A DNA stretch of 64,000 bases. Source: an uncultured Altererythrobacter sp. GTDB lineage: Bacteria > Pseudomonadota > Alphaproteobacteria > Sphingomonadales > Sphingomonadaceae. Where the stretch lies: positions 124,001 through 188,000 of the forward strand of contig CAJXNC010000005.1 in the NCBI GenBank assembly GCA_913056125.1, read 5' to 3'. This document shows, one piece after another, positions 1 through 64,000 of this stretch. Position 1 is the stretch's first letter. Every line of letters begins with the position of its first letter. The notes beneath the pieces were generated by a model. It was not told the DNA's origin and did no database searches. It was given only the letters and a program-made list of their open reading frames with translations. A program made the position numbers and the translations under genes.

Positions 1-557
1 TGCTGACCGCCGAGAGGAGCGCGCTCAATATCGTGCAGCACCTCTCGGGTATCGCCACCATGACGCGCGACTATGTGAATGCGATGGGCGAAACCTCCTG
101 CGTGCTCCTCGATACGCGCAAGACCATTCCCGGCCTGCGCATGCTCGAGAAATACGCGACCAAGATGGGCGGCGCGCAAAACCACCGCATGGGTCTGTGG
201 GATGCCGCGATGATCAAGGACAACCACGTGCTCGTCGCGGGCAGCGTGGGAGAAGCCGTGCGCCGCGCAGCTGCGGCAGGCGTGACAGACATCATCTGCG
301 AGGTCGACCGGCTCGACCAGATCGAGCCCGCACTGGCGGCGGGCGCCAATCACCTGCTGCTCGACAATATGGATGTCGCCACCTTGCGCGAGGCGGTGGC
401 GCTGGTGGCTGGCCGCGCCAGGACCGAAGCCTCTGGCGGAATCGATCTCGAGACGATCGGCGCCAAGTCCGCGACGGGGGTCGATTACGTCTCGGTCGGG
501 CGCCTGACGCAAAGCGCGCCCGCAGCCGATATCGGGCTCGACTTCACGCCGCTATGA
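1..557 (+). CDS. nadC: nicotinate-nucleotide pyrophosphorylase, C-terminal part
   Basis: The reading frame is open from base 3, so the N-terminal third of the gene lies outside the window. NadC condenses quinolinate with PRPP to nicotinate mononucleotide in de novo NAD synthesis in the cytosol. Visible family marks are the LSGIAT and DTRKTIPGLR segments, the RMGLWDAAMIKDNH substrate-binding stretch, EVD, the LLLDNM strand and EASGGI near the end. These belong to the C-terminal alpha/beta barrel. The stop overlaps the start of the next gene (ATGA), so the two are probably cotranscribed. Confidence 0.95.
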   Translation, partial: LTAERSALNIVQHLSGIATMTRDYVNAMGETSCVLLDTRKTIPGLRMLEKYATKMGGAQNHRMGLWDAAMIKDNHVLVAGSVGEAVRRAAAAGVTDIICEVDRLDQIEPALAAGANHLLLDNMDVATLREAVALVAGRARTEASGGIDLETIGAKSATGVDYVSVGRLTQSAPAADIGLDFTPL

Positions 558-1000
558 ATCTGGCAAAGGGGCCGCGACCATGGTCGATCAAGATCTTTGC
601 CGCCATGCTGCTGATCCAGGGTTTGTGGGAGTTGGCTGGGGGGCTGCTCTCCCTCGAGGACGCGGTTACGGTCCTCGCCATCGCCATTCCCTCACTCGAC
701 TGGAACCGCGACCTCGCCATCGTTGCCCTGTCCGCAAACTTCACCATCGTGCTGATCCCCGTCGTCGCCGTGTGGGTCTTCGCCAGCCGGATCGCGCGAG
801 CCTTGCTGACACTCTTCGCGCTGCTGTCGCTGGTAACCGCTTTCGCCACCTTGTGGTTGCTGCTGGACGCTCGGTTCGCTGATTGGAGCGTGCTCCTGGA
901 CGGACTTGTGACACCCTTGGCGGTCGCCCTGCTCTACACGCCGAATGCCAGAGCCTGGCTGCGCACAAAGGGGAAGGGGGAGTCCCATGCGTTTGCATAG
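554..1000 (+). CDS. hypothetical four-helix membrane protein
   Basis: A 148-residue protein starting at the ATG inside the nadC stop (ATGA overlap). It has about four hydrophobic segments (roughly residues 12-32, 48-75, 80-105 and 115-135) with short charged loops and a basic C-terminal tail. I recognise no enzymatic motif. Its 3' end overlaps the start of the RNase T2 gene by 14 bases, suggesting translational coupling in a nadC-hyp-RNase unit. Codon use looks like that of its neighbours. Function unknown. Confidence 0.75.
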   Translation: MNLAKGPRPWSIKIFAAMLLIQGLWELAGGLLSLEDAVTVLAIAIPSLDWNRDLAIVALSANFTIVLIPVVAVWVFASRIARALLTLFALLSLVTAFATLWLLLDARFADWSVLLDGLVTPLAVALLYTPNARAWLRTKGKGESHAFA

Positions 1001-1694
1001 ATATGGCTCCGTAATGCTCGCGCTGCTGCTGCCGGCGGCTGCCCAGGCACAAGCCTATCAATGCGCCATTCCGACCGCGCCGATCTCGGTCCCGCAGGTC
1101 GAGCAGGACGGGCCAACGCGGCAGATGGATGTCACCGGCTATACGCTCGCCCTGTCATGGAGCCCCGAATTCTGCCGTTTCCGCGAGGATTCGGCGCGCC
1201 ATACGCGGCAATGTTCGGGCGAAGCTGGCCGCTTTGGCTTGATCGTCCACGGCCTCTGGCCGGAGGGGCGCAATAGCTGGCCGCAATACTGCCCCGTCAA
1301 GCGTGAGCTTTCTGCGGAGGACATCCGCGCGAACCTCTGCATCTCGCCCAGTGCGGAAATGCTGGTCCATGAATGGCAAAAGCACGGCTCCTGCATGGGC
1401 GTGCGGCCCGAGACCTATTTCGCGGTCACGCGAATCCTCTGGAACTCGCTGCGCATCCCCGATCTCGACCGCCTCTCGCGCCGCGACGGCCTGACCGCAG
1501 GCGATCTGCGAGAGGCCTTGGCCGAGGCCAATCGCTACTGGGAGCCCGAGATGATCGGAATCGACCTCAACCAGCGCGGCTGGCTGGAGGAAATGCGGCT
1601 CTGCTATGCGGCGGACTTCAAGCCGACCCGCTGCACACGCCAGCAATTCGGCGTCGATGACGCTACGGAAATGAGCATCTGGCGGGGGCTTTAG
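987..1694 (+). CDS. ribonuclease T2 family protein, secreted
   Basis: A 235-residue endoribonuclease of the T2 fold, which cleaves RNA through a 2',3'-cyclic phosphate. I chose the ATG at 987 because a purine-rich stretch (ggggaaggggg) precedes it and the N-terminus is a good signal peptide ending AAAQAQA, so the enzyme should be periplasmic or secreted. Both catalytic blocks are present: HGLWPEG (first catalytic His) and HEWQKHGSC (second His, Glu and Lys/His). Several cysteines suit periplasmic disulfides. It overlaps the preceding membrane-protein gene. Confidence 0.92.
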   Translation: MRLHRYGSVMLALLLPAAAQAQAYQCAIPTAPISVPQVEQDGPTRQMDVTGYTLALSWSPEFCRFREDSARHTRQCSGEAGRFGLIVHGLWPEGRNSWPQYCPVKRELSAEDIRANLCISPSAEMLVHEWQKHGSCMGVRPETYFAVTRILWNSLRIPDLDRLSRRDGLTAGDLREALAEANRYWEPEMIGIDLNQRGWLEEMRLCYAADFKPTRCTRQQFGVDDATEMSIWRGL

Positions 1695-1717
1695 GTGGCC
1701 AGGCGCTGAAGGCTCGA

Positions 1718-1924
1718 TCAACTGCCCTTCCTGACGGTCGCATAGAGAGTCACTGCCGCGACGCATGCAAGAAAGGCGCCGTAGAACCAGAAAGCAATCG
1801 GCTGCTCGGAGCGCAAGAGCGGCTCTCCATGCATGTTGTATTGGCCGACGATGATCCCGCGCGCCGACGCATACAACATGGCGAAGCCAATGGCGCCAAA
1901 CAGGATGCGCTTCCCGGCACTCAT
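1718..1924 (-). CDS. small two-helix membrane protein
   Basis: A 68-residue protein with two predicted membrane helices (about residues 6-24 and 43-62) and a polar linker containing YNMHGEP. Its ATG lies one base after the tadA stop, so it is almost certainly translated from the tadA message. No family recognised. A function in the inner membrane is inferred only from hydrophobicity. Confidence 0.7.
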   Translation of the reverse strand: MSAGKRILFGAIGFAMLYASARGIIVGQYNMHGEPLLRSEQPIAFWFYGAFLACVAAVTLYATVRKGS

Positions 1925-1925
1925 C

Positions 1926-2381
1926 TCACCGCCGCTCGGCAAAAAAATCGCGCAGCAGTTCCGCCGCCTCGCTCTCGCCGATGCCGGAATAGACCTCCGG
2001 ACGATGCAGGCATTGCGCCTGGTCGAACACGCGTGCGCCTTGTTCCACCGCGCCGCCCTTGGGATCCGACGCGCCGTAATAGAGCCGGGCAATGCGCGAA
2101 TGGCTGATCGCGCCGGCGCACATGGCGCAGGGCTCCAGCGTGACATAGAGATCGCAATCGACAAGGCGTTCGGAACCCAGATGCCGCGCCGCCTCGCGCA
2201 AGGCGACGATCTCCGCATGGGCGGTCGGGTCATGGTCGGTGCGGGTCAAATTGTAGCCCTCGCCGATCACCTCGCCATCCTTCACCACGATCGCACCCAC
2301 TGGAACCTCGCCCGATTCGCCGGCCTTGCGCGCCAAAGCGAGGGCTTCCAGCATCGGTTCGGGCAGCGGCCAGCGTGTCAT
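1926..2381 (-). CDS. tadA: tRNA-specific adenosine deaminase
   Basis: A 151-residue cytidine/adenosine deaminase-fold enzyme that converts A34 to inosine in the wobble position of tRNA-Arg(ACG). Zinc-site motifs are intact: HAE (His ligand and catalytic Glu) and PCAMCAGA (two Cys ligands). The length matches bacterial TadA. It starts from an ATG with GEVPVGA early in the protein, as in the family. A small membrane protein follows immediately downstream; rpmB diverges upstream. Confidence 0.95.
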   Translation of the reverse strand: MTRWPLPEPMLEALALARKAGESGEVPVGAIVVKDGEVIGEGYNLTRTDHDPTAHAEIVALREAARHLGSERLVDCDLYVTLEPCAMCAGAISHSRIARLYYGASDPKGGAVEQGARVFDQAQCLHRPEVYSGIGESEAAELLRDFFAERR

Positions 2382-2408
2382 GCGTTACGCGCTAGGCGGC
2401 AGCTTTGC

Positions 2409-2437
2409 TTGACGCAAGCGCCCCTCCTATGTATGCG
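2409..2437 (+). promoter_or_regulatory. possible rpmB promoter
   Basis: TTGACG (2409-2414), then 17 bases, then TATGCG (2432-2437), 57 bases before the rpmB start codon. The -35 box is good and the -10 box is weak, so this is a tentative call by eye. Confidence 0.3.
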
Positions 2438-2494
2438 CGCGCCTTCCCAGCTGAAGCTGTAAACCGATTCACCTTTCGAGAGAGAGTTTTCGCC

Positions 2495-2779
2495 ATGTCG
2501 CGCATTTGCGAACTTACCGGCAAGGGCCGCCAGGTCGGCCACAATGTGAGCCACGCCAATAACAAGACCAAGAAGGTCTTCCTGCCGAACCTGCAGAACG
2601 TCACGCTGATCAGCGAGAAGCTGGATCGCAGCTTCAAGTTCCGCGTTTCGACGCAGGGCCTGCGTTCGGTCGAGCACAATGGCGGCCTCGACAACTGGCT
2701 GCTCAAGACCAATGACGAGAAGCTCTCCGCGCGCGCCCAGAAGGTGAAGCGCGAGCTGAAGAAGGCGCTGGCCGCCTAA
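2495..2779 (+). CDS. rpmB: 50S ribosomal protein L28
   Basis: A 94-residue basic ribosomal protein of the large subunit. The N-terminus [11 protein letters not shown] and the segments [13 protein letters not shown] and FRVSTQGLR are typical of alphaproteobacterial L28. The start is the ATG at 2495; an in-frame upstream start would add a non-conserved leader. It is monocistronic: tadA diverges upstream and a convergent gene overlaps its stop codon by 4 bases, with the terminator lying inside that convergent gene. Confidence 0.97.
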
Positions 2780-3816
2780 CTCTCCTCGTCTGACGGAATT
2801 TGAGGGGCGTCCGGTTCATTCCGGGCGCCCTTTTCCGTTTCCGGCTGCCAAATCAGCTTTGCCAGCAATGTTCGCTGCATCACCGCATTATTGTCGTCTG
2901 AGATCAGCCAGATGGCGGCCGCATCGTCATCCAGCGGTTCGACAGCCATGCCTTCCCAGTTCTCGCGCGGCAGGATCGTGTCGAGATCGGCGAACGCCTG
3001 CATGATCCATTCCTCGCCATCGGCTATCTGCGCCGGATCGGCGATGACCAGCCGCGATGTAAAGGGCGGCAAAGCCAGATCGAGGCCGCGCAGCAGCACC
3101 AGCACCCTTCCATCGGGAAGCTGTGCCATGTCGGTAGCGCGATAGCCCCGCGGGAGGCGGAAGGCGAAGGGCTGCCCGATTACCTCCCCGGCAACAGGAT
3201 CTGATGGATAGAGCAGGCCCATCCTGCTCGACTCGGGCAGCACTATGAAGCGCCCATCGGCGAGGCGCACCATGGCCTCCGCCCCCGCATTGGCAGGCCA
3301 GAATCGCCATTCGGGCGGCTGCCGGATCGCGATCAGGCTGCCATCCTCGCGATAGTGGCCGATGGCGTTGAATGCCTCGAAGCCGATCCAGTAGGTCCCG
3401 CCGCCAATTTCCTGCGTCGCCGATTCGATATCGCGGAAATCGGTCTGGAGCGGCCCGATATCCCACACCGGCGCAAAGAGAACCCGGGCATCCCCCGCTT
3501 CTTCCGGCACATCGAAAGTGAGAGTCGAACCGCGATCGGAGAAGGCGCGCAACTGCCCGGATGGCAGGTTGAGAAGCGCGGAATAGCCGCCGAACAGGGT
3601 GTTATCGCTGTCGAGCACCCACAATCCGCTGCGGACCGGCCCTGCCCCCACGCCCTGCGGCAGGCCCACCTCCACTTCGTGCAGTCGCAATAGCTGCGCA
3701 TCGTCCTCACGAAAGGGGCTGCGCAGGAAGGTGACCGCCACAAGTGCCAGCACCAGCACAGCGATAGCGAGGACGCGGCGGCGCGGAATCGGCCTTCTTG
3801 GTCTAAGCGCAGCCAT
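2776..3816 (-). CDS. esterase-like activity of phytase family protein, membrane-anchored
   Basis: A 346-residue protein with one N-terminal membrane anchor after a basic head ([10 protein letters not shown], helix about residues 14-30), then a beta-propeller-like domain rich in DG turns. Segments such as FSDRGS, DIESAT and the WEGMA...LISDDN ending resemble the phytase-like esterase family (Pfam Phytase-like). The substrate is unknown; phosphoester or lactone hydrolysis is inferred from the family name only. Its stop codon overlaps that of rpmB (CTAA), and the rpmB terminator is encoded in its last 30 bases. Confidence 0.75.
2805..2834 (+). terminator. rpmB intrinsic terminator
   Basis: Arms GGGCGTCCGG (2805-2814) and CCGGGCGCCC (2821-2830) form a 10-bp stem with one G-U pair and a 6-base loop, followed by TTTT. 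It lies 25 bases past the rpmB stop, inside the 3' end of the convergent minus-strand gene. Confidence 0.8.
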
Positions 3817-3828
3817 CTGCGCCCGCTA

Positions 3829-4746
3829 TCACGGCATCGGCCCGGTAAACAGCAGCGGATCGAGGCGCGCATCACGCCATTTCATACTCCAGTGGAGGTG
3901 CGGCCCGGTGGCGCGCCCGGTCGCGCCTACGCGGCCAATAACGTCACCCTGCTTCACCACCTGTCCTTCCTCGACAAGGATGGCCGAGCAATGGAGGAAG
4001 GCGCTGTTGAGTCCCGCCCCGTGATCGATGATGATCAGATGCCCCTCGAGGCTGAATTCGTCCATGGCCGCGAGCGTCACCACGCCATCCGCAGGCGCGA
4101 CGAATGGCACACCCGCACCAGGCGCGATATCGATGCCCGAATGATAGGAACCGGGCTCTCCGCGATAGATGCGCTGCCGGCCGAACCTGCCCGAAATCCG
4201 CCCGGTGACAGGCCAGATGAAATCCTGCGTCCAGCCGTCAATGTCGGAATCGGCCGTGCGCGCGGCATTGATCTGCGCCAGTTCGGGCGTACGGATGCGC
4301 ATGAAAGCCTCGGAGGCGCCGCCGGGCGAACGGGCGATATTGACGCGCTCGATCTGCCAGTCGCGCGGGCTGACGGGGATCTGCAGGCGCACCTCGCTGC
4401 CATTCTCCAATTCGGCCACCAGCTCGGTCTGCAGTCCGGCATCGCGATCGAAAGCGGCGAAGAAGTTCCCGTCATCGTCGAGCAGCAGCTCCTGCTCGCC
4501 CAACCAGGCCTTCCTCGTTCCGACGGGCGCCTGTCCGCGTATCCAGCCGCCCTGTTCGAGTTCGCCCCGATAGGTGAACTCAAGCGGCTCGGATCGCGGT
4601 GTGCGCGGCGAGGGGGTGAAGATCGACCCCGAAGGTATGGGGTCGGGTGTGCGCACTGTAGCCTGCGTTTGTGCATAGGCGATGGCCCCGCCGCCGATCG
4701 CGGCTGCACAGACAACGACAAGGGCAAGGGTGCGCCCTGCACTCAT
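3829..4746 (-). CDS. M23 family metallopeptidase, periplasmic
   Basis: A 305-residue LytM-type zinc endopeptidase, expected to cut peptidoglycan cross-links or activate amidases. The start is the ATG at 4746, which gives a signal peptide or anchor (residues 5-25); longer in-frame extensions are arginine- and tryptophan-rich and implausible. Catalytic motifs are complete: HSGIDI (zinc His and Asp) near residue 225 and GPHLHW (HxH) near the C-terminus. The N-terminal half carries an IgG-like region. It is downstream of the DUF2093 gene, 7 bases away. Confidence 0.9.
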   Translation of the reverse strand: MSAGRTLALVVVCAAAIGGGAIAYAQTQATVRTPDPIPSGSIFTPSPRTPRSEPLEFTYRGELEQGGWIRGQAPVGTRKAWLGEQELLLDDDGNFFAAFDRDAGLQTELVAELENGSEVRLQIPVSPRDWQIERVNIARSPGGASEAFMRIRTPELAQINAARTADSDIDGWTQDFIWPVTGRISGRFGRQRIYRGEPGSYHSGIDIAPGAGVPFVAPADGVVTLAAMDEFSLEGHLIIIDHGAGLNSAFLHCSAILVEEGQVVKQGDVIGRVGATGRATGPHLHWSMKWRDARLDPLLFTGPMP

Positions 4747-4753
4747 CCTTGCG

Positions 4754-4957
4754 TCACCCCTGTTCGAGCAGGTGCTTGGTCGCCAGCTCGGGGCTGGCAA
4801 AGGCCACCTGCAAATCCACGCTCCAATAGCGCAGCTCCTCCAGCGGGACGGGATCGCCACTGGCGGCGCAGATCACGAAATGGCCGGGCCGGACCACGCG
4901 GAAGCCATTGGGGCCGTAAACAAGCGTAGCGGCGTTCTCGGACGAGTTCATCAACAT
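4754..4957 (-). CDS. DUF2093 domain protein
   Basis: A 67-residue acidic protein with the features I associate with DUF2093: the FRVVRPGHFVICA strand pair, PLEELRYW and a short C-terminal helix. A second in-frame ATG three codons in (4951) is an alternative start. It lies between xseA (28 bases upstream) and the M23 peptidase gene, all on the minus strand, probably one transcript. Function unknown. Confidence 0.8.
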   Translation of the reverse strand: MLMNSSENAATLVYGPNGFRVVRPGHFVICAASGDPVPLEELRYWSVDLQVAFASPELATKHLLEQG

Positions 4958-4984
4958 GGGCGCAATCCTACCAAGCGCAGCGTT

Positions 4985-6424
4985 TCAAAGCAATTTCGGC
5001 TGGCCGCTCTCGCCTTTCGGCTCGGCCTTGGCGGCGCGCTTCTTCGACGTCGCGGGAACCACGTCGAGCTCGCCGTCACGAAAGCGGATAACAAGGCTTG
5101 GCTTTACCGCGGCTGAAGCCTTGGCGGTAACCGGCTTGCCTGCCGCGTCCATGACCATGGCATAGCCGCGCGCCAGCGGCTTGTCGGGGTGAAGCTGTTC
5201 GGCAATGCGCGCCAGCGCGGCGAGCTTTTGCTGCCGCTCCGCCAGCGGGCGCTGGACCAGAGAGGGGGCGAGCCGCACGCCGGCCAGCCGCTGCCGGGCA
5301 TCGCGCAAGTTTCGCTCGAGCATGGTGGAGGACAGGCGCAGGGCGGAAAGCCTTTCGCGGCCCCGCGCCGCACGGTCGACCAGCCCGCGCCGCAAGCGCT
5401 CGGAAAGATCGTCGAGCTTTTGCGCCTGCGGTTGCAGCAATTGTTCCGGCTTGGGCAGGCGTTGGGCACGCGCCTCCAGCCTTTCGCGGCCCAAAGTGAC
5501 GGGGCGAAGCGCGGTCTTGCGCTGGCGCAAGCCGAGGTCGTCGAGATAATTGGCCAGCTCCACCCGCACCGGCACGGCGATCTCCGCCGCCGCAGTGGGC
5601 GTGGGCGCCCGCCTGTCTGCGGCAAAGTCGCAAAGGGTCGTGTCGGTCTCATGCCCGACCGCACTGATCGTGGGGATCGGCGATTCGGCCACGGCGCGCA
5701 CCACCACCTCCTCGTTGAAGGCCCAGAGGTCCTCGATCGAGCCGCCGCCGCGCGCGACGATCAGCAGGTCGGGCCGCTCGCCTTCGGGCATGGCGCCAAA
5801 GCCGCGCACGGCGCCTGCCACCTGCTCCGCCGCGCCCTGTCCCTGCACCAGCACCGGCCAGACCAGTACATGGCTGGGAAAGCGATCCGCCAGCCGATGG
5901 AGAATGTCGCGAATCACCGCGCCGGTGGGCGAAGTCACCACGCCGATGGTCTTCGGGATGAAAGGCAGCGCGCGCTTGCGCTCTTCGGCAAACAGGCCTT
6001 CCGCCTCAAGCCGCTTGCGCGTCTTTTCCAGCAAGGCAAGGAGCGCGCCTTCGCCGGCGATCTCCATCCGCTCCATCACGATCTGGTATTTCGAGCGCCC
6101 CGGATAGGTGGTCAGCTTGCCGCTGGCGATCACCTCGATCCCGTCCTCGGGCACGAAATTCAGCCATTGCGTGGTGCCGCGCCACATCACGCCATCGATC
6201 ACCGCCTTCTCATCCTTGAGGCTGCAATAGAGGTGCCCCGAAGCCGCCCGTTTCACGCCCGACAATTCCCCGCGCAGCTTCACGAAGCCGAAGCGGTCTT
6301 CCACCGTGCGCTTCAGTGCCTGCGAAATCTCGGTGATGGTGAGCGCCTGCGAATTGTCGCCTGCGCTGGTCTTGGCTACCAGCCCATTGTCAGAATCATC
6401 GTAATCGGAATGGGAACCGGGCAT
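4985..6424 (-). CDS. xseA: exodeoxyribonuclease VII large subunit
   Basis: A 479-residue nuclease subunit that degrades single-stranded DNA in both directions together with XseB, which is not in this window. The N-terminal OB-fold (about 20-125) includes [10 protein letters not shown] and [16 protein letters not shown]. The catalytic core has [27 protein letters not shown] and SAVGHETD. A long coiled-coil region follows from about residue 300, ending with RGYAMV. The start is the ATG at 6424, which shares bases with the purD start on the other strand (CATG). Upstream in-frame sequence reads as antisense of purD and is not conserved-looking. Confidence 0.95.
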
Positions 6425-7706
6425 GAATATCCTCTTGCTGGGATCGGGCGGACGCGAACATGCGCTGAGCTGGAAGCTGGCGCAATCCCGCGCGATTGCC
6501 AAGGAGGGCGGAAAGCTCTTCGCATCCCCGGGAAATCCGGGAATTGCCGAGCATGCCGAATGCTTCGACATGGAGCTGACCGATCACGATCTCGTCATCG
6601 CTTTCTGCGAGCAGGAGCGCATCGGCCTTGTGGTTGTCGGCCCCGAAGCGCCGCTGGTCGATGGCCTCGCCGATTCGCTGCGCGCCGAAGGCTTCGCCGT
6701 GTTCGGCCCCTCCAAGGCTGCCGCGCAGCTGGAAGGCAGCAAGGGTTTCACCAAGGAGCTGTGCGACCGCGCCAATATCCCCACTGCGGGCTATGTCCGC
6801 ACCACTTCGCTCGATGAGGCCAAGGCCGCGCTCGACAGGTTTTCCCCGCCTTACGTGCTCAAGGCCGACGGGCTTGCTGCGGGCAAGGGCGTGGTCATCG
6901 CCGAGAACCGCGCAGACGCCGAAGATGCGCTGGCCGACATGTTCGGCGGCCAGTTCGGCGCGGCAGGCGCGGAAGTGGTGATCGAGGAATTCATGACCGG
7001 CGAGGAAGTGAGCTATTTCGCGCTCACCGACGGCGCCAGCATCGTCGCTTTCGGTTCCGCGCAGGACCACAAGCGCGTGGGCGAAGGCGATACCGGCCCC
7101 AATACGGGCGGCATGGGCGCCTACAGCCCTGCCAGTATCCTCACCCCCGAACTGCGCGCCGAGGTCATGCAAAAGATCCTCACCCCCACCGTGCAGCAGC
7201 TTGCCAGCGAAGGCACACCCTATTCGGGCGTGCTCTATGCCGGGCTGATGCTGACCGAAGAAGGGCCCAAGCTGGTCGAGTATAATTGCCGTTTCGGCGA
7301 TCCCGAATGCCAGGTGCTGATGATGCGGCTGGAGGAGGACCTTGCCGATTACATGCTCGCCTGCGCCAACAATGCGCTCGCTAGCATGGAACGTCCGGGC
7401 TTCTCCTCAGACGCGGCGATGACCGTGGTGATGGCGGCGAAAGGCTATCCCGGCACGCCCGAAAAGGGCGGCGCGATCGATCTCGACGGAGCCGAGGCGG
7501 ATGGCGCCAAGGTCTTCCATGCCGGCACCGTGCTCGACGATGACGGGGTGCTGCGCGCCAGTGGCGGCCGCGTGCTCAATGTCACGGCAAGGGGCAAGGA
7601 CGTGAAAGCCGCGCAGGAAGCCGCCTATGCCGCGGTGAAGAAGGTGGACTTCCCCAGCGGCTTCTACCGCAGCGATATAGGTTGGCGCGAGATCGAGCGG
7701 AGCTAA
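6423..7706 (+). CDS. purD: phosphoribosylamine-glycine ligase (GAR synthetase)
   Basis: A 427-residue ATP-grasp enzyme joining phosphoribosylamine and glycine in purine synthesis. N-terminus [17 protein letters not shown] is diagnostic. ATP-grasp signatures include [42 protein letters not shown] and [10 protein letters not shown]. Full length for the family. Its start codon overlaps that of xseA head to head, so its ribosome-binding site and promoter must lie within xseA. Its stop overlaps the stop of the convergent MFS gene (CTAA). Confidence 0.97.
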
Positions 7707-9028
7707 CCTGCCGCCACTACATGCTCCCTGACCAGCCATCCGGCTGTCGTCGCGAGTAATCCGCATAGCGCCAGCACGCCGAACAGGATGATCGCCGAGC
7801 CATCCGCAAAGTCGAGCAGATAGCCGCCGACAAAGGACATGAGGATCCCGCCGATCCGGCCCATGGTCGTGCCGAGTCCGATGCCGCTCGAGCGGATTTC
7901 GGGCGGATAGAGGATTGCGGCCATGGCATAAAGCGTGGTCACGGCGACGCTGGCAAAGGCCCCTACGCCGGCGGCCAGCGCATCCACGCCGAAACGCGCC
8001 GCGAAACTCGGCGTGCCAGCGACATTCTCCAATGCGAGGCCGAACCCGACCAGCAACACAACGGTCAGCCCGGTGCTGCCGAGCATGGTCGCACGCGATC
8101 CGGCAACCCGCACCAGCCATCCGGCCGCCAGCGCCCCGGCAATCGAACAGGCATTGAAGGCAAAACTCGCCCGCAAGGCCTGTTCGAGCGTGAAGCCCGC
8201 TGCCGTGAGGAAGGAAGGCATCCATGAGCCAAGTCCGTAGACGATGGCAGTCAGCGCCGCGAAGCTGAGGCCGATCCCGACATTGAGCCGCAGATTTGCG
8301 CCGGAGAACAATCGCCCTGACGTTTCCGCGTCCGATTGCTCTTCCGCCAGTTCGATATCCTTATCGAGTACGCGCCGCGCCACGTCCCGAGCATCATCCA
8401 CGCGACCCTTGCGCAGCAGCCAGACGGGAGACTCGCGCAGGACCAGCAACAGCACCACGCCCAGCACCACCGCCAGCAGGCCCAGCGCAACAAACACGCC
8501 GCGCCAGCCCAGATCGGGCAGCATGACGGGAAGCGCGAGCGAGCCGATCATACCGCCCGCAGGCGTGCCGATGGCGAGCAGCGAGACGACATAGGTCCGA
8601 ACGCGCGCCGGGCACCATTCGGTCGCCAGCGCGATGGCATTGGGTCCCGCCGCGCCGAAGCCCACGCCGCCCAGAACGCGCAAAGCTGCCAGGCTTTGAA
8701 CTCCATCGGTCTGGCTCGCCGCCATGGTCGCCGCGCCAAACAGCACCACAGCCAGTACCAGTGCGCGCAGTCGCCCGATCCGGTCACCGACCCAGCCGCC
8801 GCCTGCCGCGCCGAAAGCCATGCCGAACAGGGCCGCGGCCATGGCGGTGCCGAAAGACCCGCGGTCCACGCCCCATTCCTCGAGGATCACCGGGGCAACG
8901 AGCGCGAGCAATTGGTAGTCGAGCCCGTCAATGACCAGCCCGGCCATCACCAGTCCCACGATCAGGAACTGGAAGCCGCGCAAGGGCTGGCGCTCGATCG
9001 CCGCTCCGTAAGTGATGGGACTGCTCAC
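7703..9028 (-). CDS. MFS transporter, aromatic acid:H+ symporter-like
   Basis: A 441-residue protein with 12 predicted membrane helices. The MFS signature between helices 2 and 3 is [13 protein letters not shown], and there is a second basic motif between helices 8 and 9. Helix 1 contains [12 protein letters not shown], similar to the DGxD motif of the AAHS (aromatic acid/H+ symporter) group, so uptake of an organic acid is the best guess. The start codon is GTG at 9028. The next gene upstream, 12 bases away, encodes a SnoaL-like protein, and the two probably form an operon for a small catabolic function. Confidence 0.88.
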
Positions 9029-9040
9029 GCGGCGATGCGC

Positions 9041-9544
9041 CTATTCGGCGGCTTCGCTGTCCAGTCCGGCGGGCGGGCCGTTCTTCCACGCCCGGTCCTC
9101 ACCCACCCAGGGGACATTCCCCTTGATCCAGAGGTCGACATCGACGCTGAAGAAGCGCCATTCGCCATCATCGCATTTGCGCGCCAGCGTATCCCAAGTG
9201 CCCATGCCGAAAACGCGGTTCTCGAAGGTTTCGACATCGTGCTGCAGGATCGACCAGAAGGCCTTGATCCGCACGTCTCCCTCGCCTTCCACATTCATCA
9301 GAACGGCGGAGAAGCGGTGCTGGCGGCCTAGGTAATGGTTGGGTGTGTCGTACCATAGTGAATCCGTGGCGCGCTTCAGCCCGTCGCGGCCGACGCACTG
9401 GCCCTGCGGCCAGTGGCGCAGCCAGCCATCCTCGGTGAAGCAATCGGCATAGCCATCGAAATCGCCCGTATCGAGCGACCAGCAATAGCGCGCCATGAGC
9501 TCGTCGATCTCGACGCGATCCTCGAGCGAAACCTTGCCTGCCAT
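9041..9544 (-). CDS. SnoaL/NTF2-like protein
   Basis: A 167-residue protein of the NTF2-like superfamily, which includes ring-hydroxylating dioxygenase small subunits and SnoaL cyclases. N-terminal EDRVEIDELMARYCWSLD and DFDGYADCFTEDGWL are typical of SnoaL_4 proteins. I chose the ATG at 9544 because translation further upstream adds no family-like sequence. Adjacent to an aromatic-acid-type MFS carrier, so a role in processing an imported aromatic compound is an inference. The 201 bases upstream to the proline-dehydrogenase-like gene hold nothing I can name. Confidence 0.78.
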   Translation of the reverse strand: MAGKVSLEDRVEIDELMARYCWSLDTGDFDGYADCFTEDGWLRHWPQGQCVGRDGLKRATDSLWYDTPNHYLGRQHRFSAVLMNVEGEGDVRIKAFWSILQHDVETFENRVFGMGTWDTLARKCDDGEWRFFSVDVDLWIKGNVPWVGEDRAWKNGPPAGLDSEAAE

Positions 9545-9745
9545 CCTCAATTCTCCCCTCAAGAGCGAAAGATGCACAAGCGCCCTGGCGATGGCAAGGT
9601 GAAGCGGAGGCGCTTCCCTACAGGCACAAGCATCTGCCAGCCTGCGCAGATGCTCGCCGCATTCACCCGCTCTGCACCGCCATTTCGGGGCGCAGATCGG
9701 GCAGCAGGATCTTTTGCAACAGGACAGTGTGTCAGGTGTGAGGGG

Positions 9746-10558
9746 TTAGCGTCCAAGCGCGTCCTTCAAAGCCCAGATCGGCAGGTACGGACGGGACAGT
9801 GCCTTGTCGATCGCATAGGGCCACCAGCCCGGACCGAAGGGATAATAGAGGCGCACTTTCACGCCGAGGCGCTTGGCCACTGCCATGGTCCGGCGGCGCG
9901 GCAGGCCGCGCAATTGTTCCAGCTCGCACGGCGTTCCGGCGGCAAGCAGGACGGACAAAGCCGCCTCCGCCAGGTCGGGATCATGCGTCGCCACACCGAC
10001 CATGGCGCTGCGCCCGGCAAGCTGGCGGGAGAGATCGACATAGGCCCCGGCGATGTCCGGCGTGTCTGCATCGGGGTCTGCCCATTCGCCCTTGACCAGC
10101 CGGATCCGGCACGGCCCATCGCGCAACCGTGCGGCGTCCTGCGCACTTCGGCGCCAACGCGCAGGAAGGGCAATGCCTGCCGCATAGGCTGCGGCAAGGT
10201 CCAAAATGCGCGCTGCATGGGCGGGAGTCATGGCATCGAAGACAAGCGGAACGCCCTTGGCGCCAAGCGGGTCGAGCAAACACTGGTCGCAATCCAGAGC
10301 ATTGCCTTTCACCGCGACCAGGGAATCAAGGCCCGCCTTGGCAAGCCCTGTGGCGAGCTTGCCGGAGACCTCCGCCACTTCATGCGCGCTTTCGCTGCCC
10401 CGGTGGAAGTACCCCAATGTCGTGGCGTAGCCCTTGCTCTCCAATGCAGCACAAGCGCGGATCGCGGCGTCGACGTCCTGGCCCCGGACATTTCGCTCGA
10501 TCAGGCCCGGCAGGGCATAGCGCGCATCGCGCAGCCGCGATCGGATCGCCAAACTCAT
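9746..10558 (-). CDS. proline dehydrogenase-like flavoprotein
   Basis: A 270-residue protein with the PRODH barrel pattern: ATTLGYFHRG, CRIRLVKGEW, VGVATHDPDL and LEQLRGLP followed by VRLYYPFGPGWWPYAI. These match FAD-binding segments of proline dehydrogenase, which oxidises proline to pyrroline-5-carboxylate. It is slightly short for a single-domain enzyme (usually about 300). The last helix normally carries an Arg-Arg pair that holds the substrate carboxylate; here the matching positions read Asp-Lys in AIDKALSR. Substrate may therefore differ. Its start overlaps the upstream acetyltransferase stop (ATGA). Confidence 0.72.
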   Translation of the reverse strand: MSLAIRSRLRDARYALPGLIERNVRGQDVDAAIRACAALESKGYATTLGYFHRGSESAHEVAEVSGKLATGLAKAGLDSLVAVKGNALDCDQCLLDPLGAKGVPLVFDAMTPAHAARILDLAAAYAAGIALPARWRRSAQDAARLRDGPCRIRLVKGEWADPDADTPDIAGAYVDLSRQLAGRSAMVGVATHDPDLAEAALSVLLAAGTPCELEQLRGLPRRRTMAVAKRLGVKVRLYYPFGPGWWPYAIDKALSRPYLPIWALKDALGR

Positions 10559-11640
10559 TTGCGCGCACCCGACAGGCGCGCTCTGCCCCAGGCAAACCCG
10601 TCTTCCAGCAGCGCCGCCACGCCGCGCCAGCCGAAAGGATATGTGCGCAGCTGGACGCATTCAATTTCCTCGCGCGTCCAGAAATCGGCGATCCAGCTTT
10701 CCGCATCACCCATCATCTCGAACGCCGTGCAGCCCGATTTCGCCGCTTCGCCAATCGCATGCAGCATGAGCAGCGTGCCGGGAGAGCAACGTTTGAAGCC
10801 CTCGTCGAAGCCGATCTTGTACAGCCAGTGCTTGCCGCCCTGTTCCACGGCAAGGTGCATGGCCGCGACCTGCCCGCCGAGGCGCAGGAAGGAGATACGG
10901 CATTCGCCTCTTGCGCCGGCAGCCCTGAGATATTGGCGGAAGAACTCTTCCTTCACCTTGTCGCAGGCGATGGCGCTGCCCGCCTCTCTTTTCCAGCTGG
11001 CCGCCTCGACCTGCACGGCAAGGTCGAACAGCGCATCGAAATTCTCTTCGGTCGGGGCAATCGTTTCGAAACGCACCTCACCGAACTCCTCTGCACGGCG
11101 CATGGCCCGGCGGAAATCGGACCGACGGCGCGAGGAGAACTTGCTTTCAGGCTCGGTCCAACCTGAATCGAGCGGAATAGTCGGGCAGGGCGTTGCCGGA
11201 CGAACCGAAATTATCCCGCGACCGCGCATGGCCTTCCGCAGAGAGGCAATGAAGGCTGATTTGGCAGGCACCCTGGCAAGCACCGCCGGGCGGCTTTCCC
11301 GCGCGAGTTTCCTGGCCAGGCGGTCGGATGCATCGGCATCGCGATATAGCGCATCGGAAGGCTCGAAGACTTCCTCGTCCCCGGCAAGCCGCCAACGCGC
11401 CAGAATGCCGTGGCGACGCACCAGCGGCAGCACGGCATCGAAGCACCGTGCGCCTTCCACCTGCAACAGCAGCATTTCCTGCCCGAGGAGGAAGGTCGCC
11501 AGCAGGGCGACGAGGAACTCGGCGCTCTGCGTAGGCAGGCTGGATTGCTCGGAAAGGTCGCGCCATGCGCGTTCCAGCACATGCGCGCATGGCGTGCACG
11601 CGAGCGCCTCGGCCGGCGGATGGATGGCGACATGTTTCAA
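10555..11640 (-). CDS. GNAT family N-acetyltransferase, CelD/BcsL type
   Basis: A 361-residue protein matching the Acetyltransf_6 (CelD-like) pattern: an N-terminal domain with LLLQVEGARCF, a middle segment SKFSSRRRSDFRRAMRRAEE, then a GNAT fold with HWLYKIGFDEGF and SPGTLLMLHAI, where the acyl-CoA binding loop should be. Such proteins are linked to exopolysaccharide modification. The start is TTG at 11640, preceded by AAGGAA seven bases upstream. The downstream PRODH-like gene is translationally coupled. Acceptor substrate unknown. Confidence 0.8.
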   Translation of the reverse strand: MKHVAIHPPAEALACTPCAHVLERAWRDLSEQSSLPTQSAEFLVALLATFLLGQEMLLLQVEGARCFDAVLPLVRRHGILARWRLAGDEEVFEPSDALYRDADASDRLARKLARESRPAVLARVPAKSAFIASLRKAMRGRGIISVRPATPCPTIPLDSGWTEPESKFSSRRRSDFRRAMRRAEEFGEVRFETIAPTEENFDALFDLAVQVEAASWKREAGSAIACDKVKEEFFRQYLRAAGARGECRISFLRLGGQVAAMHLAVEQGGKHWLYKIGFDEGFKRCSPGTLLMLHAIGEAAKSGCTAFEMMGDAESWIADFWTREEIECVQLRTYPFGWRGVAALLEDGFAWGRARLSGARK

Positions 11641-11705
11641 AGCGGTTTCCTTGGTTAACCGCCTAGAAGGGAACTCCTAAGAAACCGCCAATGAACCGTC
11701 AGGAA

Positions 11706-12701
11706 TCAGCCCAGCTTTTCGGCCATCAGCTTTTTCAGGTCAGCCTCGGGCCGCGGGCCGTAATGCGAAATGACTTCCGCTGCGGCGATCGAGCCCATTT
11801 TGAGGCAGGTTTCGAGCGGCTCATTCCTGACATAGCCAGCCAGGAACCCAGCAGCGAAGAGATCGCCCGCCCCCGTCGTATCGACAACCTTGTCGATAGG
11901 CTCGGCCTGCACATCCGCGCGTTCGCCGCGATTGATCGCCGCCGCGCCTTCTTCGCTGCGCGTCACCACCAGAGTCGGAACCTTGGGCGCCAGCAAAGCA
12001 AGGCCGGCCTCGAAATCGTCCTCTCCCGTGATCGCCGCCAGCTCGACCTTGTTGGCGAACAGGATGTCGATCAGCCCGTCATCGATCAAAGCGCGGAAAT
12101 CATCGCCATATCGTTCGATCACGAAGGCATCCGAAAGGGTAAAGGCGACCTTGCGCCCCGCACCCTTGGCCGCCTCGATCGCCTGCCGCATGGCTGCACG
12201 CGGCTCTTCCGGATCCCACAGGTAGCCTTCGAGATAGAGGATCGATGCACCGCCAATGGCCTCCTCGTTGAGGGCATCGGCAGGCAGGAACTGACTCGCA
12301 CCGAGAAAGGTGTTCATCGTACGCTGGCCATCAGGCGTGACGAAGATCAGACACCGCGCCGTGGGCGGCTCGCCTTCGCGCGCTGGCGTGTCGTAGTCGA
12401 TACCAACGGCGCGGATATCATGCGCGAAGACCTGGCCGAGCTGGTCTGCCGCAACCTGGCCGACAAAGGCGCATTGCGCGCCGAGGGCGGAAAGGCCCGC
12501 CAGCGTATTGGCCGCCGAACCGCCCGAAAACTCTCGCGCCGGACCCATCGCATCATAGAGATCACGTGCCTGCTCTGCATCGATCAGCGTCATGCCGCCC
12601 TTGGGCATGCCCAGCTCCTCGATCAGCTCGTCGGAACAGGTGGCCGTTACATCGACAATAGCATTGCCGATAGCGATGACGTCATAACGTGGTTCGGACA
12701 T
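11706..12701 (-). CDS. PfkB family carbohydrate kinase, adenosine kinase-like
   Basis: A 331-residue ribokinase-fold enzyme. N-terminal YDVIAIGNAIVDV, FSGGSAANT near residue 60 and DTTGAGDLFAAGFL (anion hole and catalytic Asp) near residue 270 define the family. Sphingomonad and rhizobial homologues of this type are annotated as adenosine kinase; adenosine to AMP is therefore the probable reaction but the substrate is not proved by sequence. ATG at 12701 has AAGGA five bases upstream. No close operon partner: 65 bases separate it from the acetyltransferase gene. Confidence 0.88.
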   Translation of the reverse strand: MSEPRYDVIAIGNAIVDVTATCSDELIEELGMPKGGMTLIDAEQARDLYDAMGPAREFSGGSAANTLAGLSALGAQCAFVGQVAADQLGQVFAHDIRAVGIDYDTPAREGEPPTARCLIFVTPDGQRTMNTFLGASQFLPADALNEEAIGGASILYLEGYLWDPEEPRAAMRQAIEAAKGAGRKVAFTLSDAFVIERYGDDFRALIDDGLIDILFANKVELAAITGEDDFEAGLALLAPKVPTLVVTRSEEGAAAINRGERADVQAEPIDKVVDTTGAGDLFAAGFLAGYVRNEPLETCLKMGSIAAAEVISHYGPRPEADLKKLMAEKLG

Positions 12702-12774
12702 GTTAATCCTTGTAATGCGATATTGAATGGCGTGCCGTTGACTTGGCCGTTAGCTGGAGCAATCGCAACACCCA

Positions 12775-13491
12775 ATGCCCGCAATTGTATCAAGCCTCGG
12801 GATGGCGATCGGCGAATTGGCCGATGGAAAGGTGCTGCGCATCCTGCTGAAAAGCATTGCAGTCACCATCATGGTCTTCATCGCCGTGGCCTGGGCCGGA
12901 TGGTACGCATTCGATTGGCTGTTCGAATGGCTTGGGCTGGCAGATTCGCTGTTCCGGGGCGCGGAAGGCATACGCGAAGCGGCCTCCGCATTGTTCGCCC
13001 TGCTTGGCCTGTGGCTGACCTGGCGCGTGGTAGCGATGGCGGTGATCCAGTTCTATGCCGAGGACGTGGTGAGGGCGGTAGAGGCGCGCCACTACCCGCA
13101 ACAGGCGAGTGCGGCGCGCGACCTGTCCACGGACGAACAGGTGCAAGCGAGCCTCGGCGGGATATTGCGTGCGCTGATTGCCAATCTCGTCGCCCTGCCC
13201 GTGGCACTGACCCTGCTTTTTACCGGGTTCGGGCCTGCCTTGGTGTTCTGGGGCGTCAATGCCATGCTGGTGGGGCGCGAATTGCAGGACATGGTGTGGC
13301 TGCGCTATCGCCAGCAAAAGGCGGAGCTGGCACCGGTCAGCAAATTCGAGCGCTTCCTGCTCGGAGGGGCAGTTGCGGGCCTGCTGGCGCTTCCCTTCGT
13401 CAATTTCCTCGCCCCCGTGCTGGGCGCGGCCGGGGCAACACATCTCGTACATCGCAAGGTCGGAAACAAGGTTGAGGCTGGTCATGCGTAA
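12775..13491 (+). CDS. EI24 domain membrane protein
   Basis: A 238-residue integral membrane protein with about five hydrophobic segments and the CysZ/EI24 features FTGFGPALVFWGVNAMLVGRE and LPFVNFLAPVLGAAGATHL near the C-terminus. CysZ is a sulfate permease, but most alphaproteobacterial EI24 proteins are uncharacterised, so sulfate uptake is only one option. The start at 12775 has GGAG 16 bases upstream, which is far; a start at a later Met is possible. Overlaps the next gene by 8 bases. Confidence 0.8.
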   Translation: MPAIVSSLGMAIGELADGKVLRILLKSIAVTIMVFIAVAWAGWYAFDWLFEWLGLADSLFRGAEGIREAASALFALLGLWLTWRVVAMAVIQFYAEDVVRAVEARHYPQQASAARDLSTDEQVQASLGGILRALIANLVALPVALTLLFTGFGPALVFWGVNAMLVGRELQDMVWLRYRQQKAELAPVSKFERFLLGGAVAGLLALPFVNFLAPVLGAAGATHLVHRKVGNKVEAGHA

Positions 13492-13915
13492 ACTGCTCGT
13501 ATCAAGCATGGCGCTGTTACTGGCCGCTTGCGCCACAGCGCCCATCACCGCTCCTCCACCACCTCCCTCGCGGCCACCTGGCCAGGTGCAGCAGCCACCG
13601 CCCACACAGCCGCCACCGCCTGCAGTCGGCGGCTTCCGCTCCGTCGAGATCATGCGCGGACCGGGCCTTGCCGGGGTGATCGAGGAGCGCGCGGGATCGC
13701 TCATCCAGCAATTCGGCACGCCGCGCCTTGATGTGGCTGAAGGCGATATGCGCAAGCTTCAATTCTCTGCAAGCGCCTGTGTTCTCGACATTTTCCTCTA
13801 TCCGCTCCGGCCGAATGGCGAGCCGGTGGCAACCTGGCTGGAAGCACGACGGGCAAGCGACGGGGCCGAGGTCGATTACCTCGCCTGCATGCAGGCGCTA
13901 CGGCAAAGCCGCTGA
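13484..13915 (+). CDS. proline-rich lipoprotein
   Basis: A 143-residue lipoprotein: the N-terminus MRKLLVSSMALLLAAC ends in a lipobox (LAAC), so Cys16 should be acylated and the mature protein held in the inner or outer membrane. A proline-rich linker (about residues 20-47) precedes a small domain with two cysteines (SACVLD and YLACMQ) that could pair. Family not recognised. Overlaps the EI24 gene, so probably coexpressed with it. Confidence 0.8.
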   Translation: MRKLLVSSMALLLAACATAPITAPPPPPSRPPGQVQQPPPTQPPPPAVGGFRSVEIMRGPGLAGVIEERAGSLIQQFGTPRLDVAEGDMRKLQFSASACVLDIFLYPLRPNGEPVATWLEARRASDGAEVDYLACMQALRQSR

Positions 13916-13991
13916 ACGCGGATCGCACGCGGAAAGTAACCCGAATTTAAGCCTATTGAGCGATAGGTACCCGCCTGATCAGGGGGACCGA

Positions 13992-14933
13992 ATGACCGTC
14001 CAGTTTACCGACCTTACGCGCCATGCCGCGACCGACCGCGCCATTTCGGATGCGGAAATCATGGATCTGCGTCGCTCCGGCTGGGGCGATGGCATGATCT
14101 CGCGCGAGGAGGCCGAAGCGATCTTCACGCTCGAACAGGCAATTGACGATCCGACGGACACCTGGAGCGATTTCTTCGTCGAAGCCATGCGTAATTACGT
14201 GCTCAACGGCACCGAGCCGCGCGGCTATGCCAGCGATGCGGAAGCCGACTGGCTGGTCGAAATGGTCAAGCGCGACGGCAAGGTCTGCTCGCTGACCGAA
14301 CTCGAGCTGCTGGTGCAGGTGATCGAGAAGGGTCTCAACGTGCCCGTGAAGCTCAAGACCTACGTGCTAGACGTGCTCGAGCGCGAAGTGCTCGAAGGCA
14401 CCGGCCCGACCCGCTGCGGCGGCGAATTGTCGGACACGCATGTTTCCGAGGCCGAGGCGCGGATCATGCGCCGCGTGATCTTCGGTTCTGCCAGCGACCG
14501 TCCGGGCGCCGTCAGCCGCCGCGAAGCCGAAATGCTCTTTCGCCTCAAGGACAAGACGCTGGAAGAAGCCAATGCGCCGGAATTCGAGCGCGTCTTCGTG
14601 CAGGGCGTCGGCAATTACCTGATGGGTTTTGCCAGCGAGAGCGCCCATCTCAGCCGTGAGCGCATGCTCGAGTTGCAAAGTTTCGTCGCCGACAACAAGG
14701 CCAATGTCGGGCGGTTCATGGGCCAGATGGTCAAGAGCGCGCCCAATGCCTTCGGTGTAGTCTTCGGCAAGAAGCAAACCGTTCCAACCCGCGAGGAGCG
14801 CGTGGCGGAGGCCGCCGAATTCACCGGCTACGAGCAAGAATGGCTCGACGAGATGATGGCGGCCAACGGCCAGGTCGACAGCTACGACCAGGCGTTGATC
14901 GAGTTCATCGCCGAGGAAACCGGCGAGGCCTGA
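13992..14933 (+). CDS. repeat protein of unknown function
   Basis: A 313-residue acidic soluble protein without signal peptide or membrane helix. Residues about 18-113 and 151-235 are recognisably duplicated: ISDAEIMDLRR/VSEAEARIMRR, ISREEAEAIF/VSRREAEMLF, FFVEAMRNYVLNG/VFVQGVGNYLMGF. The tail (about 285-313, EWLDEMMAANGQVDS) repeats the end of the first unit (DWLVEMVKRDGKVCS). The pattern of regularly spaced acidic helices resembles EF-hand- or TerB-like helical bundles but no calcium loop is clear. The start at 13992 follows AGGGGGACC. Function unknown. Confidence 0.8.
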   Translation: MTVQFTDLTRHAATDRAISDAEIMDLRRSGWGDGMISREEAEAIFTLEQAIDDPTDTWSDFFVEAMRNYVLNGTEPRGYASDAEADWLVEMVKRDGKVCSLTELELLVQVIEKGLNVPVKLKTYVLDVLEREVLEGTGPTRCGGELSDTHVSEAEARIMRRVIFGSASDRPGAVSRREAEMLFRLKDKTLEEANAPEFERVFVQGVGNYLMGFASESAHLSRERMLELQSFVADNKANVGRFMGQMVKSAPNAFGVVFGKKQTVPTREERVAEAAEFTGYEQEWLDEMMAANGQVDSYDQALIEFIAEETGEA

Positions 14934-14948
14934 TATTCGGGCTGAGGC

Positions 14949-15251
14949 CTAGTCCTTGCGGAAATCGAGCGGTGCTGCGGCCCCGCCTTGCATGGGACGA
15001 GGTCCCTTGGGTGGAATGGCGGGGAAGGACAGTCCTGCTTCCGGAGGCTTGCGGCGTTTGCGCCGGGCCTCAGCCAGCAATTGCCGGGTCAAATTCGTCA
15101 TACGATGATTTACGGCAAGCTGGCGCTGCAACCCCGCTACTTCGTCGAGCCTTGCCCGCCCCAAAGCAAGCATCAGCGCGGCGCGCTCTTCCTCGGCCAT
15201 CGAGAGAAGCCTCAGGATACCCGAAATTCGGGAATTGTTGCCAGCTGCCAT
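14949..15251 (-). CDS. small hypothetical protein at the end of the suf operon
   Basis: A 100-residue protein, 7 bases downstream of the sufA stop. It begins MAAGNNSRISG, has a helical middle (AEEERAALMLALGRARLDEV) and a basic proline-rich tail. No family recognised. Close spacing and direction make it the probable last gene of the SUF transcript. Its reading frame has the codon pattern of neighbouring genes, but nothing else confirms expression. Confidence 0.6.
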   Translation of the reverse strand: MAAGNNSRISGILRLLSMAEEERAALMLALGRARLDEVAGLQRQLAVNHRMTNLTRQLLAEARRKRRKPPEAGLSFPAIPPKGPRPMQGGAAAPLDFRKD

Positions 15252-15258
15252 AGGCGCA

Positions 15259-15618
15259 TCATACCATGAAGCTCTCGCCACAGCCACAAGCGCCCTTGGC
15301 GTTCGGATTATCGAACACGAAGCCGGCGGTGAAATCGTCTTCCACCCAATCCATCGTGCTGCCCACGAGGTAAAGCACGCTGGCACCGTCGATGTAGAAG
15401 GTGCCGCCCGGCGTTTCGATCTTCTCGTCGAACTTTTCCTCCTCGGTCACGTAATCGACCGAATAGGCGAGGCCCGAACAACCGCGACGCGGGGTGGAGA
15501 GCTTTACACCGATGGCGTCCTTGGGCGCCTTGGCCATGAGCGAGGCAATGCGATCCTCCGCCGCTTTGGTGAGGATCACGGCAGCCTTGGGTGCAGGGCG
15601 GGTCTTGGCATCGCTCAT
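15259..15618 (-). CDS. sufA: A-type iron-sulfur cluster carrier
   Basis: A 119-residue HesB/IscA-family carrier that receives clusters from SufBCD and passes them to apoproteins. Three ligand cysteines are present: GCSGLAY in the middle and GACGCGESF at the C-terminus. The N-terminal extension (MSDAKTRPAPKA) is lysine- and proline-rich. Start codon overlaps the sufT stop by one base (TGATG). A second A-type carrier, erpA-like, is encoded at 45562-45891. Confidence 0.92.
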   Translation of the reverse strand: MSDAKTRPAPKAAVILTKAAEDRIASLMAKAPKDAIGVKLSTPRRGCSGLAYSVDYVTEEEKFDEKIETPGGTFYIDGASVLYLVGSTMDWVEDDFTAGFVFDNPNAKGACGCGESFMV

Positions 15619-16124
15619 CACAGCATCCCCAGTTCGAGGCGCGCTTCGTCGCTCATCTTGGATGGATCCCATGGCGGGTCCCAGGTCACATTGACCTCGG
15701 CATCGCGCACACCGGGAATATTCATCACGCGCATCTCGATCTCGCCGGGCATGGTCTCGGCCACCGGGCAATGCGGCGTGGTCAACGTCATGGTGACAAT
15801 GACGTCCGATTCATCGGAAACATCGACCCCGTAGATCAGGCCGAGATCGTAGATATTCACCGGGATTTCCGGGTCGTAGATATCCTTCAGCGCATCGATC
15901 ACGCTTTCGTAAAGCTCGCCGCCCGGCGCACCGGCGGGCACGCCCTCGGGCTTCTTCTGCAGGAAGCCTTCGAGATAATCGCGCTTGCGCTCGAGCTTCT
16001 CGGCTGAACTTTCCTCCATGGCCTCGTCGACTCTGGCGCGGCGCGGCTTGTCGACAGCCTCCACCACCTCCGCATTGGGTGGCGGGGCCGCGATAAATTC
16101 CTTCTTGTCGTCCTGATTTTCCAT
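15618..16124 (-). CDS. sufT: SUF system Fe-S assembly protein SufT
   Basis: A 168-residue MIP18/PaaD-family protein. The C-terminal domain has the family core YDPEIPVNIYDLGLIY and TTPHCPVAETMPGEIE, with the conserved cysteine in PHC. Residues 1-60 are a charged, poorly ordered extension. SufT aids maturation of Fe-S proteins. Single-base overlaps on both sides (TGATG with sufS and sufA) imply translational coupling. Confidence 0.92.
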   Translation of the reverse strand: MENQDDKKEFIAAPPPNAEVVEAVDKPRRARVDEAMEESSAEKLERKRDYLEGFLQKKPEGVPAGAPGGELYESVIDALKDIYDPEIPVNIYDLGLIYGVDVSDESDVIVTMTLTTPHCPVAETMPGEIEMRVMNIPGVRDAEVNVTWDPPWDPSKMSDEARLELGML

Positions 16125-17338
16125 CAGCCGAAGATCCTCTTGGTGCGTTCGATGCCGCGGACAAGCGCGGCGACGTCTTCCTCGTCGGAATAGATGCCGA
16201 AACTGGCGCGCGCCGTGGCGGGCACGCCGAGATGGTCCATCAGCGGCTGCGCGCAATGATGGCCGGCGCGAATGGCGACGTTCTCTTCATCCAATATGGT
16301 GCCGAGATCGTGCGGGTGAATACCGTCTATCGCAAAACTCACGATACCGGCGGAATCCTCCGGCCCGAAGATCGTCACATCGTTCATGCTGCGCAGCGCT
16401 TCGCGGGTCTTGGCGACGAGTGCCGCCTCATGCGCATGGATCGCCTCGAGCCCGATCTCCGCCACGTAATCGCAGGCCGCGCCGAAAGCGACCGCCTCGA
16501 CAATCGCGGGCGTACCGGCCTCGAAACGCTGCGGCGCCGGGGCGTAAGTGGTCCTTGCGAAAGTGACCTTGTCGATCATCGCCCCGCCGCCCTGCCAGGG
16601 CGGCATGGCAGCAAGGATATCCGCACGCGCCCACAGCGCCCCTACGCCGGTCGGTCCGTAGAGCTTGTGTGCGCTGAAAGCGTAGAAGTCGCAATCGAGC
16701 GCCACGACATCGACGGGCAGGCGCGGCACGGCCTGGCACCCGTCGACAAGGATCTTGGCGCCCACCGCATGGGCAAGTTCGGCAGCGCGTTGCACGTCGA
16801 GCACCGAGCCGAGCACGTTGGAGACATGCGCGAGCGCGACGAGCTTGTGCGCGCTGGTGAGCATTTCGCGCGCCGCCTCGAGGTCGATCCGTCCGTCATC
16901 GGTCAGAGGGCAAACGTCGATATGTGCGCCCTTGCGCTCGGCCAGCAATTGCCAGGGCACGATATTGGAATGATGTTCGAGCGTGGAGAGCAGGATACGG
17001 TCGCCAGCAGCAATATTCGCTTCGCCCCAGCTATAGGAGACAAGGTTGATCGCCTCGGTCGCGCCGCGGGTGAAGACGATCTCGTCTTCCTGCCCGCCGA
17101 TGAACTTTGCCACACGGCGGCGCGCCGCCTCATAGGCCAGCGTCATCTCGGCCGAGCGGGCATAGACCCCGCGGTGAACGGTAGCGTAGTCGACGCCGAG
17201 CGCGCGCGTGGCTGCGTCGATAACCGCCTGCGGCTTCTGCGCGGTGGCGGCGCTATCGAGATAGTGCCACGGCTGGCCATCGGGCGTCAGCAGGCCGGGA
17301 AAGTCCGCCTTGCGAGAGATAGTCGCGGTCATGGTCAC
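16124..17338 (-). CDS. sufS: cysteine desulfurase SufS
   Basis: A 404-residue class V PLP aminotransferase that removes sulfur from cysteine for cluster assembly. The PLP lysine is in SAHKLYGPTG and the persulfide cysteine is in RAGHHCAQP, as in group II desulfurases. ATVHRGVYARS and EHHSNIVPW are also typical. No sufE or sufU sulfur-acceptor gene is in this operon, so the acceptor must be encoded elsewhere. Four-base overlap with sufD. Confidence 0.97.
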   Translation of the reverse strand: MTMTATISRKADFPGLLTPDGQPWHYLDSAATAQKPQAVIDAATRALGVDYATVHRGVYARSAEMTLAYEAARRRVAKFIGGQEDEIVFTRGATEAINLVSYSWGEANIAAGDRILLSTLEHHSNIVPWQLLAERKGAHIDVCPLTDDGRIDLEAAREMLTSAHKLVALAHVSNVLGSVLDVQRAAELAHAVGAKILVDGCQAVPRLPVDVVALDCDFYAFSAHKLYGPTGVGALWARADILAAMPPWQGGGAMIDKVTFARTTYAPAPQRFEAGTPAIVEAVAFGAACDYVAEIGLEAIHAHEAALVAKTREALRSMNDVTIFGPEDSAGIVSFAIDGIHPHDLGTILDEENVAIRAGHHCAQPLMDHLGVPATARASFGIYSDEEDVAALVRGIERTKRIFG

Positions 17339-18081
17339 ACCGCGTCTCCGAGGGCGCCGAGCGCAGCCTCCATCAGCCGCTCCTGCTCGTCCATGTCATC
17401 GATCGCGGCAAAGGCATCGCCGATAAAGGCGCGCACGAGCAGCTTCTTGGCCGTGGCCGGATCGAGTCCGCGGCTGGCCATGTAATAGCGCGCCATCTCG
17501 TCCATCTGGCCGATCGCCGCGCCATGGGCGCATTTCACATCGTCAGCGAAGATTTCGAGCTGCGGCACGGCGTTCACGCTGGCGCCCTTTTCGAGGATCA
17601 GGCCTTTGAAGTCCTGAGCGGCATCGGTCTTCTGCGCATCGCGCGCCACATCGATATTGCCGAGGAAATTGCCCGTCGCATGCCCCCAATGGACGCTGCG
17701 GATCACCTGGTTGCTGGTGCCATGAGGCTGGGCATGGAGCGTGCGGGTAACGATCTCGCGCACGACATCCCCGCCGCCGATTGTCACGCCTCCCAGTTCG
17801 AAATGCGCGCCTTCCGCCAGCTCCACCTCGACTTCAAGGCGGGTATAGGCGCTGGCCGAAACCACCGCGAAGATCTCCGCGCGCCCTGCTGCGCCGACCT
17901 TCAGGCGTACGCGGTGCAGGCCGGGGCAGCTGTCATCGAGGATCAAGGTCTTGGAGCGCGTCTCGCCCGGCGCCAGTTCGGCCTCATGCCAACTCGCCAG
18001 CTCCTGCGGCGTCAGGCGCGTCAGCGCCTCGCTATCGGAATAGCGCCAGGCCTCGTCCTTGTTGGTGGGAAGGGAGGTCAT
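17335..18081 (-). CDS. sufD: Fe-S cluster assembly protein SufD
   Basis: A 248-residue scaffold partner of SufB and SufC. It is shorter than gamma-proteobacterial SufD (about 420) but carries the conserved C-terminal beta-helix and end: QDFKGLILEKGASVNAV, DDVKCAHGAAIGQ, YMASRGLDPATAKKLL. N-terminal NKDEAWRYSD matches family starts. The deficit is in the N-terminal helical region and is usual in sphingomonads, as far as I recall. Flanked by 4-base overlaps. Confidence 0.93.
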   Translation of the reverse strand: MTSLPTNKDEAWRYSDSEALTRLTPQELASWHEAELAPGETRSKTLILDDSCPGLHRVRLKVGAAGRAEIFAVVSASAYTRLEVEVELAEGAHFELGGVTIGGGDVVREIVTRTLHAQPHGTSNQVIRSVHWGHATGNFLGNIDVARDAQKTDAAQDFKGLILEKGASVNAVPQLEIFADDVKCAHGAAIGQMDEMARYYMASRGLDPATAKKLLVRAFIGDAFAAIDDMDEQERLMEAALGALGDAV

Positions 18082-18400
18082 GCCTCTCCCCTTTCCAGTG
18101 CTTCACGGAATTCATCCATGATCGATGCCCGGCGACGCGTCGCGCAGCTCACTATGCGATCTTCGTCGCCGCGCGCGTCGCGAACGCAGCCCGTGGTAAT
18201 GCGGCAAAGTCGGTCATCCACCCAGGCACTGCCCGAGCTTTCCGAAAGGCTGCAATGCCAATTGCCCTCTGGGTCGCGCCCGACATTCACGTCGATCGAC
18301 CGCATGCGCTCTGCCACGACGACGATCCTGTCTTCCGAATCCGCCGCCTCGGCCGTTGGCGATGGCGCAGGCTGGGCTAGCAGGAGGGCTGTCAGCAGGA

Positions 18401-18404
<4 letters not shown>
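18078..18404 (-). CDS. secreted hypothetical protein inside the suf operon
   Basis: A 108-residue protein with a short signal peptide (ILLTALLLAQPAP). The mature part is charged and has four cysteines (WHCSLS, RLCRITTGC, SCATRR) that could form two disulfides or bind a metal. It starts at GTG overlapping the sufC stop (GTGA) and its stop overlaps the sufD start. An exported protein is unexpected between cytosolic SufC and SufD. Family not recognised. Confidence 0.7.
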
Positions 18405-19130
<726 letters not shown>

Positions 19131-19144
<14 letters not shown>

Positions 19145-19370
19145 CGGTTTTCGTCTTCATCTGTGTGATCTTGTAGGGTGCGCCGTCGGAATCGTAGGTG
19201 ACCCATTCGCCGACCTGCTCGCCACGCTCGAAATGGCCGGAACGCTTGAGCGTGCCGTCCTTGCGGAACCATTCCCAATAGCCGTGCAATTCCTCGCCCA
19301 GCATCTGGCCGCGCGCGCAGACGGTGCCATCGCGGTGATGTTCGACGCGCGGAGTGAGTTCATCGGTCAT
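19131..19370 (-). CDS. YwqK/MORN-like small protein
   Basis: A 79-residue protein built of MORN-type strands: HRDGTVCARGQM, GYWEWFRKDGTLKRSGHFERG, GEWVTYDSDG. This pattern is shared by the YwqK antitoxin-like family. No toxin gene is adjacent, and it sits between the DUF559 gene (4-base overlap) and sufC (14-base overlap), so antitoxin function is doubtful. A structural or binding role in the SUF context is a guess. Confidence 0.75.
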
Positions 19371-19872
19371 CGCTCACCGCCCCTCCTGCCTTCGCGCATT
19401 TGCTTGCCATGCGCGCGGCGCGCGTCCTGCTTGTCGGCGATGCGCATACGCATGCCGGCAGTGATGCGCGCGAGCACATCGTCCATGTTCTCGAGTATGT
19501 CCGCTGCCTTGATCCGCATGACGCGGATGCCGACGCTTTCGAGGCTCTTGTCACGACGGCGCGCCAGGGCTTCGTCCTCGCCTTCCTCGTCGATATCGAT
19601 CGCCATGCCGAGGACATGGCAGTTGAAGTCGACGATGGCCGAGCCCACGACAGCGTGGCGCTTGAAGGTGTAGGGTCCAAGGTCGGCCTTGCTGAAACGC
19701 TCAGCCAAAGCCTTGTGCGCCTCGCTGGAATGGCGGCGCAAATCGCGCGCCTGCTCATGCAGCACGTCAAGCCGCTTTTCCGAGATTTCCCAGCCGCGGC
19801 CCTTCTTCTTGAGCGCGGGGGCTTCGGTATCGGCACCGGTTTCGGGAAGTTTGAGGGTCTTGCGGTCAGTCA

Positions 19873-19873
<1 letters not shown>
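19367..19873 (-). CDS. DUF559 protein (Vsr-like nuclease fold)
   Basis: A 168-residue protein with a DUF559 domain from about residue 35: EQARDLRRHSSEAHKALAE, YTFKRHAVVGSAIVDFNC and IRVMRIKAADILEN. The family is related to very-short-patch-repair endonucleases. The first acidic residue (IVDF) is kept, but the usual E-L-D-G-x-Q-H stretch reads AIDIDEEGE here, so the catalytic His/Gln are missing. It may be non-nucleolytic. Starts in a TGATG overlap with the sufB stop. Basic tail rich in Arg. Confidence 0.82.
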
Positions 19874-21350
<1,477 letters not shown>

Positions 21351-21354
<4 letters not shown>

Positions 21355-21782
21355 GCGGGTTCTTGTTCTTTCGGCTCGGGCAATTGCGCGAGCTGGGTCA
21401 GTTTCACATCAGCCAGCGCGCCGCGCAGCGTGGCATTCACCAGGCTCCAATGCGGACGCACCGTGCATTGCGCTTCGAGCGCGCAATCGTGCCGCGCAGT
21501 CTCGACGCAGGCAGTCAGCGCGATCGGTCCTTCGACAGCCTCGACGATATCGGCAAGGCTGATAGCGGCCGCCGGGCGTGCCAGTTTGATGCCGCCGCCC
21601 GCACCGCGCATACTCTTGAGCAGGCCCGCCTTGGCCAGCGCGCTGACCAGCTTCTGCACGGTCGGCAGCGGCAGGCCGGTCTCTTCCGCGAGGTCCGCAG
21701 CCGAAACGCGCGCAAAGCCGCAATGGCGCGCGGCTGCGCACATTGTGACGACGGCATAGTCGGCCAGGTTGGACAGTCGCAT
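21351..21782 (-). CDS. Rrf2 family SUF regulator
   Basis: A 143-residue winged-helix regulator beginning [12 protein letters not shown], the standard N-terminus of the SUF-associated Rrf2 group; an upstream in-frame start would add an uncharacteristic leader. The recognition helix is in [15 protein letters not shown]. Cys92, Cys100 and Cys106 (C-X7-C-X5-C) should ligate an Fe-S cluster as the sensing group. First gene of the operon, directly downstream of a 25-bp perfect dyad, so cluster-dependent autoregulation of SUF expression is likely. Confidence 0.93.
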
Positions 21783-21797
21783 CTTTCGGCGCTCTTT

Positions 21798-21822
21798 TAA
21801 TCGGACCAATTCATTCCGATTA
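21798..21822 (-). promoter_or_regulatory. predicted operator of the SUF Rrf2 regulator
   Basis: Perfect inverted repeat with arms TAATCGGA (21798-21805) and TCCGATTA (21815-21822) and a 9-base spacer, total 25 bp, ending 15 bases before the regulator's ATG. Size and position resemble IscR-type operators. A further dyad, CAAGCC/GGCTTG around AATTC, lies at 21850-21866 and overlaps a -35-like TTGATT. Confidence 0.7.
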
Positions 21823-21916
21823 GGCACCTATGCAGGAAAAGCACGGAATCAAGCCAATTCGGCTTGTTGCGAGTCGTTAGCATCTTGTGGGGCCGGCCCG
21901 GCCTGACTGCCAAGTG

Positions 21917-21951
21917 AAAAAAGGGGCGGCCCCGACATGGCAGGACCGCCC
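21917..21951 (-). terminator. orphan intrinsic terminator upstream of suf operon
   Basis: On the minus strand GGGCGG (21951-21946) pairs with CCGCCC (21929-21924), extended by inner G-C pairs, followed by a run of six T (21922-21917). No annotated minus-strand gene precedes it. Confidence 0.7.
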
Positions 21952-22038
21952 TTCAAAGTCGAGAACCCGTCGCAATGTTGCGTCGAGCCCTTCGGGTCGC
22001 AAGAGGTTGCTAGCCGATTCGCGTTTCCGGCTATTGTA
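21917..22038 (-). ncRNA. candidate small RNA with intrinsic terminator
   Basis: In the 378-bp gene-free stretch 21783-22160 a minus-strand -10-like TACAAT (22038-22033) is followed about 110 bases on by a terminator (see next entry). The implied RNA contains TTGCG twice (22002-21998 and 21975-21971 read on the minus strand) around one CGCAA (21982-21978), allowing alternative hairpins, plus a GACCCG/CGGGTT pairing. No convincing -35 box and no open frame of note. It could be an sRNA or a leader of the SUF message; I could not match it to a named RNA family. Confidence 0.35.
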
Positions 22039-22160
22039 AGAAGGCGACACGAAGCGCTCTTTTTCGCCTGAAAAGTTACGCAAATCAGCCATTTTGCGCA
22101 GGAAATTTCCTTAAGCAGTCGCACATCGACAGGCGACCCCCGCCCTGCCATAGCCGGTCC

Positions 22161-23192
22161 ATGCTGTACCGCCTCGCCCGCCCGGCGATCTTCGCGCTCG
22201 ATGCCGAACGCGCGCATCGCCTGACCGTCAATGCCCTGAAGCTGCTTCCATCGAGCAAGCCTCAGCCACTTGGCGGACCGTTGCAGACCGAAGTAGCGGG
22301 AATCACCTTTCCCAACCCGGTCGGCATGGCAGCAGGATTCGACAAGGATGCCGAGGTTCCCGACGCGCTGCTCGCCATGGGTTTCGGCTTTGCCGAGGTG
22401 GGATCGATCACGCCGCGCCCGCAGGCAGGCAATCCGAAGCCGCGCCTGTTCCGCCTGGTCGAGGACCGCGCGGTGATCAACCGCATGGGGTTCAACAATG
22501 GTGGCGGAGAACTTGCCCATACCCGGCTTGCGGCACGGTCGGGCCGCGATGGCGTGGTGGGCATCAATATCGGCGCCAACAAGGATAGTGAGGATCGCAT
22601 TGCCGATTATGCGGCGATGACGGAGCTGATGGCGCCGCTGGCAAGCTATCTCGCGGTCAATATTTCCAGCCCGAACACGCCGGGCCTGCGCGCATTGCAG
22701 GATGAGGGGGCGCTGATCGCCCTGCTCGATGCGGTTTTCGAGGCCCGCGGCAATCTCGCCGTTCCCGTCTTCCTCAAGGTCGCGCCCGATCTCGAACCCG
22801 CCGATGTGGATGCGATTTCCCGCATCGCCATGGACAAGGGGCTCGGCGCGCTGATCGTCTCAAATACCACGATCGAGCGACCGGCCCTGTTATCGGCTCA
22901 TGCGGGCGAGAGCGGCGGGCTTTCGGGTGCGCCGCTCAAACCCAAGGCGCTGCAAAGGTTGCGAGACTTCCGCAGGGCAACCGGGGGCGCTTTGCCGCTG
23001 GTCGGCGTCGGAGGCATTGCAACGGCCGAGGATGCCTGGGAACGCATCCGCGCCGGCGCCAGCCTGGTCCAGCTCTACAGCGCCATGGTCTATCGCGGCC
23101 CTGGTATCGCCAGGGACATTGCGCGCGGACTTGAAACATTGATGCGACGGGACGGAATCGCTTCCATTGCCGAGGCCGTGGGAAGCGAATAG
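22161..23192 (+). CDS. pyrD: dihydroorotate dehydrogenase (quinone), class 2
   Basis: A 343-residue FMN enzyme that oxidises dihydroorotate to orotate and reduces quinone at the inner membrane. The N-terminal helical membrane-contact domain (AERAHRLTVNALKLL) marks class 2. FMN/substrate motifs: NPVGMAAGFDKDAE, GSITPRPQAGNPKPR, NRMGFNN, NISSPNTPGL (catalytic Ser), SNTT and VGVGGI. Full length. The start is the ATG at 22161. A GGT gene follows 9 bases later. Confidence 0.97.
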   Translation: MLYRLARPAIFALDAERAHRLTVNALKLLPSSKPQPLGGPLQTEVAGITFPNPVGMAAGFDKDAEVPDALLAMGFGFAEVGSITPRPQAGNPKPRLFRLVEDRAVINRMGFNNGGGELAHTRLAARSGRDGVVGINIGANKDSEDRIADYAAMTELMAPLASYLAVNISSPNTPGLRALQDEGALIALLDAVFEARGNLAVPVFLKVAPDLEPADVDAISRIAMDKGLGALIVSNTTIERPALLSAHAGESGGLSGAPLKPKALQRLRDFRRATGGALPLVGVGGIATAEDAWERIRAGASLVQLYSAMVYRGPGIARDIARGLETLMRRDGIASIAEAVGSE

Positions 23193-23201
23193 GGGTCTCC
23201 T

Positions 23202-24968
23202 ATGTCGCGTTCATTCCTGCTGGCCCTCGCAGCACCGCTAGCGCTGCTTGGCTGCACCCCGCCTCCCGAACCGCTTCCTCCTCCGCCACAAGGCGTTGCT
23301 GCTGCCAACGATCCTCGCGCTGCCGAGATCGGCGAGGAAATCATGGCGCGCGGAGGCAGCGCCACCGATGCTGCGATTGCCATGATGCTGGCACTGGCCG
23401 TGCTCGAACCGCAGAGCACAGGCTTGGGTGGGGGCGGCTTCCTGCTGCTGGGTTCGGCCGAGGGCGAGGTCGAACTCTTGGACGGGCGCGAGACGGCACC
23501 CGCCGCAGCTTCGGGCAATTGGTTCCTCAACGAAGACGGCTCACCGCGCGATCGCAACGCGGCAGTCCTGAGTGGTCTTTCCATCGGCGTTCCCGGACAG
23601 ATAGCTCTCGCCGCCGAAGCCCATGCGCGTCATGGTTTACTGCCTTGGGCCGACCTTTTTGCCCCCGCCATTGCCCTGGCGCGAGACGGATTTCCCGTTA
23701 CGCCCCGGCTGAGCGGATCGCTGGCCAGTTTCCCCCAAAGGGGCGCGCGCGATCCGGCGGGCGAGGCCCAATTCTATGGCGAGGACGGCGAAGCGCCTGC
23801 GCCCGGCGAAGTGGTGCAGCTGCCTGACCTGGCCGCTACGCTCGAAATGATAGCCACCGAAGGACCGGAAAGCTTCTATTCCGGACCATTCGCCGAAAGC
23901 ATGGCGCTCAAGATCGCGCTCGACACGCCGTCCATGGCAGCGATGACGGTGGACGATTTCCAGAATTATCGTGCGGTGGTTCGCGAGCCGATCTGCACGA
24001 TCTACCGGCTGCATCGCGTTTGCACGGTCGGACCGCCATCTTCGGGCGGCTATGCCGTGCTCGCCATCCTCAATCAGGTCGAAGCTTTTGACCTTGCATC
24101 GATGGGACTTCAAAACGCCGAAACTTGGCACGTCTTTGCCGAGGCACAGCGCCTCGCCTTTGCCGATCGCGAGTTCTTTATCGGCGATCCGGCCTATGTA
24201 GAAGTGCCGCTCGTAGGCCTGCTCGATGAGGACTACCTCGCTGGCCGGGCCGCGTTGATCGAACCTGATCGGACCTTGCAGCAGGTGGACCACGGCGATC
24301 CGGCCGGCGCATCGGTTGCACTCGCCCCGGGCGATGGATGGCCCGAGCAGGGAACCACCCACTTTGTCGCCGTGGATGGCGAAGGCAACATGGCGAGCTT
24401 CACCGCAACGGTCGAAGGGGCTTTCGGCTCCGGCCTCGTCCATGGCGGCTTCTATCTCAATAACGAGCTGACCGATTTCGACTTCACTCCCGAAGTCGAC
24501 GGGCTTCCCGTTGCCAACCGTGTGGAGGGCGGCAAGCGTCCCGCCAGTTCGATGACGCCGACCGTGGTCTATGACCCCGAGGGACAACCGCTATTCACCG
24601 TTGGGGCAGCGGGCGGAGGGCTGATTCCGGCGCAAACCGCACGAGCGCTCATTGGCGTGATCGATTTCGGCCTGCCGCTCGAAGAAGCTCTGGAACTCCC
24701 ATTCGTCATGGGGGTGGGTCCAGGCGCATTGCTGGTCGAGCAGGGAACATGGATGGAGGATCTTGGCCCCGCGTTCGAAGCCCTGGGCCATCCGCGCATC
24801 ATCCCTTTTGGACAGTTGTTGCGCACGACCGGCGCCTTGCGCGGGGTTGGCGGCTGGCATGCCCGTCACGACCCCAGGCTCGACGAGCTGGTCCGTATTC
24901 CCGGAACGGTCGGCGAGGGCGCAGCGGTGGAAGCCGGGTTCGACGAAGGCGATACGCTCACGCCCTAG
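23202..24968 (+). CDS. gamma-glutamyltransferase, lipoprotein form
   Basis: A 588-residue Ntn-hydrolase precursor that cleaves glutathione and other gamma-glutamyl amides. The autoprocessing/nucleophilic Thr is in QGTTHFVAVDGEGN (Thr385), giving large and small subunits. NDPRAAEIGEEIMARGGSATDAAIA and GLGGGGFLL are family hallmarks. The N-terminus ends LLGC, a lipobox, followed by a proline-rich linker, so the enzyme should be membrane-anchored in the periplasm instead of soluble. The loop after the catalytic Thr is GAFGSG. Nine bases after pyrD. Confidence 0.92.
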   Translation: MSRSFLLALAAPLALLGCTPPPEPLPPPPQGVAAANDPRAAEIGEEIMARGGSATDAAIAMMLALAVLEPQSTGLGGGGFLLLGSAEGEVELLDGRETAPAAASGNWFLNEDGSPRDRNAAVLSGLSIGVPGQIALAAEAHARHGLLPWADLFAPAIALARDGFPVTPRLSGSLASFPQRGARDPAGEAQFYGEDGEAPAPGEVVQLPDLAATLEMIATEGPESFYSGPFAESMALKIALDTPSMAAMTVDDFQNYRAVVREPICTIYRLHRVCTVGPPSSGGYAVLAILNQVEAFDLASMGLQNAETWHVFAEAQRLAFADREFFIGDPAYVEVPLVGLLDEDYLAGRAALIEPDRTLQQVDHGDPAGASVALAPGDGWPEQGTTHFVAVDGEGNMASFTATVEGAFGSGLVHGGFYLNNELTDFDFTPEVDGLPVANRVEGGKRPASSMTPTVVYDPEGQPLFTVGAAGGGLIPAQTARALIGVIDFGLPLEEALELPFVMGVGPGALLVEQGTWMEDLGPAFEALGHPRIIPFGQLLRTTGALRGVGGWHARHDPRLDELVRIPGTVGEGAAVEAGFDEGDTLTP

Positions 24969-25054
24969 CTTGCCCGGACACTCCCGGCACCTTAGGTAGT
25001 TTCCGATAGAGCACCGGCCGAAACAACGGCCCCGGGAATAGAGGATCGTGGCCC

Positions 25055-26866
25055 TTGCAGCCGAACACAATGCAACTTGCCGATATCGAGAATGCGAAAA
25101 GCCTCGTCGCGCTATTCCTTCAGCGTGCCGACCAGATTGGCGCCGCACCCTTCCTGACTGCCAAGACGGGCGGAGACTGGACATCGATCAGCTATTCCGA
25201 GGCGGCCAAGCAGGTCTGCCTGCTGGCGCAACAGCTTGTCCGCATGGGCCTCAAGCCTGGCGACCGCGTGGTCATCGTTTCAGAGAACCGGCCCGAATGG
25301 TGCATCGCCGACCTAGCCATCATGGCGGCTGGCTGCATCACCACGCCCGCTTACACGACCAATACTGAAGGCGATCACCGCCATATCCTCGACGATTCGG
25401 GCGCGCGCGCCGTATTCGTCTCCAACGCCAAGCTGGCCGAGCCGCTGTTCAAGGCGATGATGCGTTCGGGACACGCCGAACATGTGATCGCCATCGACCC
25501 GATCGGTGCCGAACAAACCGGCAGCTTCCACCTGCATGACTGGGCGGGGCTGGTCGAAGGCGATGCCGCAGAGGCCCGCGCCGCAGTGGATGCACGCGTT
25601 GCCGGCGTCACGCGCGACGATATTGCCTGCATTATCTACACGAGTGGCACAAGCGGATCCCCGCGCGGGGTTATGCTCCACCATGGCGCGATCCTGCACA
25701 ATTGCATGGCCGCAGGCGAAGTGCTGGCGCAGGATTTCGGCTGGGAGCAGGAGCGTTTCCTCTCCTTCCTGCCCTTGAGCCATGCTCTCGAACACACGGC
25801 AGGCCTGTTCCTCCCCATCGGGTTGGGCGCGGATATCTGGTTCGCCGAGGGACTCGACAAGCTTTCCTCCAATCTCGAGGAGGCGCAACCAACCTTCATG
25901 ATCGTAGTGCCGCGAATGTTCGAGTTGCTGCGCGGCAAGATCATCAAGCAGGTCGAGAAGCGCGGCGGTTTCGCCGCCTACTTGCTGCACAAGGCCATGG
26001 GGCTGGGTGAGCGCAAGATCGCCGGGAAGCATGCGCTTGGCGACATTCCGATCAGCTGGCTGCTCGATTTCACGCTGCGGCCCAAGGTGAAGCAGAATTT
26101 TGGCGGACGCATCAAGGCGCTTGTTTCGGGCGGTGCGCCACTCAATCCCGAAGTCGGAGGCTTCTTCCAGGCCATGGGTCTGACCATGCTGCAGGGTTAT
26201 GGCCAGACCGAGACCGCGCCGGTCATTGCCTGCAACTTCCCCAGCGCCGGGATCAAGCTCGACACTGTCGGTCCGCCCTTGCGCGGCGTCGATGTGAAAA
26301 TCGCCGATGATGGTGAGATCCTGGTGCGCGGCGAATGCGTGATGAAGGGCTATTGGCAGAATCAGGAAGCGACTCAGGCCGCTCTGCCTGGTGAATGGCT
26401 ACATACGGGCGATATCGGCCATCTCGACGATCGCGGACGGATCCAGATCACCGACCGCAAGAAGGACATCATCGTCAACGACAAAGGCGACAATATCGCC
26501 CCGCAGAAGCTCGAAGGCATGCTCACGCTGCAGCCCGAGATCGCTCAGGTCATGGTGAGCGGGGACAAGCGGCCTTATATGGTCGCACTGATCGTTCCCG
26601 ATGCCGAATGGATGAAGCAATGGGCGCGTGAGAACGGCATGAAGGCCGATCTTGCGGAGCTGAAAGACAATGCGGAGTTCCGCGCGGCGATCAAAGCAGC
26701 GATCGACAAGACCAACAAGGAACTCTCGGTTCTTGAAAAAGTGCGCAAGTTCGTTGTGGCGGACGAACCCTTCAGCGTCGAAAACAACCAGATGACTCCG
26801 ACGCTGAAAATCCGCCGGCCCTATATTCGCGAGCAATATGGCGAGCGGCTGGACGCTCTGTACTAG
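25055..26866 (+). CDS. AMP-forming long-chain acyl-CoA synthetase
   Basis: A 603-residue adenylate-forming enzyme that activates fatty acids to acyl-CoA. The ATP loop is YTSGTSGSPRGV, followed by FLPLSHALEHTAG, GYGQTETAPV, YWQNQEAT, WLHTGDIG and RIQITDRKKDIIVNDKGDNIAP. The order matches long-chain acyl-CoA ligases of the FadD15-like group. Start: TTG at 25055 has AGAGGA 9 bases upstream; the in-frame ATG at 25070 lacks a site. C-terminus ends three bases before a convergent gene. Confidence 0.92.
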   Translation: MQPNTMQLADIENAKSLVALFLQRADQIGAAPFLTAKTGGDWTSISYSEAAKQVCLLAQQLVRMGLKPGDRVVIVSENRPEWCIADLAIMAAGCITTPAYTTNTEGDHRHILDDSGARAVFVSNAKLAEPLFKAMMRSGHAEHVIAIDPIGAEQTGSFHLHDWAGLVEGDAAEARAAVDARVAGVTRDDIACIIYTSGTSGSPRGVMLHHGAILHNCMAAGEVLAQDFGWEQERFLSFLPLSHALEHTAGLFLPIGLGADIWFAEGLDKLSSNLEEAQPTFMIVVPRMFELLRGKIIKQVEKRGGFAAYLLHKAMGLGERKIAGKHALGDIPISWLLDFTLRPKVKQNFGGRIKALVSGGAPLNPEVGGFFQAMGLTMLQGYGQTETAPVIACNFPSAGIKLDTVGPPLRGVDVKIADDGEILVRGECVMKGYWQNQEATQAALPGEWLHTGDIGHLDDRGRIQITDRKKDIIVNDKGDNIAPQKLEGMLTLQPEIAQVMVSGDKRPYMVALIVPDAEWMKQWARENGMKADLAELKDNAEFRAAIKAAIDKTNKELSVLEKVRKFVVADEPFSVENNQMTPTLKIRRPYIREQYGERLDALY

Positions 26867-26869
26867 GCG

Positions 26870-27400
26870 TTACGCCGCTTCGCCCTCGATCTTTTCCGGG
26901 AAGAAGCCAGGCTGGCGCGGCGACCAGCCCGGTGCCGTTGCTGCAGCCTCGCTCAGGCTCTGCAGCAGCAGTTTGCGATGGCAGGGGCGAATTTGCGGCA
27001 GCGCCGCTGCGCCGCAGAAGATTGCCGGCAAATAGGGCCGCACTTCAGCGCCGAGCAGCCGTTCATAAAGAAAGCGGTAAGCGGAAAAGCTGCTGAGCAA
27101 TTCCTGCGCCAAGTCCTGAGCGGAAATGCGGATCAGCGCGCCGATGAACTGCCCGACACCATCGAGGCTGGTCGCTTCGGGGATGTCCTCGCGCAGCGCG
27201 CGCAGCTCGCGATAAGCGATATATTGCTGGCGAATGGCCGAGCTCGAGCCCGATTCCGTGCTCCATGCCTTGAAGGCATCGCCGCGACCCATGCCCACAT
27301 CGAGGCTGCGCGTAATGAATGCCTGTTCTTCCGGCGTGAAGCCGGCAAATTCGCGCATTTCGGAAATGCTCAGCGAAGAAGTCTGCGTGTTTGCCATCAT
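26870..27400 (-). CDS. hypothetical protein
   Basis: A 176-residue soluble, helix-rich protein. N-terminal serine/threonine-rich head, then FTPEEQAFITRSLDVGMGRGDAF and two cysteines (IFCGAAAL, RPCHRK) towards the C-terminus. The start at 27400 is chosen because AGGGGG lies just upstream; an ATG further upstream at 27430 would add ten residues. No family recognised. It is followed on the same strand by nothing; thiSG lies 79 bases upstream, so shared transcription is possible. Confidence 0.65.
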   Translation of the reverse strand: MMANTQTSSLSISEMREFAGFTPEEQAFITRSLDVGMGRGDAFKAWSTESGSSSAIRQQYIAYRELRALREDIPEATSLDGVGQFIGALIRISAQDLAQELLSSFSAYRFLYERLLGAEVRPYLPAIFCGAAALPQIRPCHRKLLLQSLSEAAATAPGWSPRQPGFFPEKIEGEAA

Positions 27401-27479
27401 GGCCCCCTGGAGTTCGGGAGCATGATTCACCCAACATGGTTAATTTTCGGTTTGGGTCGCGCGATCCGATGGGTCCGGA

Positions 27480-28466
27480 TCAGATCATTCCGGCAAGCGG
27501 GCTCGACGGATCGGCATATTTGCGCGTCTGCATGCGGCCCGCGAGATAGGCTTCACGCCCGGCGATTACGCCATACTTCATGGCGCGCGCCATGCGGATC
27601 GGGTCCTTCGCCTCGGCAATGGCAGTGTTCATCAGCACGCCGTCGCAGCCGAGCTCCATCGCCTCTGCCGCCTCGCTTGCCGTGCCGACCCCCGCATCGA
27701 CCAGCACCGGCACCTTGGCGCCTTCCACGATCAGGCGGATGGTCACCTTGTTCTGGATGCCGAGGCCCGATCCGATCGGAGCACCAAGCGGCATGATCGC
27801 CACCGCCCCCGCCTCTTCGAGTTGCTTGGCGGCGATGGGATCATCGACGCAATAAACCATCGGCTTGAAACCTTCTTTGGCGAGCACTTCGGTTGCCTGC
27901 AGCGTCTCGCGCATGTCGGGATAAAGCGTGCGCGCCTCGCCCAGCACCTCCAGCTTCACCAGGTCCCAGCCACCCGCCTCGCGCGCCAGGCGCAAGGTGC
28001 GGATCGCTTCTTCCGCGGTGAAGCACCCTGCGGTGTTGGGCAAATAGGTGACCTTCTTGGGATCGATAAAGTCCATCAGCAGCGGCTGGTTCGGATCCGA
28101 CACATTGACCCGGCGTACCGCTACAGTGACGATTTCCGCGCCGCTCGCTTCGACCGCCGCGGCGTTCTGGGCGAAATCCTTATATTTGCCCGTGCCGACG
28201 ATCAGGCGCGAATTGAAGCGATGTCCGGCCACTTCCCAGCTATCGTCAGCAGCATCTGAGCCACCGCCGACAAAGGTCACGATTTCCAGTCTGTCGCCTT
28301 CTTTCAGCTCGACTTGTTCGAGCGTCGAACGCGGCGCGATTTCGCCATTATGCTCGACCGCGACCTTTTCGGGCTTGAGCGACAGTTCGCGCACCAGCTC
28401 GGCAATGGTGCTTGCGGTGGAGCGGCGGGTCTCGCCATTGACGGTGAGGGAGATCGACAAAGCCAT
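27480..28466 (-). CDS. thiG: fused ThiS-ThiG thiazole synthase
   Basis: A 328-residue protein in which residues 1-68 are a ThiS-type ubiquitin-like sulfur carrier (VNGETRR at the start, [19 protein letters not shown] at the end) and residues 75-328 are ThiG, the barrel that builds the thiazole phosphate of thiamine. ThiG features: [31 protein letters not shown] (probable Schiff-base Lys), [10 protein letters not shown] and [10 protein letters not shown]. ThiS normally needs a free Gly-Gly C-terminus for thiocarboxylate formation; here GGG continues into ThiG. No other thi genes in the window. Confidence 0.93.
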
Positions 28467-28520
28467 AGGCCCGCGAGATAGCGGGCTTTACGGGCAAATC
28501 AACAAGGGAGGGCCGGGACC

Positions 28521-28898
28521 CTAGAACCGTTCGGCGCGGCGCAGGTTCAGAATGTGCCCGGCAGCAACCAGCGACACCCCGATCATGGTCAAGACGGCCT
28601 CCGGCGCTCCATGGTCGACGGCCAAGGCGCCGCCCATGAAGGAAAGGCCTGTCATTGCCACCACGAAGGGTCCGGCGCGGCGATGACGCATGGCACCAAC
28701 ACCGATGGCGACACCTGCCACCAAAGTGGCCAGCAAGAGGCCTCCGCGATGAATCGCCGGATCGAGCAGGAATGTCGCGCCAAGGCCGAAACCTGCCACC
28801 AGCACCAGGCCGGTGACGCAATGCACGAGGCACAGGCATGACAGCAGCACGCCGACACGGTCCAGACGGCCGCGAATCCGGGGTATAAGCGATCCCAT
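28521..28898 (-). CDS. MerC domain membrane protein
   Basis: A 125-residue protein with four hydrophobic segments. The first contains LLSCLCLVHC, the metal-contacting cysteine/histidine pattern of the MerC family, and HGAPE and HILN give further histidines. MerC proteins carry mercuric ions, but stand-alone homologues in alphaproteobacteria are often zinc-associated. Two starts are possible: ATG at 28898 (preferred) or 28907; the second would overlap the Zur-like box. Diverges from ctaA. Confidence 0.82.
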   Translation of the reverse strand: MGSLIPRIRGRLDRVGVLLSCLCLVHCVTGLVLVAGFGLGATFLLDPAIHRGGLLLATLVAGVAIGVGAMRHRRAGPFVVAMTGLSFMGGALAVDHGAPEAVLTMIGVSLVAAGHILNLRRAERF

Positions 28899-28906
28899 GC
28901 AGGCCA

Positions 28907-28929
28907 TGTATGTAACGCTATAACATTGC
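28907..28929 (-). promoter_or_regulatory. Zur-like box between merC-type gene and ctaA
   Basis: On the minus strand the 23 bases read GCAATGTTATA-G-CGTTACATACA. The first half matches the enterobacterial Zur half-site (GAAATGTTATA) at 10 of 11 positions; the second keeps T-ACAT. It lies immediately upstream of the MerC-domain start, the right place for zinc-dependent repression. Confidence 0.5.
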
Positions 28930-29004
28930 GCAATCCCTTTTGCGGCAAAAAGGCATTTGCAGATCGCCCTTGCGCTTTGCGGCAGTGCAGCGCAAATCGG
29001 CGCC

Positions 29005-30069
29005 ATGGTCGCACAGGCTCAAGCAATCGACGCGCCGAACGGATCGCAGAATGGCGCGAAGCCGCGGCTTCTGGCGCTTTGGCTGTTCGTCGTCGCGGCG
29101 ATGGTAGTACTGATCGTGGCCGTGGGCGGGATTACCAGGCTGACCGAATCGGGTCTCTCGATCACGCAATGGCAGCCGGTCAGCGGGGCCTTGCCGCCGC
29201 TGACCGAGGCGCAGTGGCAGGCCGAATTCGCCAAGTACCAGGCAACCCCCGAATACCGATTCGAGGCCGGGCCGGCAGGAATGGATCTGGCCGATTTCAA
29301 GTTCATCTTTTTTTGGGAATGGTTCCATCGCCTGATCGGGCGATTGATCGGCCTTGCCTTCGCTCTTCCGCTCGCATGGTTCTGGGTGAAAGGTGCAATT
29401 CCGAAAGGCTACAAACCTCGCCTGATTGCCCTGCTGGCCCTCGGAGGACTGCAGGGAACCTTCGGCTGGTTCATGGTCCGCTCCGGCCTTTCCGGCCAGA
29501 TGACCGATGTCTCGCATTTCTGGCTTTCGATCCACCTTCTGACGGCCTTTTTCACGCTGGGCGGCCTTGTCTGGACCGCGCGTGACCTGCTGGCACTCGA
29601 TGCCGACAGGACCGCCCGTCCTGCGCGCCTGACCGTCCTCGCCTTCACAGCATTGGCCATTCTCTTCGTGCAATTGCTGTTCGGCGCCTGGGTGGCCGGG
29701 CTCAACGCCGGCTTCGCGTCGGACACCTGGCCGCTGATGCAGGGACGCTTCATTCCCGAAGTGAACTGGGATCGCGGCGCCTTCTGGCTTCTCACGCATG
29801 ACCCGTTCCTGATTCACTGGGTTCATCGCTGGTGGGCCTGGATCGCGGTGGCCGCCCTCATTGTGATGGCGCGCGCCATCAAGAAGACCGGCGACCGCCC
29901 TTCCTCGATTTACATCCACTCTGCTTTCGGCGTGCAGATCCTGCTCGGCATCGCCACGGTCTGGACCGGCGTTGCGCTATGGCTTGCCGTTGCGCACCAG
30001 GTTGTCGGCGCGCTGCTCGTAGCCGCGACGGCTTGGGGTGCACACAGGCTGGGGCAGAACCATAGATGA
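29005..30069 (+). CDS. ctaA: heme A synthase (CtaA/COX15)
   Basis: A 354-residue membrane enzyme that oxidises heme O to heme A for aa3-type cytochrome oxidase. Eight hydrophobic segments in two four-helix halves. Conserved residues: VGGITRLTESGLSITQW after helix 1, FIFFWEWFHRLIGR (heme His), HFWLSIHLL, NAGFASDTWPLM and IHWVHRWWAW, HQVVGAL. The start at the ATG 29005 matches family length; in-frame sequence before it is cysteine- and alanine-rich and unlikely. Overlaps cutA by ATGA. Confidence 0.93.
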   Translation: MVAQAQAIDAPNGSQNGAKPRLLALWLFVVAAMVVLIVAVGGITRLTESGLSITQWQPVSGALPPLTEAQWQAEFAKYQATPEYRFEAGPAGMDLADFKFIFFWEWFHRLIGRLIGLAFALPLAWFWVKGAIPKGYKPRLIALLALGGLQGTFGWFMVRSGLSGQMTDVSHFWLSIHLLTAFFTLGGLVWTARDLLALDADRTARPARLTVLAFTALAILFVQLLFGAWVAGLNAGFASDTWPLMQGRFIPEVNWDRGAFWLLTHDPFLIHWVHRWWAWIAVAALIVMARAIKKTGDRPSSIYIHSAFGVQILLGIATVWTGVALWLAVAHQVVGALLVAATAWGAHRLGQNHR

Positions 30070-30410
30070 GTAGCTCTTCGAAGGGTCCTGCAATGATCTG
30101 GTGCCCCTTTGGCAGCACACAAGAAGCGCGCGACGTAGCGACACGATTGCTCGATGAGGGGCTCATTGCCTGCGCCAATATCATGCCGCCCATGCTCTCC
30201 CTGTTCGAATGGAATGGTGAACGCGGCGAATCGGAAGAGGTCGGCGTACTTTTCAAGACTGACACCGCCTTGCTGCAGGAGGCCATTGAAAAGATTGCCT
30301 GTTTGCATTCCTATGATAGTCCGGCAATTATGGGCTGGCGGGTCGATACCAGCACGGCAGATACTCATGCCTGGCTAGGTAGCTTGACGGGAAAGAGGTC
30401 GAAGAAATGA
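30066..30410 (+). CDS. cutA: CutA-type divalent cation tolerance protein
   Basis: A 114-residue trimer-forming protein of the CutA family: GSTQEARDVATRLLDEGLIACANIMP near the N-terminus, SLFEWNGE, EEVGVLFKT and LHSYDSPAIMGWRVD. The family is linked to copper tolerance in E. coli, but its biochemical role is unsettled. It lies in a tight ctaA-cutA-hypothetical unit with 4-base overlaps on both sides, consistent with a copper/heme oxidase theme. Confidence 0.92.
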   Translation: MSSSSKGPAMIWCPFGSTQEARDVATRLLDEGLIACANIMPPMLSLFEWNGERGESEEVGVLFKTDTALLQEAIEKIACLHSYDSPAIMGWRVDTSTADTHAWLGSLTGKRSKK

Positions 30411-31141
30411 GTCTGGCCGATCGGCGCGGGATCATGCGGTTCGCGGTGGGCGCTGCCCTCGCGCCTGTTATCATGTCGCGTTCGGCCCTCGGCGCCACTG
30501 TTTCCGGAAGGCCCATCGCTCCACCCGACCAGCCAATGACCTTCGGCCGCGTGCTTGTGCGTGAGCTTGCCGGGGGTGCCCACATTACCGTCAGTCGCGA
30601 TTTCAACGTGCAGTTCGAGAGACAGGGGCGCGGCTTTTACCTTGCAGGCAACCAGACAAAGGTTGAGGTCGACTTCCCCGAGAGCCTGGCGGCCTTCGCC
30701 CAGCTGGAACAGCAGCGGGTGGAAACCGGGTTCTTTCCGATGCTGCTGGACAGTAGCGGGCAGATCATGAGCGGACCCGAGGCGGTTCGCTCACACGAAG
30801 TCGAGCTGGCGATCGAGGAGGCACGACGGCGTCTGGGGAATCTGGAAACCGATCCGGCCGATATGGATGAGGCGCAGCAGCTGGTCGAGAGCATCAGGCT
30901 CGCCGGAACTCAGCTGGTTACCCGCCTCCCCGCCGACTTGTTTGCCCCGAACGACACCTCGCGCAGCGAGGAAGGCGAAATTGACCTGCCCTGGGGCGAT
31001 GCAGGAAGGGTGCGAATGGACTTTTCAGCCGAAAGGGATCCGCAGACCGGCTTGATGAAACAGGCGCAGCGCGTCGTCACTACCACTATCGCAGACGACG
31101 CCCGCCGAAGCATTGAAACCTGGCACCTGGCACCTGCCTGA
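30407..31141 (+). CDS. exported hypothetical protein, possible Tat substrate
   Basis: A 244-residue protein. The N-terminus DRRGIMRFAVGAALAPVIMSRSALGA has twin arginines before a hydrophobic stretch and an A-x-A-like cleavage region, so Tat or Sec export to the periplasm is likely. The mature part is mixed alpha/beta with a helical central region (IEEARRRLGNLE) and LPWGDAGRVRMDF. No cysteine motif or catalytic signature recognised. Coupled to cutA by a 4-base overlap. Confidence 0.72.
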   Translation: MSLADRRGIMRFAVGAALAPVIMSRSALGATVSGRPIAPPDQPMTFGRVLVRELAGGAHITVSRDFNVQFERQGRGFYLAGNQTKVEVDFPESLAAFAQLEQQRVETGFFPMLLDSSGQIMSGPEAVRSHEVELAIEEARRRLGNLETDPADMDEAQQLVESIRLAGTQLVTRLPADLFAPNDTSRSEEGEIDLPWGDAGRVRMDFSAERDPQTGLMKQAQRVVTTTIADDARRSIETWHLAPA

Positions 31142-31198
31142 AGCGCCGAGAATTTGTGAGAGGTATTATTTTACCTCCCCGCTAACCCCCATGAATGC

Positions 31199-31227
31199 TT
31201 GACTTGGGGAAGGTTTGCGCACAAATG
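31199..31227 (+). promoter_or_regulatory. possible rplM promoter
   Basis: TTGACT (31199-31204), 17 bases, CAAATG (31222-31227), 80 bases before rplM. Good -35, weak -10. The 165 bases between the preceding gene and rplM otherwise hold only the leader. Confidence 0.3.
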
Positions 31228-31306
31228 CGCGCCTTCGCTGGCCCCGGATGCGATTCCGCGAAGGGGGCCGCGGCGATCCAATCGCAAGACAAGGAATTGC
31301 CAAGCC

Positions 31307-31786
31307 ATGAAGGCGCTTACCAAGGCGACCCGGTCCATCAAGCCGGCCGAGGTCGAAAAGAAATGGCACCTGATCGATGCCGAGGGGCTGGTTGTCGGCC
31401 GCCTCGCCACGATCGTTGCCAACATCCTGCGCGGCAAGCACAAGCCGAGCTACACCCCGCATGTCGATTGCGGTGATCACGTGATCATCATCAATGCCGA
31501 CAAGGTGAAGTTCACCGGCAACAAGCTGCAGCAGAAGAAGTATTACAAGCACACCGGCTATGCCGGCGGCCTCAAGGAAGTGACTGCGGGCAAGGTGCTC
31601 GAAGGCCGTTTCCCCGAGCGCGTGCTGGAAAAGGCTGTCGAGCGCATGATTCCGCGCGGTCCGCTGGGCCGGGCGCAGATGAAGGCCCTGCACCTCTATA
31701 ATGGCACCGAGCACCCGCATGGCGGGCAGAGCCCCGAAGTGCTCGACGTTGCCTCGATGAACCGCAAGAACAAGGCTGCTCAGTGA
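31307..31786 (+). CDS. rplM: 50S ribosomal protein L13
   Basis: A 159-residue large-subunit protein. [52 protein letters not shown] and [10 protein letters not shown] are typical. The start at ATG 31307 has AAGGA upstream. The alphaproteobacterial C-terminal extension is present. Stop overlaps the rpsI start (TGATG). Confidence 0.97.
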
Positions 31787-32307
31787 TGGCTGACGAAACC
31801 AAGAACGAAACCGTTTCCGACCTGGCGGACCTGAAGGACATCGCTGCCGACGCTCCGTCTGCCGATGAAGCCCAGGCCGAAACGCCGTCCGCTCCTTTGC
31901 GTGAGCAGGAGCTCGACGCACAGGGCCGCGCCTATGCCACCGGTCGCCGCAAGGACGCTGTCGCTCGCGTCTGGCTCAAGCCCGGCACCGGCAAGGTGAC
32001 CGTCAACGGCAAGGACCAGGAAATCTACTTCGCGCGTCCGACCCTGCGCCTCGTCATCAACCAGCCTTTCGCCATCTCCGATCGCGAAGGCCAGTACGAT
32101 GTCGTCGCCACGGTCAAGGGCGGTGGCCTTTCGGGCCAGGCCGGCGCCGTTAAGCACGGCATCAGCCAGGCGCTGACCAAGTACGAGCCGGCTCTGCGCA
32201 GCACGGTCAAGGCGGCCGGCTTCCTCACCCGCGACAGCCGCGTGGTGGAGCGCAAGAAGTACGGCCGCGCCAAGGCGCGCCGCAGCTTCCAGTTCTCGAA
32301 GCGCTAA
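31786..32307 (+). CDS. rpsI: 30S ribosomal protein S9
   Basis: A 173-residue small-subunit protein. The conserved domain begins at [17 protein letters not shown], and ends [17 protein letters not shown], the tail that reaches the P-site tRNA. Residues 1-48 are an acidic extension ([12 protein letters not shown]...), common in this order. A GTG one codon earlier is also in frame; the ATG in the TGATG overlap is preferred. Ends with a strong terminator. Confidence 0.97.
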
Positions 32308-32336
32308 ACGAAATTTCCGCGACGGCGGAATGGAGA

Positions 32337-32367
32337 GGGCGGTCCTTCGGGGCCGCCCTTTTTCTTT
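32337..32367 (+). terminator. rplM-rpsI terminator
   Basis: GGGCGGTCC and GGGCCGCCC form a 9-bp stem capped by a TTCG tetraloop, followed by TTTTTCTTT. Thirty bases past the rpsI stop. Confidence 0.92.
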
Positions 32368-32383
32368 GTGTGAGATCGGCCGA

Positions 32384-33100
32384 TCAGGCTTCGCGCCGGC
32401 TCAGATGCACCACCATGAGGATCAGCGCCAGCACACCGCCAACGCTGCCTAGCGTCAACGCGACCTGCTGTTTTTGCGGTTCGGACATGATCTTGGCGGC
32501 CATGAGCCAGGGGAAATAGATCGCCTCTTTCGAAGAAGTCGAGGCGATCGCGATGAATGTCGCCGAAATCCCGAGCACAAGTGGCGGAACGAAGCTCTTG
32601 AAACGTAGCGCGACCCATAATTGCAGCATGGCGGCCAAGGTAGCAGCGGCAGCCATAAGAGAGAGCAAGGCCGCAAGGCCGCCGGGATAGATTTCGCCCG
32701 ACATGTCATCGCGCAGCAGGTCCACCAGTTTCGCACCGAGGAGCGTCTCAACCCAGAGCACGGTGGACATGAAGGCGATGAGCACAAGCATGACCAGCGC
32801 CTTTGCCAGGAAGACATTTGGCCTTGCCCCCGGAAGGGTGAGGATATGGAGCCAGCTGCGCGGCACATGCTCCATCTGCGCCAGCAACACGCCAAGCGCC
32901 GTGATCGCCAATGGCAGCATGCCAAAGGCCCACAGGCTCGATGCCCCTACCGCAAATTCCCCGATTGGCGCGGCACGGTCCGACCGCAGCCACATGATGG
33001 TGTTGAGGGCGACCACGCAGCTTGGCGCCGCGACACACAGGAACAGGGTGAGCGAGCGACGAAGCTTGAGAAATTCGGCTATTACAAAGCGATGAAGCAT
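32384..33100 (-). CDS. ABC transporter permease
   Basis: A 238-residue ABC-2-type permease with six hydrophobic segments. The N-terminus MLHRFVIAEFLKLRRSLTLFL and the loop HVPRSWLHILTLPGARPNVFLAKAL resemble permeases of the lantibiotic-immunity/bacitracin-export group. It is 12 bases downstream of its ATPase gene. Cargo unknown; export or membrane-stress protection is the usual role. Confidence 0.83.
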   Translation of the reverse strand: MLHRFVIAEFLKLRRSLTLFLCVAAPSCVVALNTIMWLRSDRAAPIGEFAVGASSLWAFGMLPLAITALGVLLAQMEHVPRSWLHILTLPGARPNVFLAKALVMLVLIAFMSTVLWVETLLGAKLVDLLRDDMSGEIYPGGLAALLSLMAAAATLAAMLQLWVALRFKSFVPPLVLGISATFIAIASTSSKEAIYFPWLMAAKIMSEPQKQQVALTLGSVGGVLALILMVVHLSRREA

Positions 33101-33112
33101 GTTTCCTCCCCG

Positions 33113-34018
33113 TCAGGCCGCGCGGGCAATCTGCTCGTGATAGATCTGTTCGAGCGCATTTCGGCGCCGGGCCAGGTGGGTTAGGTCGAGTCCGCCATCG
33201 AGCATGAGATGTGCGATCCTTTCCGGTGGCGCACCGTGGACGATCAGCGGTTCCCCGTGACCGACTGGGGTGGTGCAAACCAGATTGGCTTCGCCAAGAA
33301 GGCAGGCGGCGGCCTCGTTGTCGCCGGTCGAAACTTCCACCGCATCGCCCACTGAGAGATCGGCGAGCGGGGCTTCGAGCAGCAACCGCCCCCGATGGAT
33401 CAGCCCGACATGGCTTGCCACCAATTCGACCTCGGACAGCAAATGGCTGGATACGATCAATGTGACATCGCCCGCTTCCGGCAATTGCCGGAGCAGGCTG
33501 CGCATATCGCGAATACCGTCTGGATCGAGTCCGTTGGCTGGCTCGTCGAGAATCAGTAGGCGCGGGGAGCCAAGCAGAGCGCGGGCAATCGCCAGGCGCT
33601 GCCTCATGCCGAGCGAATAGCCTGCCACACGTTGGCTGGCCGCCTTGGACAGGCTAACCACTTCGAGCACGCGGTCGATCTCGCTTGCCGGCAAACCCAG
33701 GAGCCGCCGCGAAATGTCGAGGTTCTCCCGTCCGGTCAGGTGGTCGTAGAGCGAGGGCGTTTCGATCAGCGAGCCGATCTTTCCACGCGCTACACCCGGC
33801 GCCTCTCCGAACAGGCGGATCGTGCCTTTGTCGGGACGTGCAAGGCCGAGCACGAGCTTGAGCGTGGTCGTCTTGCCCGCGCCATTTGCGCCCAGAAAGC
33901 CGTAGACGCTCCGGCGCGGTACAGTGATCGACAGGTCGTCCACCGCTGGTGCGCGCCCGCCGAAGCTCTTGGTCAGCCCGCTGGTTGCGAGCGCGGGACT
34001 AATGTCTGCATCGTCCAT
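33113..34018 (-). CDS. ABC transporter ATP-binding protein
   Basis: A 301-residue ATPase. Walker A is GANGAGKTT, the signature is YSLGMRQRL, Walker B is LLILDEPANGLDPDG and the switch His is in SSHLLSEVE. The C-terminal 80 residues are the extra domain seen in BcrA-type drug/bacteriocin ABC ATPases. The start is the ATG at 34018; an in-frame TTG at 34030 falls on the operator. Divergent from the DUF2975/XRE pair and probably controlled by it. Confidence 0.9.
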   Translation of the reverse strand: MDDADISPALATSGLTKSFGGRAPAVDDLSITVPRRSVYGFLGANGAGKTTTLKLVLGLARPDKGTIRLFGEAPGVARGKIGSLIETPSLYDHLTGRENLDISRRLLGLPASEIDRVLEVVSLSKAASQRVAGYSLGMRQRLAIARALLGSPRLLILDEPANGLDPDGIRDMRSLLRQLPEAGDVTLIVSSHLLSEVELVASHVGLIHRGRLLLEAPLADLSVGDAVEVSTGDNEAAACLLGEANLVCTTPVGHGEPLIVHGAPPERIAHLMLDGGLDLTHLARRRNALEQIYHEQIARAA

Positions 34019-34029
34019 GATCGAATCCA

Positions 34030-34048
34030 ATTTAACTATTACTTAAAT
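34030..34048. promoter_or_regulatory. operator 1 in the ABC/DUF2975 divergent promoter
   Basis: ATTTAAC (34030-34036), 5 bases, CTTAAAT (34042-34048): a 19-bp dyad of form ATTTAAS-N5-STTAAAT. It sits 12 bases upstream of the ABC ATPase start codon. It pairs with operator 2 to form a larger 53-bp symmetric element. Confidence 0.65.
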
Positions 34049-34063
34049 TTGTGTTCTGCCGAA

Positions 34064-34082
34064 ATTTAAGTCAAGGTTAAAT
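34064..34082. promoter_or_regulatory. operator 2 in the ABC/DUF2975 divergent promoter
   Basis: ATTTAAG (34064-34070), 5 bases, GTTAAAT (34076-34082): the same 19-bp dyad as operator 1, in mirror arrangement, centres 34 bp apart (about three helical turns). Thirty bases before the DUF2975 start. Confidence 0.65.
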
Positions 34083-34112
34083 CATCTGGACGGTTTGAGA
34101 GGTTGAATTGCC

Positions 34113-34562
34113 ATGGACTCGCTACGCAAGAGGGCGCGCATATTGATGTGGCTGGTGACATTGCCATTCGTATTGCTGGCACTGCTCGGCATCGGCCAGC
34201 TGGTGTTCCTGTTCAATGGAGAGGCTGCGCGCTGGATATACCTCGCCGCCTTTGTGCCGATGTATATCTATATCTGGGCCATGTGGATGGTGCGGCAGGC
34301 TTTGAAGCGCATTGCCGATGGCGCGATGTTCGACGAGGTGGTGCCACGCCTGCTCTCGCGTGTGGGGCTGGCCCTGTTCGTCGGCGCGCTGTTCAACGTC
34401 TTTGCCGGACCGACTGCCGGGGTGCTGTTCGGCATCCGCCTGCCCTTAAACTTCGATGGCGCCGCAATAACGCTGGGTGTGGTGGGCGCGACACTGGTGC
34501 TTGTGGCACAATTGCTGCAAGGGGCCGCCTCCATGCGCGAGGAACTGGACAGCTTCTTCTGA
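34113..34562 (+). CDS. DUF2975-type membrane protein
   Basis: A 149-residue protein with four membrane helices (about 10-30, 42-62, 85-105 and 118-138) and the segment LKRIADGAMFDEVVPRLLSRVG between helices 2 and 3, as in DUF2975 proteins. GAGAGG precedes the ATG by 9 bases. DUF2975 genes are typically followed by a YozG-type XRE regulator, as here (one-base overlap). Possibly a membrane-bound modulator of that regulator; this is inference. Confidence 0.8.
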   Translation: MDSLRKRARILMWLVTLPFVLLALLGIGQLVFLFNGEAARWIYLAAFVPMYIYIWAMWMVRQALKRIADGAMFDEVVPRLLSRVGLALFVGALFNVFAGPTAGVLFGIRLPLNFDGAAITLGVVGATLVLVAQLLQGAASMREELDSFF

Positions 34563-34801
34563 TGCCCGTGAAGATCACATTGGATAGCGTGCTGGCCAAG
34601 CGCGGGATGACCGGCAAGGAACTGGCCGAGCGTATGGGCCTTAGCGAAACGCAACTCTCTCTGTTTCGATCTGGCAAGGTACGCGGGATCCGCTTCGCGA
34701 CGCTGGCCCGCATGTGCGCCGTACTGAAGTGCGCTCCGGGCGACCTGCTCGATTACGAATTGGACGAGTCGGACCTGGCCGAGCAGGCCTCGCAGGACTA
34801 A
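34562..34801 (+). CDS. XRE/YozG family transcriptional regulator
   Basis: A 79-residue single-domain helix-turn-helix protein: ITLDSVLAKRGMTGKELAERMGLSETQLSLFRSGK is the five-helix Cro/CI-like core, and CAVLKCAPGDLLDYE is the usual end of YozG-type proteins. The start overlaps the DUF2975 stop (TGATG). The likely targets are the paired dyads at 34030-34082, controlling both this operon and the divergent ABC transporter. Confidence 0.88.
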   Translation: MPVKITLDSVLAKRGMTGKELAERMGLSETQLSLFRSGKVRGIRFATLARMCAVLKCAPGDLLDYELDESDLAEQASQD

Positions 34802-34843
34802 CGGCAGCTTCACACTGTAATATTGGCCGCTAGACTGGAGTGG

Positions 34844-35752
34844 ATGCGAAAGATCTGCTTCCTCGGCTGCCTCGTTTTCCTCTCCCTGGGGATTCCCGCG
34901 CATGCGCAGTTCGACCCCCTTTCCCAACTCGAACACAACAATCGCGGGACGGCCATAAGGCTTACTGCCCCAATCGCCTCACCCGAGAAGTTCGACTATG
35001 GCAGGCGAAGCTGGCAGAAGGTCTCGCTGTTTGTCGCGGAAGATCGAGACCCCACCCCGCAACCGGTCGCGGTCCTGTTTTCCAGCATCTCCGGCAGAGC
35101 GGGCAGCTATTCCATGCTTGAATGGCTTCGCTACAGGCTAACGGAAGCCGGTATTGCCCTGGCCGTCGTGCCCTATCGGGGATTGCGTGAGCGGCCCGGC
35201 GAGAGGCTCGAAAGCTATGCCAGTGCGATCGCCTATCTTCGCGAGCACGAAGAGGAACTCGGCCTTGATGCGGATCGCATTGTTCTGGCCGGCGTGCGGC
35301 GCGAAGCGCATTTTGCTGCAGTGCTGGCGACCAATCCGCAATTCCTTGAAACGGCAGGCGTTCCCTTCTCCTCTCTGCGCGGAGTGCTTTCCCTCGATGG
35401 CCTCGGTTTCGATATCGAGGCCAGGATGGCGCAGGGAGATTTCACGCGGAGCTATTACCGGCGCCATTTCGGAAGGGATCCCGAGGACTATTTGCCCTAT
35501 TCGCCGGCAGCACATTTGGACGCGCCCGTTGCGCCGCAGTTCCTCTTCTTCGCGAATGAAGAGAATGAGGATGAAACCCGGGATTCGCAGGGTTTCTTCG
35601 ATCTGCTGCAAACCGCCGGAACCGAGGCGCAATTCGTCATCTATCCCATGCCGCGCGGCGACCTTGTCGAAACCTATCCCTTTGTCGAGGAGGAAGGCTC
35701 CGGCAGGGAGGTAATGCCCTTCATTCGGTCTGCCCTCGGGTTGGCGCCCTAG
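34844..35752 (+). CDS. secreted alpha/beta-hydrolase-like protein, nucleophile lost
   Basis: A 302-residue protein with a signal peptide (MRKICFLGCLVFLSLGIPAHA). GGAG lies 3 bases before the ATG. The fold is suggested by VAVLFSSISGRAGSYSMLEW, AIALAVVPYRGL-like strand and helix order, and DADRIVLAGVRREAHFAAVLATN where a GxSxG elbow is expected; the elbow reads GVRRE, so no serine nucleophile is visible there. PQFLFFANEENEDE could carry the acid. Perhaps a pseudoenzyme. Stop overlaps that of the convergent receiver gene (CTAG). Confidence 0.7.
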   Translation: MRKICFLGCLVFLSLGIPAHAQFDPLSQLEHNNRGTAIRLTAPIASPEKFDYGRRSWQKVSLFVAEDRDPTPQPVAVLFSSISGRAGSYSMLEWLRYRLTEAGIALAVVPYRGLRERPGERLESYASAIAYLREHEEELGLDADRIVLAGVRREAHFAAVLATNPQFLETAGVPFSSLRGVLSLDGLGFDIEARMAQGDFTRSYYRRHFGRDPEDYLPYSPAAHLDAPVAPQFLFFANEENEDETRDSQGFFDLLQTAGTEAQFVIYPMPRGDLVETYPFVEEEGSGREVMPFIRSALGLAP

Positions 35753-36135
35753 TCTTCAGTACCTCCGTCAGGTTCAATGCAGGCGCTCACGGCCTCGAGC
35801 AATTGCTTCACCGTGACCGGCTTGGCGAGATAGCCGCATGCACCCGCGCTACGGATGCGCTTTTCCTCCTGCGGTCCGGCAAAGGCGGTGATCGCCAAAA
35901 TCGGGATGTGGCAGGTCGCCTTATCCTTCTGCAATTGCCTGATGAGGCGCAGCCCGGAGATATTCGGCAGTTGCATGTCCATGGTGATGAGGTCCGGCTT
36001 GAACAGCGCCACCTCATCCAGGACGAGCGCGCCATCGGATACCTGGCGCAAGTCGAAACCCTCCTGCTCCAGCACATCATGATAGAACAAGCGGTTGAGC
36101 AGGTCGTCTTCGACCACGAGGATCCTGCCAGTCAT
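35749..36135 (-). CDS. DivK-like single-domain response regulator
   Basis: A 128-residue receiver domain alone. The phosphoacceptor Asp is in DLITMDMQLPNISG, the acidic pocket in VVEDD, the switch Thr/Ser in ILAITAFAG and Lys in YLAKPVT. The GLRLIRQLQKD and PILAITAFA stretches resemble Caulobacter DivK. No histidine kinase is adjacent. A cell-cycle role is inferred from similarity; several such receivers are usual in this group. Confidence 0.88.
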   Translation of the reverse strand: MTGRILVVEDDLLNRLFYHDVLEQEGFDLRQVSDGALVLDEVALFKPDLITMDMQLPNISGLRLIRQLQKDKATCHIPILAITAFAGPQEEKRIRSAGACGYLAKPVTVKQLLEAVSACIEPDGGTED

Positions 36136-36196
36136 ATCATCTCAACCTGTCTCGGAGCATTTGGTGCCCACGTGACTGGTTAACCTGGCGTCAGCC

Positions 36197-37054
36197 CTAT
36201 TCGATTGGCGGATCGGTACGCGGGACACGGCCAACCGGAGCCACGGGTTCGCCCGGTTCGCGCGGCGGCGTTGCATCCTCGGGCACGTCCTTGATCTGCA
36301 TCTTGCGCGTCTCGACATGCTCGAGATTGCGAACGGAAACGGTAAGTTCGGCACCGTCCCAGCTGATCTGGTTGAAGCTCGGCGGCGTCGAGCGCAAGCG
36401 ATGCGACAAGGTGCCCGCTCCGATCATGCGAATCGGGCCGTGCGGCGTTTGCTCCATGATATCGAAAGCATCGTGGACATGGCCGCTGAGAACGCCCAGG
36501 ACATTTCGTTTCGCCAATTCGTCCAGGGCAAGCCTGCCATTATGGGTAAGCGCAGTGCCGCGCGTCCCGGTCTCGCGCAGCGGGTGATGTACCGTAACGA
36601 GCGCCCGCATGCCTGCCGGCAGCGCATCAATCTGCGCCAGGCAGGCGTGGAGCGCGCGGCGGCTCACCCAGCCCTTCGACCAGTTGAGGCGCGGCTGCGC
36701 GGGGACATTGGTGTTGAGCGGCACGAGGGCCAGGCCCGGCAATTCGATTCGGCGCTCCACCAGTTCGCGAAAGGCCTCGAACCGGCCGAGCGGATCGAGA
36801 TAGCGCGATGGCAGATAATAATGCGGCAGGTCGTGATTGCCCGGCTCGACCGTTACCGGCACGTCGAGGCCATGGAGCCACTTCTCGGCCGCTGCGAATT
36901 CTTTCATCCGCGCGCGCATGGTGAGATCGCCGGTGATTGCCACTGCATCGGGTCCGACGCGCGCAATCTCCTCCTTGACCCAGTCGAGCGCGCGATTGTC
37001 CTCGATCCCGAAATGGATATCGCTCAGGTGGAAGAGGGTTTTGGCCGCAGACAT
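36197..37054 (-). CDS. calcineurin-like metallophosphoesterase
   Basis: A 285-residue phosphoesterase with all metal-binding blocks: LSDIHFG, ITGDLT, PGNHD, VTVHHPL and SGHVHDAF. It resembles the 3',5'-cyclic-nucleotide phosphodiesterase-like group, but the substrate is not determined. The start MSAAKT at 37054 is preferred; sequence upstream is not family-like. The C-terminal 30 residues are proline-rich and likely disordered. Confidence 0.92.
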   Translation of the reverse strand: MSAAKTLFHLSDIHFGIEDNRALDWVKEEIARVGPDAVAITGDLTMRARMKEFAAAEKWLHGLDVPVTVEPGNHDLPHYYLPSRYLDPLGRFEAFRELVERRIELPGLALVPLNTNVPAQPRLNWSKGWVSRRALHACLAQIDALPAGMRALVTVHHPLRETGTRGTALTHNGRLALDELAKRNVLGVLSGHVHDAFDIMEQTPHGPIRMIGAGTLSHRLRSTPPSFNQISWDGAELTVSVRNLEHVETRKMQIKDVPEDATPPREPGEPVAPVGRVPRTDPPIE

Positions 37055-37096
37055 GGCCTGTCCGCTAACAGCCTGCCCATGACATGGCCATGGCAA

Positions 37097-37363
37097 TCAA
37101 ATGCGCCGCGTCAGGATAAGCCATGCGGCAAAACCATTGGCGAGTGAATAGAAGGCATAGGCCCACCCCCAGCCGGAGGAGCCGGAAGCGACCAGCAGCA
37201 TGGCGGCGAGCAACAGCACAAACTCGATCGAAAGCGTCATGCGTGCACTGAAGAAGCCATTTTCCGGCTGCATCGCGCTGACGATGGCATGGCCGCTGTC
37301 GAGCACGGCGCGATGCACGGCAAAATTGGCGACTCCCAACAGGAAGACGATGATGATGGCCAT
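37097..37363 (-). CDS. small membrane protein
   Basis: An 88-residue protein with three hydrophobic segments (about 2-18, 37-58 and 62-82) and a short basic C-terminus (LTRRI). No family recognised. Forty-two bases upstream of the metallophosphoesterase gene on the same strand. Confidence 0.65.
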   Translation of the reverse strand: MAIIIVFLLGVANFAVHRAVLDSGHAIVSAMQPENGFFSARMTLSIEFVLLLAAMLLVASGSSGWGWAYAFYSLANGFAAWLILTRRI

Positions 37364-37516
37364 GCTGCCATTGTGCCTGTTGCGCTTCGTAGGTGCAAAT
37401 TGTCGTTCGTGGAGTGCCGTTGGCGTTTCATCGCCACAGTGACTCGCCCGTCGATGCATTGGCGCTGCAAGTCGAGCAAGGCGGGCTGCGAATCGCGGAT
37501 CGGCCTATTTCCTGAC

Positions 37517-37557
37517 TCGCGCCGCAGTCGTTTCCAGTCCCACCGACTGCGGCGTGA
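37517..37557 (+). promoter_or_regulatory. long stem-loop in the urcA leader
   Basis: CGCCGCAGTCG (37520-37530) and CGACTGCGGCG (37544-37554) are perfect 11-bp complements with a 13-base loop; three further outer pairs, one G-U, extend the stem to 14 bp. It ends 36 bases before the urcA start and has no T-run, so it looks like an mRNA leader structure, not a terminator. Confidence 0.6.
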
Positions 37558-37593
37558 CCCCCTTGGAGGAATTACCGGAGGAAGGAGAAGGGC

Positions 37594-37902
37594 ATGTTGA
37601 AGACCATTTCTATCGCGCTGGCAGGCGCCGCTCTCGTCGCCGCTCCTGCCGCATCGGCGGAGCAGAACGACGCACAGACCGTTGGCGTAACGGTCGACGA
37701 TCTCGACCTGGCGACCGACCAGGGCCGCGAGGAACTCGACCGCCGGATCGATCACGCTGCCAAGGAAGTTTGCGGCCTGAACGACGCCAATACCGGCTCG
37801 CGCGTTCCCAACCGCCAGCTTCGCCAGTGCTATCGTGACGCAAAGCGCCAGATGGACCGCCACTTTGCCGAAGTTGTCGAAGAACAGCGCCGCGGCGGCT
37901 AA
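37594..37902 (+). CDS. UrcA family protein, periplasmic
   Basis: A 102-residue exported protein with a signal peptide ending APAASA. The mature part has VTVDDLDLATDQGREELDRRIDHAA and a single cysteine pair (EVCGLN, RQCYRD), matching UrcA proteins, whose function is unknown. A strong ribosome-binding region (GGAGGAAGGAGAAGG) precedes the ATG. Preceded by a long stem-loop and followed by a terminator, it is a stand-alone, probably well-expressed gene. Confidence 0.88.
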   Translation: MLKTISIALAGAALVAAPAASAEQNDAQTVGVTVDDLDLATDQGREELDRRIDHAAKEVCGLNDANTGSRVPNRQLRQCYRDAKRQMDRHFAEVVEEQRRGG

Positions 37903-37952
37903 TCCAAAGCCGCCAATCGAAGGGTGCCTCTCCCCCCAAGTGCCCTTCCCTG

Positions 37953-37984
37953 CGCCGCCCCGAAACGGGCGGCGTTTCTTTTTG
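37953..37984 (+). terminator. urcA terminator
   Basis: CGCCGCCC (37953-37960) and GGGCGGCG (37967-37974) pair perfectly with a 6-base loop, followed by a T-rich run (TTTCTTTTT). Fifty bases past the urcA stop. Confidence 0.88.
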
Positions 37985-38011
37985 TGCTGCTGAAGATTGC
38001 GCAGGCCAGTC

Positions 38012-38752
38012 CTAGCGGCCGGCCATGGCCTTGACCTTGCGCAGGTAGGTGCGGCCGATGCGCAGATCCTCGCCATCTTCCAGCTCGACGCACCAGACAC
38101 CAAGCCCTTCGTGCCGCAAGCCGCGAATGGCATCGCGCCGCAGGATGGTGGAACGATGGATGCGGATGAACTTTTCCGGGTCCAGCTTCTCTTCCAGACC
38201 GGCAATGGTCTGCAGCAGCAAATAGCTGCTCTCTCCCACATGCAGGCGGACATAGTCGCGCTCTGCATCGATGCGGCTGACCTGATCGACATCGACGCGG
38301 AACAGCTCCGACCGGTTGGGCACCCAGAACTCGCTGAGCCACTCGGTTTCAGGCGTCGCTTCCCGGCTCTCCCGCCGCGCCAGGGCTCGCGCAATCGCGC
38401 GCTCGAGCCGGTCGGTAGCAACGGGCTTGAGCACATAATCGACGGCATCGAGATCGAAGGCCTCGACCGCGAAATCCTCATGCGCGGTGACAAAGATCAC
38501 CGCGGGAGGCGCGTCGCGCTTGCCGAGTTCGCGCGCGACTGAAAGCCCGTCCATTCCCGGCATGGTCATGTCGAGCAGCAGCAGGTCGGGCTTGAGCTTT
38601 TCGGTCAGGCGTAGTGCGGCATCGCCATCGCTGGCCGTGCCCACGACTGACAGTCCGTCAAGCTCGGCACAAAGGACCTGCATGCGCTCGATCGCGAGCG
38701 GCTCGTCATCGACAATCAGCGTGCGCAGGGGCGCCGCATCCTTCTCGCTCAT
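38012..38752 (-). CDS. LytTR family response regulator
   Basis: A 246-residue regulator: receiver domain 1-125 (IVDDEPLA, phosphoacceptor Asp in LLLLDMTMPGMDG, Lys in YVLKPVA) and a LytTR DNA-binding domain from about 140 (RIDAERDYVRLHV, FIRIHRSTILRR, RTYLRKVKAM). It is translated from the same transcript as the sensor kinase upstream (4-base overlap). Confidence 0.95.
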   Translation of the reverse strand: MSEKDAAPLRTLIVDDEPLAIERMQVLCAELDGLSVVGTASDGDAALRLTEKLKPDLLLLDMTMPGMDGLSVARELGKRDAPPAVIFVTAHEDFAVEAFDLDAVDYVLKPVATDRLERAIARALARRESREATPETEWLSEFWVPNRSELFRVDVDQVSRIDAERDYVRLHVGESSYLLLQTIAGLEEKLDPEKFIRIHRSTILRRDAIRGLRHEGLGVWCVELEDGEDLRIGRTYLRKVKAMAGR

Positions 38753-40002
38753 TCGGCTGCCTCGCGATGGCGGTCTCCGCGCACGATCGGCAGCCGCATA
38801 TGCGTAGCATAACCGCCGGGCACATGGCCGGAGACGATCGAGGCGTCATCGCCGAAACGGGCAGCCAGCCTGTCGCTCACATTGTTGATGCCGATCCCAT
38901 AGCCGGGGCGCACATCGTTGCGCTCGGCATTGCTGGTGCCATTGTCCGACACGGTGATGACCAGCCGGTCATATTCCTCGCGTGCGGAAAGCGTGATCGT
39001 CACCTGGCCCGAGCTCGGCGCGACGGCATGCTTGACCGAATTCTCAATCAGCGGCTGAAGGATCATCCCGGGAATGAGGCAGTCCTCCAGAGCGTGCGGA
39101 ACCTCGTACTTCGCCACCAGCCGCATGGGGAAACGCAAAGACTCGATATCGAGATAGAGTTTCTGCAGCTCGATTTCCTCCGCCAGCGGCACGTCCGATG
39201 TGGGATCGTCCGCCAGGCTGCGGCGGTAGAAGCGCGAAATCATCTGGATCATGCGCTCGGCCTGTTCCTTCTTGTCGGTCAGCACCAGAGCCGACAGCGA
39301 ATTGAGCGTGTTGAACAGGAAATGCGGATTGACCTGATATCGCAGGCTGCGCAGTTCCGCCGCCTTGGCGGCACGGCGATAGGCACCCTCGCGCCGTTCG
39401 GCAGCGCGCGCCTTCTCACCCGTCAACAAGGCGAGGTAAAGCGCGCACCAGGCCAGCAACATGAAGTACCGGCCATAGGCAACTTCGGTCAGCTGCTGCC
39501 AATAGGTTCCCTGCAAGGCTGCGGCCTCGACGGTCACGAGGCCGGAAGCACCCTCCTCTTCGGCGAGGTCGGGCATGCCCATGGCAGGAATATCGACCAG
39601 CAGGTCACCGGTCGCGCTATGCCTGACGGTGAAGCCGCGCTGTTCTGCCGAACGGACGAAGACGCGCTCCTCCATCGAGGCAAAGACCATCTGATTGGCT
39701 TGCGCGATCGCCACGGCCACCGGCAATGAAACGATGAGGGCTGCGGCGATCTTGAGCCACAGCGCGCGTGAATCGAACAGGCGCAGGATCGACCACAGGC
39801 CGATCGTAATCACGATACCAAGCGCAGAGGCCAGGGCGCGGCGCCAGAACGCCTCACTCGCAAATCCCAGGTCGACGAGCTCGCCCCGCAGGGTCATGAG
39901 CGCGAAATAGCACACCCACAGGCCGACTATCGAAGCCAGCACGGTGCTGAACGGGACGCGCGCGACCGGATCTTCTGTTTTGGCACTGTCCATCGGGCGC
40001 AT
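38749..40002 (-). CDS. LytS/YehU-type sensor histidine kinase
   Basis: A 417-residue membrane kinase. Four hydrophobic segments in the first 215 residues form the sensor, with a periplasmic loop of about 75 residues before the last. The phosphoacceptor is in RYQVNPHFLFNTLNSL, the N-box in LIENSVKHAV and the G-box in RPGYGIGINNV. This is the His_kinase family that pairs with LytTR regulators, here its immediate partner. Start at 40002 has GAAGGG upstream; 39993 is an in-frame alternative. Confidence 0.94.
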   Translation of the reverse strand: MRPMDSAKTEDPVARVPFSTVLASIVGLWVCYFALMTLRGELVDLGFASEAFWRRALASALGIVITIGLWSILRLFDSRALWLKIAAALIVSLPVAVAIAQANQMVFASMEERVFVRSAEQRGFTVRHSATGDLLVDIPAMGMPDLAEEEGASGLVTVEAAALQGTYWQQLTEVAYGRYFMLLAWCALYLALLTGEKARAAERREGAYRRAAKAAELRSLRYQVNPHFLFNTLNSLSALVLTDKKEQAERMIQMISRFYRRSLADDPTSDVPLAEEIELQKLYLDIESLRFPMRLVAKYEVPHALEDCLIPGMILQPLIENSVKHAVAPSSGQVTITLSAREEYDRLVITVSDNGTSNAERNDVRPGYGIGINNVSDRLAARFGDDASIVSGHVPGGYATHMRLPIVRGDRHREAAE

Positions 40003-40073
40003 TTAGCCCTTCGGAACCACTCTATACCAGCCCCGTGTCACCTTCCGGTCGAAACCTGTCGTTACTTGGTCGA

Positions 40074-41600
40074 TCAGGAAGGCTGAAGAAGTCCTTCTTC
40101 GGCGATCTTCCGACGCCAGTGCAGCGGGGCAAGCGTGTGCACATTGTTGCCCTCGGCATCCACCGCCACAGTCACCGGCATGTCCTTCACGGTGAACTCG
40201 TAGATCGCCTCCATGCCAAGGTCCTCGAAAGCGACGACTTTCGATTCCTTTATCGCGCGGGCTACGAGATAGGCCGCACCGCCCGTGGCCATGAGATAGG
40301 CCGTCTTGAAGCGGCTGATCACATCCACCGCATCCGCCCCGCGTTCAGCCTTGCCGATCATGGCCAGCAAACCCTGGTCGAGCATCATCTCGGTGAACTT
40401 GTCCATTCGGGTTGCGGTGGTCGGGCCGGCCGGGCCGACGACTTCGCCCATCACCGGATCGACCGGGCCGACATAGTAGATTGCCCGTCCCTTGAAGTTG
40501 ACGGGCAGCTCCTCGCCCTTGGACAACATGTCCTGTATGCGCTTGTGCGCCGCGTCGCGCCCGGTCAGCATCTTGCCGTTGAGCAGCAGGCGATCGCCCG
40601 TCTTCCAGCTCGCCACCATTTCGGGCGTGAGATTGTCGAGATCGACCCGCTTGGCTTCGGCATCGGGCTGCCAGTGCACATCGGGCCATTTGTCGAGATC
40701 GGGGGCGGGAATGTAGCTCGGTCCCGAACCGTCGAGCGTGAAATGCGCATGGCGCGTGGCCGCGCAATTGGGAATCATGGCGACGGGCTTGCCCGCTGCA
40801 TGGCAGGGTGCATCGAGGATCTTCACATCGAGCACGGTGGAAAGACCGCCAAGGCCCTGCGCGCCGACGCCCATGGCGTTGACCGCGTCGAAAATGTCGA
40901 TTCGCAGCTGCTCGATATCGTTCTGCGGCCCGCGCTGCTTCAAGAGCGCCATGTCAATCGGTTCCATGAGCGAGAGCTTGGCCAGCTTCATGCAATGCTC
41001 GGCCGTGCCGCCAATGCCGATGCCGAGCATGCCCGGCGGGCACCAGCCTGCGCCCATGGATGGGATCTGCTCGAGCACCCAATCGACGATATTGTCGCTC
41101 GGGTTCATCATCTTGAACTTGCTCTTGTTCTCGCTGCCGCCACCCTTGGCGGCCACATCAATGGCCACAGTCTTGCCCGGCACCATCTCCACCGAGAGAA
41201 CACAGGGCGTGTTGTCGCGCGTATTGCGGCGCGTGAAGGCTGGATCGGCCAGGATCGAGGCGCGCAGCTTGTTGTCCGGATGATTGTAGGCGCGGCGCAC
41301 GCCCTCATCGACCACGTCCTGCAGGCTCTTGTCCGAATCGAGGCGGCAGTCCTGCCCCCATTTGACGAAGACATTGACGATGCCGGTATCTTGGCAAATC
41401 GGCCGGTGCCCTTCGGCACACATGCGGCTGTTTGTCAGGATCTGCGCGATGGCATCCTTGGCCGCCGGGCCTTGCTCTGCCTTGTAGGCCTCGCCCAGCG
41501 CCGTGATGTAATCCATCGGATGGTAGTAGGAGATATATTGCAGCGCATCGGCCACGCTCTCGATGATATCGTCTTCGCTGATGGTAATCGCGTCGTTCAT
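40074..41600 (-). CDS. class I fumarate hydratase, iron-sulfur type
   Basis: A 508-residue [4Fe-4S] hydro-lyase converting fumarate and malate in the TCA cycle. NSRMCAEGHRPICQDTGIVNVFV contains a cluster cysteine; GWCPPGMLGIGIGGTAEHCM and IPNCAATRHAHF hold others. The C-terminal domain has AGPTTATRMDKF. The single-chain arrangement matches FumA-type enzymes. An Fe-S enzyme that would depend on the SUF system encoded upstream. Diverges from the PCMT-like gene. Confidence 0.95.
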   Translation of the reverse strand: MNDAITISEDDIIESVADALQYISYYHPMDYITALGEAYKAEQGPAAKDAIAQILTNSRMCAEGHRPICQDTGIVNVFVKWGQDCRLDSDKSLQDVVDEGVRRAYNHPDNKLRASILADPAFTRRNTRDNTPCVLSVEMVPGKTVAIDVAAKGGGSENKSKFKMMNPSDNIVDWVLEQIPSMGAGWCPPGMLGIGIGGTAEHCMKLAKLSLMEPIDMALLKQRGPQNDIEQLRIDIFDAVNAMGVGAQGLGGLSTVLDVKILDAPCHAAGKPVAMIPNCAATRHAHFTLDGSGPSYIPAPDLDKWPDVHWQPDAEAKRVDLDNLTPEMVASWKTGDRLLLNGKMLTGRDAAHKRIQDMLSKGEELPVNFKGRAIYYVGPVDPVMGEVVGPAGPTTATRMDKFTEMMLDQGLLAMIGKAERGADAVDVISRFKTAYLMATGGAAYLVARAIKESKVVAFEDLGMEAIYEFTVKDMPVTVAVDAEGNNVHTLAPLHWRRKIAEEGLLQPS

Positions 41601-41658
41601 CGAAGCCAGACTCCTGCTGATACAATTTTCGACACCATCTAGGCGCGCCTATGGTTAT

Positions 41659-41696
41659 GGTCAAAGCCAATGGGGCACGGCTCTTGGGTCAAAGCC
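41659..41696. repeat. 10-bp direct repeat upstream of PCMT-like gene
   Basis: GGTCAAAGCC occurs at 41659-41668 and 41687-41696, starts 28 bp apart, in the 165-bp fumarase/PCMT divergent gap. Might be a regulator's tandem site; nothing else supports it. Confidence 0.3.
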
Positions 41697-41765
41697 CTTG
41701 GCCTCGGGCGGAGTTGCGCCTAAGGCTCGCTCCCGCAAGTGCGAAAGAGACATAGCGACGTGACA

Positions 41766-42368
41766 ATGGTTGAAGCCCCCATCCGTCCCACAGATTATAC
41801 CGCCGCCCGCAAGGCGATGATCGACAGCCAGCTGCGAACCAGCGGCGTGACTGCCGATTGGGCCGTTGCCCGCATGGGCAGCGTGCCGCGCGAGAATTAC
41901 GTGCCCGCGTCGGCCAAGGGCGTGGCCTATGTCGATCGCGCCATTCCGCTGGGCGATGGCAAGTTCCTCGCCGCCCCGTTATTCCACGGCATGATGTTGC
42001 AGGAAGCCGCGCCCAAACCTGGCGATGCGGCAATCGTCGTGGATGGCGGCAGCGGTTACCTGCCAGAACTGCTCAAGCCGCTTGTCGCTTCGCTGCGCGT
42101 ACTTACCCCGGAAGAGGCGCTGGTATCTGCGCGCGGAGGCAAGAAGGCCGACCTGCTGCTGGTCGATGGCGCAATCGAGCACGTCCCTGCTTCGCTGGCC
42201 AAGCGCCTCGCCGATAGTGGCCGCCTCGTTACCGGCCTCTGCGTGAATGGCGTGACCAGGCTGGCAACAGGCCGCAAGGCAGGCCAAGACATTGCCCTGC
42301 TCCCGCTTGCAGAAATCGGTATCCCAAGGCTTCCGCAGTTCGACACGCCGAAGGCCTGGAGCTTCTGA
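41766..42368 (+). CDS. protein-L-isoaspartate methyltransferase-like protein
   Basis: A 200-residue protein of the PCMT family: YTAARKAMIDSQLRTSGV, VPRENYVPA and AYVDRAIPLGDGKFL are family-specific. PCMT repairs isoaspartyl residues with S-adenosylmethionine. The normal SAM-binding GSGxGYxTA motif reads VDGGSGYLPELL here, partly degenerate. The start ATG 41766 gives the expected N-terminus. It precedes the TolC gene by 2 bases; this pairing is common in sphingomonads, as I recall. Confidence 0.85.
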   Translation: MVEAPIRPTDYTAARKAMIDSQLRTSGVTADWAVARMGSVPRENYVPASAKGVAYVDRAIPLGDGKFLAAPLFHGMMLQEAAPKPGDAAIVVDGGSGYLPELLKPLVASLRVLTPEEALVSARGGKKADLLLVDGAIEHVPASLAKRLADSGRLVTGLCVNGVTRLATGRKAGQDIALLPLAEIGIPRLPQFDTPKAWSF

Positions 42369-42370
42369 GC

Positions 42371-43819
42371 ATGCGCAGGATCGGCCTGAAGGCTGCCCTT
42401 CTTGCGTGCGCGGCACTGGGCGCGGCGCCGGCGCAGGGCGAGACGCTGAAAGAAGCCCTGATCGCAGCATATACAACCAACCCGCAGCTCGAAGCCGCGC
42501 GCGCAAACTTGCGCGCCACGGATGAGGGCGAGGTCATCCAGCGCGCAGGCGGCCTGCCCTCGCTTTCGACTTCGGGCAATTTCACCGAGTTCCTGAAAAG
42601 CTCGTCCTCCAGCTTCATCGCTCCCGAGCGTTCGCTTTCGGCCAATGTCGATCTGAGCGTGCCGATCTATTCCGGTGGCAGCGTGCGCAACGGCATCCAT
42701 GCTGCGCGCAACCGTGTCGAAGCCGGTCGCGCCGACCTGCGCGGCACCGAAAGCGCGATCTTCGCGCAGGTCGTGGCGGCCTATATGGACGTCATCCTCA
42801 ATGAGGCCATCGTCGGACTTTCAACGCGTAATGTCGAAGTGCTTACCGTGAACCTTGAGGCGACCAGCGACCGTTTCGAGATTGGCGAATTGACGCGCAC
42901 CGACGTTGCGCAATCGGAAAGTCGCCTCGCGCTGGCGCGCACCGACCTGCGTTCTTCACAGGCAAACCTGATCTCCGCGCGCGAGAACTATATCGCGCTG
43001 GTCGGCATGGCGCCGGGAGAACTCGATGCGCCGCCTCCCCTGCCGGGCCTCCCGGAAGGTCCGGACGACGCGGTGGACGTTGCGCTCGAATACAATCCTG
43101 ACCTGCTGGCAGCGCGCGAGCGCGCCGAAGCATCGGGCTATGACATCGAAGTGGCCGGTGCCGGTCGCTTGCCGACGCTCTCCGCTTTCGCCAGCGGTGG
43201 CTACCAGGATTATCTCGGCACGCTAGGCAGCATTCCCGGCCAGACCGCCGCGGACCAGACCAGCACCACCGCGCAAGCAGGCCTGCGCCTGTCCCTGCCT
43301 ATCTTCCAGGGCGGACGCGTGGCCGCGCAACAGCGCCAGGCACAGGCGCAAAGCTCCGCCGCGCTGGAGCAGGCCATCGCCACGGAACGCAGCGTCATCG
43401 CACAGGTGCGCGCAGCATTCTCCAGCTGGCGCGCTGCCAATGCCATCATCGCCTCGACCCAGTCGGCGGTCGATGCTGCCGAACTGAGCCTCGAGGGCGT
43501 GCGGGCCGAGAACTCGATCGGCAATCGCACCATCCTCGAAGTGCTCAATGCCGAGCAGGAACTGCTCGCCGCCCGGGTGCAATTGGTAACTGCGCGGCGC
43601 AATGCTTACGTTGCGGGTTTCTCACTGCTGGCCGCCATGGGGCGCGCCGAAGCACGTGATCTCGGCCTGGAGGGCGATGTTCCGCTCTATGATCCTGTTG
43701 CCAATTACGATCGCTCGCGCAGCATCCTGATCGACTGGCACAGCGATCCCGATCCGATCGCCACGTCCACGAGCACCGTTGACATCCCGGCGCAGGACGG
43801 TGAGATTCCAGCCGAATAG
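42371..43819 (+). CDS. tolC: TolC family outer membrane channel protein
   Basis: A 482-residue outer-membrane efflux channel with signal peptide (MRRIGLKAALLACAALGAAPAQG). Two OEP repeats: TLKEALIAAYTTNPQLEAARANLRA at the start and VDVALEYNPDLLAARERAEA near residue 235. Long coiled-coil helices and VPIYSGG/LPIFQGG strand turns follow the type I secretion TolC pattern. The C-terminal tail after residue 440 is acidic. No inner-membrane partner is encoded nearby. Confidence 0.93.
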   Translation: MRRIGLKAALLACAALGAAPAQGETLKEALIAAYTTNPQLEAARANLRATDEGEVIQRAGGLPSLSTSGNFTEFLKSSSSSFIAPERSLSANVDLSVPIYSGGSVRNGIHAARNRVEAGRADLRGTESAIFAQVVAAYMDVILNEAIVGLSTRNVEVLTVNLEATSDRFEIGELTRTDVAQSESRLALARTDLRSSQANLISARENYIALVGMAPGELDAPPPLPGLPEGPDDAVDVALEYNPDLLAARERAEASGYDIEVAGAGRLPTLSAFASGGYQDYLGTLGSIPGQTAADQTSTTAQAGLRLSLPIFQGGRVAAQQRQAQAQSSAALEQAIATERSVIAQVRAAFSSWRAANAIIASTQSAVDAAELSLEGVRAENSIGNRTILEVLNAEQELLAARVQLVTARRNAYVAGFSLLAAMGRAEARDLGLEGDVPLYDPVANYDRSRSILIDWHSDPDPIATSTSTVDIPAQDGEIPAE

Positions 43820-43832
43820 GGGACAGGCATTT

Positions 43833-44279
43833 ATGCGGCAGGAAGGCGAACCTTCGGTCGAAGAAATTCTCGAATCGATCAAGAAAGTGATCGCACGCGA
43901 CAATCGCGAAGCCGCGCAGGCCGAGCGCCGGCGGCGCGAAACCGAAGGGGTGATGCAACTTCCCGCTGAAGAGGATGAGGACGAGGCAGAAGCCGACGTG
44001 CTCGATCTTGGCCAGGCTGGTGAGGAAATGGTCGAAGACGAAGCGCTGACCAATGCCGATGCCGCCGATGCCATGCGCCAGTCTCTGGCCGCGCTCTCCA
44101 TGCTCGCAGAACCTTCGGCCCCGCCGCAGATCGTGCGTTCGGGAGAAACTTCGCTCGAAGGTCTTGTGCGCGAGATGCTCCGCCCGATGATGGCGCAGTG
44201 GCTTGACGCGCATCTCCCCGAAATCGTCGAACGGCTGGTAAAAGCCGAAATTGCCCGGATTGCCGGCAAGAAGCGCTAG
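43833..44279 (+). CDS. PopZ-like polar organising protein (DUF2497)
   Basis: A 148-residue protein with both PopZ landmarks: N-terminal [19 protein letters not shown] and a C-terminal helix bundle [31 protein letters not shown] highly acidic linker ([13 protein letters not shown]) joins them. In Caulobacter PopZ gathers at the pole and tethers ParB-parS; here parB and parS are about 14-18 kb away. Thirteen bases after the TolC gene, probably the same transcript. Confidence 0.88.
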
Positions 44280-44332
44280 GCCGAGCGCGGCCCCGGCCTT
44301 GCTGCCCGCGGTCCAGGCACCATCTATGCTGC

Positions 44333-44704
44333 ATGGCTGACACTCGCGAAATCGCCAGGGCGCGCCGCGCACTAACCGCCATTGGCGGCGACACGATCGA
44401 ACGACACATTTTCCTGTGCGGCATGTCGGAAAAGCAGAAGTGCTGCCGCAGGGAGGATGGCGAGCGTAGCTGGAACTACCTGAAGACGCGGCTCAAGGAA
44501 CTCGGCCTGGTCGGTCGTGGCGGCGTCCAGCGGACCAAGGCCGATTGCCTGCAGATCTGCGAAGCCGGTCCCATCGCCGTCGTCTGGCCGGATCGCGTCT
44601 GGTACCATTCCTGTACCGAGCAGGTGCTGGAGCGTATTATCCAAGAGCACCTGATCGGGGGTATTCCCGTCGAGGAATACCGTCTCGACGGCGGGCCGCG
44701 CTAG
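44333..44704 (+). CDS. thioredoxin-like [2Fe-2S] ferredoxin
   Basis: A 123-residue protein resembling the shethna-type/(2Fe-2S) thioredoxin-fold ferredoxins: [14 protein letters not shown] (two ligands) and [23 protein letters not shown] (two ligands). Residues 1-20 are a charged extension. Electron-transfer partner unknown. Stop overlaps the stop of a convergent gene (CTAG). Confidence 0.9.
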
Positions 44705-44991
44705 AAATCGAGATCGTCGAGAGAATTATCGACCGATTCGTCATGGCCGGTCCCGCTCGACAGGAATACCAGCCCCATCAGCGCACTCATCAGCAGCATG
44801 GCAAAGCCGATCGCCAGCGCAATCGCGATGAAGAAATGCACAGAGACCATGCCCAGCTGCTTGTAGAGGATCGCCATTGCAACGATCACCGTGCCCGTGG
44901 TGAGCAGGAACATGAAGCGCATGAGGCGGCGATAGCGCGCCCAGGCATGTGCCGCGTTCTTCGGATCGTCGAGTGGGGAAGGCCTGACCAT
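44701..44991 (-). CDS. hypothetical two-helix membrane protein
   Basis: A 96-residue protein: an N-terminal basic region ([20 protein letters not shown]), two membrane helices (about 28-46 and 52-80) and an acidic tail ([12 protein letters not shown]). Start at ATG 44991. Family not recognised. It shares four bases of stop codon with the ferredoxin gene. Confidence 0.72.
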
Positions 44992-45101
44992 GCCGCCCAA
45001 CTACAGCCGCAATATGGACAGTGGCAATGGCAGAGTCGTGCAGATTTGTAGGGACTCGGCATTCCGTGGCATAATCGCGTCGGGGCAATAAGGAGAATGC
45101 G

Positions 45102-45530
45102 ATGACAATCGCCCGGATAATCGAAGGTCGCGACCAGCAGATCATCAGCTGCACGGCGCAGGATTCTGTCCAAGAGGCCGCAAAAATGCTCGCCGAAAGA
45201 CGGATCGGCGCGCTGCCGGTCATGAATGGCGATGATATCGCGGGAATCTTCTCCGAAAGGGACCTGCTCTATTGCATTGCCCGCGAAGGTGCAGGCGTGA
45301 TGAACAGACCCGTAGGTGAAGTGATGACCGCGCCGGCTATTACGATCGAGAAGGACAGCCTGGCACTCGATGCGCTTTCGCTGATGACGAGGCGTCGCAT
45401 CCGCCACTTGCCGGTGGTCGAAAACGGCAGGCTCCTGGCCTTTGTTTCGATTGGCGACATCGTCAAATACCGTATCGAGCAGGTCGAGGCCGAAGCGGAA
45501 CAGATGCGCGATTATATCACCATGTCTTGA
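45102..45530 (+). CDS. CBS domain protein
   Basis: A 142-residue protein consisting of two CBS modules: residues 6-60 (VQEAAKMLAERRIGALPVMNGDDIAGIFSERDL) and 75-130 (ALDALSLMTRRRIRHLPVVENGRLLAFVSIGDIV). Paired CBS domains bind adenosyl nucleotides. AAGGAG lies 6 bases before the ATG. No catalytic domain is attached. Thirty-one bases from erpA. Confidence 0.92.
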   Translation: MTIARIIEGRDQQIISCTAQDSVQEAAKMLAERRIGALPVMNGDDIAGIFSERDLLYCIAREGAGVMNRPVGEVMTAPAITIEKDSLALDALSLMTRRRIRHLPVVENGRLLAFVSIGDIVKYRIEQVEAEAEQMRDYITMS

Positions 45531-45561
45531 GCGCAGGCGCGCTCATCCCTACATGCGGCGC

Positions 45562-45891
45562 ATGGCCGAAGCGCTAACACTGACAAAATCTGCTGCCGAA
45601 CGTGTCGGCTGGATCGCTCAAAAGCAGGGCAAGCCTGCCATACTGCGCCTATCCGTGGAGGGAGGTGGCTGTTCCGGCTTCCAGTACAAGTTCGATCTCG
45701 ACGAAGGACCTGAAGAGGGCGACAGCGTGAGCGAGACCGACGGCGTGAAGCTGGTCGTCGATCCGGTCAGCCTCGACCTCGTGGCCGGGAGCGTGGTCGA
45801 TTTCGTCGAATCGCTGGGCGGCGCGGCCTTCCGCGTTGAAAATCCCAATGCCGCTGCCGGTTGTGGTTGCGGTTCCAGCTTCGGGATTTAA
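45562..45891 (+). CDS. erpA: iron-sulfur cluster insertion protein ErpA-like
   Basis: A 109-residue A-type carrier: LTKSAAERVGWIAQKQGKPAILRLSVEGGGCSGFQY and the C-terminal GCGCGSSFGI provide the three cysteines. Compared with the SUF-linked carrier, it lacks a basic N-terminal extension. The start is ATG 45562, with 45553 in frame as an alternative. Its stop overlaps the xthA start (TAATG). Confidence 0.9.
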   Translation: MAEALTLTKSAAERVGWIAQKQGKPAILRLSVEGGGCSGFQYKFDLDEGPEEGDSVSETDGVKLVVDPVSLDLVAGSVVDFVESLGGAAFRVENPNAAAGCGCGSSFGI

Positions 45892-46688
45892 TGTCCGCAT
45901 CTGTGCGGATAGCAAGCTTCAACATCAACGGTATCAAGGCGCGCCTGCCGCGCCTGCTCGAATGGCTGGAGGAAACCCGGCCCACGGTCGCCTGCCTGCA
46001 GGAGATCAAGAGCATGGACGAGAACTTCCCGGCCGAGGAGTTCGAGAAGATCGGCTACAAGGCGATCTGGCACGGGCAGAAGAGCTTCAACGGCGTGGCA
46101 ATCCTCGCCGATGGCGTCGAGCCGGTGGAAATGCAGCGCGGGCTTGGCATTGACGGCCCCAAGGATGGCGAAGGCGAACAGGCGCGCTATCTCGAGGCCG
46201 AAGTGAACGGCGTGCGCATCTGCAATCTCTATTTGCCCAATGGCAATCCGCAGCCGGGACCCAAATTCGACTACAAGCTCGCCTGGATGAAGCGCCTGCG
46301 CGCCCGCTGCCAAGAGCATTTGGCAGCGGAGATCCCAACCGTGGTGCTCGGCGACTATAACGTCATCCCCGAGGACAAGGATGTCTGGGCCGTCAAAGCC
46401 ATGCAGGACGATGCGCTGATGCAGCCCGAATCGCGTGACGCCTATCGCCGCATGCTCAATGATGGCTGGACCGATGCGATCGACACGCTCAATCCGCGTG
46501 GCGGGGTGTGGACCTATTGGGACTACCAGGCGGGTGCATGGCCGCGCGACCATGGCTTCCGCATCGACCACCTGCTGTTGTCACCCGACCTTGCTGACAG
46601 GCTCCTGGCAGCAGGCGTCGACAAGGAATATCGCGGCCGGGAGAAAGCCAGCGACCACGCACCTGTATGGGTGGAGCTGCGGGGCTAG
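45891..46688 (+). CDS. xthA: exodeoxyribonuclease III
   Basis: A 265-residue AP endonuclease/3'-exonuclease for base-excision repair. Motifs: FNINGIKARLP, CLQEIKSMDE (metal Glu), NLYLPNGNP, LGDYNVIPEDKDVW and HGFRIDHLLLS, with KASDHAPVWVEL (catalytic Asp-His) near the end. Full length. Coupled to erpA. Confidence 0.96.
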   Translation: MSASVRIASFNINGIKARLPRLLEWLEETRPTVACLQEIKSMDENFPAEEFEKIGYKAIWHGQKSFNGVAILADGVEPVEMQRGLGIDGPKDGEGEQARYLEAEVNGVRICNLYLPNGNPQPGPKFDYKLAWMKRLRARCQEHLAAEIPTVVLGDYNVIPEDKDVWAVKAMQDDALMQPESRDAYRRMLNDGWTDAIDTLNPRGGVWTYWDYQAGAWPRDHGFRIDHLLLSPDLADRLLAAGVDKEYRGREKASDHAPVWVELRG

Positions 46689-46778
46689 GCCAGCAGATGG
46701 CGCCTCCGGTCAGCGAACTAGCCGACCGCGAACGCCGAGGACCGTCCGCGCAAATGCACGAACGGCACTCGAGAAATC

Positions 46779-47435
46779 TCAACGATAGAAAATATGGCTA
46801 TCGATGCGCGCGCGGGTCACCTTGGTGCGCGCCCAGCGCGGGGTGACATAGCTTGCGTGGAAATAGAGCGAGTCGCTCGCTTCGCTGTCCCACAACTCCT
46901 GGTGAGCAATGCGGGCAATCGCTTTGGCGCGGCTCCATGCGGCGGAACCGGCCTTGGGCGCGGGGATGGCACCGCCGCGAACGAAGGAGAACTGCGCGCG
47001 CTGCGTAACCACCGAGCAATAATCGTCGGGGAACAATTCGGACTCGGCGCGGTTGATGACCACGCGTGCCACGGCGAGCTGGCCGGCAAGCGGTTCGCCG
47101 CGCGATTCGAAATAGACCGCCTGTGCGAGGCAGCGCATGTCTTCGGACATATCCGCCATATCGGGCATGGCCGCGACCAGTTCGCGCAGCGACTGCGCAT
47201 CGGTCAGTGCCAGCTCGCCGGGTTCGGGCAGGGCCTGCACCACCGGCTGCGAAACGAAACGGGGCCGGGCATCGGCCTCGCCTGCAGTTTCGATAGAATC
47301 TGTCGTGACCGTTTCGAGCGTGGTGGGCTCAGCCTGGTCCTGGGCAACTGCACCGGTCAGGCCGGTACCGAGCAATGCTGCAAACAGCGTTGCGACCGAG
47401 GCGAAAGCCCCGGCACGGGAAAGCGTGCGAGTCAT
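46779..47435 (-). CDS. cell wall hydrolase, SleB/CwlJ type
   Basis: A 218-residue exported protein. Signal peptide to about residue 31 (TGLTGAVAQ), a low-complexity linker to about 95, then the Hydrolase_2 domain: CLAQAVYFESRGEPLAGQLAVARVVINR (catalytic Glu), CSVVTQRAQFSFV and ARIAHQELWDSE. Predicted to cleave peptidoglycan glycan strands. The C-terminus RARIDSHIFYR is typical. The 201 bases upstream to the DUF1491 gene hold nothing I can name. Confidence 0.92.
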   Translation of the reverse strand: MTRTLSRAGAFASVATLFAALLGTGLTGAVAQDQAEPTTLETVTTDSIETAGEADARPRFVSQPVVQALPEPGELALTDAQSLRELVAAMPDMADMSEDMRCLAQAVYFESRGEPLAGQLAVARVVINRAESELFPDDYCSVVTQRAQFSFVRGGAIPAPKAGSAAWSRAKAIARIAHQELWDSEASDSLYFHASYVTPRWARTKVTRARIDSHIFYR

Positions 47436-47636
47436 GTATCCTGTAACTCACGGCGGTGAGAAACCCGTCGCAGGCCAGCGATCGCGGACTGTCAAAACAA
47501 CCCGTAATTGCCGCGATCCATCAAGGGACCTGCCGGTCGCTCCCCGTCTGCGCACTGTCCGGACCGGCCCTATTGCCGGGACGCGAACAAGCAGCGCTCT
47601 GAAGTCGCGGGCCAGATAGCGCCGAAGGCTCAGGTG

Positions 47637-47978
47637 TCAACCAATGGTTCCCGGCTCGAGGATGAACCGTTCACCATTTGCGATATCCAGCTCGACGATC
47701 CAGAGATCGCTATCCTGATGCTTGCGTCTTTCGCAATATTCGGTGAATTCCATAGGGTTTTCAGGGTCTTGCTCTCGCGAAAGCTCCCATTTACGGGTCC
47801 CGTCCGCCTGCGGCATTCTTTCGTAAGCGCGCAATTTTGTGCCGTTTTCGCAACACAATACCATCAATGTGCCAGCATCGCGTTCACCCTTTGCGATAAC
47901 CGTCGCAAAGCCCCCCGCAGCCTCGACCGCACGGATCAGGCCGCCGACTTCGACATGGGCGGGGAGGCGTTGCTCCAT
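47637..47978 (-). CDS. DUF1491 family protein
   Basis: A 113-residue protein with the DUF1491 pattern: LPAHVEVGGLIRAVEAAGGFATVIAKGERDAGTLMV, followed by the E/D-rich strand CENGTKLRAYERM and LWIVELDIANGERFI. Often found beside ptsN/hpf genes in this group. Function unknown. Five bases downstream of the thioesterase gene. Confidence 0.85.
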   Translation of the reverse strand: MEQRLPAHVEVGGLIRAVEAAGGFATVIAKGERDAGTLMVLCCENGTKLRAYERMPQADGTRKWELSREQDPENPMEFTEYCERRKHQDSDLWIVELDIANGERFILEPGTIG

Positions 47979-47983
47979 GGCGA

Positions 47984-48466
47984 TCAGCCCTCGAGCCGGT
48001 AGCCGTCGAGACCGGAAAGTGCGATGTGCGAGCGCATGAAGGTCCCGGTCCCGCGGCCGATCTCGTCGCCCTCGGCATCGATCAGGCTGGCCTCGGCAAC
48101 GAAAACGCGCCTCTTGCCACTGACCCAGCGCCCTTCAGCCACGATTTCGCCTGAGCGCAGCGGCTTGGTGAAATGCAGGTTGAAGGCCGTCGTCAGCAGG
48201 AAACGGTCCGAAACCAGCGAATTGGCTGCATAGAAGGCCGCATCGTCGAGCATCTTGAAATAGATCGTGCCGTGCGACGCGCCGGCGGCATGGTGCACGC
48301 TTTCGTCGACGGTGAAGGTGATCCGCGATCGACCCGCACCAGTGATATGCAGGCGCGAGGGGAACAGCGCGTTGATCGGTGCGGAAGCATAAAGGGATTC
48401 GAGCGCACGGAAGTGCGCTTCCTGCCCGGATTGCACGGGTTCAGGCGACGTCCCGGTCCGAGACAT
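47984..48466 (-). CDS. PaaI family thioesterase
   Basis: A 160-residue hotdog-fold protein. VDESVHHAAGASHGTIYFKMLDDAAFYAANSLV holds the HG...D active-site pattern; FNLHFTKPLRSGEIVAEGRWV is the conserved strand pair. Acyl-CoA substrate unknown. The N-terminus overlaps the ptsN 3' end by 26 bases, so translation is coupled. Confidence 0.9.
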   Translation of the reverse strand: MSRTGTSPEPVQSGQEAHFRALESLYASAPINALFPSRLHITGAGRSRITFTVDESVHHAAGASHGTIYFKMLDDAAFYAANSLVSDRFLLTTAFNLHFTKPLRSGEIVAEGRWVSGKRRVFVAEASLIDAEGDEIGRGTGTFMRSHIALSGLDGYRLEG

Positions 48467-48902
48467 TGGTCATCAGGCCGTAGATCGCTTCCTCATCGGG
48501 AGCATCGGTCAAGGCCTCGCGCACATCCTCGTCGCGCATCAGGCGCGAAATGGATGCAAGCGCATGCAGGTGACTGGCGCCGCTGTTCTCCGGCGAAAGC
48601 AAGCCGAAGATCAACTCGACCGGCAGGCCGTCCGCCGCATCGAAATCTGCCGGGTGACGCAGTTTGAGCAAGGCCGCAACCGGCCGCGCGAGGCCGGGAA
48701 TGCGGGCATGGGGAATCGCCACGCCACGACCAAACCCGGTACTACCAAGCTTCTCGCGTTCTTCGAGATATTCGAGCACCATTTCGCCATCCAGGTCCCA
48801 CGACCGGGCGAAGATCGAGCTCAGATGCTGCAGGATTTCATGCTTGCCCTCGGCGTCGACGATCGCAACCGAATCAGGCTTCATGACGAAATTGACGTTC
48901 AT
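48441..48902 (-). CDS. ptsN: nitrogen-type PTS IIA protein
   Basis: A 153-residue EIIA(Ntr) protein. The phosphorylated His is in GRGVAIPHARIPGL and LIFGLLSPENSGASHLHALASISR is typical. It starts MNVNFVMKPDSV at 48902. In proteobacteria it senses nitrogen/potassium status. The gene lies just downstream of hpf, as in many proteobacteria, separated by a 123-bp gap with a hairpin. Confidence 0.93.
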   Translation of the reverse strand: MNVNFVMKPDSVAIVDAEGKHEILQHLSSIFARSWDLDGEMVLEYLEEREKLGSTGFGRGVAIPHARIPGLARPVAALLKLRHPADFDAADGLPVELIFGLLSPENSGASHLHALASISRLMRDEDVREALTDAPDEEAIYGLMTNVSDRDVA

Positions 48903-48985
48903 TGTCACAGGCTCAAACGGGTCCAATATCACCAGCACCCTGCAAGCAAGGCGTTGAAAGGTCTTAAATTTTCTGCGGCGTGCAG

Positions 48986-49016
48986 GCCGGGAGAGCAGTG
49001 CCTGCCCTCTCCCGGC
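48986..49016. repeat. 10-bp perfect stem-loop between hpf and ptsN
   Basis: GCCGGGAGAG (48986-48995) and CTCTCCCGGC (49007-49016) with an 11-base loop; no T-run on either side. Probably an mRNA processing or stabilising hairpin, or a weak terminator, between hpf and ptsN. Confidence 0.55.
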
Positions 49017-49025
49017 GCACTGCGT

Positions 49026-49607
49026 TCAAGACGGTTCGACCCAGCCGATCGAGCCATCGTCGCGGCGATAGACCATATTATGACGCCCGGTGCCAGCATT
49101 TTTGAAGAACAGGGCGTTGGTGTGCCTGAGGTCGAGCAGCATGACCGCATCGGAAACGCTGACTTCGGGAATGTCGATACGCGTCTCGGCAATGATCGGG
49201 GGCGCATCCTCGGGAAGCTCCTCCATTTCGGGTTCTTCCGGGGCGAAGACGAAATAGGATGCCTCTTCATAGGCAGCCGCTTCTTCCTTCTGCGCATAGG
49301 CGGCCTGTTCGTGCCGATCCTTGAGTCGCCTCTTGTAGCGGCGCAGCTGCTTCTCGATCTTGTCGGCCGCCTGGTCGAAAGCCAGATGTGCATCATGTGC
49401 CTGGCCGTGGCTCTTGAGGATCAGGCCGTGATTGACGTGAAGGACGATATCGCAATCGAAAGCATGGGTGGGCGCCTTGCCGAAAGTGACTGCGGATGAA
49501 AGCGCCCGGCTGAAGTGCTTGTCGATTATGTTCTCAAGGCGATCCTGGGCATGTTCCTGGAGCGCCGCACCAGTATCGATCTGATGGCCGGAAACGCGAA
49601 TGTCCAT
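49026..49607 (-). CDS. hpf: ribosome hibernation promoting factor, long form
   Basis: A 193-residue HPF of the long type that dimerises ribosomes in stationary phase. Residues 1-105 are the ribosome-binding domain (MDIRVSGHQIDTGAALQEHAQDRL, CDIVLHVNHGLILKSHGQAHDAHLAFDQAADKIEKQLRRYKRRLK, given in parts); residues 135-190 are the dimerisation domain (VSVSDAVMLLDLRHTNALFFKN). A charged linker separates them. Downstream of dnaQ in the origin-proximal leftward group. Confidence 0.95.
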   Translation of the reverse strand: MDIRVSGHQIDTGAALQEHAQDRLENIIDKHFSRALSSAVTFGKAPTHAFDCDIVLHVNHGLILKSHGQAHDAHLAFDQAADKIEKQLRRYKRRLKDRHEQAAYAQKEEAAAYEEASYFVFAPEEPEMEELPEDAPPIIAETRIDIPEVSVSDAVMLLDLRHTNALFFKNAGTGRHNMVYRRDDGSIGWVEPS

Positions 49608-49657
49608 GTGGGGGTTTCTCCTTCTCGTATCAGGCCACGATAGAGCCTGATTTGGAC

Positions 49658-50341
49658 CTAATTATGCCAGAGCGGAGATTCAAACGATTCCAGAAAGAGT
49701 TTGTGCCGCGCGAGCTCTTCTTCGCTGGCGGAATGGGGCCGCGGTTCGCGAAATTCGCCGGTGCGCGGACGGAATGTGCGAATCTCCACCACGGTTTCCT
49801 CGACCTCGGCCGCCAGTTCGAGTCCGATCTGCCGCCCGCCGGTAAGTTCGACGTAAACCTGTGCCAGCAGCTCTGCATCGAGCAGCGCGCCATGCTTGAC
49901 GCGGTGGCTGCGATCGACGCCATAGCGCGTACACAGCGCATCGAGTGAATGCTTCGCGCCGGGATGCCGGCGGCGGGCAATGGCCAGCGTATCAACCATC
50001 CGCTCAGTGCTCACGGGCTCCAGGCCGCACAAGTTCAGCTCGTGATTGAGGAATCCGAAATCGAATTGCGCATTGTGCGCCACCAGCGGCGCATCACCGA
50101 GGAAATCGAGCAATTCGGCCGCCGTGCTGGCAAATAGCGGCTTGTCGGACAGGAAACTGGCGGAGAGGCCATGCACCTGTTCGGCTTCCATCGGCATGTC
50201 GCGCTCGGGATTGTAGTAGGCGTGGTAGCTCTTGCCCGTCGCGACGCGGTTGACCATTTCGACGCAGCCGATCTCGACCAGGCGATCGCCGTTCTTGGGG
50301 TCGAGCCCGGTGGTTTCGGTATCGAAGACGATCTCACGCAT
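49658..50341 (-). CDS. dnaQ: DNA polymerase III epsilon subunit (proofreading)
   Basis: A 227-residue 3'-5' exonuclease. Exo I is FDTETTGLDP, Exo II VAHNAQFDFGFL, Exo III HRVKHGALLDAELLAQVY, all with their acidic residues. The C-terminal alpha-binding tail is basic and short. Fourth gene from the origin in the leftward group ppsR-maf-aroE-coaE-dnaQ, same order as Caulobacter CC0001-0005. Confidence 0.95.
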   Translation of the reverse strand: MREIVFDTETTGLDPKNGDRLVEIGCVEMVNRVATGKSYHAYYNPERDMPMEAEQVHGLSASFLSDKPLFASTAAELLDFLGDAPLVAHNAQFDFGFLNHELNLCGLEPVSTERMVDTLAIARRRHPGAKHSLDALCTRYGVDRSHRVKHGALLDAELLAQVYVELTGGRQIGLELAAEVEETVVEIRTFRPRTGEFREPRPHSASEEELARHKLFLESFESPLWHN

Positions 50342-50376
50342 GGGCGGACTATCGTCTGCGCCGGTCGGCAGCGCAA

Positions 50377-50985
50377 CTAGTCGGTGAGGTTGTCCACCAG
50401 CTCTTCGACAGCTTTCATCGTCTTATCGAGAGGACAGCCGGTATCGATGACGAAATCGGCGCGCTTGCGCTTTTCCGCGTCGGGCATTTGCAGGGCGAGG
50501 ATGCTCTCGAAGCGCTCTTCGTTCATGTCCGGTCGTGCAAGCACTCGCTCGCGCTGAACCTCCGCGGGGGCGGAGACGACGGCCACCTTGTCGACATCCT
50601 TCTCCGCACCGGTTTCGAACAGGAGGGGGATATCGAAGACCAGCATATCTGCACCGGCATTGGCGGCGAGGAAATGTTCACGCGCCTTGCGCACCGCCGG
50701 ATGGACGATGGCCTCAAGCCGGGCCAAGGCAGCAGAATCGGAGAAGACGATCCGTCCCAGCTCCTCGCGCAATACGCCTTCGGGTCCGGTCGATCCGGGA
50801 AAGGCTTCTTCAATGGCGGGCAAAAGCGAACCGCCCGGTCCCTGCATGCGCCGCACCTCGGCATCGGCATCGAAAACGGGAACCCGCAGTGCCTCGAACA
50901 TATCCGCGACGGTCGACTTTCCCATGCCGATCGAGCCGGTGAGGCCGAGGATGAGCGGCCCATCCTGTGTTCCCGGACCGGTCAT
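50377..50985 (-). CDS. coaE: dephospho-CoA kinase
   Basis: A 202-residue P-loop kinase completing CoA synthesis. The P-loop is GLTGSIGMGKST, with DADAEVRRMQGPGG, DIPLLFETGAE and RVLARPDMNEERFESILALQMP following. Overlaps aroE by ATGA. Confidence 0.95.
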   Translation of the reverse strand: MTGPGTQDGPLILGLTGSIGMGKSTVADMFEALRVPVFDADAEVRRMQGPGGSLLPAIEEAFPGSTGPEGVLREELGRIVFSDSAALARLEAIVHPAVRKAREHFLAANAGADMLVFDIPLLFETGAEKDVDKVAVVSAPAEVQRERVLARPDMNEERFESILALQMPDAEKRKRADFVIDTGCPLDKTMKAVEELVDNLTD

Positions 50986-51851
50986 GCCGTCAGCATGGTA
51001 CGCAATTCGGCATCGCCATCATCGCGCGGCGGGACGACGCCAAAGAACTTCTCGAACGCTACTGCTGCCTGGCCGATCAGCATGTTGATTCCATCGAGCG
51101 TGCGGAAACCGGCTGCGCGTGCTTCCTGCAGCAGTGGGGTATCGAGAGGATGGGTGACGATATCGTAGACCACCGATCCCGGCGGTACATGGCTGAGGTC
51201 GAGATGGAGCGGGGGCTGGCCTACCATGCCCAGCGGGCTGGCATTGACCACCAGGTCGAAGCAGCCACCGCGATCGTCGAACGCGAATTCGGTCGCTTCG
51301 GCGAAATGGGCAAGGTCGGTGACGTGATGTTCGCCCTCCGGGTCGATCTCGTCGAGGATGGCCTGCGCCTTGGCCGGATTGCGCCCCGCCAGCACGATAG
51401 TGAAACCGGCATCGGCCAGGGCCGCAACGATGGCCCGCGCCGCGCCGCCAGTGCCGAGCACGCGCGCCATGCGGAACAAGTGATTGCGGACAAGGTCGGC
51501 CTGCAACGGCTCGAGGAAACCCGCGCCATCGGTATTGGAGCCGATCAGCACGCTCTTCCCGGAGCGCTCGCGCCGAACGATCGTATTCACCGCACCGACC
51601 AGCTCGGCGCCAATTTCCAGCCGGTCGAGATGCGGGATTACCGCCTGCTTGTGCGGCATGGTGACATTGCAGCCGCGCCAGTCAGCGTCCTCGCGCCGAT
51701 TGGCCAGGTATTCTGCCAGCCCCTCGGCGGTGACATGACATGCACGATATTCCGCATCGAGGCCGAGCTTGCCGATCCAGTAATTGTGGATCGCGGGCGA
51801 TTTCGACTGCTTGATGGGATCGCCAATCACCTCGGCATAGGGACTGCTCAT
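50982..51851 (-). CDS. aroE: shikimate dehydrogenase
   Basis: A 289-residue NADPH-dependent enzyme of the shikimate pathway. EVIGDPIKQSKSPAIHN (substrate site), GCNVTMPHK (catalytic Lys) and NTDGAGF, GTGGAARA (cofactor loop), VVNASPLGM and GINMLIGQAA mark the family. Start at 51851; longer upstream in-frame sequence is antisense of maf. Coupled to maf and coaE by 4-base overlaps. Confidence 0.95.
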   Translation of the reverse strand: MSSPYAEVIGDPIKQSKSPAIHNYWIGKLGLDAEYRACHVTAEGLAEYLANRREDADWRGCNVTMPHKQAVIPHLDRLEIGAELVGAVNTIVRRERSGKSVLIGSNTDGAGFLEPLQADLVRNHLFRMARVLGTGGAARAIVAALADAGFTIVLAGRNPAKAQAILDEIDPEGEHHVTDLAHFAEATEFAFDDRGGCFDLVVNASPLGMVGQPPLHLDLSHVPPGSVVYDIVTHPLDTPLLQEARAAGFRTLDGINMLIGQAAVAFEKFFGVVPPRDDGDAELRTMLTA

Positions 51852-52426
51852 GCCGGCAATTCTTCGAGCTCGCGTAAAGCCTCGAGCACAGGCAGGAGTG
51901 GCATGCCGAGCACGGTGAAGTGATCGCCCTCGATGTCCTCGAACAATTGTACTCCCAGTGCCTCGATCCGGAAAACGCCGACACACTGGCCAACTTCGGG
52001 CCACTCGGCGGCGAGATAGCGCTGGATGAAATCTTCCGACAGGTCGCGCACTTTGAGTCGCGCATGGGCGCAGTGGTCCCAACGTACATGGCTGCCGAGC
52101 GAAATAGCCGCAGCCGAATGCAGATCCATCACCTTGCCCGAGAAGTAGCGCAAATGCTCTGCCGCTTGGGCGCGGCTTTCGGGCTTGTTGAAGCGCCTCC
52201 CTTCAACCGAAAGCACAGAATCGCTACCCAGCACTGGGACAGTTCCGGCATCGAGCGAGAGCGCCTTGGATTTCGCCAGCTCGAGCGCCACTACATGCGG
52301 GGCTACTTCGCCAAGCGCGGATTCAAGCGCTCTTTCGTCGATCGCCGCGGGCATGACATCGAATTCGACGCCGGCCGCGGCCAGCATGGCACGCCGCGAG
52401 GCGCTCTTGGAAGCAAGGACAATCAT
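51848..52426 (-). CDS. maf: Maf-type nucleotide pyrophosphatase
   Basis: A 192-residue protein. IVLASKSASRRAMLAAAG at the N-terminus, SDSVLSVEG and GMPLLPVLEAL near the C-terminus identify the Maf/HAM1 family, which hydrolyses non-canonical nucleotides. Second gene leftward from the origin. Overlaps ppsR and aroE. Confidence 0.93.
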   Translation of the reverse strand: MIVLASKSASRRAMLAAAGVEFDVMPAAIDERALESALGEVAPHVVALELAKSKALSLDAGTVPVLGSDSVLSVEGRRFNKPESRAQAAEHLRYFSGKVMDLHSAAAISLGSHVRWDHCAHARLKVRDLSEDFIQRYLAAEWPEVGQCVGVFRIEALGVQLFEDIEGDHFTVLGMPLLPVLEALRELEELPA

Positions 52427-53256
52427 ATCGGTTTGGGTCCGGGCGAACGCGCACGACGTTCCTGGTGAAGCTTGATCACGGCGGCGGCGGTTTCCTCGAT
52501 CGAACGGCGGGTGACGTCGATCACCGCCCAGCCATTATCGGCGAACATACGGCGCGCAAAGGCCACTTCCTTTTCGACCGCTTCCTCATCGACATAGGCC
52601 GTCTCGGCCTTTTCGTTGAGCGAAAGCAGGCGATTGCGGCGGATCTGGACGAGCCGCTTGGGCGCAGTAGTCAGGCCGACAACCATGGGATGGCGCAAAT
52701 CGTAGAGCGCAGGCGGCGGGGGGCTTTCGCGCACAAGCGGGATATTGGCGACCTTGAAGCCGCGATTGGCAAGGTAGATGCTGGTCGGCGTCTTGGAGCT
52801 GCGCGACACGCCGGCGAGCAGGATATCCGCCTCTTCCCAGTCCTCCCACAGCAGGCCGTCATCATGCGCGATCGTGTACTGGATGGCGTCGACGCGCTTG
52901 AAATAGGCATCGTCCATGACGTGGCGCGCACCGATCCGTTCATGCGCTTCCTGGCCAAGCTGCGCTTCGAGCGCTTCGGTTATCACGTCGAGCGCAGCAA
53001 CATGGGGCAGGCCCAGCGTGCGGCAGCGTTCTTCCAGCCGGGCCCTCGTTTCCTCATTCACCAGCGTGTAGAGCACGAGGCCGGGATTGGCGGTAAACTC
53101 CTCCAGCACACGGTCGAGATGCTGCTTGGAGCGGACCATGGGCCAGAAATGGCGCGTAACATCGGGATCGTCGAATTGCGCAAGGGCTGCCTTGGCAAGC
53201 ATCTCCAGCGTTTCGCCGGTGGAGTCGGACAGGAGGTGGAGATGCAGCCGGGCCAT
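52423..53256 (-). CDS. ppsR: PEP synthase regulatory protein (kinase/pyrophosphorylase)
   Basis: A 277-residue bifunctional regulator that phosphorylates or dephosphorylates PEP synthase or pyruvate phosphate dikinase. Start MARLHLHLLSDSTGET at 53256; an in-frame start at 53274 is possible. The nucleotide loop is AGVSRSSKTPTSIYLANRG. This is the Caulobacter CC0001/RP001 homologue, the left border of oriC. Confidence 0.92.
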   Translation of the reverse strand: MARLHLHLLSDSTGETLEMLAKAALAQFDDPDVTRHFWPMVRSKQHLDRVLEEFTANPGLVLYTLVNEETRARLEERCRTLGLPHVAALDVITEALEAQLGQEAHERIGARHVMDDAYFKRVDAIQYTIAHDDGLLWEDWEEADILLAGVSRSSKTPTSIYLANRGFKVANIPLVRESPPPPALYDLRHPMVVGLTTAPKRLVQIRRNRLLSLNEKAETAYVDEEAVEKEVAFARRMFADNGWAVIDVTRRSIEETAAAVIKLHQERRARSPGPKPI

Positions 53257-53460
53257 GTGGACAATCACTGGCATAAACCACGGGAGAGCGATGCGGACAA
53301 GCGCGGGATGGGATTCCACCCCTGCTATCGGTCGATTTCGCTGCAGGGCTATGGACAGGTTCCGGCGATTTTCGACAGGCTGGGGATTGTGGGGAGAAGC
53401 ATTGCTTGACGTAGCGAATGCTGGGATTCGATGACACTGAGCCCCCTGTTCAAGCCGGGA

Positions 53461-53493
53461 GAATTCGGGCAAGGGCGCGCTATCCCCGAATTC
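53461..53493. repeat. 9-bp inverted repeat in oriC
   Basis: GAATTCGGG (53461-53469) and CCCGAATTC (53485-53493), spacer 15 bases. It lies 26 bases from the AT tract, within the predicted origin. Confidence 0.7.
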
Positions 53494-53519
53494 CACAGGA
53501 CCAACAGAGTCCATCAACC

Positions 53520-53543
53520 TATATAAATATATAGATATATATT
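53520..53543. other. AT-rich tract, candidate DNA unwinding element
   Basis: Twenty-four bases with a single G (53534), made of TATA-type steps, in a genome that is otherwise about 60-65% GC. It is the only such tract in the window and lies 14 bases before the hemE start. Confidence 0.65.
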
Positions 53544-53557
53544 GTTTGGACCCCTCG

Positions 53558-54574
53558 ATGCCCGGCCCTCTCCTTGAAACCCTGCGCGGAAAAATAGCTG
53601 ACAGGAAGCCAGTCTGGCTGATGCGCCAGGCAGGACGTTACCTTCCCGAATATCGCGCCTTGCGGGCCGAGAAGGGCGGTTTCCTCGAGCTCGTCTATGA
53701 CAGCGAGGCCGCAGCCGAGATCACGCTCCAGCCGATCCGTCGTTTCGGTTTCGACGGGGCGATCCTGTTTTCCGATATCCTGATCGTGCCGCATGCGCTG
53801 GGGCAGGACCTGCAATTCCTGGCAGGCGAAGGTCCGCACCTTTCGCCGAGGCTGGTCGATGTAGCACTGGAGAGCCTGACTCCCGCCCCGCATCATTTCG
53901 ATCCGATCTATGAGACGGTGCGCCTGTGCCGCCAGCAATTGCCGGCCGATGTGACCATGCTCGGCTTTGCAGGGTCTCCCTGGACTGTGGCGACCTATAT
54001 GGTGGCGGGTCAGGGCAGCAAGGATCACCATGTCGCGCGCACCATGGCCTATGGCGATCCGGTGGCTTTCGGGGCGATCATCGATGCCATTATCGAAAGC
54101 TCGATCACTTATCTTTCGGGACAGATCGAGGCGGGCGCCGAAGCGGTCCAGCTTTTCGATAGCTGGGCGGGGAGTCTTTCGCCCGCGCAATTCGAGCGCT
54201 GGGTCATCGAGCCGACCGTGAGAATCGTCGATGCGGTGAGGGCGCGCCATCCCGATATTCCGATCATCGGCTTTCCAAAGGGCGCGGGCGGCAAGCTCCC
54301 CGCCTATGCCCGCGAGACCGGTGTCGATGCGCTGGGCGTGGACGAGACGGTCGATCCGTTCTGGGCCAATCGCGAACTGCCCGAGGGCCTGCCGGTGCAG
54401 GGCAATCTCGATCCGCTGCTGCTGATTGCGGGGGGAGAACAGCTCGACAAGGGAGCCGAGCAGGTACTCAAGGCATTCGAGGGGCGCCCGCACGTCTTCA
54501 ACCTGGGTCACGGCATCGACAAGACGACGCCTATCGCAAATGTCGAACGCCTGCTTGCGATTGTTCGCGGGTGA
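53558..54574 (+). CDS. hemE: uroporphyrinogen decarboxylase
   Basis: A 338-residue enzyme removing four acetate carboxyls to give coproporphyrinogen III in heme synthesis. KPVWLMRQAGRYLPEYRALR, ILFSDILIVPHALG and DSWAGSLSP, VDETVDPFWAN, FNLGHGI are typical. The ATG at 53558 is preferred over an in-frame TTG at 53546 that would intrude on the AT tract. First gene rightward from the origin. Confidence 0.96.
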   Translation: MPGPLLETLRGKIADRKPVWLMRQAGRYLPEYRALRAEKGGFLELVYDSEAAAEITLQPIRRFGFDGAILFSDILIVPHALGQDLQFLAGEGPHLSPRLVDVALESLTPAPHHFDPIYETVRLCRQQLPADVTMLGFAGSPWTVATYMVAGQGSKDHHVARTMAYGDPVAFGAIIDAIIESSITYLSGQIEAGAEAVQLFDSWAGSLSPAQFERWVIEPTVRIVDAVRARHPDIPIIGFPKGAGGKLPAYARETGVDALGVDETVDPFWANRELPEGLPVQGNLDPLLLIAGGEQLDKGAEQVLKAFEGRPHVFNLGHGIDKTTPIANVERLLAIVRG

Positions 54575-54613
54575 GGGGATGACTCAGGCAGTGCGAGTTC
54601 CTAAATCCAGCCC

Positions 54614-55057
54614 ATGCAGGATGTGCTTTCCATGACCTATCTCTGGCTCAAGGCCGGCCACATCATCTTCGTGATCTTCTGGATGGCGGGGCTGTTCATG
54701 CTGCCGCGCTATTTCGTCTACCACCAGGAGGCCGAGCCCGGCTCTCCCGAAGAGGCGAAATGGGTGGACCGCGAGAAAAAGCTTCTCAAGATCATCCTGC
54801 TGCCGTCGATCATCATTGTCTGGGTCCTTGGCCTGCTATTGGCCCAGACGCTCAATCTGTGGAGCGAAGGCTGGCTGCATGCCAAGATCGCCTTCGTGCT
54901 GCTGCTATCGGCCTATCACGGCTATCTCGCGGGCTATCATAAGAAGTTGGCGCGCGGCGAACGGACATTGACCGGCAAGCAGCTGCGCCTGTTCAACGAG
55001 GTGCCCGGGATTGCCGCGGCGATCATCGTCATCCTGGTGGTGGTGCGTCCGTTCTGA
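54614..55057 (+). CDS. hemJ: protoporphyrinogen oxidase HemJ
   Basis: A 147-residue protein with four membrane helices. WLKAGHIIFVIFWMAGLFMLPR contains the conserved His, and WLHAKIAFVLLLSAYHGYL the conserved Lys of HemJ. It oxidises protoporphyrinogen IX with quinone. Immediately after hemE, as in Caulobacter. An in-frame ATG six codons in (54632) is an alternative start. Confidence 0.9.
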   Translation: MQDVLSMTYLWLKAGHIIFVIFWMAGLFMLPRYFVYHQEAEPGSPEEAKWVDREKKLLKIILLPSIIIVWVLGLLLAQTLNLWSEGWLHAKIAFVLLLSAYHGYLAGYHKKLARGERTLTGKQLRLFNEVPGIAAAIIVILVVVRPF

Positions 55058-55093
55058 TCACCGCCGCAAGGCCATCGATCTACCGAAAGCGAA

Positions 55094-55122
55094 TTGACGC
55101 TGGCCTGCGAAAGGCATATTTC
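55094..55122 (+). promoter_or_regulatory. possible rho promoter
   Basis: TTGACG (55094-55099), 17 bases, TATTTC (55117-55122), about 100 bases before rho, leaving a long leader that could serve Rho autoregulation. Confidence 0.35.
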
Positions 55123-55224
55123 GCACCCCATTCCGGCTGAGGTCGCCATTCCGAGCGACAGGGTCTGCTTTCTCCAAGCCCATACGGCCCGCCGGCTTCC
55201 AATCTACACACGGAATACAAACAC

Positions 55225-56481
55225 ATGCATTTGAAAGAACTGAAACAGAGGACGCCGGCAGAATTGGTTGCCATGGCGGAAGAATATGAGGTCGAGGGCG
55301 CGAGCACCATGCGCCGCCAGGACCTGATGTTCGCCATCCTCAAGGAAGTGGCCGAAGATGGCGAGGAAATCCTCGGCATCGGCACGATCGAGGTACTGCA
55401 GGACGGTTTCGGCTTCCTGCGCTCGCCCGAGGCGAACTACCTTGCCGGCCCCGACGATATCTATGTCTCGCCTAACCAGGTCCGCAAGTTCGGCCTGCGT
55501 ACCGGTGATACGGTGGAAGGTGAAATTCGCGCACCCAAGGATGGCGAGCGCTATTTTGCCCTGACCAAGCTGCTCAAGGTCAATTACGACGATCCCGATG
55601 CGGTTCGTCACCGGACCAATTTCGACAACCTCACGCCGCTTTATCCCGATGAGCGCCTGAATCTCGATACCAAGGATCCGACGGTCAAGGACAAGTCGGC
55701 CCGTGTGATCGATCTCATCGCGCCGCAGGGCAAGGGCCAGCGCGCGCTGATCGTGGCGCCGCCGCGTACCGGTAAAACGGTGCTGCTGCAGAACATCGCC
55801 AAGGCCATCACCGACAACCATCCGGAAGTCTTCCTGCTGGTCCTGCTGGTCGATGAGCGTCCCGAGGAAGTGACCGACATGCAGCGTTCGGTGAAGGGCG
55901 AGGTGATCTCCTCGACCTTCGACGAACCGGCCTCGCGCCACGTCCAGGTTGCTGAAATGGTTATCGAAAAGGCAAAACGCCTAGTCGAGCACAAGCGCGA
56001 TGTGGTGATCCTGCTGGACTCGATCACCCGTCTTGGCCGTGCCTACAACACTGTGGTGCCGAGCTCGGGCAAGGTGTTGACCGGTGGTGTCGACGCCAAC
56101 GCCCTGCAGCGTCCAAAGCGCTTCTTCGGTGCCGCGCGTAATATCGAGGAGGGCGGCTCGCTCTCCATCATCGCCACTGCGCTGATCGATACGGGCAGCC
56201 GTATGGACGAGGTCATCTTCGAAGAGTTCAAGGGCACGGGTAACTCCGAAATCGTCCTCGACCGCAAGGTGGCCGACAAGCGCATCTTCCCGGCGCTCGA
56301 TGTCGGCAAGTCCGGCACGCGCAAGGAAGAGCTGCTGGTGGGCAAGGAAGAGCTCAGCAAGATGTGGGTCCTGCGCCGTATCCTGATGCAGATGGGCACG
56401 GTGGATTCGATGGAATTCCTGCTCGACAAGATGAAGGATTCTAAGACCAACGAAGACTTCTTCGCCACGATGAACCAGTAA
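55225..56481 (+). CDS. rho: transcription termination factor Rho
   Basis: A 418-residue hexameric RNA helicase. [15 protein letters not shown]-terminal helical domain, RNA-binding cold-shock segment [13 protein letters not shown]-loop [33 protein letters not shown] (Q/R loops) and [30 protein letters not shown] (split for length) are present. It ends with a terminator. Confidence 0.97.
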
Positions 56482-56487
56482 GGATCA

Positions 56488-56507
56488 GGGGGCTTCGGCC
56501 CCCTTTT
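56488..56507 (+). terminator. rho terminator
   Basis: GGGGG-C-TTCG-G-CCCCC stem-loop followed by TTTT, 6 bases after the rho stop. Confidence 0.88.
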
Positions 56508-56606
56508 CTGTGCCCGCACTTTAAAATTGCAGGCGTCTTGCTCATATAGGACACTTGAGCGGCAAGTCGGGCTGGTCCCGCAGTGCCCGAGTGAAAGGCA
56601 AGACCG

Positions 56607-56897
56607 ATGAAAGTGAATATCGAAATCGACTGTTCGCCCGAGGAAGCGCGCCGCTTTATGGGCCTGCCCGATGTCGAAAAGGCCAATGCGGTCTATGTCG
56701 ATGCGATAGCTTCGGCGATGAAGGGCGTCTCCAATGCCGACCAGCTACAGGAATATGCCCAGCAGCTCGCACCGATGGGTCAGATGGGCCTGAAGATTTT
56801 CCAGTCCTTCGTTGAGGGCGCGACCAAACAGTCGAGCAGCTCTTCTTCCCCGTCTTCGTCCTCCTCGACCTCGACAAGGCGCGCCAGCGACAGCTAA
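56607..56897 (+). CDS. small conserved protein with serine-rich tail (DUF6489-like)
   Basis: A 96-residue protein. MKVNIEIDCSPEEARRFMGLPDVEKANAVYVDAI in two helices and QMGLKIFQSFVEGA match what I recall of DUF6489 proteins. The last 20 residues are almost all serine (SSSSSSPSSSSSTSTRR). No function known. Eleven bases before mnmE, so probably cotranscribed with it; the preceding terminator suggests its own promoter. Confidence 0.78.
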   Translation: MKVNIEIDCSPEEARRFMGLPDVEKANAVYVDAIASAMKGVSNADQLQEYAQQLAPMGQMGLKIFQSFVEGATKQSSSSSSPSSSSSTSTRRASDS

Positions 56898-56908
56898 ACG
56901 CCTGCGCG

Positions 56909-58183
56909 ATGGATACGATCTTCGCGCTGTCGAGTGGTGCGCCGCCCGCCGGCATTGCGGTAGTCCGTGTAACGGGCTCTGAGGCAGCAACAGCGCTTGA
57001 AACCCTGTGTGGCAGGGTTCCTCCCCCAAGACAGGCGAAAAGGGCCTGGTTGCACACTCCAGACGGCAGCAGGCTGGATGACGGCCTCGTCCTCTATTTT
57101 CCCGGCCCAAATTCGGTGACGGGTGAGGATCTGGCCGAGTTTCACCTGCATGGCGGCCGCGCGGTCATTGCCGCGGTCGAGGCCGCGCTTGGCGCCATTC
57201 CCGGCCTGCGCAAGGCGAGGGCGGGGGAGTTCACCCGCAGGGCATTTGCCAATGGCCGTATCGACCTGGCCGAAGCCGAAGGGCTGGCAGACCTGCTTTC
57301 TGCCGAGACCGAGCTTCAGCGGCGGACGGCGATCGGTGCTGCGGGCGGCGTGGTGTCACGAAAGGTCGAGCAATGGCGCGTAGCTTTGCTGCAGCTGTCA
57401 GCCCGGATAGAGGCGGTGCTCGATTTCGATGATGAGGACGATGTTTCGTCGCCTCCGGAGCAGTTTTCGGCCGATTTGCAGCTTCTTGCAGATGACATGG
57501 CTTCGGTGTTGGCCATGCCGTCCAGTGAGCCCTTGCGTGAAGGTTTTCGTGTGGCGCTCGCCGGCCCTCCCAATGCCGGTAAATCTACCCTTTTCAATGC
57601 GTTGCTGGAGGATGAGGCGGCAATCACCGCCGCCCAGGCTGGGACGACGCGCGATATCCTGTTGCGCAATGTTGCCATCGATGGCGTGCCGTTCTCGCTG
57701 GTCGATATGGCGGGGCTTCGTGATGAAAGCGGCGACGAAATCGAGGCGATCGGAATAGATCGTGCGCGCTCCGAGATGGAGCGGGCTGACCTTGTCCTCT
57801 GGTTGGGACGGGAAGGCGAGGGCCCTGAGGGCGCATGGGAAATCGAGGCGCAATGCGATCTGGCCGACCATGAATTCAAGAAGCGCCCGGACTTTCGTAT
57901 TTCCGCCGTTTCGGGCGACGGCATTGCAGACTTGAAGCGTGGCATGGCCGATCATGCGCGCGGGCAAATGCCCAAACCGGGCGCTTTGGCACTCAATGCC
58001 CGCCAACGCACCTTGGTGGGCGATGCTCTTGGTCAACTGGAGGCTTGCGCGGTTCAGGACGATCCTCTTCTGATAGCCGAACATTTGCGGCAAGCGCGGC
58101 TCGCTTTCGATGCGCTTCTGGGCCGCACTTCGACCGAAGATGTGCTCGATGCGCTGTTCGGCCGATTCTGTATCGGAAAATAG
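56909..58183 (+). CDS. mnmE: tRNA modification GTPase MnmE
   Basis: A 424-residue GTPase acting with MnmG on wobble uridines. MDTIFALSSGAPPAGIAVVRVTGS and HGGRAVIAAVEAALGAIPGLRKARAGEFTRRAFANGRIDLAEAEGLADLL (in parts) form the tetrahydrofolate domain; G1 GPPNAGKST, G2 TTRD and G3 DMAG follow, then the C-terminal FGRFCIGK with its catalytic cysteine. The G4 motif, usually NKxD, reads AQCD near residue 314. The stop codon is followed at once by a parS site. Confidence 0.95.
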   Translation: MDTIFALSSGAPPAGIAVVRVTGSEAATALETLCGRVPPPRQAKRAWLHTPDGSRLDDGLVLYFPGPNSVTGEDLAEFHLHGGRAVIAAVEAALGAIPGLRKARAGEFTRRAFANGRIDLAEAEGLADLLSAETELQRRTAIGAAGGVVSRKVEQWRVALLQLSARIEAVLDFDDEDDVSSPPEQFSADLQLLADDMASVLAMPSSEPLREGFRVALAGPPNAGKSTLFNALLEDEAAITAAQAGTTRDILLRNVAIDGVPFSLVDMAGLRDESGDEIEAIGIDRARSEMERADLVLWLGREGEGPEGAWEIEAQCDLADHEFKKRPDFRISAVSGDGIADLKRGMADHARGQMPKPGALALNARQRTLVGDALGQLEACAVQDDPLLIAEHLRQARLAFDALLGRTSTEDVLDALFGRFCIGK

Positions 58184-58199
58184 TGTTTCACGTGGAACA
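58184..58199. promoter_or_regulatory. parS: parS site 1
   Basis: TGTTTCACGTGGAACA, differing in one position from the perfect palindrome TGTTCCACGTGGAACA. In the 62-bp mnmE-mnmG gap. Binds ParB for chromosome segregation. Confidence 0.93.
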
Positions 58200-58245
58200 T
58201 CAGGGCCTTTGACGTAGCGTCAACAGGCTCCTATCTGGCGCAGCA

Positions 58246-60105
58246 ATGAGCGCATACGACATTCTGGTCATCGGCGGAGGACATGCCGGCTGCGAAGCTG
58301 CCGCCGTGGCGGCACGTATGGGTGCGCGCACGGGGCTGATTTCCTTCGATCTCGATGCCATCGGAGCGATGAGCTGCAATCCTGCGATAGGTGGATTGGG
58401 CAAGGGACATCTCGTGCGCGAAGTCGATGCTTTCGACGGAGTGATCGGTCGTGCTGCCGATGCCGGGGCGATCCATTACCGCATGCTCAACCGCTCAAAG
58501 GGGAGCGCAGTCCAGGGTCCGCGCGTGCAGGCGGATCGCACGCTGTTCAAGGCAGCGGTTCAAGCAATCATCGCGGCGCAGGAAAACCTGACCCTCGTCG
58601 AGGGCGAGGCGGCAAAGCTCCTGCTCGAAGGCGGCCGGATTGCGGGCGTTGTGCTGGGCGATGGAACCGAGCTTCGCGCGCAGGCAGTCGTCCTGTGCAC
58701 GGGCACTTTCCTCGGTGGCACGCTGTTCCGTGGCGAGGAGCGCTTCACCGGCGGACGTATAGGTGAGGCATCGGCGCAGGTCCTGGCACAGCAGATGCGC
58801 GAAGCGGAGCTGCCGATGGCGCGTCTAAAGACGGGTACGCCGCCGCGGCTCGACGGACGAACGATCGACTGGGCGCGCCTGCAGGAACAACCTTCCGATA
58901 TCGAGATGTGGACCATGTCTCCGCTCAGCAAGGGCAGGGTGAACCCGCAGGTCTTCTGCGCCATCACCCGAACCAATGCCCGTAGCCATGCCATTATCGC
59001 CGATAATTTGCATCGTTCGCCGCTCTTCACCGGTGCGATCGACGCGGCGGGGCCACGCTATTGTCCCTCGATCGAGGACAAGATCCATCGTTTCGCCGAT
59101 CGTGACGGGCACCAGGTCTTCCTCGAACCCGAGGGACTCGACACGCATCTGGTCTATCCCAACGGGATCAGCACCTCGCTGCCCACCGATGTCCAGCTGG
59201 CCATGTTGCACACCATGGAAGGGCTGGAAGAGGTGGAGATGGTCGTGCCCGGCTATGCGGTGGAATATGACCATGTCGATCCGCGTGCATTGGGGCAGGA
59301 CCTGCAGTTGAAGGCTATCCCCGGCCTCTATTGCGCCGGGCAGATCAATGGGACGACGGGATATGAGGAAGCAGCCGCGCAGGGCCTGCTCGCCGGTATG
59401 CATGCTGCCTCTTCCGTGCTCGGAACCGAGCCCGCCCGTATCGACCGGGCCAATAGCTATATGGCTGTAATGGTTGACGATCTCACCCTGCACGGGGTGA
59501 GCGAGCCTTACCGCATGCTCACTGCACGCGCCGAATATCGCCTGCGCTTGAGGGCCAACAATGCCTCTTCGCGGCTGACTCCTCTTGCGCTGGAGGCTGG
59601 CTGTGTCGGATCCGAGCGTAGCGAGTGGTTTCTCCACCGGGAGAAGCAGCGTTCCACGTGGAACAGCGCGCTCGATTGCGAAGTCACGGCAAGTGAATTG
59701 TCGCGTGCCGGCCTTGCCGCAAAGCTGGATGCGGGCCGTCTGTCGCTGCGCGAATGGCTGCGCTTCCCCGCCATTGAGCTGGAGGCCCTGGCGCACTGGC
59801 TCCCCGAGACCTGCGATCCGGCAAGCGAGTTGGCGCAGGAACTGGCCGAAGATGCCACCTATGCCCCATATCTCCAGCGTCAGGACGCCGAACTGCGCGA
59901 CTTGCGGTCCAGCGAGAATGTCTTGCTGGGTGATGGCTTCCCCTATTGCGAAGTCCCCGGTCTTTCGAACGAGATGGTCGAGCGGCTCGCCGCAGCGGCG
60001 CCTGCCAATCTCTCGGCGGCGGGAAGGGTGCGGGGTATCACCCCCGCTGCCCTTGCAGCATTGCTTGTCCATGCGCGGCGGCGGATAGGAGATGAGGCGG
60101 CATGA
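58246..60105 (+). CDS. mnmG: tRNA uridine-5-carboxymethylaminomethyl modification enzyme MnmG
   Basis: A 619-residue FAD enzyme (GidA). [17 protein letters not shown] dinucleotide fold, [21 protein letters not shown] (split only for length), [26 protein letters not shown] and the C-terminal YEEQ-like region are present. A parS site is embedded in its coding sequence at 59650. Overlaps rsmG by 4 bases. Confidence 0.97.
59650..59665. promoter_or_regulatory. parS: parS site 2 (within mnmG)
   Basis: CGTTCCACGTGGAACA, one mismatch from TGTTCCACGTGGAACA; inside the mnmG coding sequence. Confidence 0.88.
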
Positions 60106-60731
60106 TCGGCAATGAGAGCGAGGCGCGGGCTTTCTGCGCGGCCCTGTGCGATTCGGCTGCGCTGGAGCGTCTCGAAGCCTTTATCGTGATGCTGGAGGAA
60201 GAAAACCGCCAGCAGAACCTCATTTCGAACAAGAGCCTTGAACAGGTATGGCAGCGCCATATTGCCGACAGCCTGCAAATGCTTGTGCATGTTCCACGTG
60301 AAACCGCGGGACCGTGGCTCGATCTGGGCAGCGGGGCGGGGATGCCGGGATTGGTGATCGCCATCGCGAGGCCGGAACTGGAGGTCCATCTCGTCGAATC
60401 GCGCAAGCGGCGTGTTGCATGGCTCGAGCGAGTGGCCACGCATTTCGGACTCGCCAAGTGCAGGGTTCACGGCTCGCGGCTCGAAAATGTGGAGAGTTTT
60501 TCCGCAGGGGTAATTACGGCGCGCGCCTTCGCTCCGCTGGAAAAGCTGCTCAGGTTATCCGCCCGCTTTTCCACACGGGAGACCGTCTGGCTGTTGCCCA
60601 AAGGGCGGTCGGCAGAGCAAGAATTGTCCGAACAGCCCGAATCGATCAGGGCAATGTTCCACGTGGAACAATCGCGCACGGATCCGCAGGCCGGAATCGT
60701 CGCAGGACAGGGAAGGCCGTCGATCCGATGA
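60102..60731 (+). CDS. rsmG: 16S rRNA m7G527 methyltransferase RsmG
   Basis: A 209-residue SAM methyltransferase (GidB). [39 protein letters not shown] (SAM loop) and [12 protein letters not shown] define the family. Two parS sites lie in its coding sequence, one encoding FHVEQ near the C-terminus. Overlaps mnmG and parA (ATGA). Confidence 0.95.
60290..60305. promoter_or_regulatory. parS: parS site 3 (within rsmG)
   Basis: TGTTCCACGTGAAACC; two mismatches from the palindrome TGTTCCACGTGGAACA, but the core GTTCCACGTGAAAC fits the general parS consensus. Confidence 0.85.
60656..60671. promoter_or_regulatory. parS: parS site 4 (within rsmG)
   Basis: TGTTCCACGTGGAACA, the perfect 16-bp palindrome, 57 bases before parA. 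Confidence 0.95.
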
Positions 60732-61504
60732 TCACTATCGCGATAGCAAATCAGAAGGGCGGGGTCGGCAAGACCACGACCGCGATCAATATTGCCACGG
60801 CCATGGCAGCGACCGGCTGGCGCACCTTGCTGATCGACCTCGATCCCCAGGGCAATGCTTCCACCGGTATCGGCCTTGCCGCCGCCCATCGCGACCTTTC
60901 GAGCTACGATGTCCTGGTCGATGGCGTTTCGATCGACGAATGCGCCGTTCAGACCAAGATTCCAGGTCTCGACCTCGTCCCGGCAACTGTCGATCTCAGC
61001 GGCGCGGAGGTCGAGCTTGTCGGCGTCGAAGAGAGAGCTCACCGCCTGAGCAATGCCATCGCGCAGCACCAGGGCCACGATGTCTGTTTCATCGATTGCC
61101 CGCCTTCGCTCGGACTTTTGACGCTCAACGCCCTGTGCGCCGCTGATACGCTGTTGGTGCCGTTGCAATGCGAATTCTTCGCCCTCGAAGGCCTCAGCCA
61201 GCTGCTGCAGACGGTCGAGCAGGTCCAGCAGCGATTCAATCCCGATCTCGGCATCGTCGGTGTCGTCTTGACCATGTTCGACCGCCGCAATCGCCTGACC
61301 GACCAGGTGTCGGACGATGTGCGCGAATGTCTCGGCAATCTCGTCTTTGAATCGGTCATCCCGCGCAATGTGCGCCTGTCCGAGGCGCCCAGCCACGGCC
61401 TGCCGGCGCTGGTCTATGACCACGCCTGCCCGGGCAGCCGCGCCTATATGGCGCTGGCGCGCGAATTGATCGGTCGACTGCCCCAGGAGAGGAAAGCGGC
61501 ATGA
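60728..61504 (+). CDS. parA: chromosome partitioning ATPase ParA
   Basis: A 258-residue Walker-type ATPase. NQKGGVGKTTTAINIA deviant Walker A, DLDPQGNASTGIG, FIDCPPSLGLLTLNAL and VLTMFDRRNRLT are typical. Starts at ATG 60728 in the rsmG stop overlap; works with ParB and parS to move origins apart. Confidence 0.96.
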   Translation: MITIAIANQKGGVGKTTTAINIATAMAATGWRTLLIDLDPQGNASTGIGLAAAHRDLSSYDVLVDGVSIDECAVQTKIPGLDLVPATVDLSGAEVELVGVEERAHRLSNAIAQHQGHDVCFIDCPPSLGLLTLNALCAADTLLVPLQCEFFALEGLSQLLQTVEQVQQRFNPDLGIVGVVLTMFDRRNRLTDQVSDDVRECLGNLVFESVIPRNVRLSEAPSHGLPALVYDHACPGSRAYMALARELIGRLPQERKAA

Positions 61505-62475
61505 GTGCGGAAGACCAGGTAAAAGCCCCGAAAGCGGCAGCACGGCGCAAACTGGGCAGGGGCCTTGGCGCTCTGATGGGCGAAACGCGGCGCGAGGAGC
61601 CGCTGACGGTCCCTTCTGTGGGCGATGTGTCCGGTGAAGGGGCTACATCCCCTTCGCAGGCGACGCAGCGCGCAGACGGGCTTTCCAACCTTGCCGTTGC
61701 ATCGATCGAACCGCATCCCGACCAGCCGCGTCGCCATTTCGACGAAACTGCGCTGGAGGAGCTTGCAGCTTCCATTGCCACGCGCGGGGTCATCCAGCCC
61801 GTGATCGTTCGACCGCTCGATAATGGGCGCTACCAGCTGGTAGCGGGCGAGCGCCGTTGGCGCGCCGCACAAAAGGCACAACTCCATGAAATTCCGGCAT
61901 TAATTCGCGACCTAGCAGAGCGCGACGTGATGGCGCTGGCGCTAATCGAGAATATCCAGCGCGAAGATCTCAACCCGGTGGAGGAGGCACGCGCCTATCA
62001 CCGCCTGGCCGAGCTTGAGGACATGACGCAGGCGGAAATCGCCCGCTTGGTCGAGAAGTCGCGCAGCCATGTCGCCAATCTCCAGCGCCTGCTTTCCTTG
62101 CCCGAAAGTGTTCTTGGCCACCTTGAGGCCGGTCGGCTCGACATGGGCCATGCGCGCGCATTGGTCGGCCGCGAAAATGCCGCCGAGCTGGCCGAGCAGG
62201 CGATTTCAAAGAAGCTTTCAGTGCGCGAGGTCGAGAAGCTTGTTCGGGCGAGCGAACAGGGGGGCAGGGCCAGGCAGCGCACGGCCCGAGAACCGCGCGA
62301 TCCGGCGCAGGATGCCGATATCGCCGCGGTCGAGAACCATTTGCAGGAATTCCTTGGCCTGCCGGTCAAGATTGCGACCGATGCCGATCCGCGCTCGGGC
62401 TCGGTGACGATCAAGTATCGTACGCTCGACCAGCTCGACCTGATCTGCCAACGCCTTACCGGCGGAGGTATCTAG
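61501..62475 (+). CDS. parB: chromosome partitioning protein ParB
   Basis: A 324-residue CTP-dependent clamp. N-terminal RKLGRGLGALMG ParA-contact box, then IEPHPDQPRRHFDE, the CTPase motif GERRWRAAQKA, ENIQREDLNPVEEA, helix-turn-helix MTQAEIARLVEKSRSHVANLQRLL and a C-terminal dimer domain. Overlaps parA by ATGA. Confidence 0.97.
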   Translation: MSAEDQVKAPKAAARRKLGRGLGALMGETRREEPLTVPSVGDVSGEGATSPSQATQRADGLSNLAVASIEPHPDQPRRHFDETALEELAASIATRGVIQPVIVRPLDNGRYQLVAGERRWRAAQKAQLHEIPALIRDLAERDVMALALIENIQREDLNPVEEARAYHRLAELEDMTQAEIARLVEKSRSHVANLQRLLSLPESVLGHLEAGRLDMGHARALVGRENAAELAEQAISKKLSVREVEKLVRASEQGGRARQRTAREPRDPAQDADIAAVENHLQEFLGLPVKIATDADPRSGSVTIKYRTLDQLDLICQRLTGGGI

Positions 62476-62485
62476 GTAGCCGCAG

Positions 62486-62508
62486 GAAAGTCGCGCGGCG
62501 CGACTTTC
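62486..62508. terminator. possible bidirectional hairpin after parB
   Basis: GAAAGTCGCG (62486-62495) and CGCGACTTTC (62499-62508) are perfect 10-bp complements with a 3-base loop, between convergent parB and the next gene. No T-run, so terminator function is uncertain. Confidence 0.5.
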
Positions 62509-62539
62509 ATGGCTATGAGATTGACGTAATTTCAGTGAT

Positions 62540-63550
62540 TTACTGAAGCGGTACGAGCTTGCTGGCCGGCGGTGCAACCACGCGGTGGATGCGACGTTCG
62601 GGCGGAGCCGAAGGCGCATCGATCTCCCGCACGATGACCCGGCGGCGTACGGCCGGCTGGTGCATGACGGGCTGGTAGCTCACTGCCGCGTGGCCACAAT
62701 CGGGCCCGTGGACATGCGCTGCCTCGGCCGATCCGGTGCCGTAACCACGCTCGTAATTGAGCAAATAGGCCTCGCAATAATCGAAGCTGTAATTCGGCTC
62801 GACATAGACGAGATCTTCCTCGTCGCGGTCGCCATTGGCAATTCCGTCGGCGAGGGCGGTCAGTGCCAGGCCGGCAAGCCCGCCGACGCCTGCGCCGATC
62901 AGCGTTCCGGCCAGGCGGTCGCCACTGCCGGCAATGCGGTTGCCGGCAACTCCGCCGATGACCGCAGTGATGATGCTCGGGAGGATGCCGCTGCTGCGAC
63001 GTTCGGATTCGTCCTCATAGGCGATGTAGGTTCCTTCGCGCATTTCGCCGCGCAAAGACCGGCATTGCGACAACCACTGGTCGCGCTGTGCCGCCGTATA
63101 GGCGAGATGCGGGGCGTAGGCCGGCGGCGCGGGCTGGCGCGGAAGGTCGCGGCGGATCATGCGATAGGCGCCGTCGCCGCGATAGGCATCTTCGTGCCAG
63201 CCGAATTCGCCGTCGCGGTATAGAACGAGGCCGTCATCGGAGACGAATCGCGTGTCGTCGACCCAGGTGCCTTCGTAATCTGCATCGATGACGCGACCTT
63301 CGAGGTCGGTATAGGTGCCATCGAAGCGGCCGGTATAGCTATCGGGTGTGCGCCATTCGCCTTCCCACTCGCCACGATAGGTGCCCGACTGGACGACCGT
63401 CTCGTAGCGTTCGTCGCCAATCACGTCGCTGGCGTAGGTGCCGGGTTCGACATAGGTGTCCGCTTCGACCGGGACATACTGGGCCGCCGCGGGAGCGGAC
63501 AGGACGGCCAGCGAGGCCGAACTTGCCAGGAACAGTGTGCGTATCGTCAT
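62540..63550 (-). CDS. exported glycine-zipper protein
   Basis: A 336-residue protein with signal peptide MTIRTLFLASSASLAVLSAPAAAQ. Residues 30-140 hold repeated YxGxW/DGTYTD units (TYRGEWEGEWRTPDSYTGRF, YEGTWVDDTRF). Residues about 205-240 are a glycine zipper (GGVAGNRIAGSGDRLAGTLIGAGVGGLAGLAL, split for length), as in outer-membrane 2TM proteins. The C-terminus is rich in His and Arg. Membrane-associated, function unknown. Confidence 0.82.
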   Translation of the reverse strand: MTIRTLFLASSASLAVLSAPAAAQYVPVEADTYVEPGTYASDVIGDERYETVVQSGTYRGEWEGEWRTPDSYTGRFDGTYTDLEGRVIDADYEGTWVDDTRFVSDDGLVLYRDGEFGWHEDAYRGDGAYRMIRRDLPRQPAPPAYAPHLAYTAAQRDQWLSQCRSLRGEMREGTYIAYEDESERRSSGILPSIITAVIGGVAGNRIAGSGDRLAGTLIGAGVGGLAGLALTALADGIANGDRDEEDLVYVEPNYSFDYCEAYLLNYERGYGTGSAEAAHVHGPDCGHAAVSYQPVMHQPAVRRRVIVREIDAPSAPPERRIHRVVAPPASKLVPLQ

Positions 63551-63666
63551 CTCATTGCCCTCATGCGTGACGGGACCGCGCGCGAGTCTGCGCATTAAGC
63601 AATGCTTTACTATGCTGTCCGGCGCATTCCCAAGGAGGGCGCCGGCCGTGTCCCGAAACGGGGCGA

Positions 63667-64000
63667 TCAGATGCGGGAGGCAAGAAGCGTGGCGAGCGCT
63701 TCGATCCCGGCCTGGTCTTCCGTATCGAATCGGGCGGGCAGCGGGCTGTCGAGGTCGATCACCGCAATCACCTCTCCATCGCGTGTGACTGGTGCGACCA
63801 GTTCGGAACGCGTTTCCGCATCGCAGGCAATGTGGCCCGGAAAGGTGTGGACGTCCGGCACCAGCTGCGTCGCGCCGCTTTGTGCTGCCGTACCGCATAC
63901 GCCCGTTCCGAGCGGGATGCGGATGCAGGCGGGGCGTCCGCAAAAGGGACCGAGCACCAGCTCGCCATCGACCATGCGATAAAACCCGCACCAATTGGTG
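63667..64000 (-). CDS. msrC: free methionine-(R)-sulfoxide reductase, GAF domain (5' end beyond window)
   Basis: The frame is open to the right edge, so the N-terminal part lies outside. The GAF domain has NWCGFYR at the edge, LVLGPFCGRPACIRIPLGTGVCGTAA (catalytic cysteines, split for length), VPDVHTFPGHIACDAETRSE and VIDLDSPLPARFD. These match fRMsr, which reduces free Met-R-sulfoxide with thioredoxin. Confidence 0.93.
   Translation of the reverse strand, partial: TNWCGFYRMVDGELVLGPFCGRPACIRIPLGTGVCGTAAQSGATQLVPDVHTFPGHIACDAETRSELVAPVTRDGEVIAVIDLDSPLPARFDTEDQAGIEALATLLASRI

Follow-up and report, generated by a model that had tools for sequence, protein, structure and literature searches.

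To our knowledge, switches that combine a small XRE protein with a membrane protein are known from very few cases, such as CylR1/CylR2. Here we analysed a stretch of 64,000 nucleotides from an uncultured Altererythrobacter sp. (in the following, the window) in which an ABC exporter operon and a DUF2975-XRE gene pair diverge from a short gap holding two 19-bp palindromes. The layout is like that of CylR1/CylR2 of Enterococcus faecalis; according to the cited part of that paper the latter control lantibiotic production, whereas the window locus has an exporter and twin 19-bp sites (PMC3709268). In the same part of the paper CylR1 is described with three predicted transmembrane helices, compared to four long helices in our DUF2975 model, and the link from the membrane protein to the repressor is stated as not understood (PMC3709268). 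The fold of the window XRE protein resembles that of CylR2, including the short strands at the two ends. In Bacillus subtilis the membrane protein SdpI sequesters the autorepressor SdpR, which is the logic that we propose here, and the excerpt cited reports the capture at the membrane (PMC1626106). For the window locus we only infer this step. SdpR is an ArsR-type repressor and not an XRE protein. The window regulator belongs to HTH_26 and no ArsR model was found among the four Pfam matches of the locus, so it does not class with the SdpR type.

We take YoaS to be the same family as DUF2975. A pair of Xre and a YoaS-like membrane protein was listed as number 32 by Makarova in 2009 and was set aside there, because type II toxin-antitoxin systems were not then known to include a membrane component; the passages cited give no operator, ABC partner or mechanism for it (PMC2701414). 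In a peptide-antibiotic cluster of Streptomyces cacaoi, cppC (DUF2975) is followed by cppD (helix-turn-helix) according to table 1 of the source, the part used here (PMC7827011), and this placement is another hint of a link to peptides. The c2 repressor of phage P22 (BK000583) also has an XRE fold and ATTTAAG-type half-sites, with several sites over the early promoters. However, the P22 operators have four bases between the arms (e.g. ATTTAAGTGTTCTTTAAT) compared to five in the window, which places the window sites outside the P22 type, and c2 has a large C-terminal domain and only 21% identity to the window XRE in an alignment. Our literature search, for which subscription journals were mostly outside the scope, returned no title or opening abstract describing the operator or the locus, and in the portions of text that it covered DUF2975 appeared in only two papers, once in the legend of a figure and once in a BLAST table. 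The Xre/YoaS-like gene pair is known, and for the operator this search gave no prior description.

Genes and twin palindromes of the locus

The exporter operon lies on the reverse strand and comprises a lantibiotic-protection-like ATPase (33113-34018; PF00005, 98.8 bits) and an ABC-2 type permease (32384-33100; PF12730, 60 bits). On the forward strand follow the four-helix DUF2975 membrane protein (34113-34562; PF11188, 33.2 bits with a cut-off of 27), which ends in the tail REELDSFF, and a 79-aa XRE regulator of the HTH_26 family (34562-34801; PF13443, 69 bits with a gathering score of 22) with the recognition helix SETQLSLF. The DUF2975 stop codon overlaps the XRE start (TGATG). The gene coordinates and the Pfam matches bear out the layout given in a preliminary description of this DNA, which had placed the sites between divergent ABC and DUF2975/XRE genes. 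The same description called the exporter bacitracin-type, and this label is weakened: the nearest curated models were the lantibiotic-protection ATPase TIGR03740 (228 bits) and the MutE/EpiE permease TIGR03732 (35.8 bits). The two proteins are like lantibiotic immunity ABC transporters in these best matches, but unlike them in that both scores fall well below the cut-offs of 309.75 and 145.2, respectively. The genome contains a second DUF2975-XRE pair (L138, G000:C12:4682-5250), with an XRE 45% identical to the first and without the operator at up to two mismatches. Elsewhere in the window, the product of the reverse-strand gene at 27480-28466 appears from its translation to be a fusion of a ThiS domain with ThiG.

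The gap between the ATPase start (34018, reverse strand) and the DUF2975 start (34113, forward strand) measures 94 bp and has a GC content of 35%; the window as a whole has 62.6%. Two predicted operator sites, neither assigned to a strand, occupy it as exact matches: site 1 at 34030-34048 (ATTTAACTATTACTTAAAT, ATTTAAC-N5-CTTAAAT) on the side of the ABC operon and site 2 at 34064-34082 (ATTTAAGTCAAGGTTAAAT, ATTTAAG-N5-GTTAAAT) on the DUF2975 side. Their centres are 34 bp apart. Each 19-mer is a palindrome at 6 of 7 positions, and across the two sites the inner 10-bp and the outer 7-bp arms are perfectly complementary. The arms, coordinates and centre distance given beforehand were all exact. 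The claim of a perfect 53-bp nested dyad stood for these inner and outer arms only, as the whole stretch is self-complementary at 38 of 53 positions (a repeat search gave 21-nt arms that are 86% complementary). Two copies of one palindrome always nest, so the nesting is no separate feature and the 53-bp stretch is two operators rather than a single perfect dyad.

Under a first-order Markov model of the window, exact occurrences of ATTTAAS-N5-STTAAAT are expected 0.00004 times in 64 kb and 0.0017 times in the 3.01 Mb of the genome. At up to two mismatches the two sites were the sole matches in the genome, while a reversed control pattern was found at one place. When up to three mismatches were allowed in the window, two matches occurred where 0.87 would be expected, a count also reached in 21 of 100 shuffles. 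The significance therefore lies in the two exact adjacent copies.

Conservation of the site pair across genomes

The preliminary description had proposed to check if the dyad is kept in orthologous loci. We ran this comparison and the pair was present at many DUF2975/XRE loci, so this check did not refute the claim. Starting from the membrane protein, the window DUF2975 was matched in 3 of 40 genomes of the genus and in 13 of 298 of the family (the genome itself counted in both). At the 15 loci from this search (L003-L017) the pair occurred at nine, five were without it and L011 had one site upstream and one downstream. Starting from the operator, ATTTAAGTCAAGGTTAAAT was found with at most one mismatch in 10 of the 298 family genomes at 10 places, with none for the reversed control among the matches listed. 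All 10 places belonged to this locus type, including three in genomes without a match in the DUF2975 searches (G007, G169 and G224). One of the 10 is the downstream site of L011 (the same locus as L021) and one, L023, lies beside a decayed XRE gene. At L011 we observed a degenerate site before DUF2975 (1398-1416) and a perfect copy of site 2 with TTGACT after the XRE gene (2178-2196); the latter faces the next gene, which appears from its translation to be MarR-like.

We then extended the comparison to one genome per species (84,980 species), where the exact pair pattern identified 81 loci; the pattern was built from the family loci and hence favours this motif. Genes around these loci were detected with profiles from 9 XRE, 5 DUF2975 and 2 ABC sequences. 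DUF2975 adjoins the pair at 38 of the 81 loci. The ABC genes are present at 37 of those 38 and XRE was detected at 35, the other three loci ending inside DUF2975. Most of the 43 loci without DUF2975 have a GC content below 0.56 (40 loci), and one identical 17-mer is repeated in 14 of the 43; the three GC-rich loci consist of two related Pseudomonas loci and one tandem repeat. Our listing of 57 loci includes six without the pair (L009, L011 and L013-L016). Removal of four loci judged to duplicate others (L066, L088, L101 and, with identical sites, L072) left 47 distinct loci that carry the pair, with the sites 29-36 bp apart. We assign them to the Alpha- and Gammaproteobacteria, the Myxococcota and one Verrucomicrobia MAG, phylum names that we supply ourselves. 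The whole arrangement was found in Sphingomonas, Brevundimonas, Caulobacter, Lysobacter, Tahibacter, Rudaea, Myxococcus, Hyalangium and a Chthoniobacterales MAG, and occurrences in MAGs may be due to contamination. Across 188 half-sites the TTTA columns of the arms carry 1.9-2.0 bits each. These comparisons support the view that the pair is operator-like and conserved at loci of this type. Among plasmids, a relative of the XRE protein was found in 162 records with a best identity of 60%, none reaching 80% query coverage; one of them (H6) overlaps an annotated DUF2975.

The recognition helix and the candidate binder

The preliminary description had named the local XRE protein as the obvious binder, and it is the best candidate: the pair is conserved and tracks the type of its recognition helix. 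For this comparison we used the loci of the best XRE-first matches (85, of which 84 were oriented and 81 distinct, after exclusion of L186, which could not be oriented, and of three identical loci). At all loci a pair was defined as two sites 29-36 bp apart, each with at most 4 mismatches in 14 positions and one with at most 3, and the helix class was assigned by the full pattern [ST][EQ]T[QH][LM]S[LH][FL]. Among these best matches the pair occurred at 15 of the 20 loci with this helix type and at none of the 61 others (Fisher 2e-12, a value that ignores kinship). DUF2975 is present at 46 of those 61 loci, so the operator follows the XRE helix and not the membrane partner. The ABC genes showed a similar distribution in the same set, with 14 of the 20 loci compared to none of the 61. 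Helix type, ABC genes and operator are confounded by descent and may travel together by descent alone.

Five of the 20 loci with the helix type are exceptions. L110, L111, L118 and L175 have neither ABC genes nor the pair, and L119 has the right helix with one site upstream and one downstream. An upstream palindrome search at L118, L110 and L111 (identical to L009, L013 and L014) yielded none of this type. For the branch with other helices, a search for shared palindromes upstream of 27 loci gave a GC-rich 4-mer as its top-scoring word. In this search three loci (L148, L149 and L150) were found to share TTATTG-N5-CAATAA upstream of DUF2975 or XRE, which is possibly the operator of that branch.

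A different regulator could bind the pair, with the local XRE protein merely residing beside it, and two observations speak for this. L023 keeps the sites and the ABC genes beside a decayed XRE gene, but its genome has another such XRE protein (L012/L116). Two Pseudomonas loci carry a similar pair (L049:1341-1391 and L075:252-302), and TTTAAG-N5-CTTAAA may serve another type of regulator there; from the translations we take a divergent gene at L049 to be an XRE-cupin gene and the gene that follows the pair at both loci to be an M24-like peptidase. However, a foreign regulator does not fit the association with the XRE helix, nor the three loci that have the pair without ABC genes over about 1 kb upstream (L006, L012 and L076), at which the sites stay with an intact DUF2975-XRE pair. 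In addition, the genome of the window has the sites nowhere else at up to two mismatches. We consider this alternative unlikely, and the pair very probably represents binding sites of the neighbouring XRE protein. At L076 the place of the ABC genes is taken by a transposase-like gene, judging from its translation. In genome G317 the ABC genes with the sites and the decayed XRE lie at L023:1466-1519, and a DUF2975-XRE pair with sites and no ABC genes lies at L012. The module looks split, as if the L012 XRE protein served both parts, which would need action in trans.

Promoter geometry and the proposed switch

Both sites coincide with putative elements of the ABC promoter. The spacer of site 2 contains the candidate -35 box TTGACT (34069-34074, reverse strand), which is named on the basis of its conservation. 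A candidate weak -10 box, CAAATT (34046-34051, reverse strand), is named from its position only; it lies 17 nt from the -35 box and overlaps site 1 in its inner half. A generic scan for consensus promoters reported nothing above its threshold. TTGACT, directed towards the ABC genes, was found within site 2 at 41 of the 44 loci with ABC genes and at none of the three without them, where the arms are kept and this core is missing. In those 41 loci the spacer of site 2 is GTCAA (TTGACT on the ABC strand), while that of site 1 varies. The exceptions are L008 (TTGAAT), L010 (TTTACT) and L033. The last one, a Chthoniobacterales MAG, has TTGACT between the sites and keeps both palindromes (L033:7634-7682). 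Between TTGACT and the inner half of that other site, where a weak -10 box would lie, site 1 being meant, we counted 16-18 bases. The DUF2975-XRE promoter is poorly defined; at L004 and L076 a mirror arrangement for it can be read by eye.

The 34 bp between the site centres had been interpreted as two dimers on one face of the DNA. This distance amounts to about three turns in the window, but the strict phase is not kept: in the 44 loci with ABC genes the centres are 34 bp apart in 19 cases, 32 in 12, 35 in 11 and 33 and 36 in one case each. Each putative box of the ABC promoter is located in or at one of the operators, and a spacing of 32-36 bp is also what -35/-10 elements require. This geometry may explain the distance as well as a common helical face does, and both may hold.

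The position of the sites also bears on the sign of regulation. Some small XRE proteins are activators, and the XRE protein could activate the ABC promoter while DUF2975 holds it inactive. Both putative boxes of the ABC promoter are covered by the sites, though, and a dimer bound there would be expected to block the polymerase; we regard activation as quite improbable. The pair could also be mainly a promoter feature, with the palindromy a by-product of -35/-10 elements in AT-rich DNA. The frequency of TTGACT in site 2 at loci with ABC genes and the low GC content of the gap (35% compared to 63% in the window) agree with this, but the arms persist at the three loci that lack both the ABC genes and the TTGACT core, and a promoter needs no four symmetric arms with TTTA columns as strongly conserved as these; this makes it a very improbable explanation. 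An RNA hairpin or terminator, suggested by the 21-nt arms, was rejected and has a probability close to nil, as scans for terminator-like sites and for Rfam matches at the gathering score were empty, the distance between the sites varies from 10 to 17 nt, in relatives the inner bases of this gap show no complementarity by eye, and two palindromes nest by themselves.

The membrane protein was modelled with AlphaFold2 as four long helices (pLDDT 93.7), and a PDB fold search with this model gave no match at E-values up to 0.001. We aligned 46 of 51 DUF2975 sequences, which are 22-63% identical to the window protein; the five left out (L014, L015, L016, L023 and L085) also show Glu in their tails. 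The tail E-L-D-E stands out, with Glu144 invariant and Leu145 nearly so in the 46 sequences. Its codons vary synonymously (GAA/GAG, CTG/CTC/TTG and GAC/GAT), which points to a constraint on the protein and not on the ribosome site of the XRE gene. We propose that the tail could be a docking peptide for the XRE protein, which is the weakest step of our explanation, and its conservation could instead serve folding or topology.

Taken as a whole, we assign a probability of roughly 75% to the following explanation: the pair would be twin operators of a local XRE autorepressor within divergent promoters, relieved by the membrane partner DUF2975. The sites, their conservation and their association with the XRE type and the ABC genes are shown by comparison. 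From these we infer that the XRE protein binds the sites; that it represses both sides, that DUF2975 captures it at the membrane and what the signal is are likewise proposed, the sensing step being more conjectural than the binding. At rest, an XRE dimer on each site would shut both divergent promoters, that of the ABC genes and that of its own operon, since site 2 would carry the ABC -35 box, site 1 would overlap the -10 box and the DUF2975-XRE promoter would lie in the same gap. DUF2975 and XRE would be made from one transcript, and leakage would keep both at a low level. The signal would come from the membrane or envelope, a membrane-active peptide or similar compound being its probable nature. 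It would act on DUF2975, which, with its conserved tail ELDE-[FIM]-x, would withdraw the XRE protein to the membrane or alter it, so that exporter and switch are both produced. Once the signal is gone, the XRE protein would return to the DNA. A membrane-stress or peptide-defence switch, as had been suggested at the outset, is a plausible reading.

A broader reading is more tentative, and we judge the odds to be somewhat against it. DUF2975-XRE pairs may form a broad class of transmembrane switches free of a phosphorelay, in which the tail ELDE-[FIM]-x docks the XRE protein, and the branch with the T-Q/H helix and twin operators may have gained the ABC genes and spread as an envelope-defence cassette. 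Across the family the DUF2975 stop codon mostly overlaps the XRE start, and the twin-operator cassette was found in isolates of two phyla and in a MAG of a third.

The locus is likely a membrane-sensing switch of a kind that has hardly been studied. Its genera include some that are easily handled in the laboratory, such as Caulobacter, Sphingomonas and Myxococcus, and this widespread family offers a defined candidate operator, an exporter as defined target, natural variants without that exporter and an invariant tail accessible to mutation.
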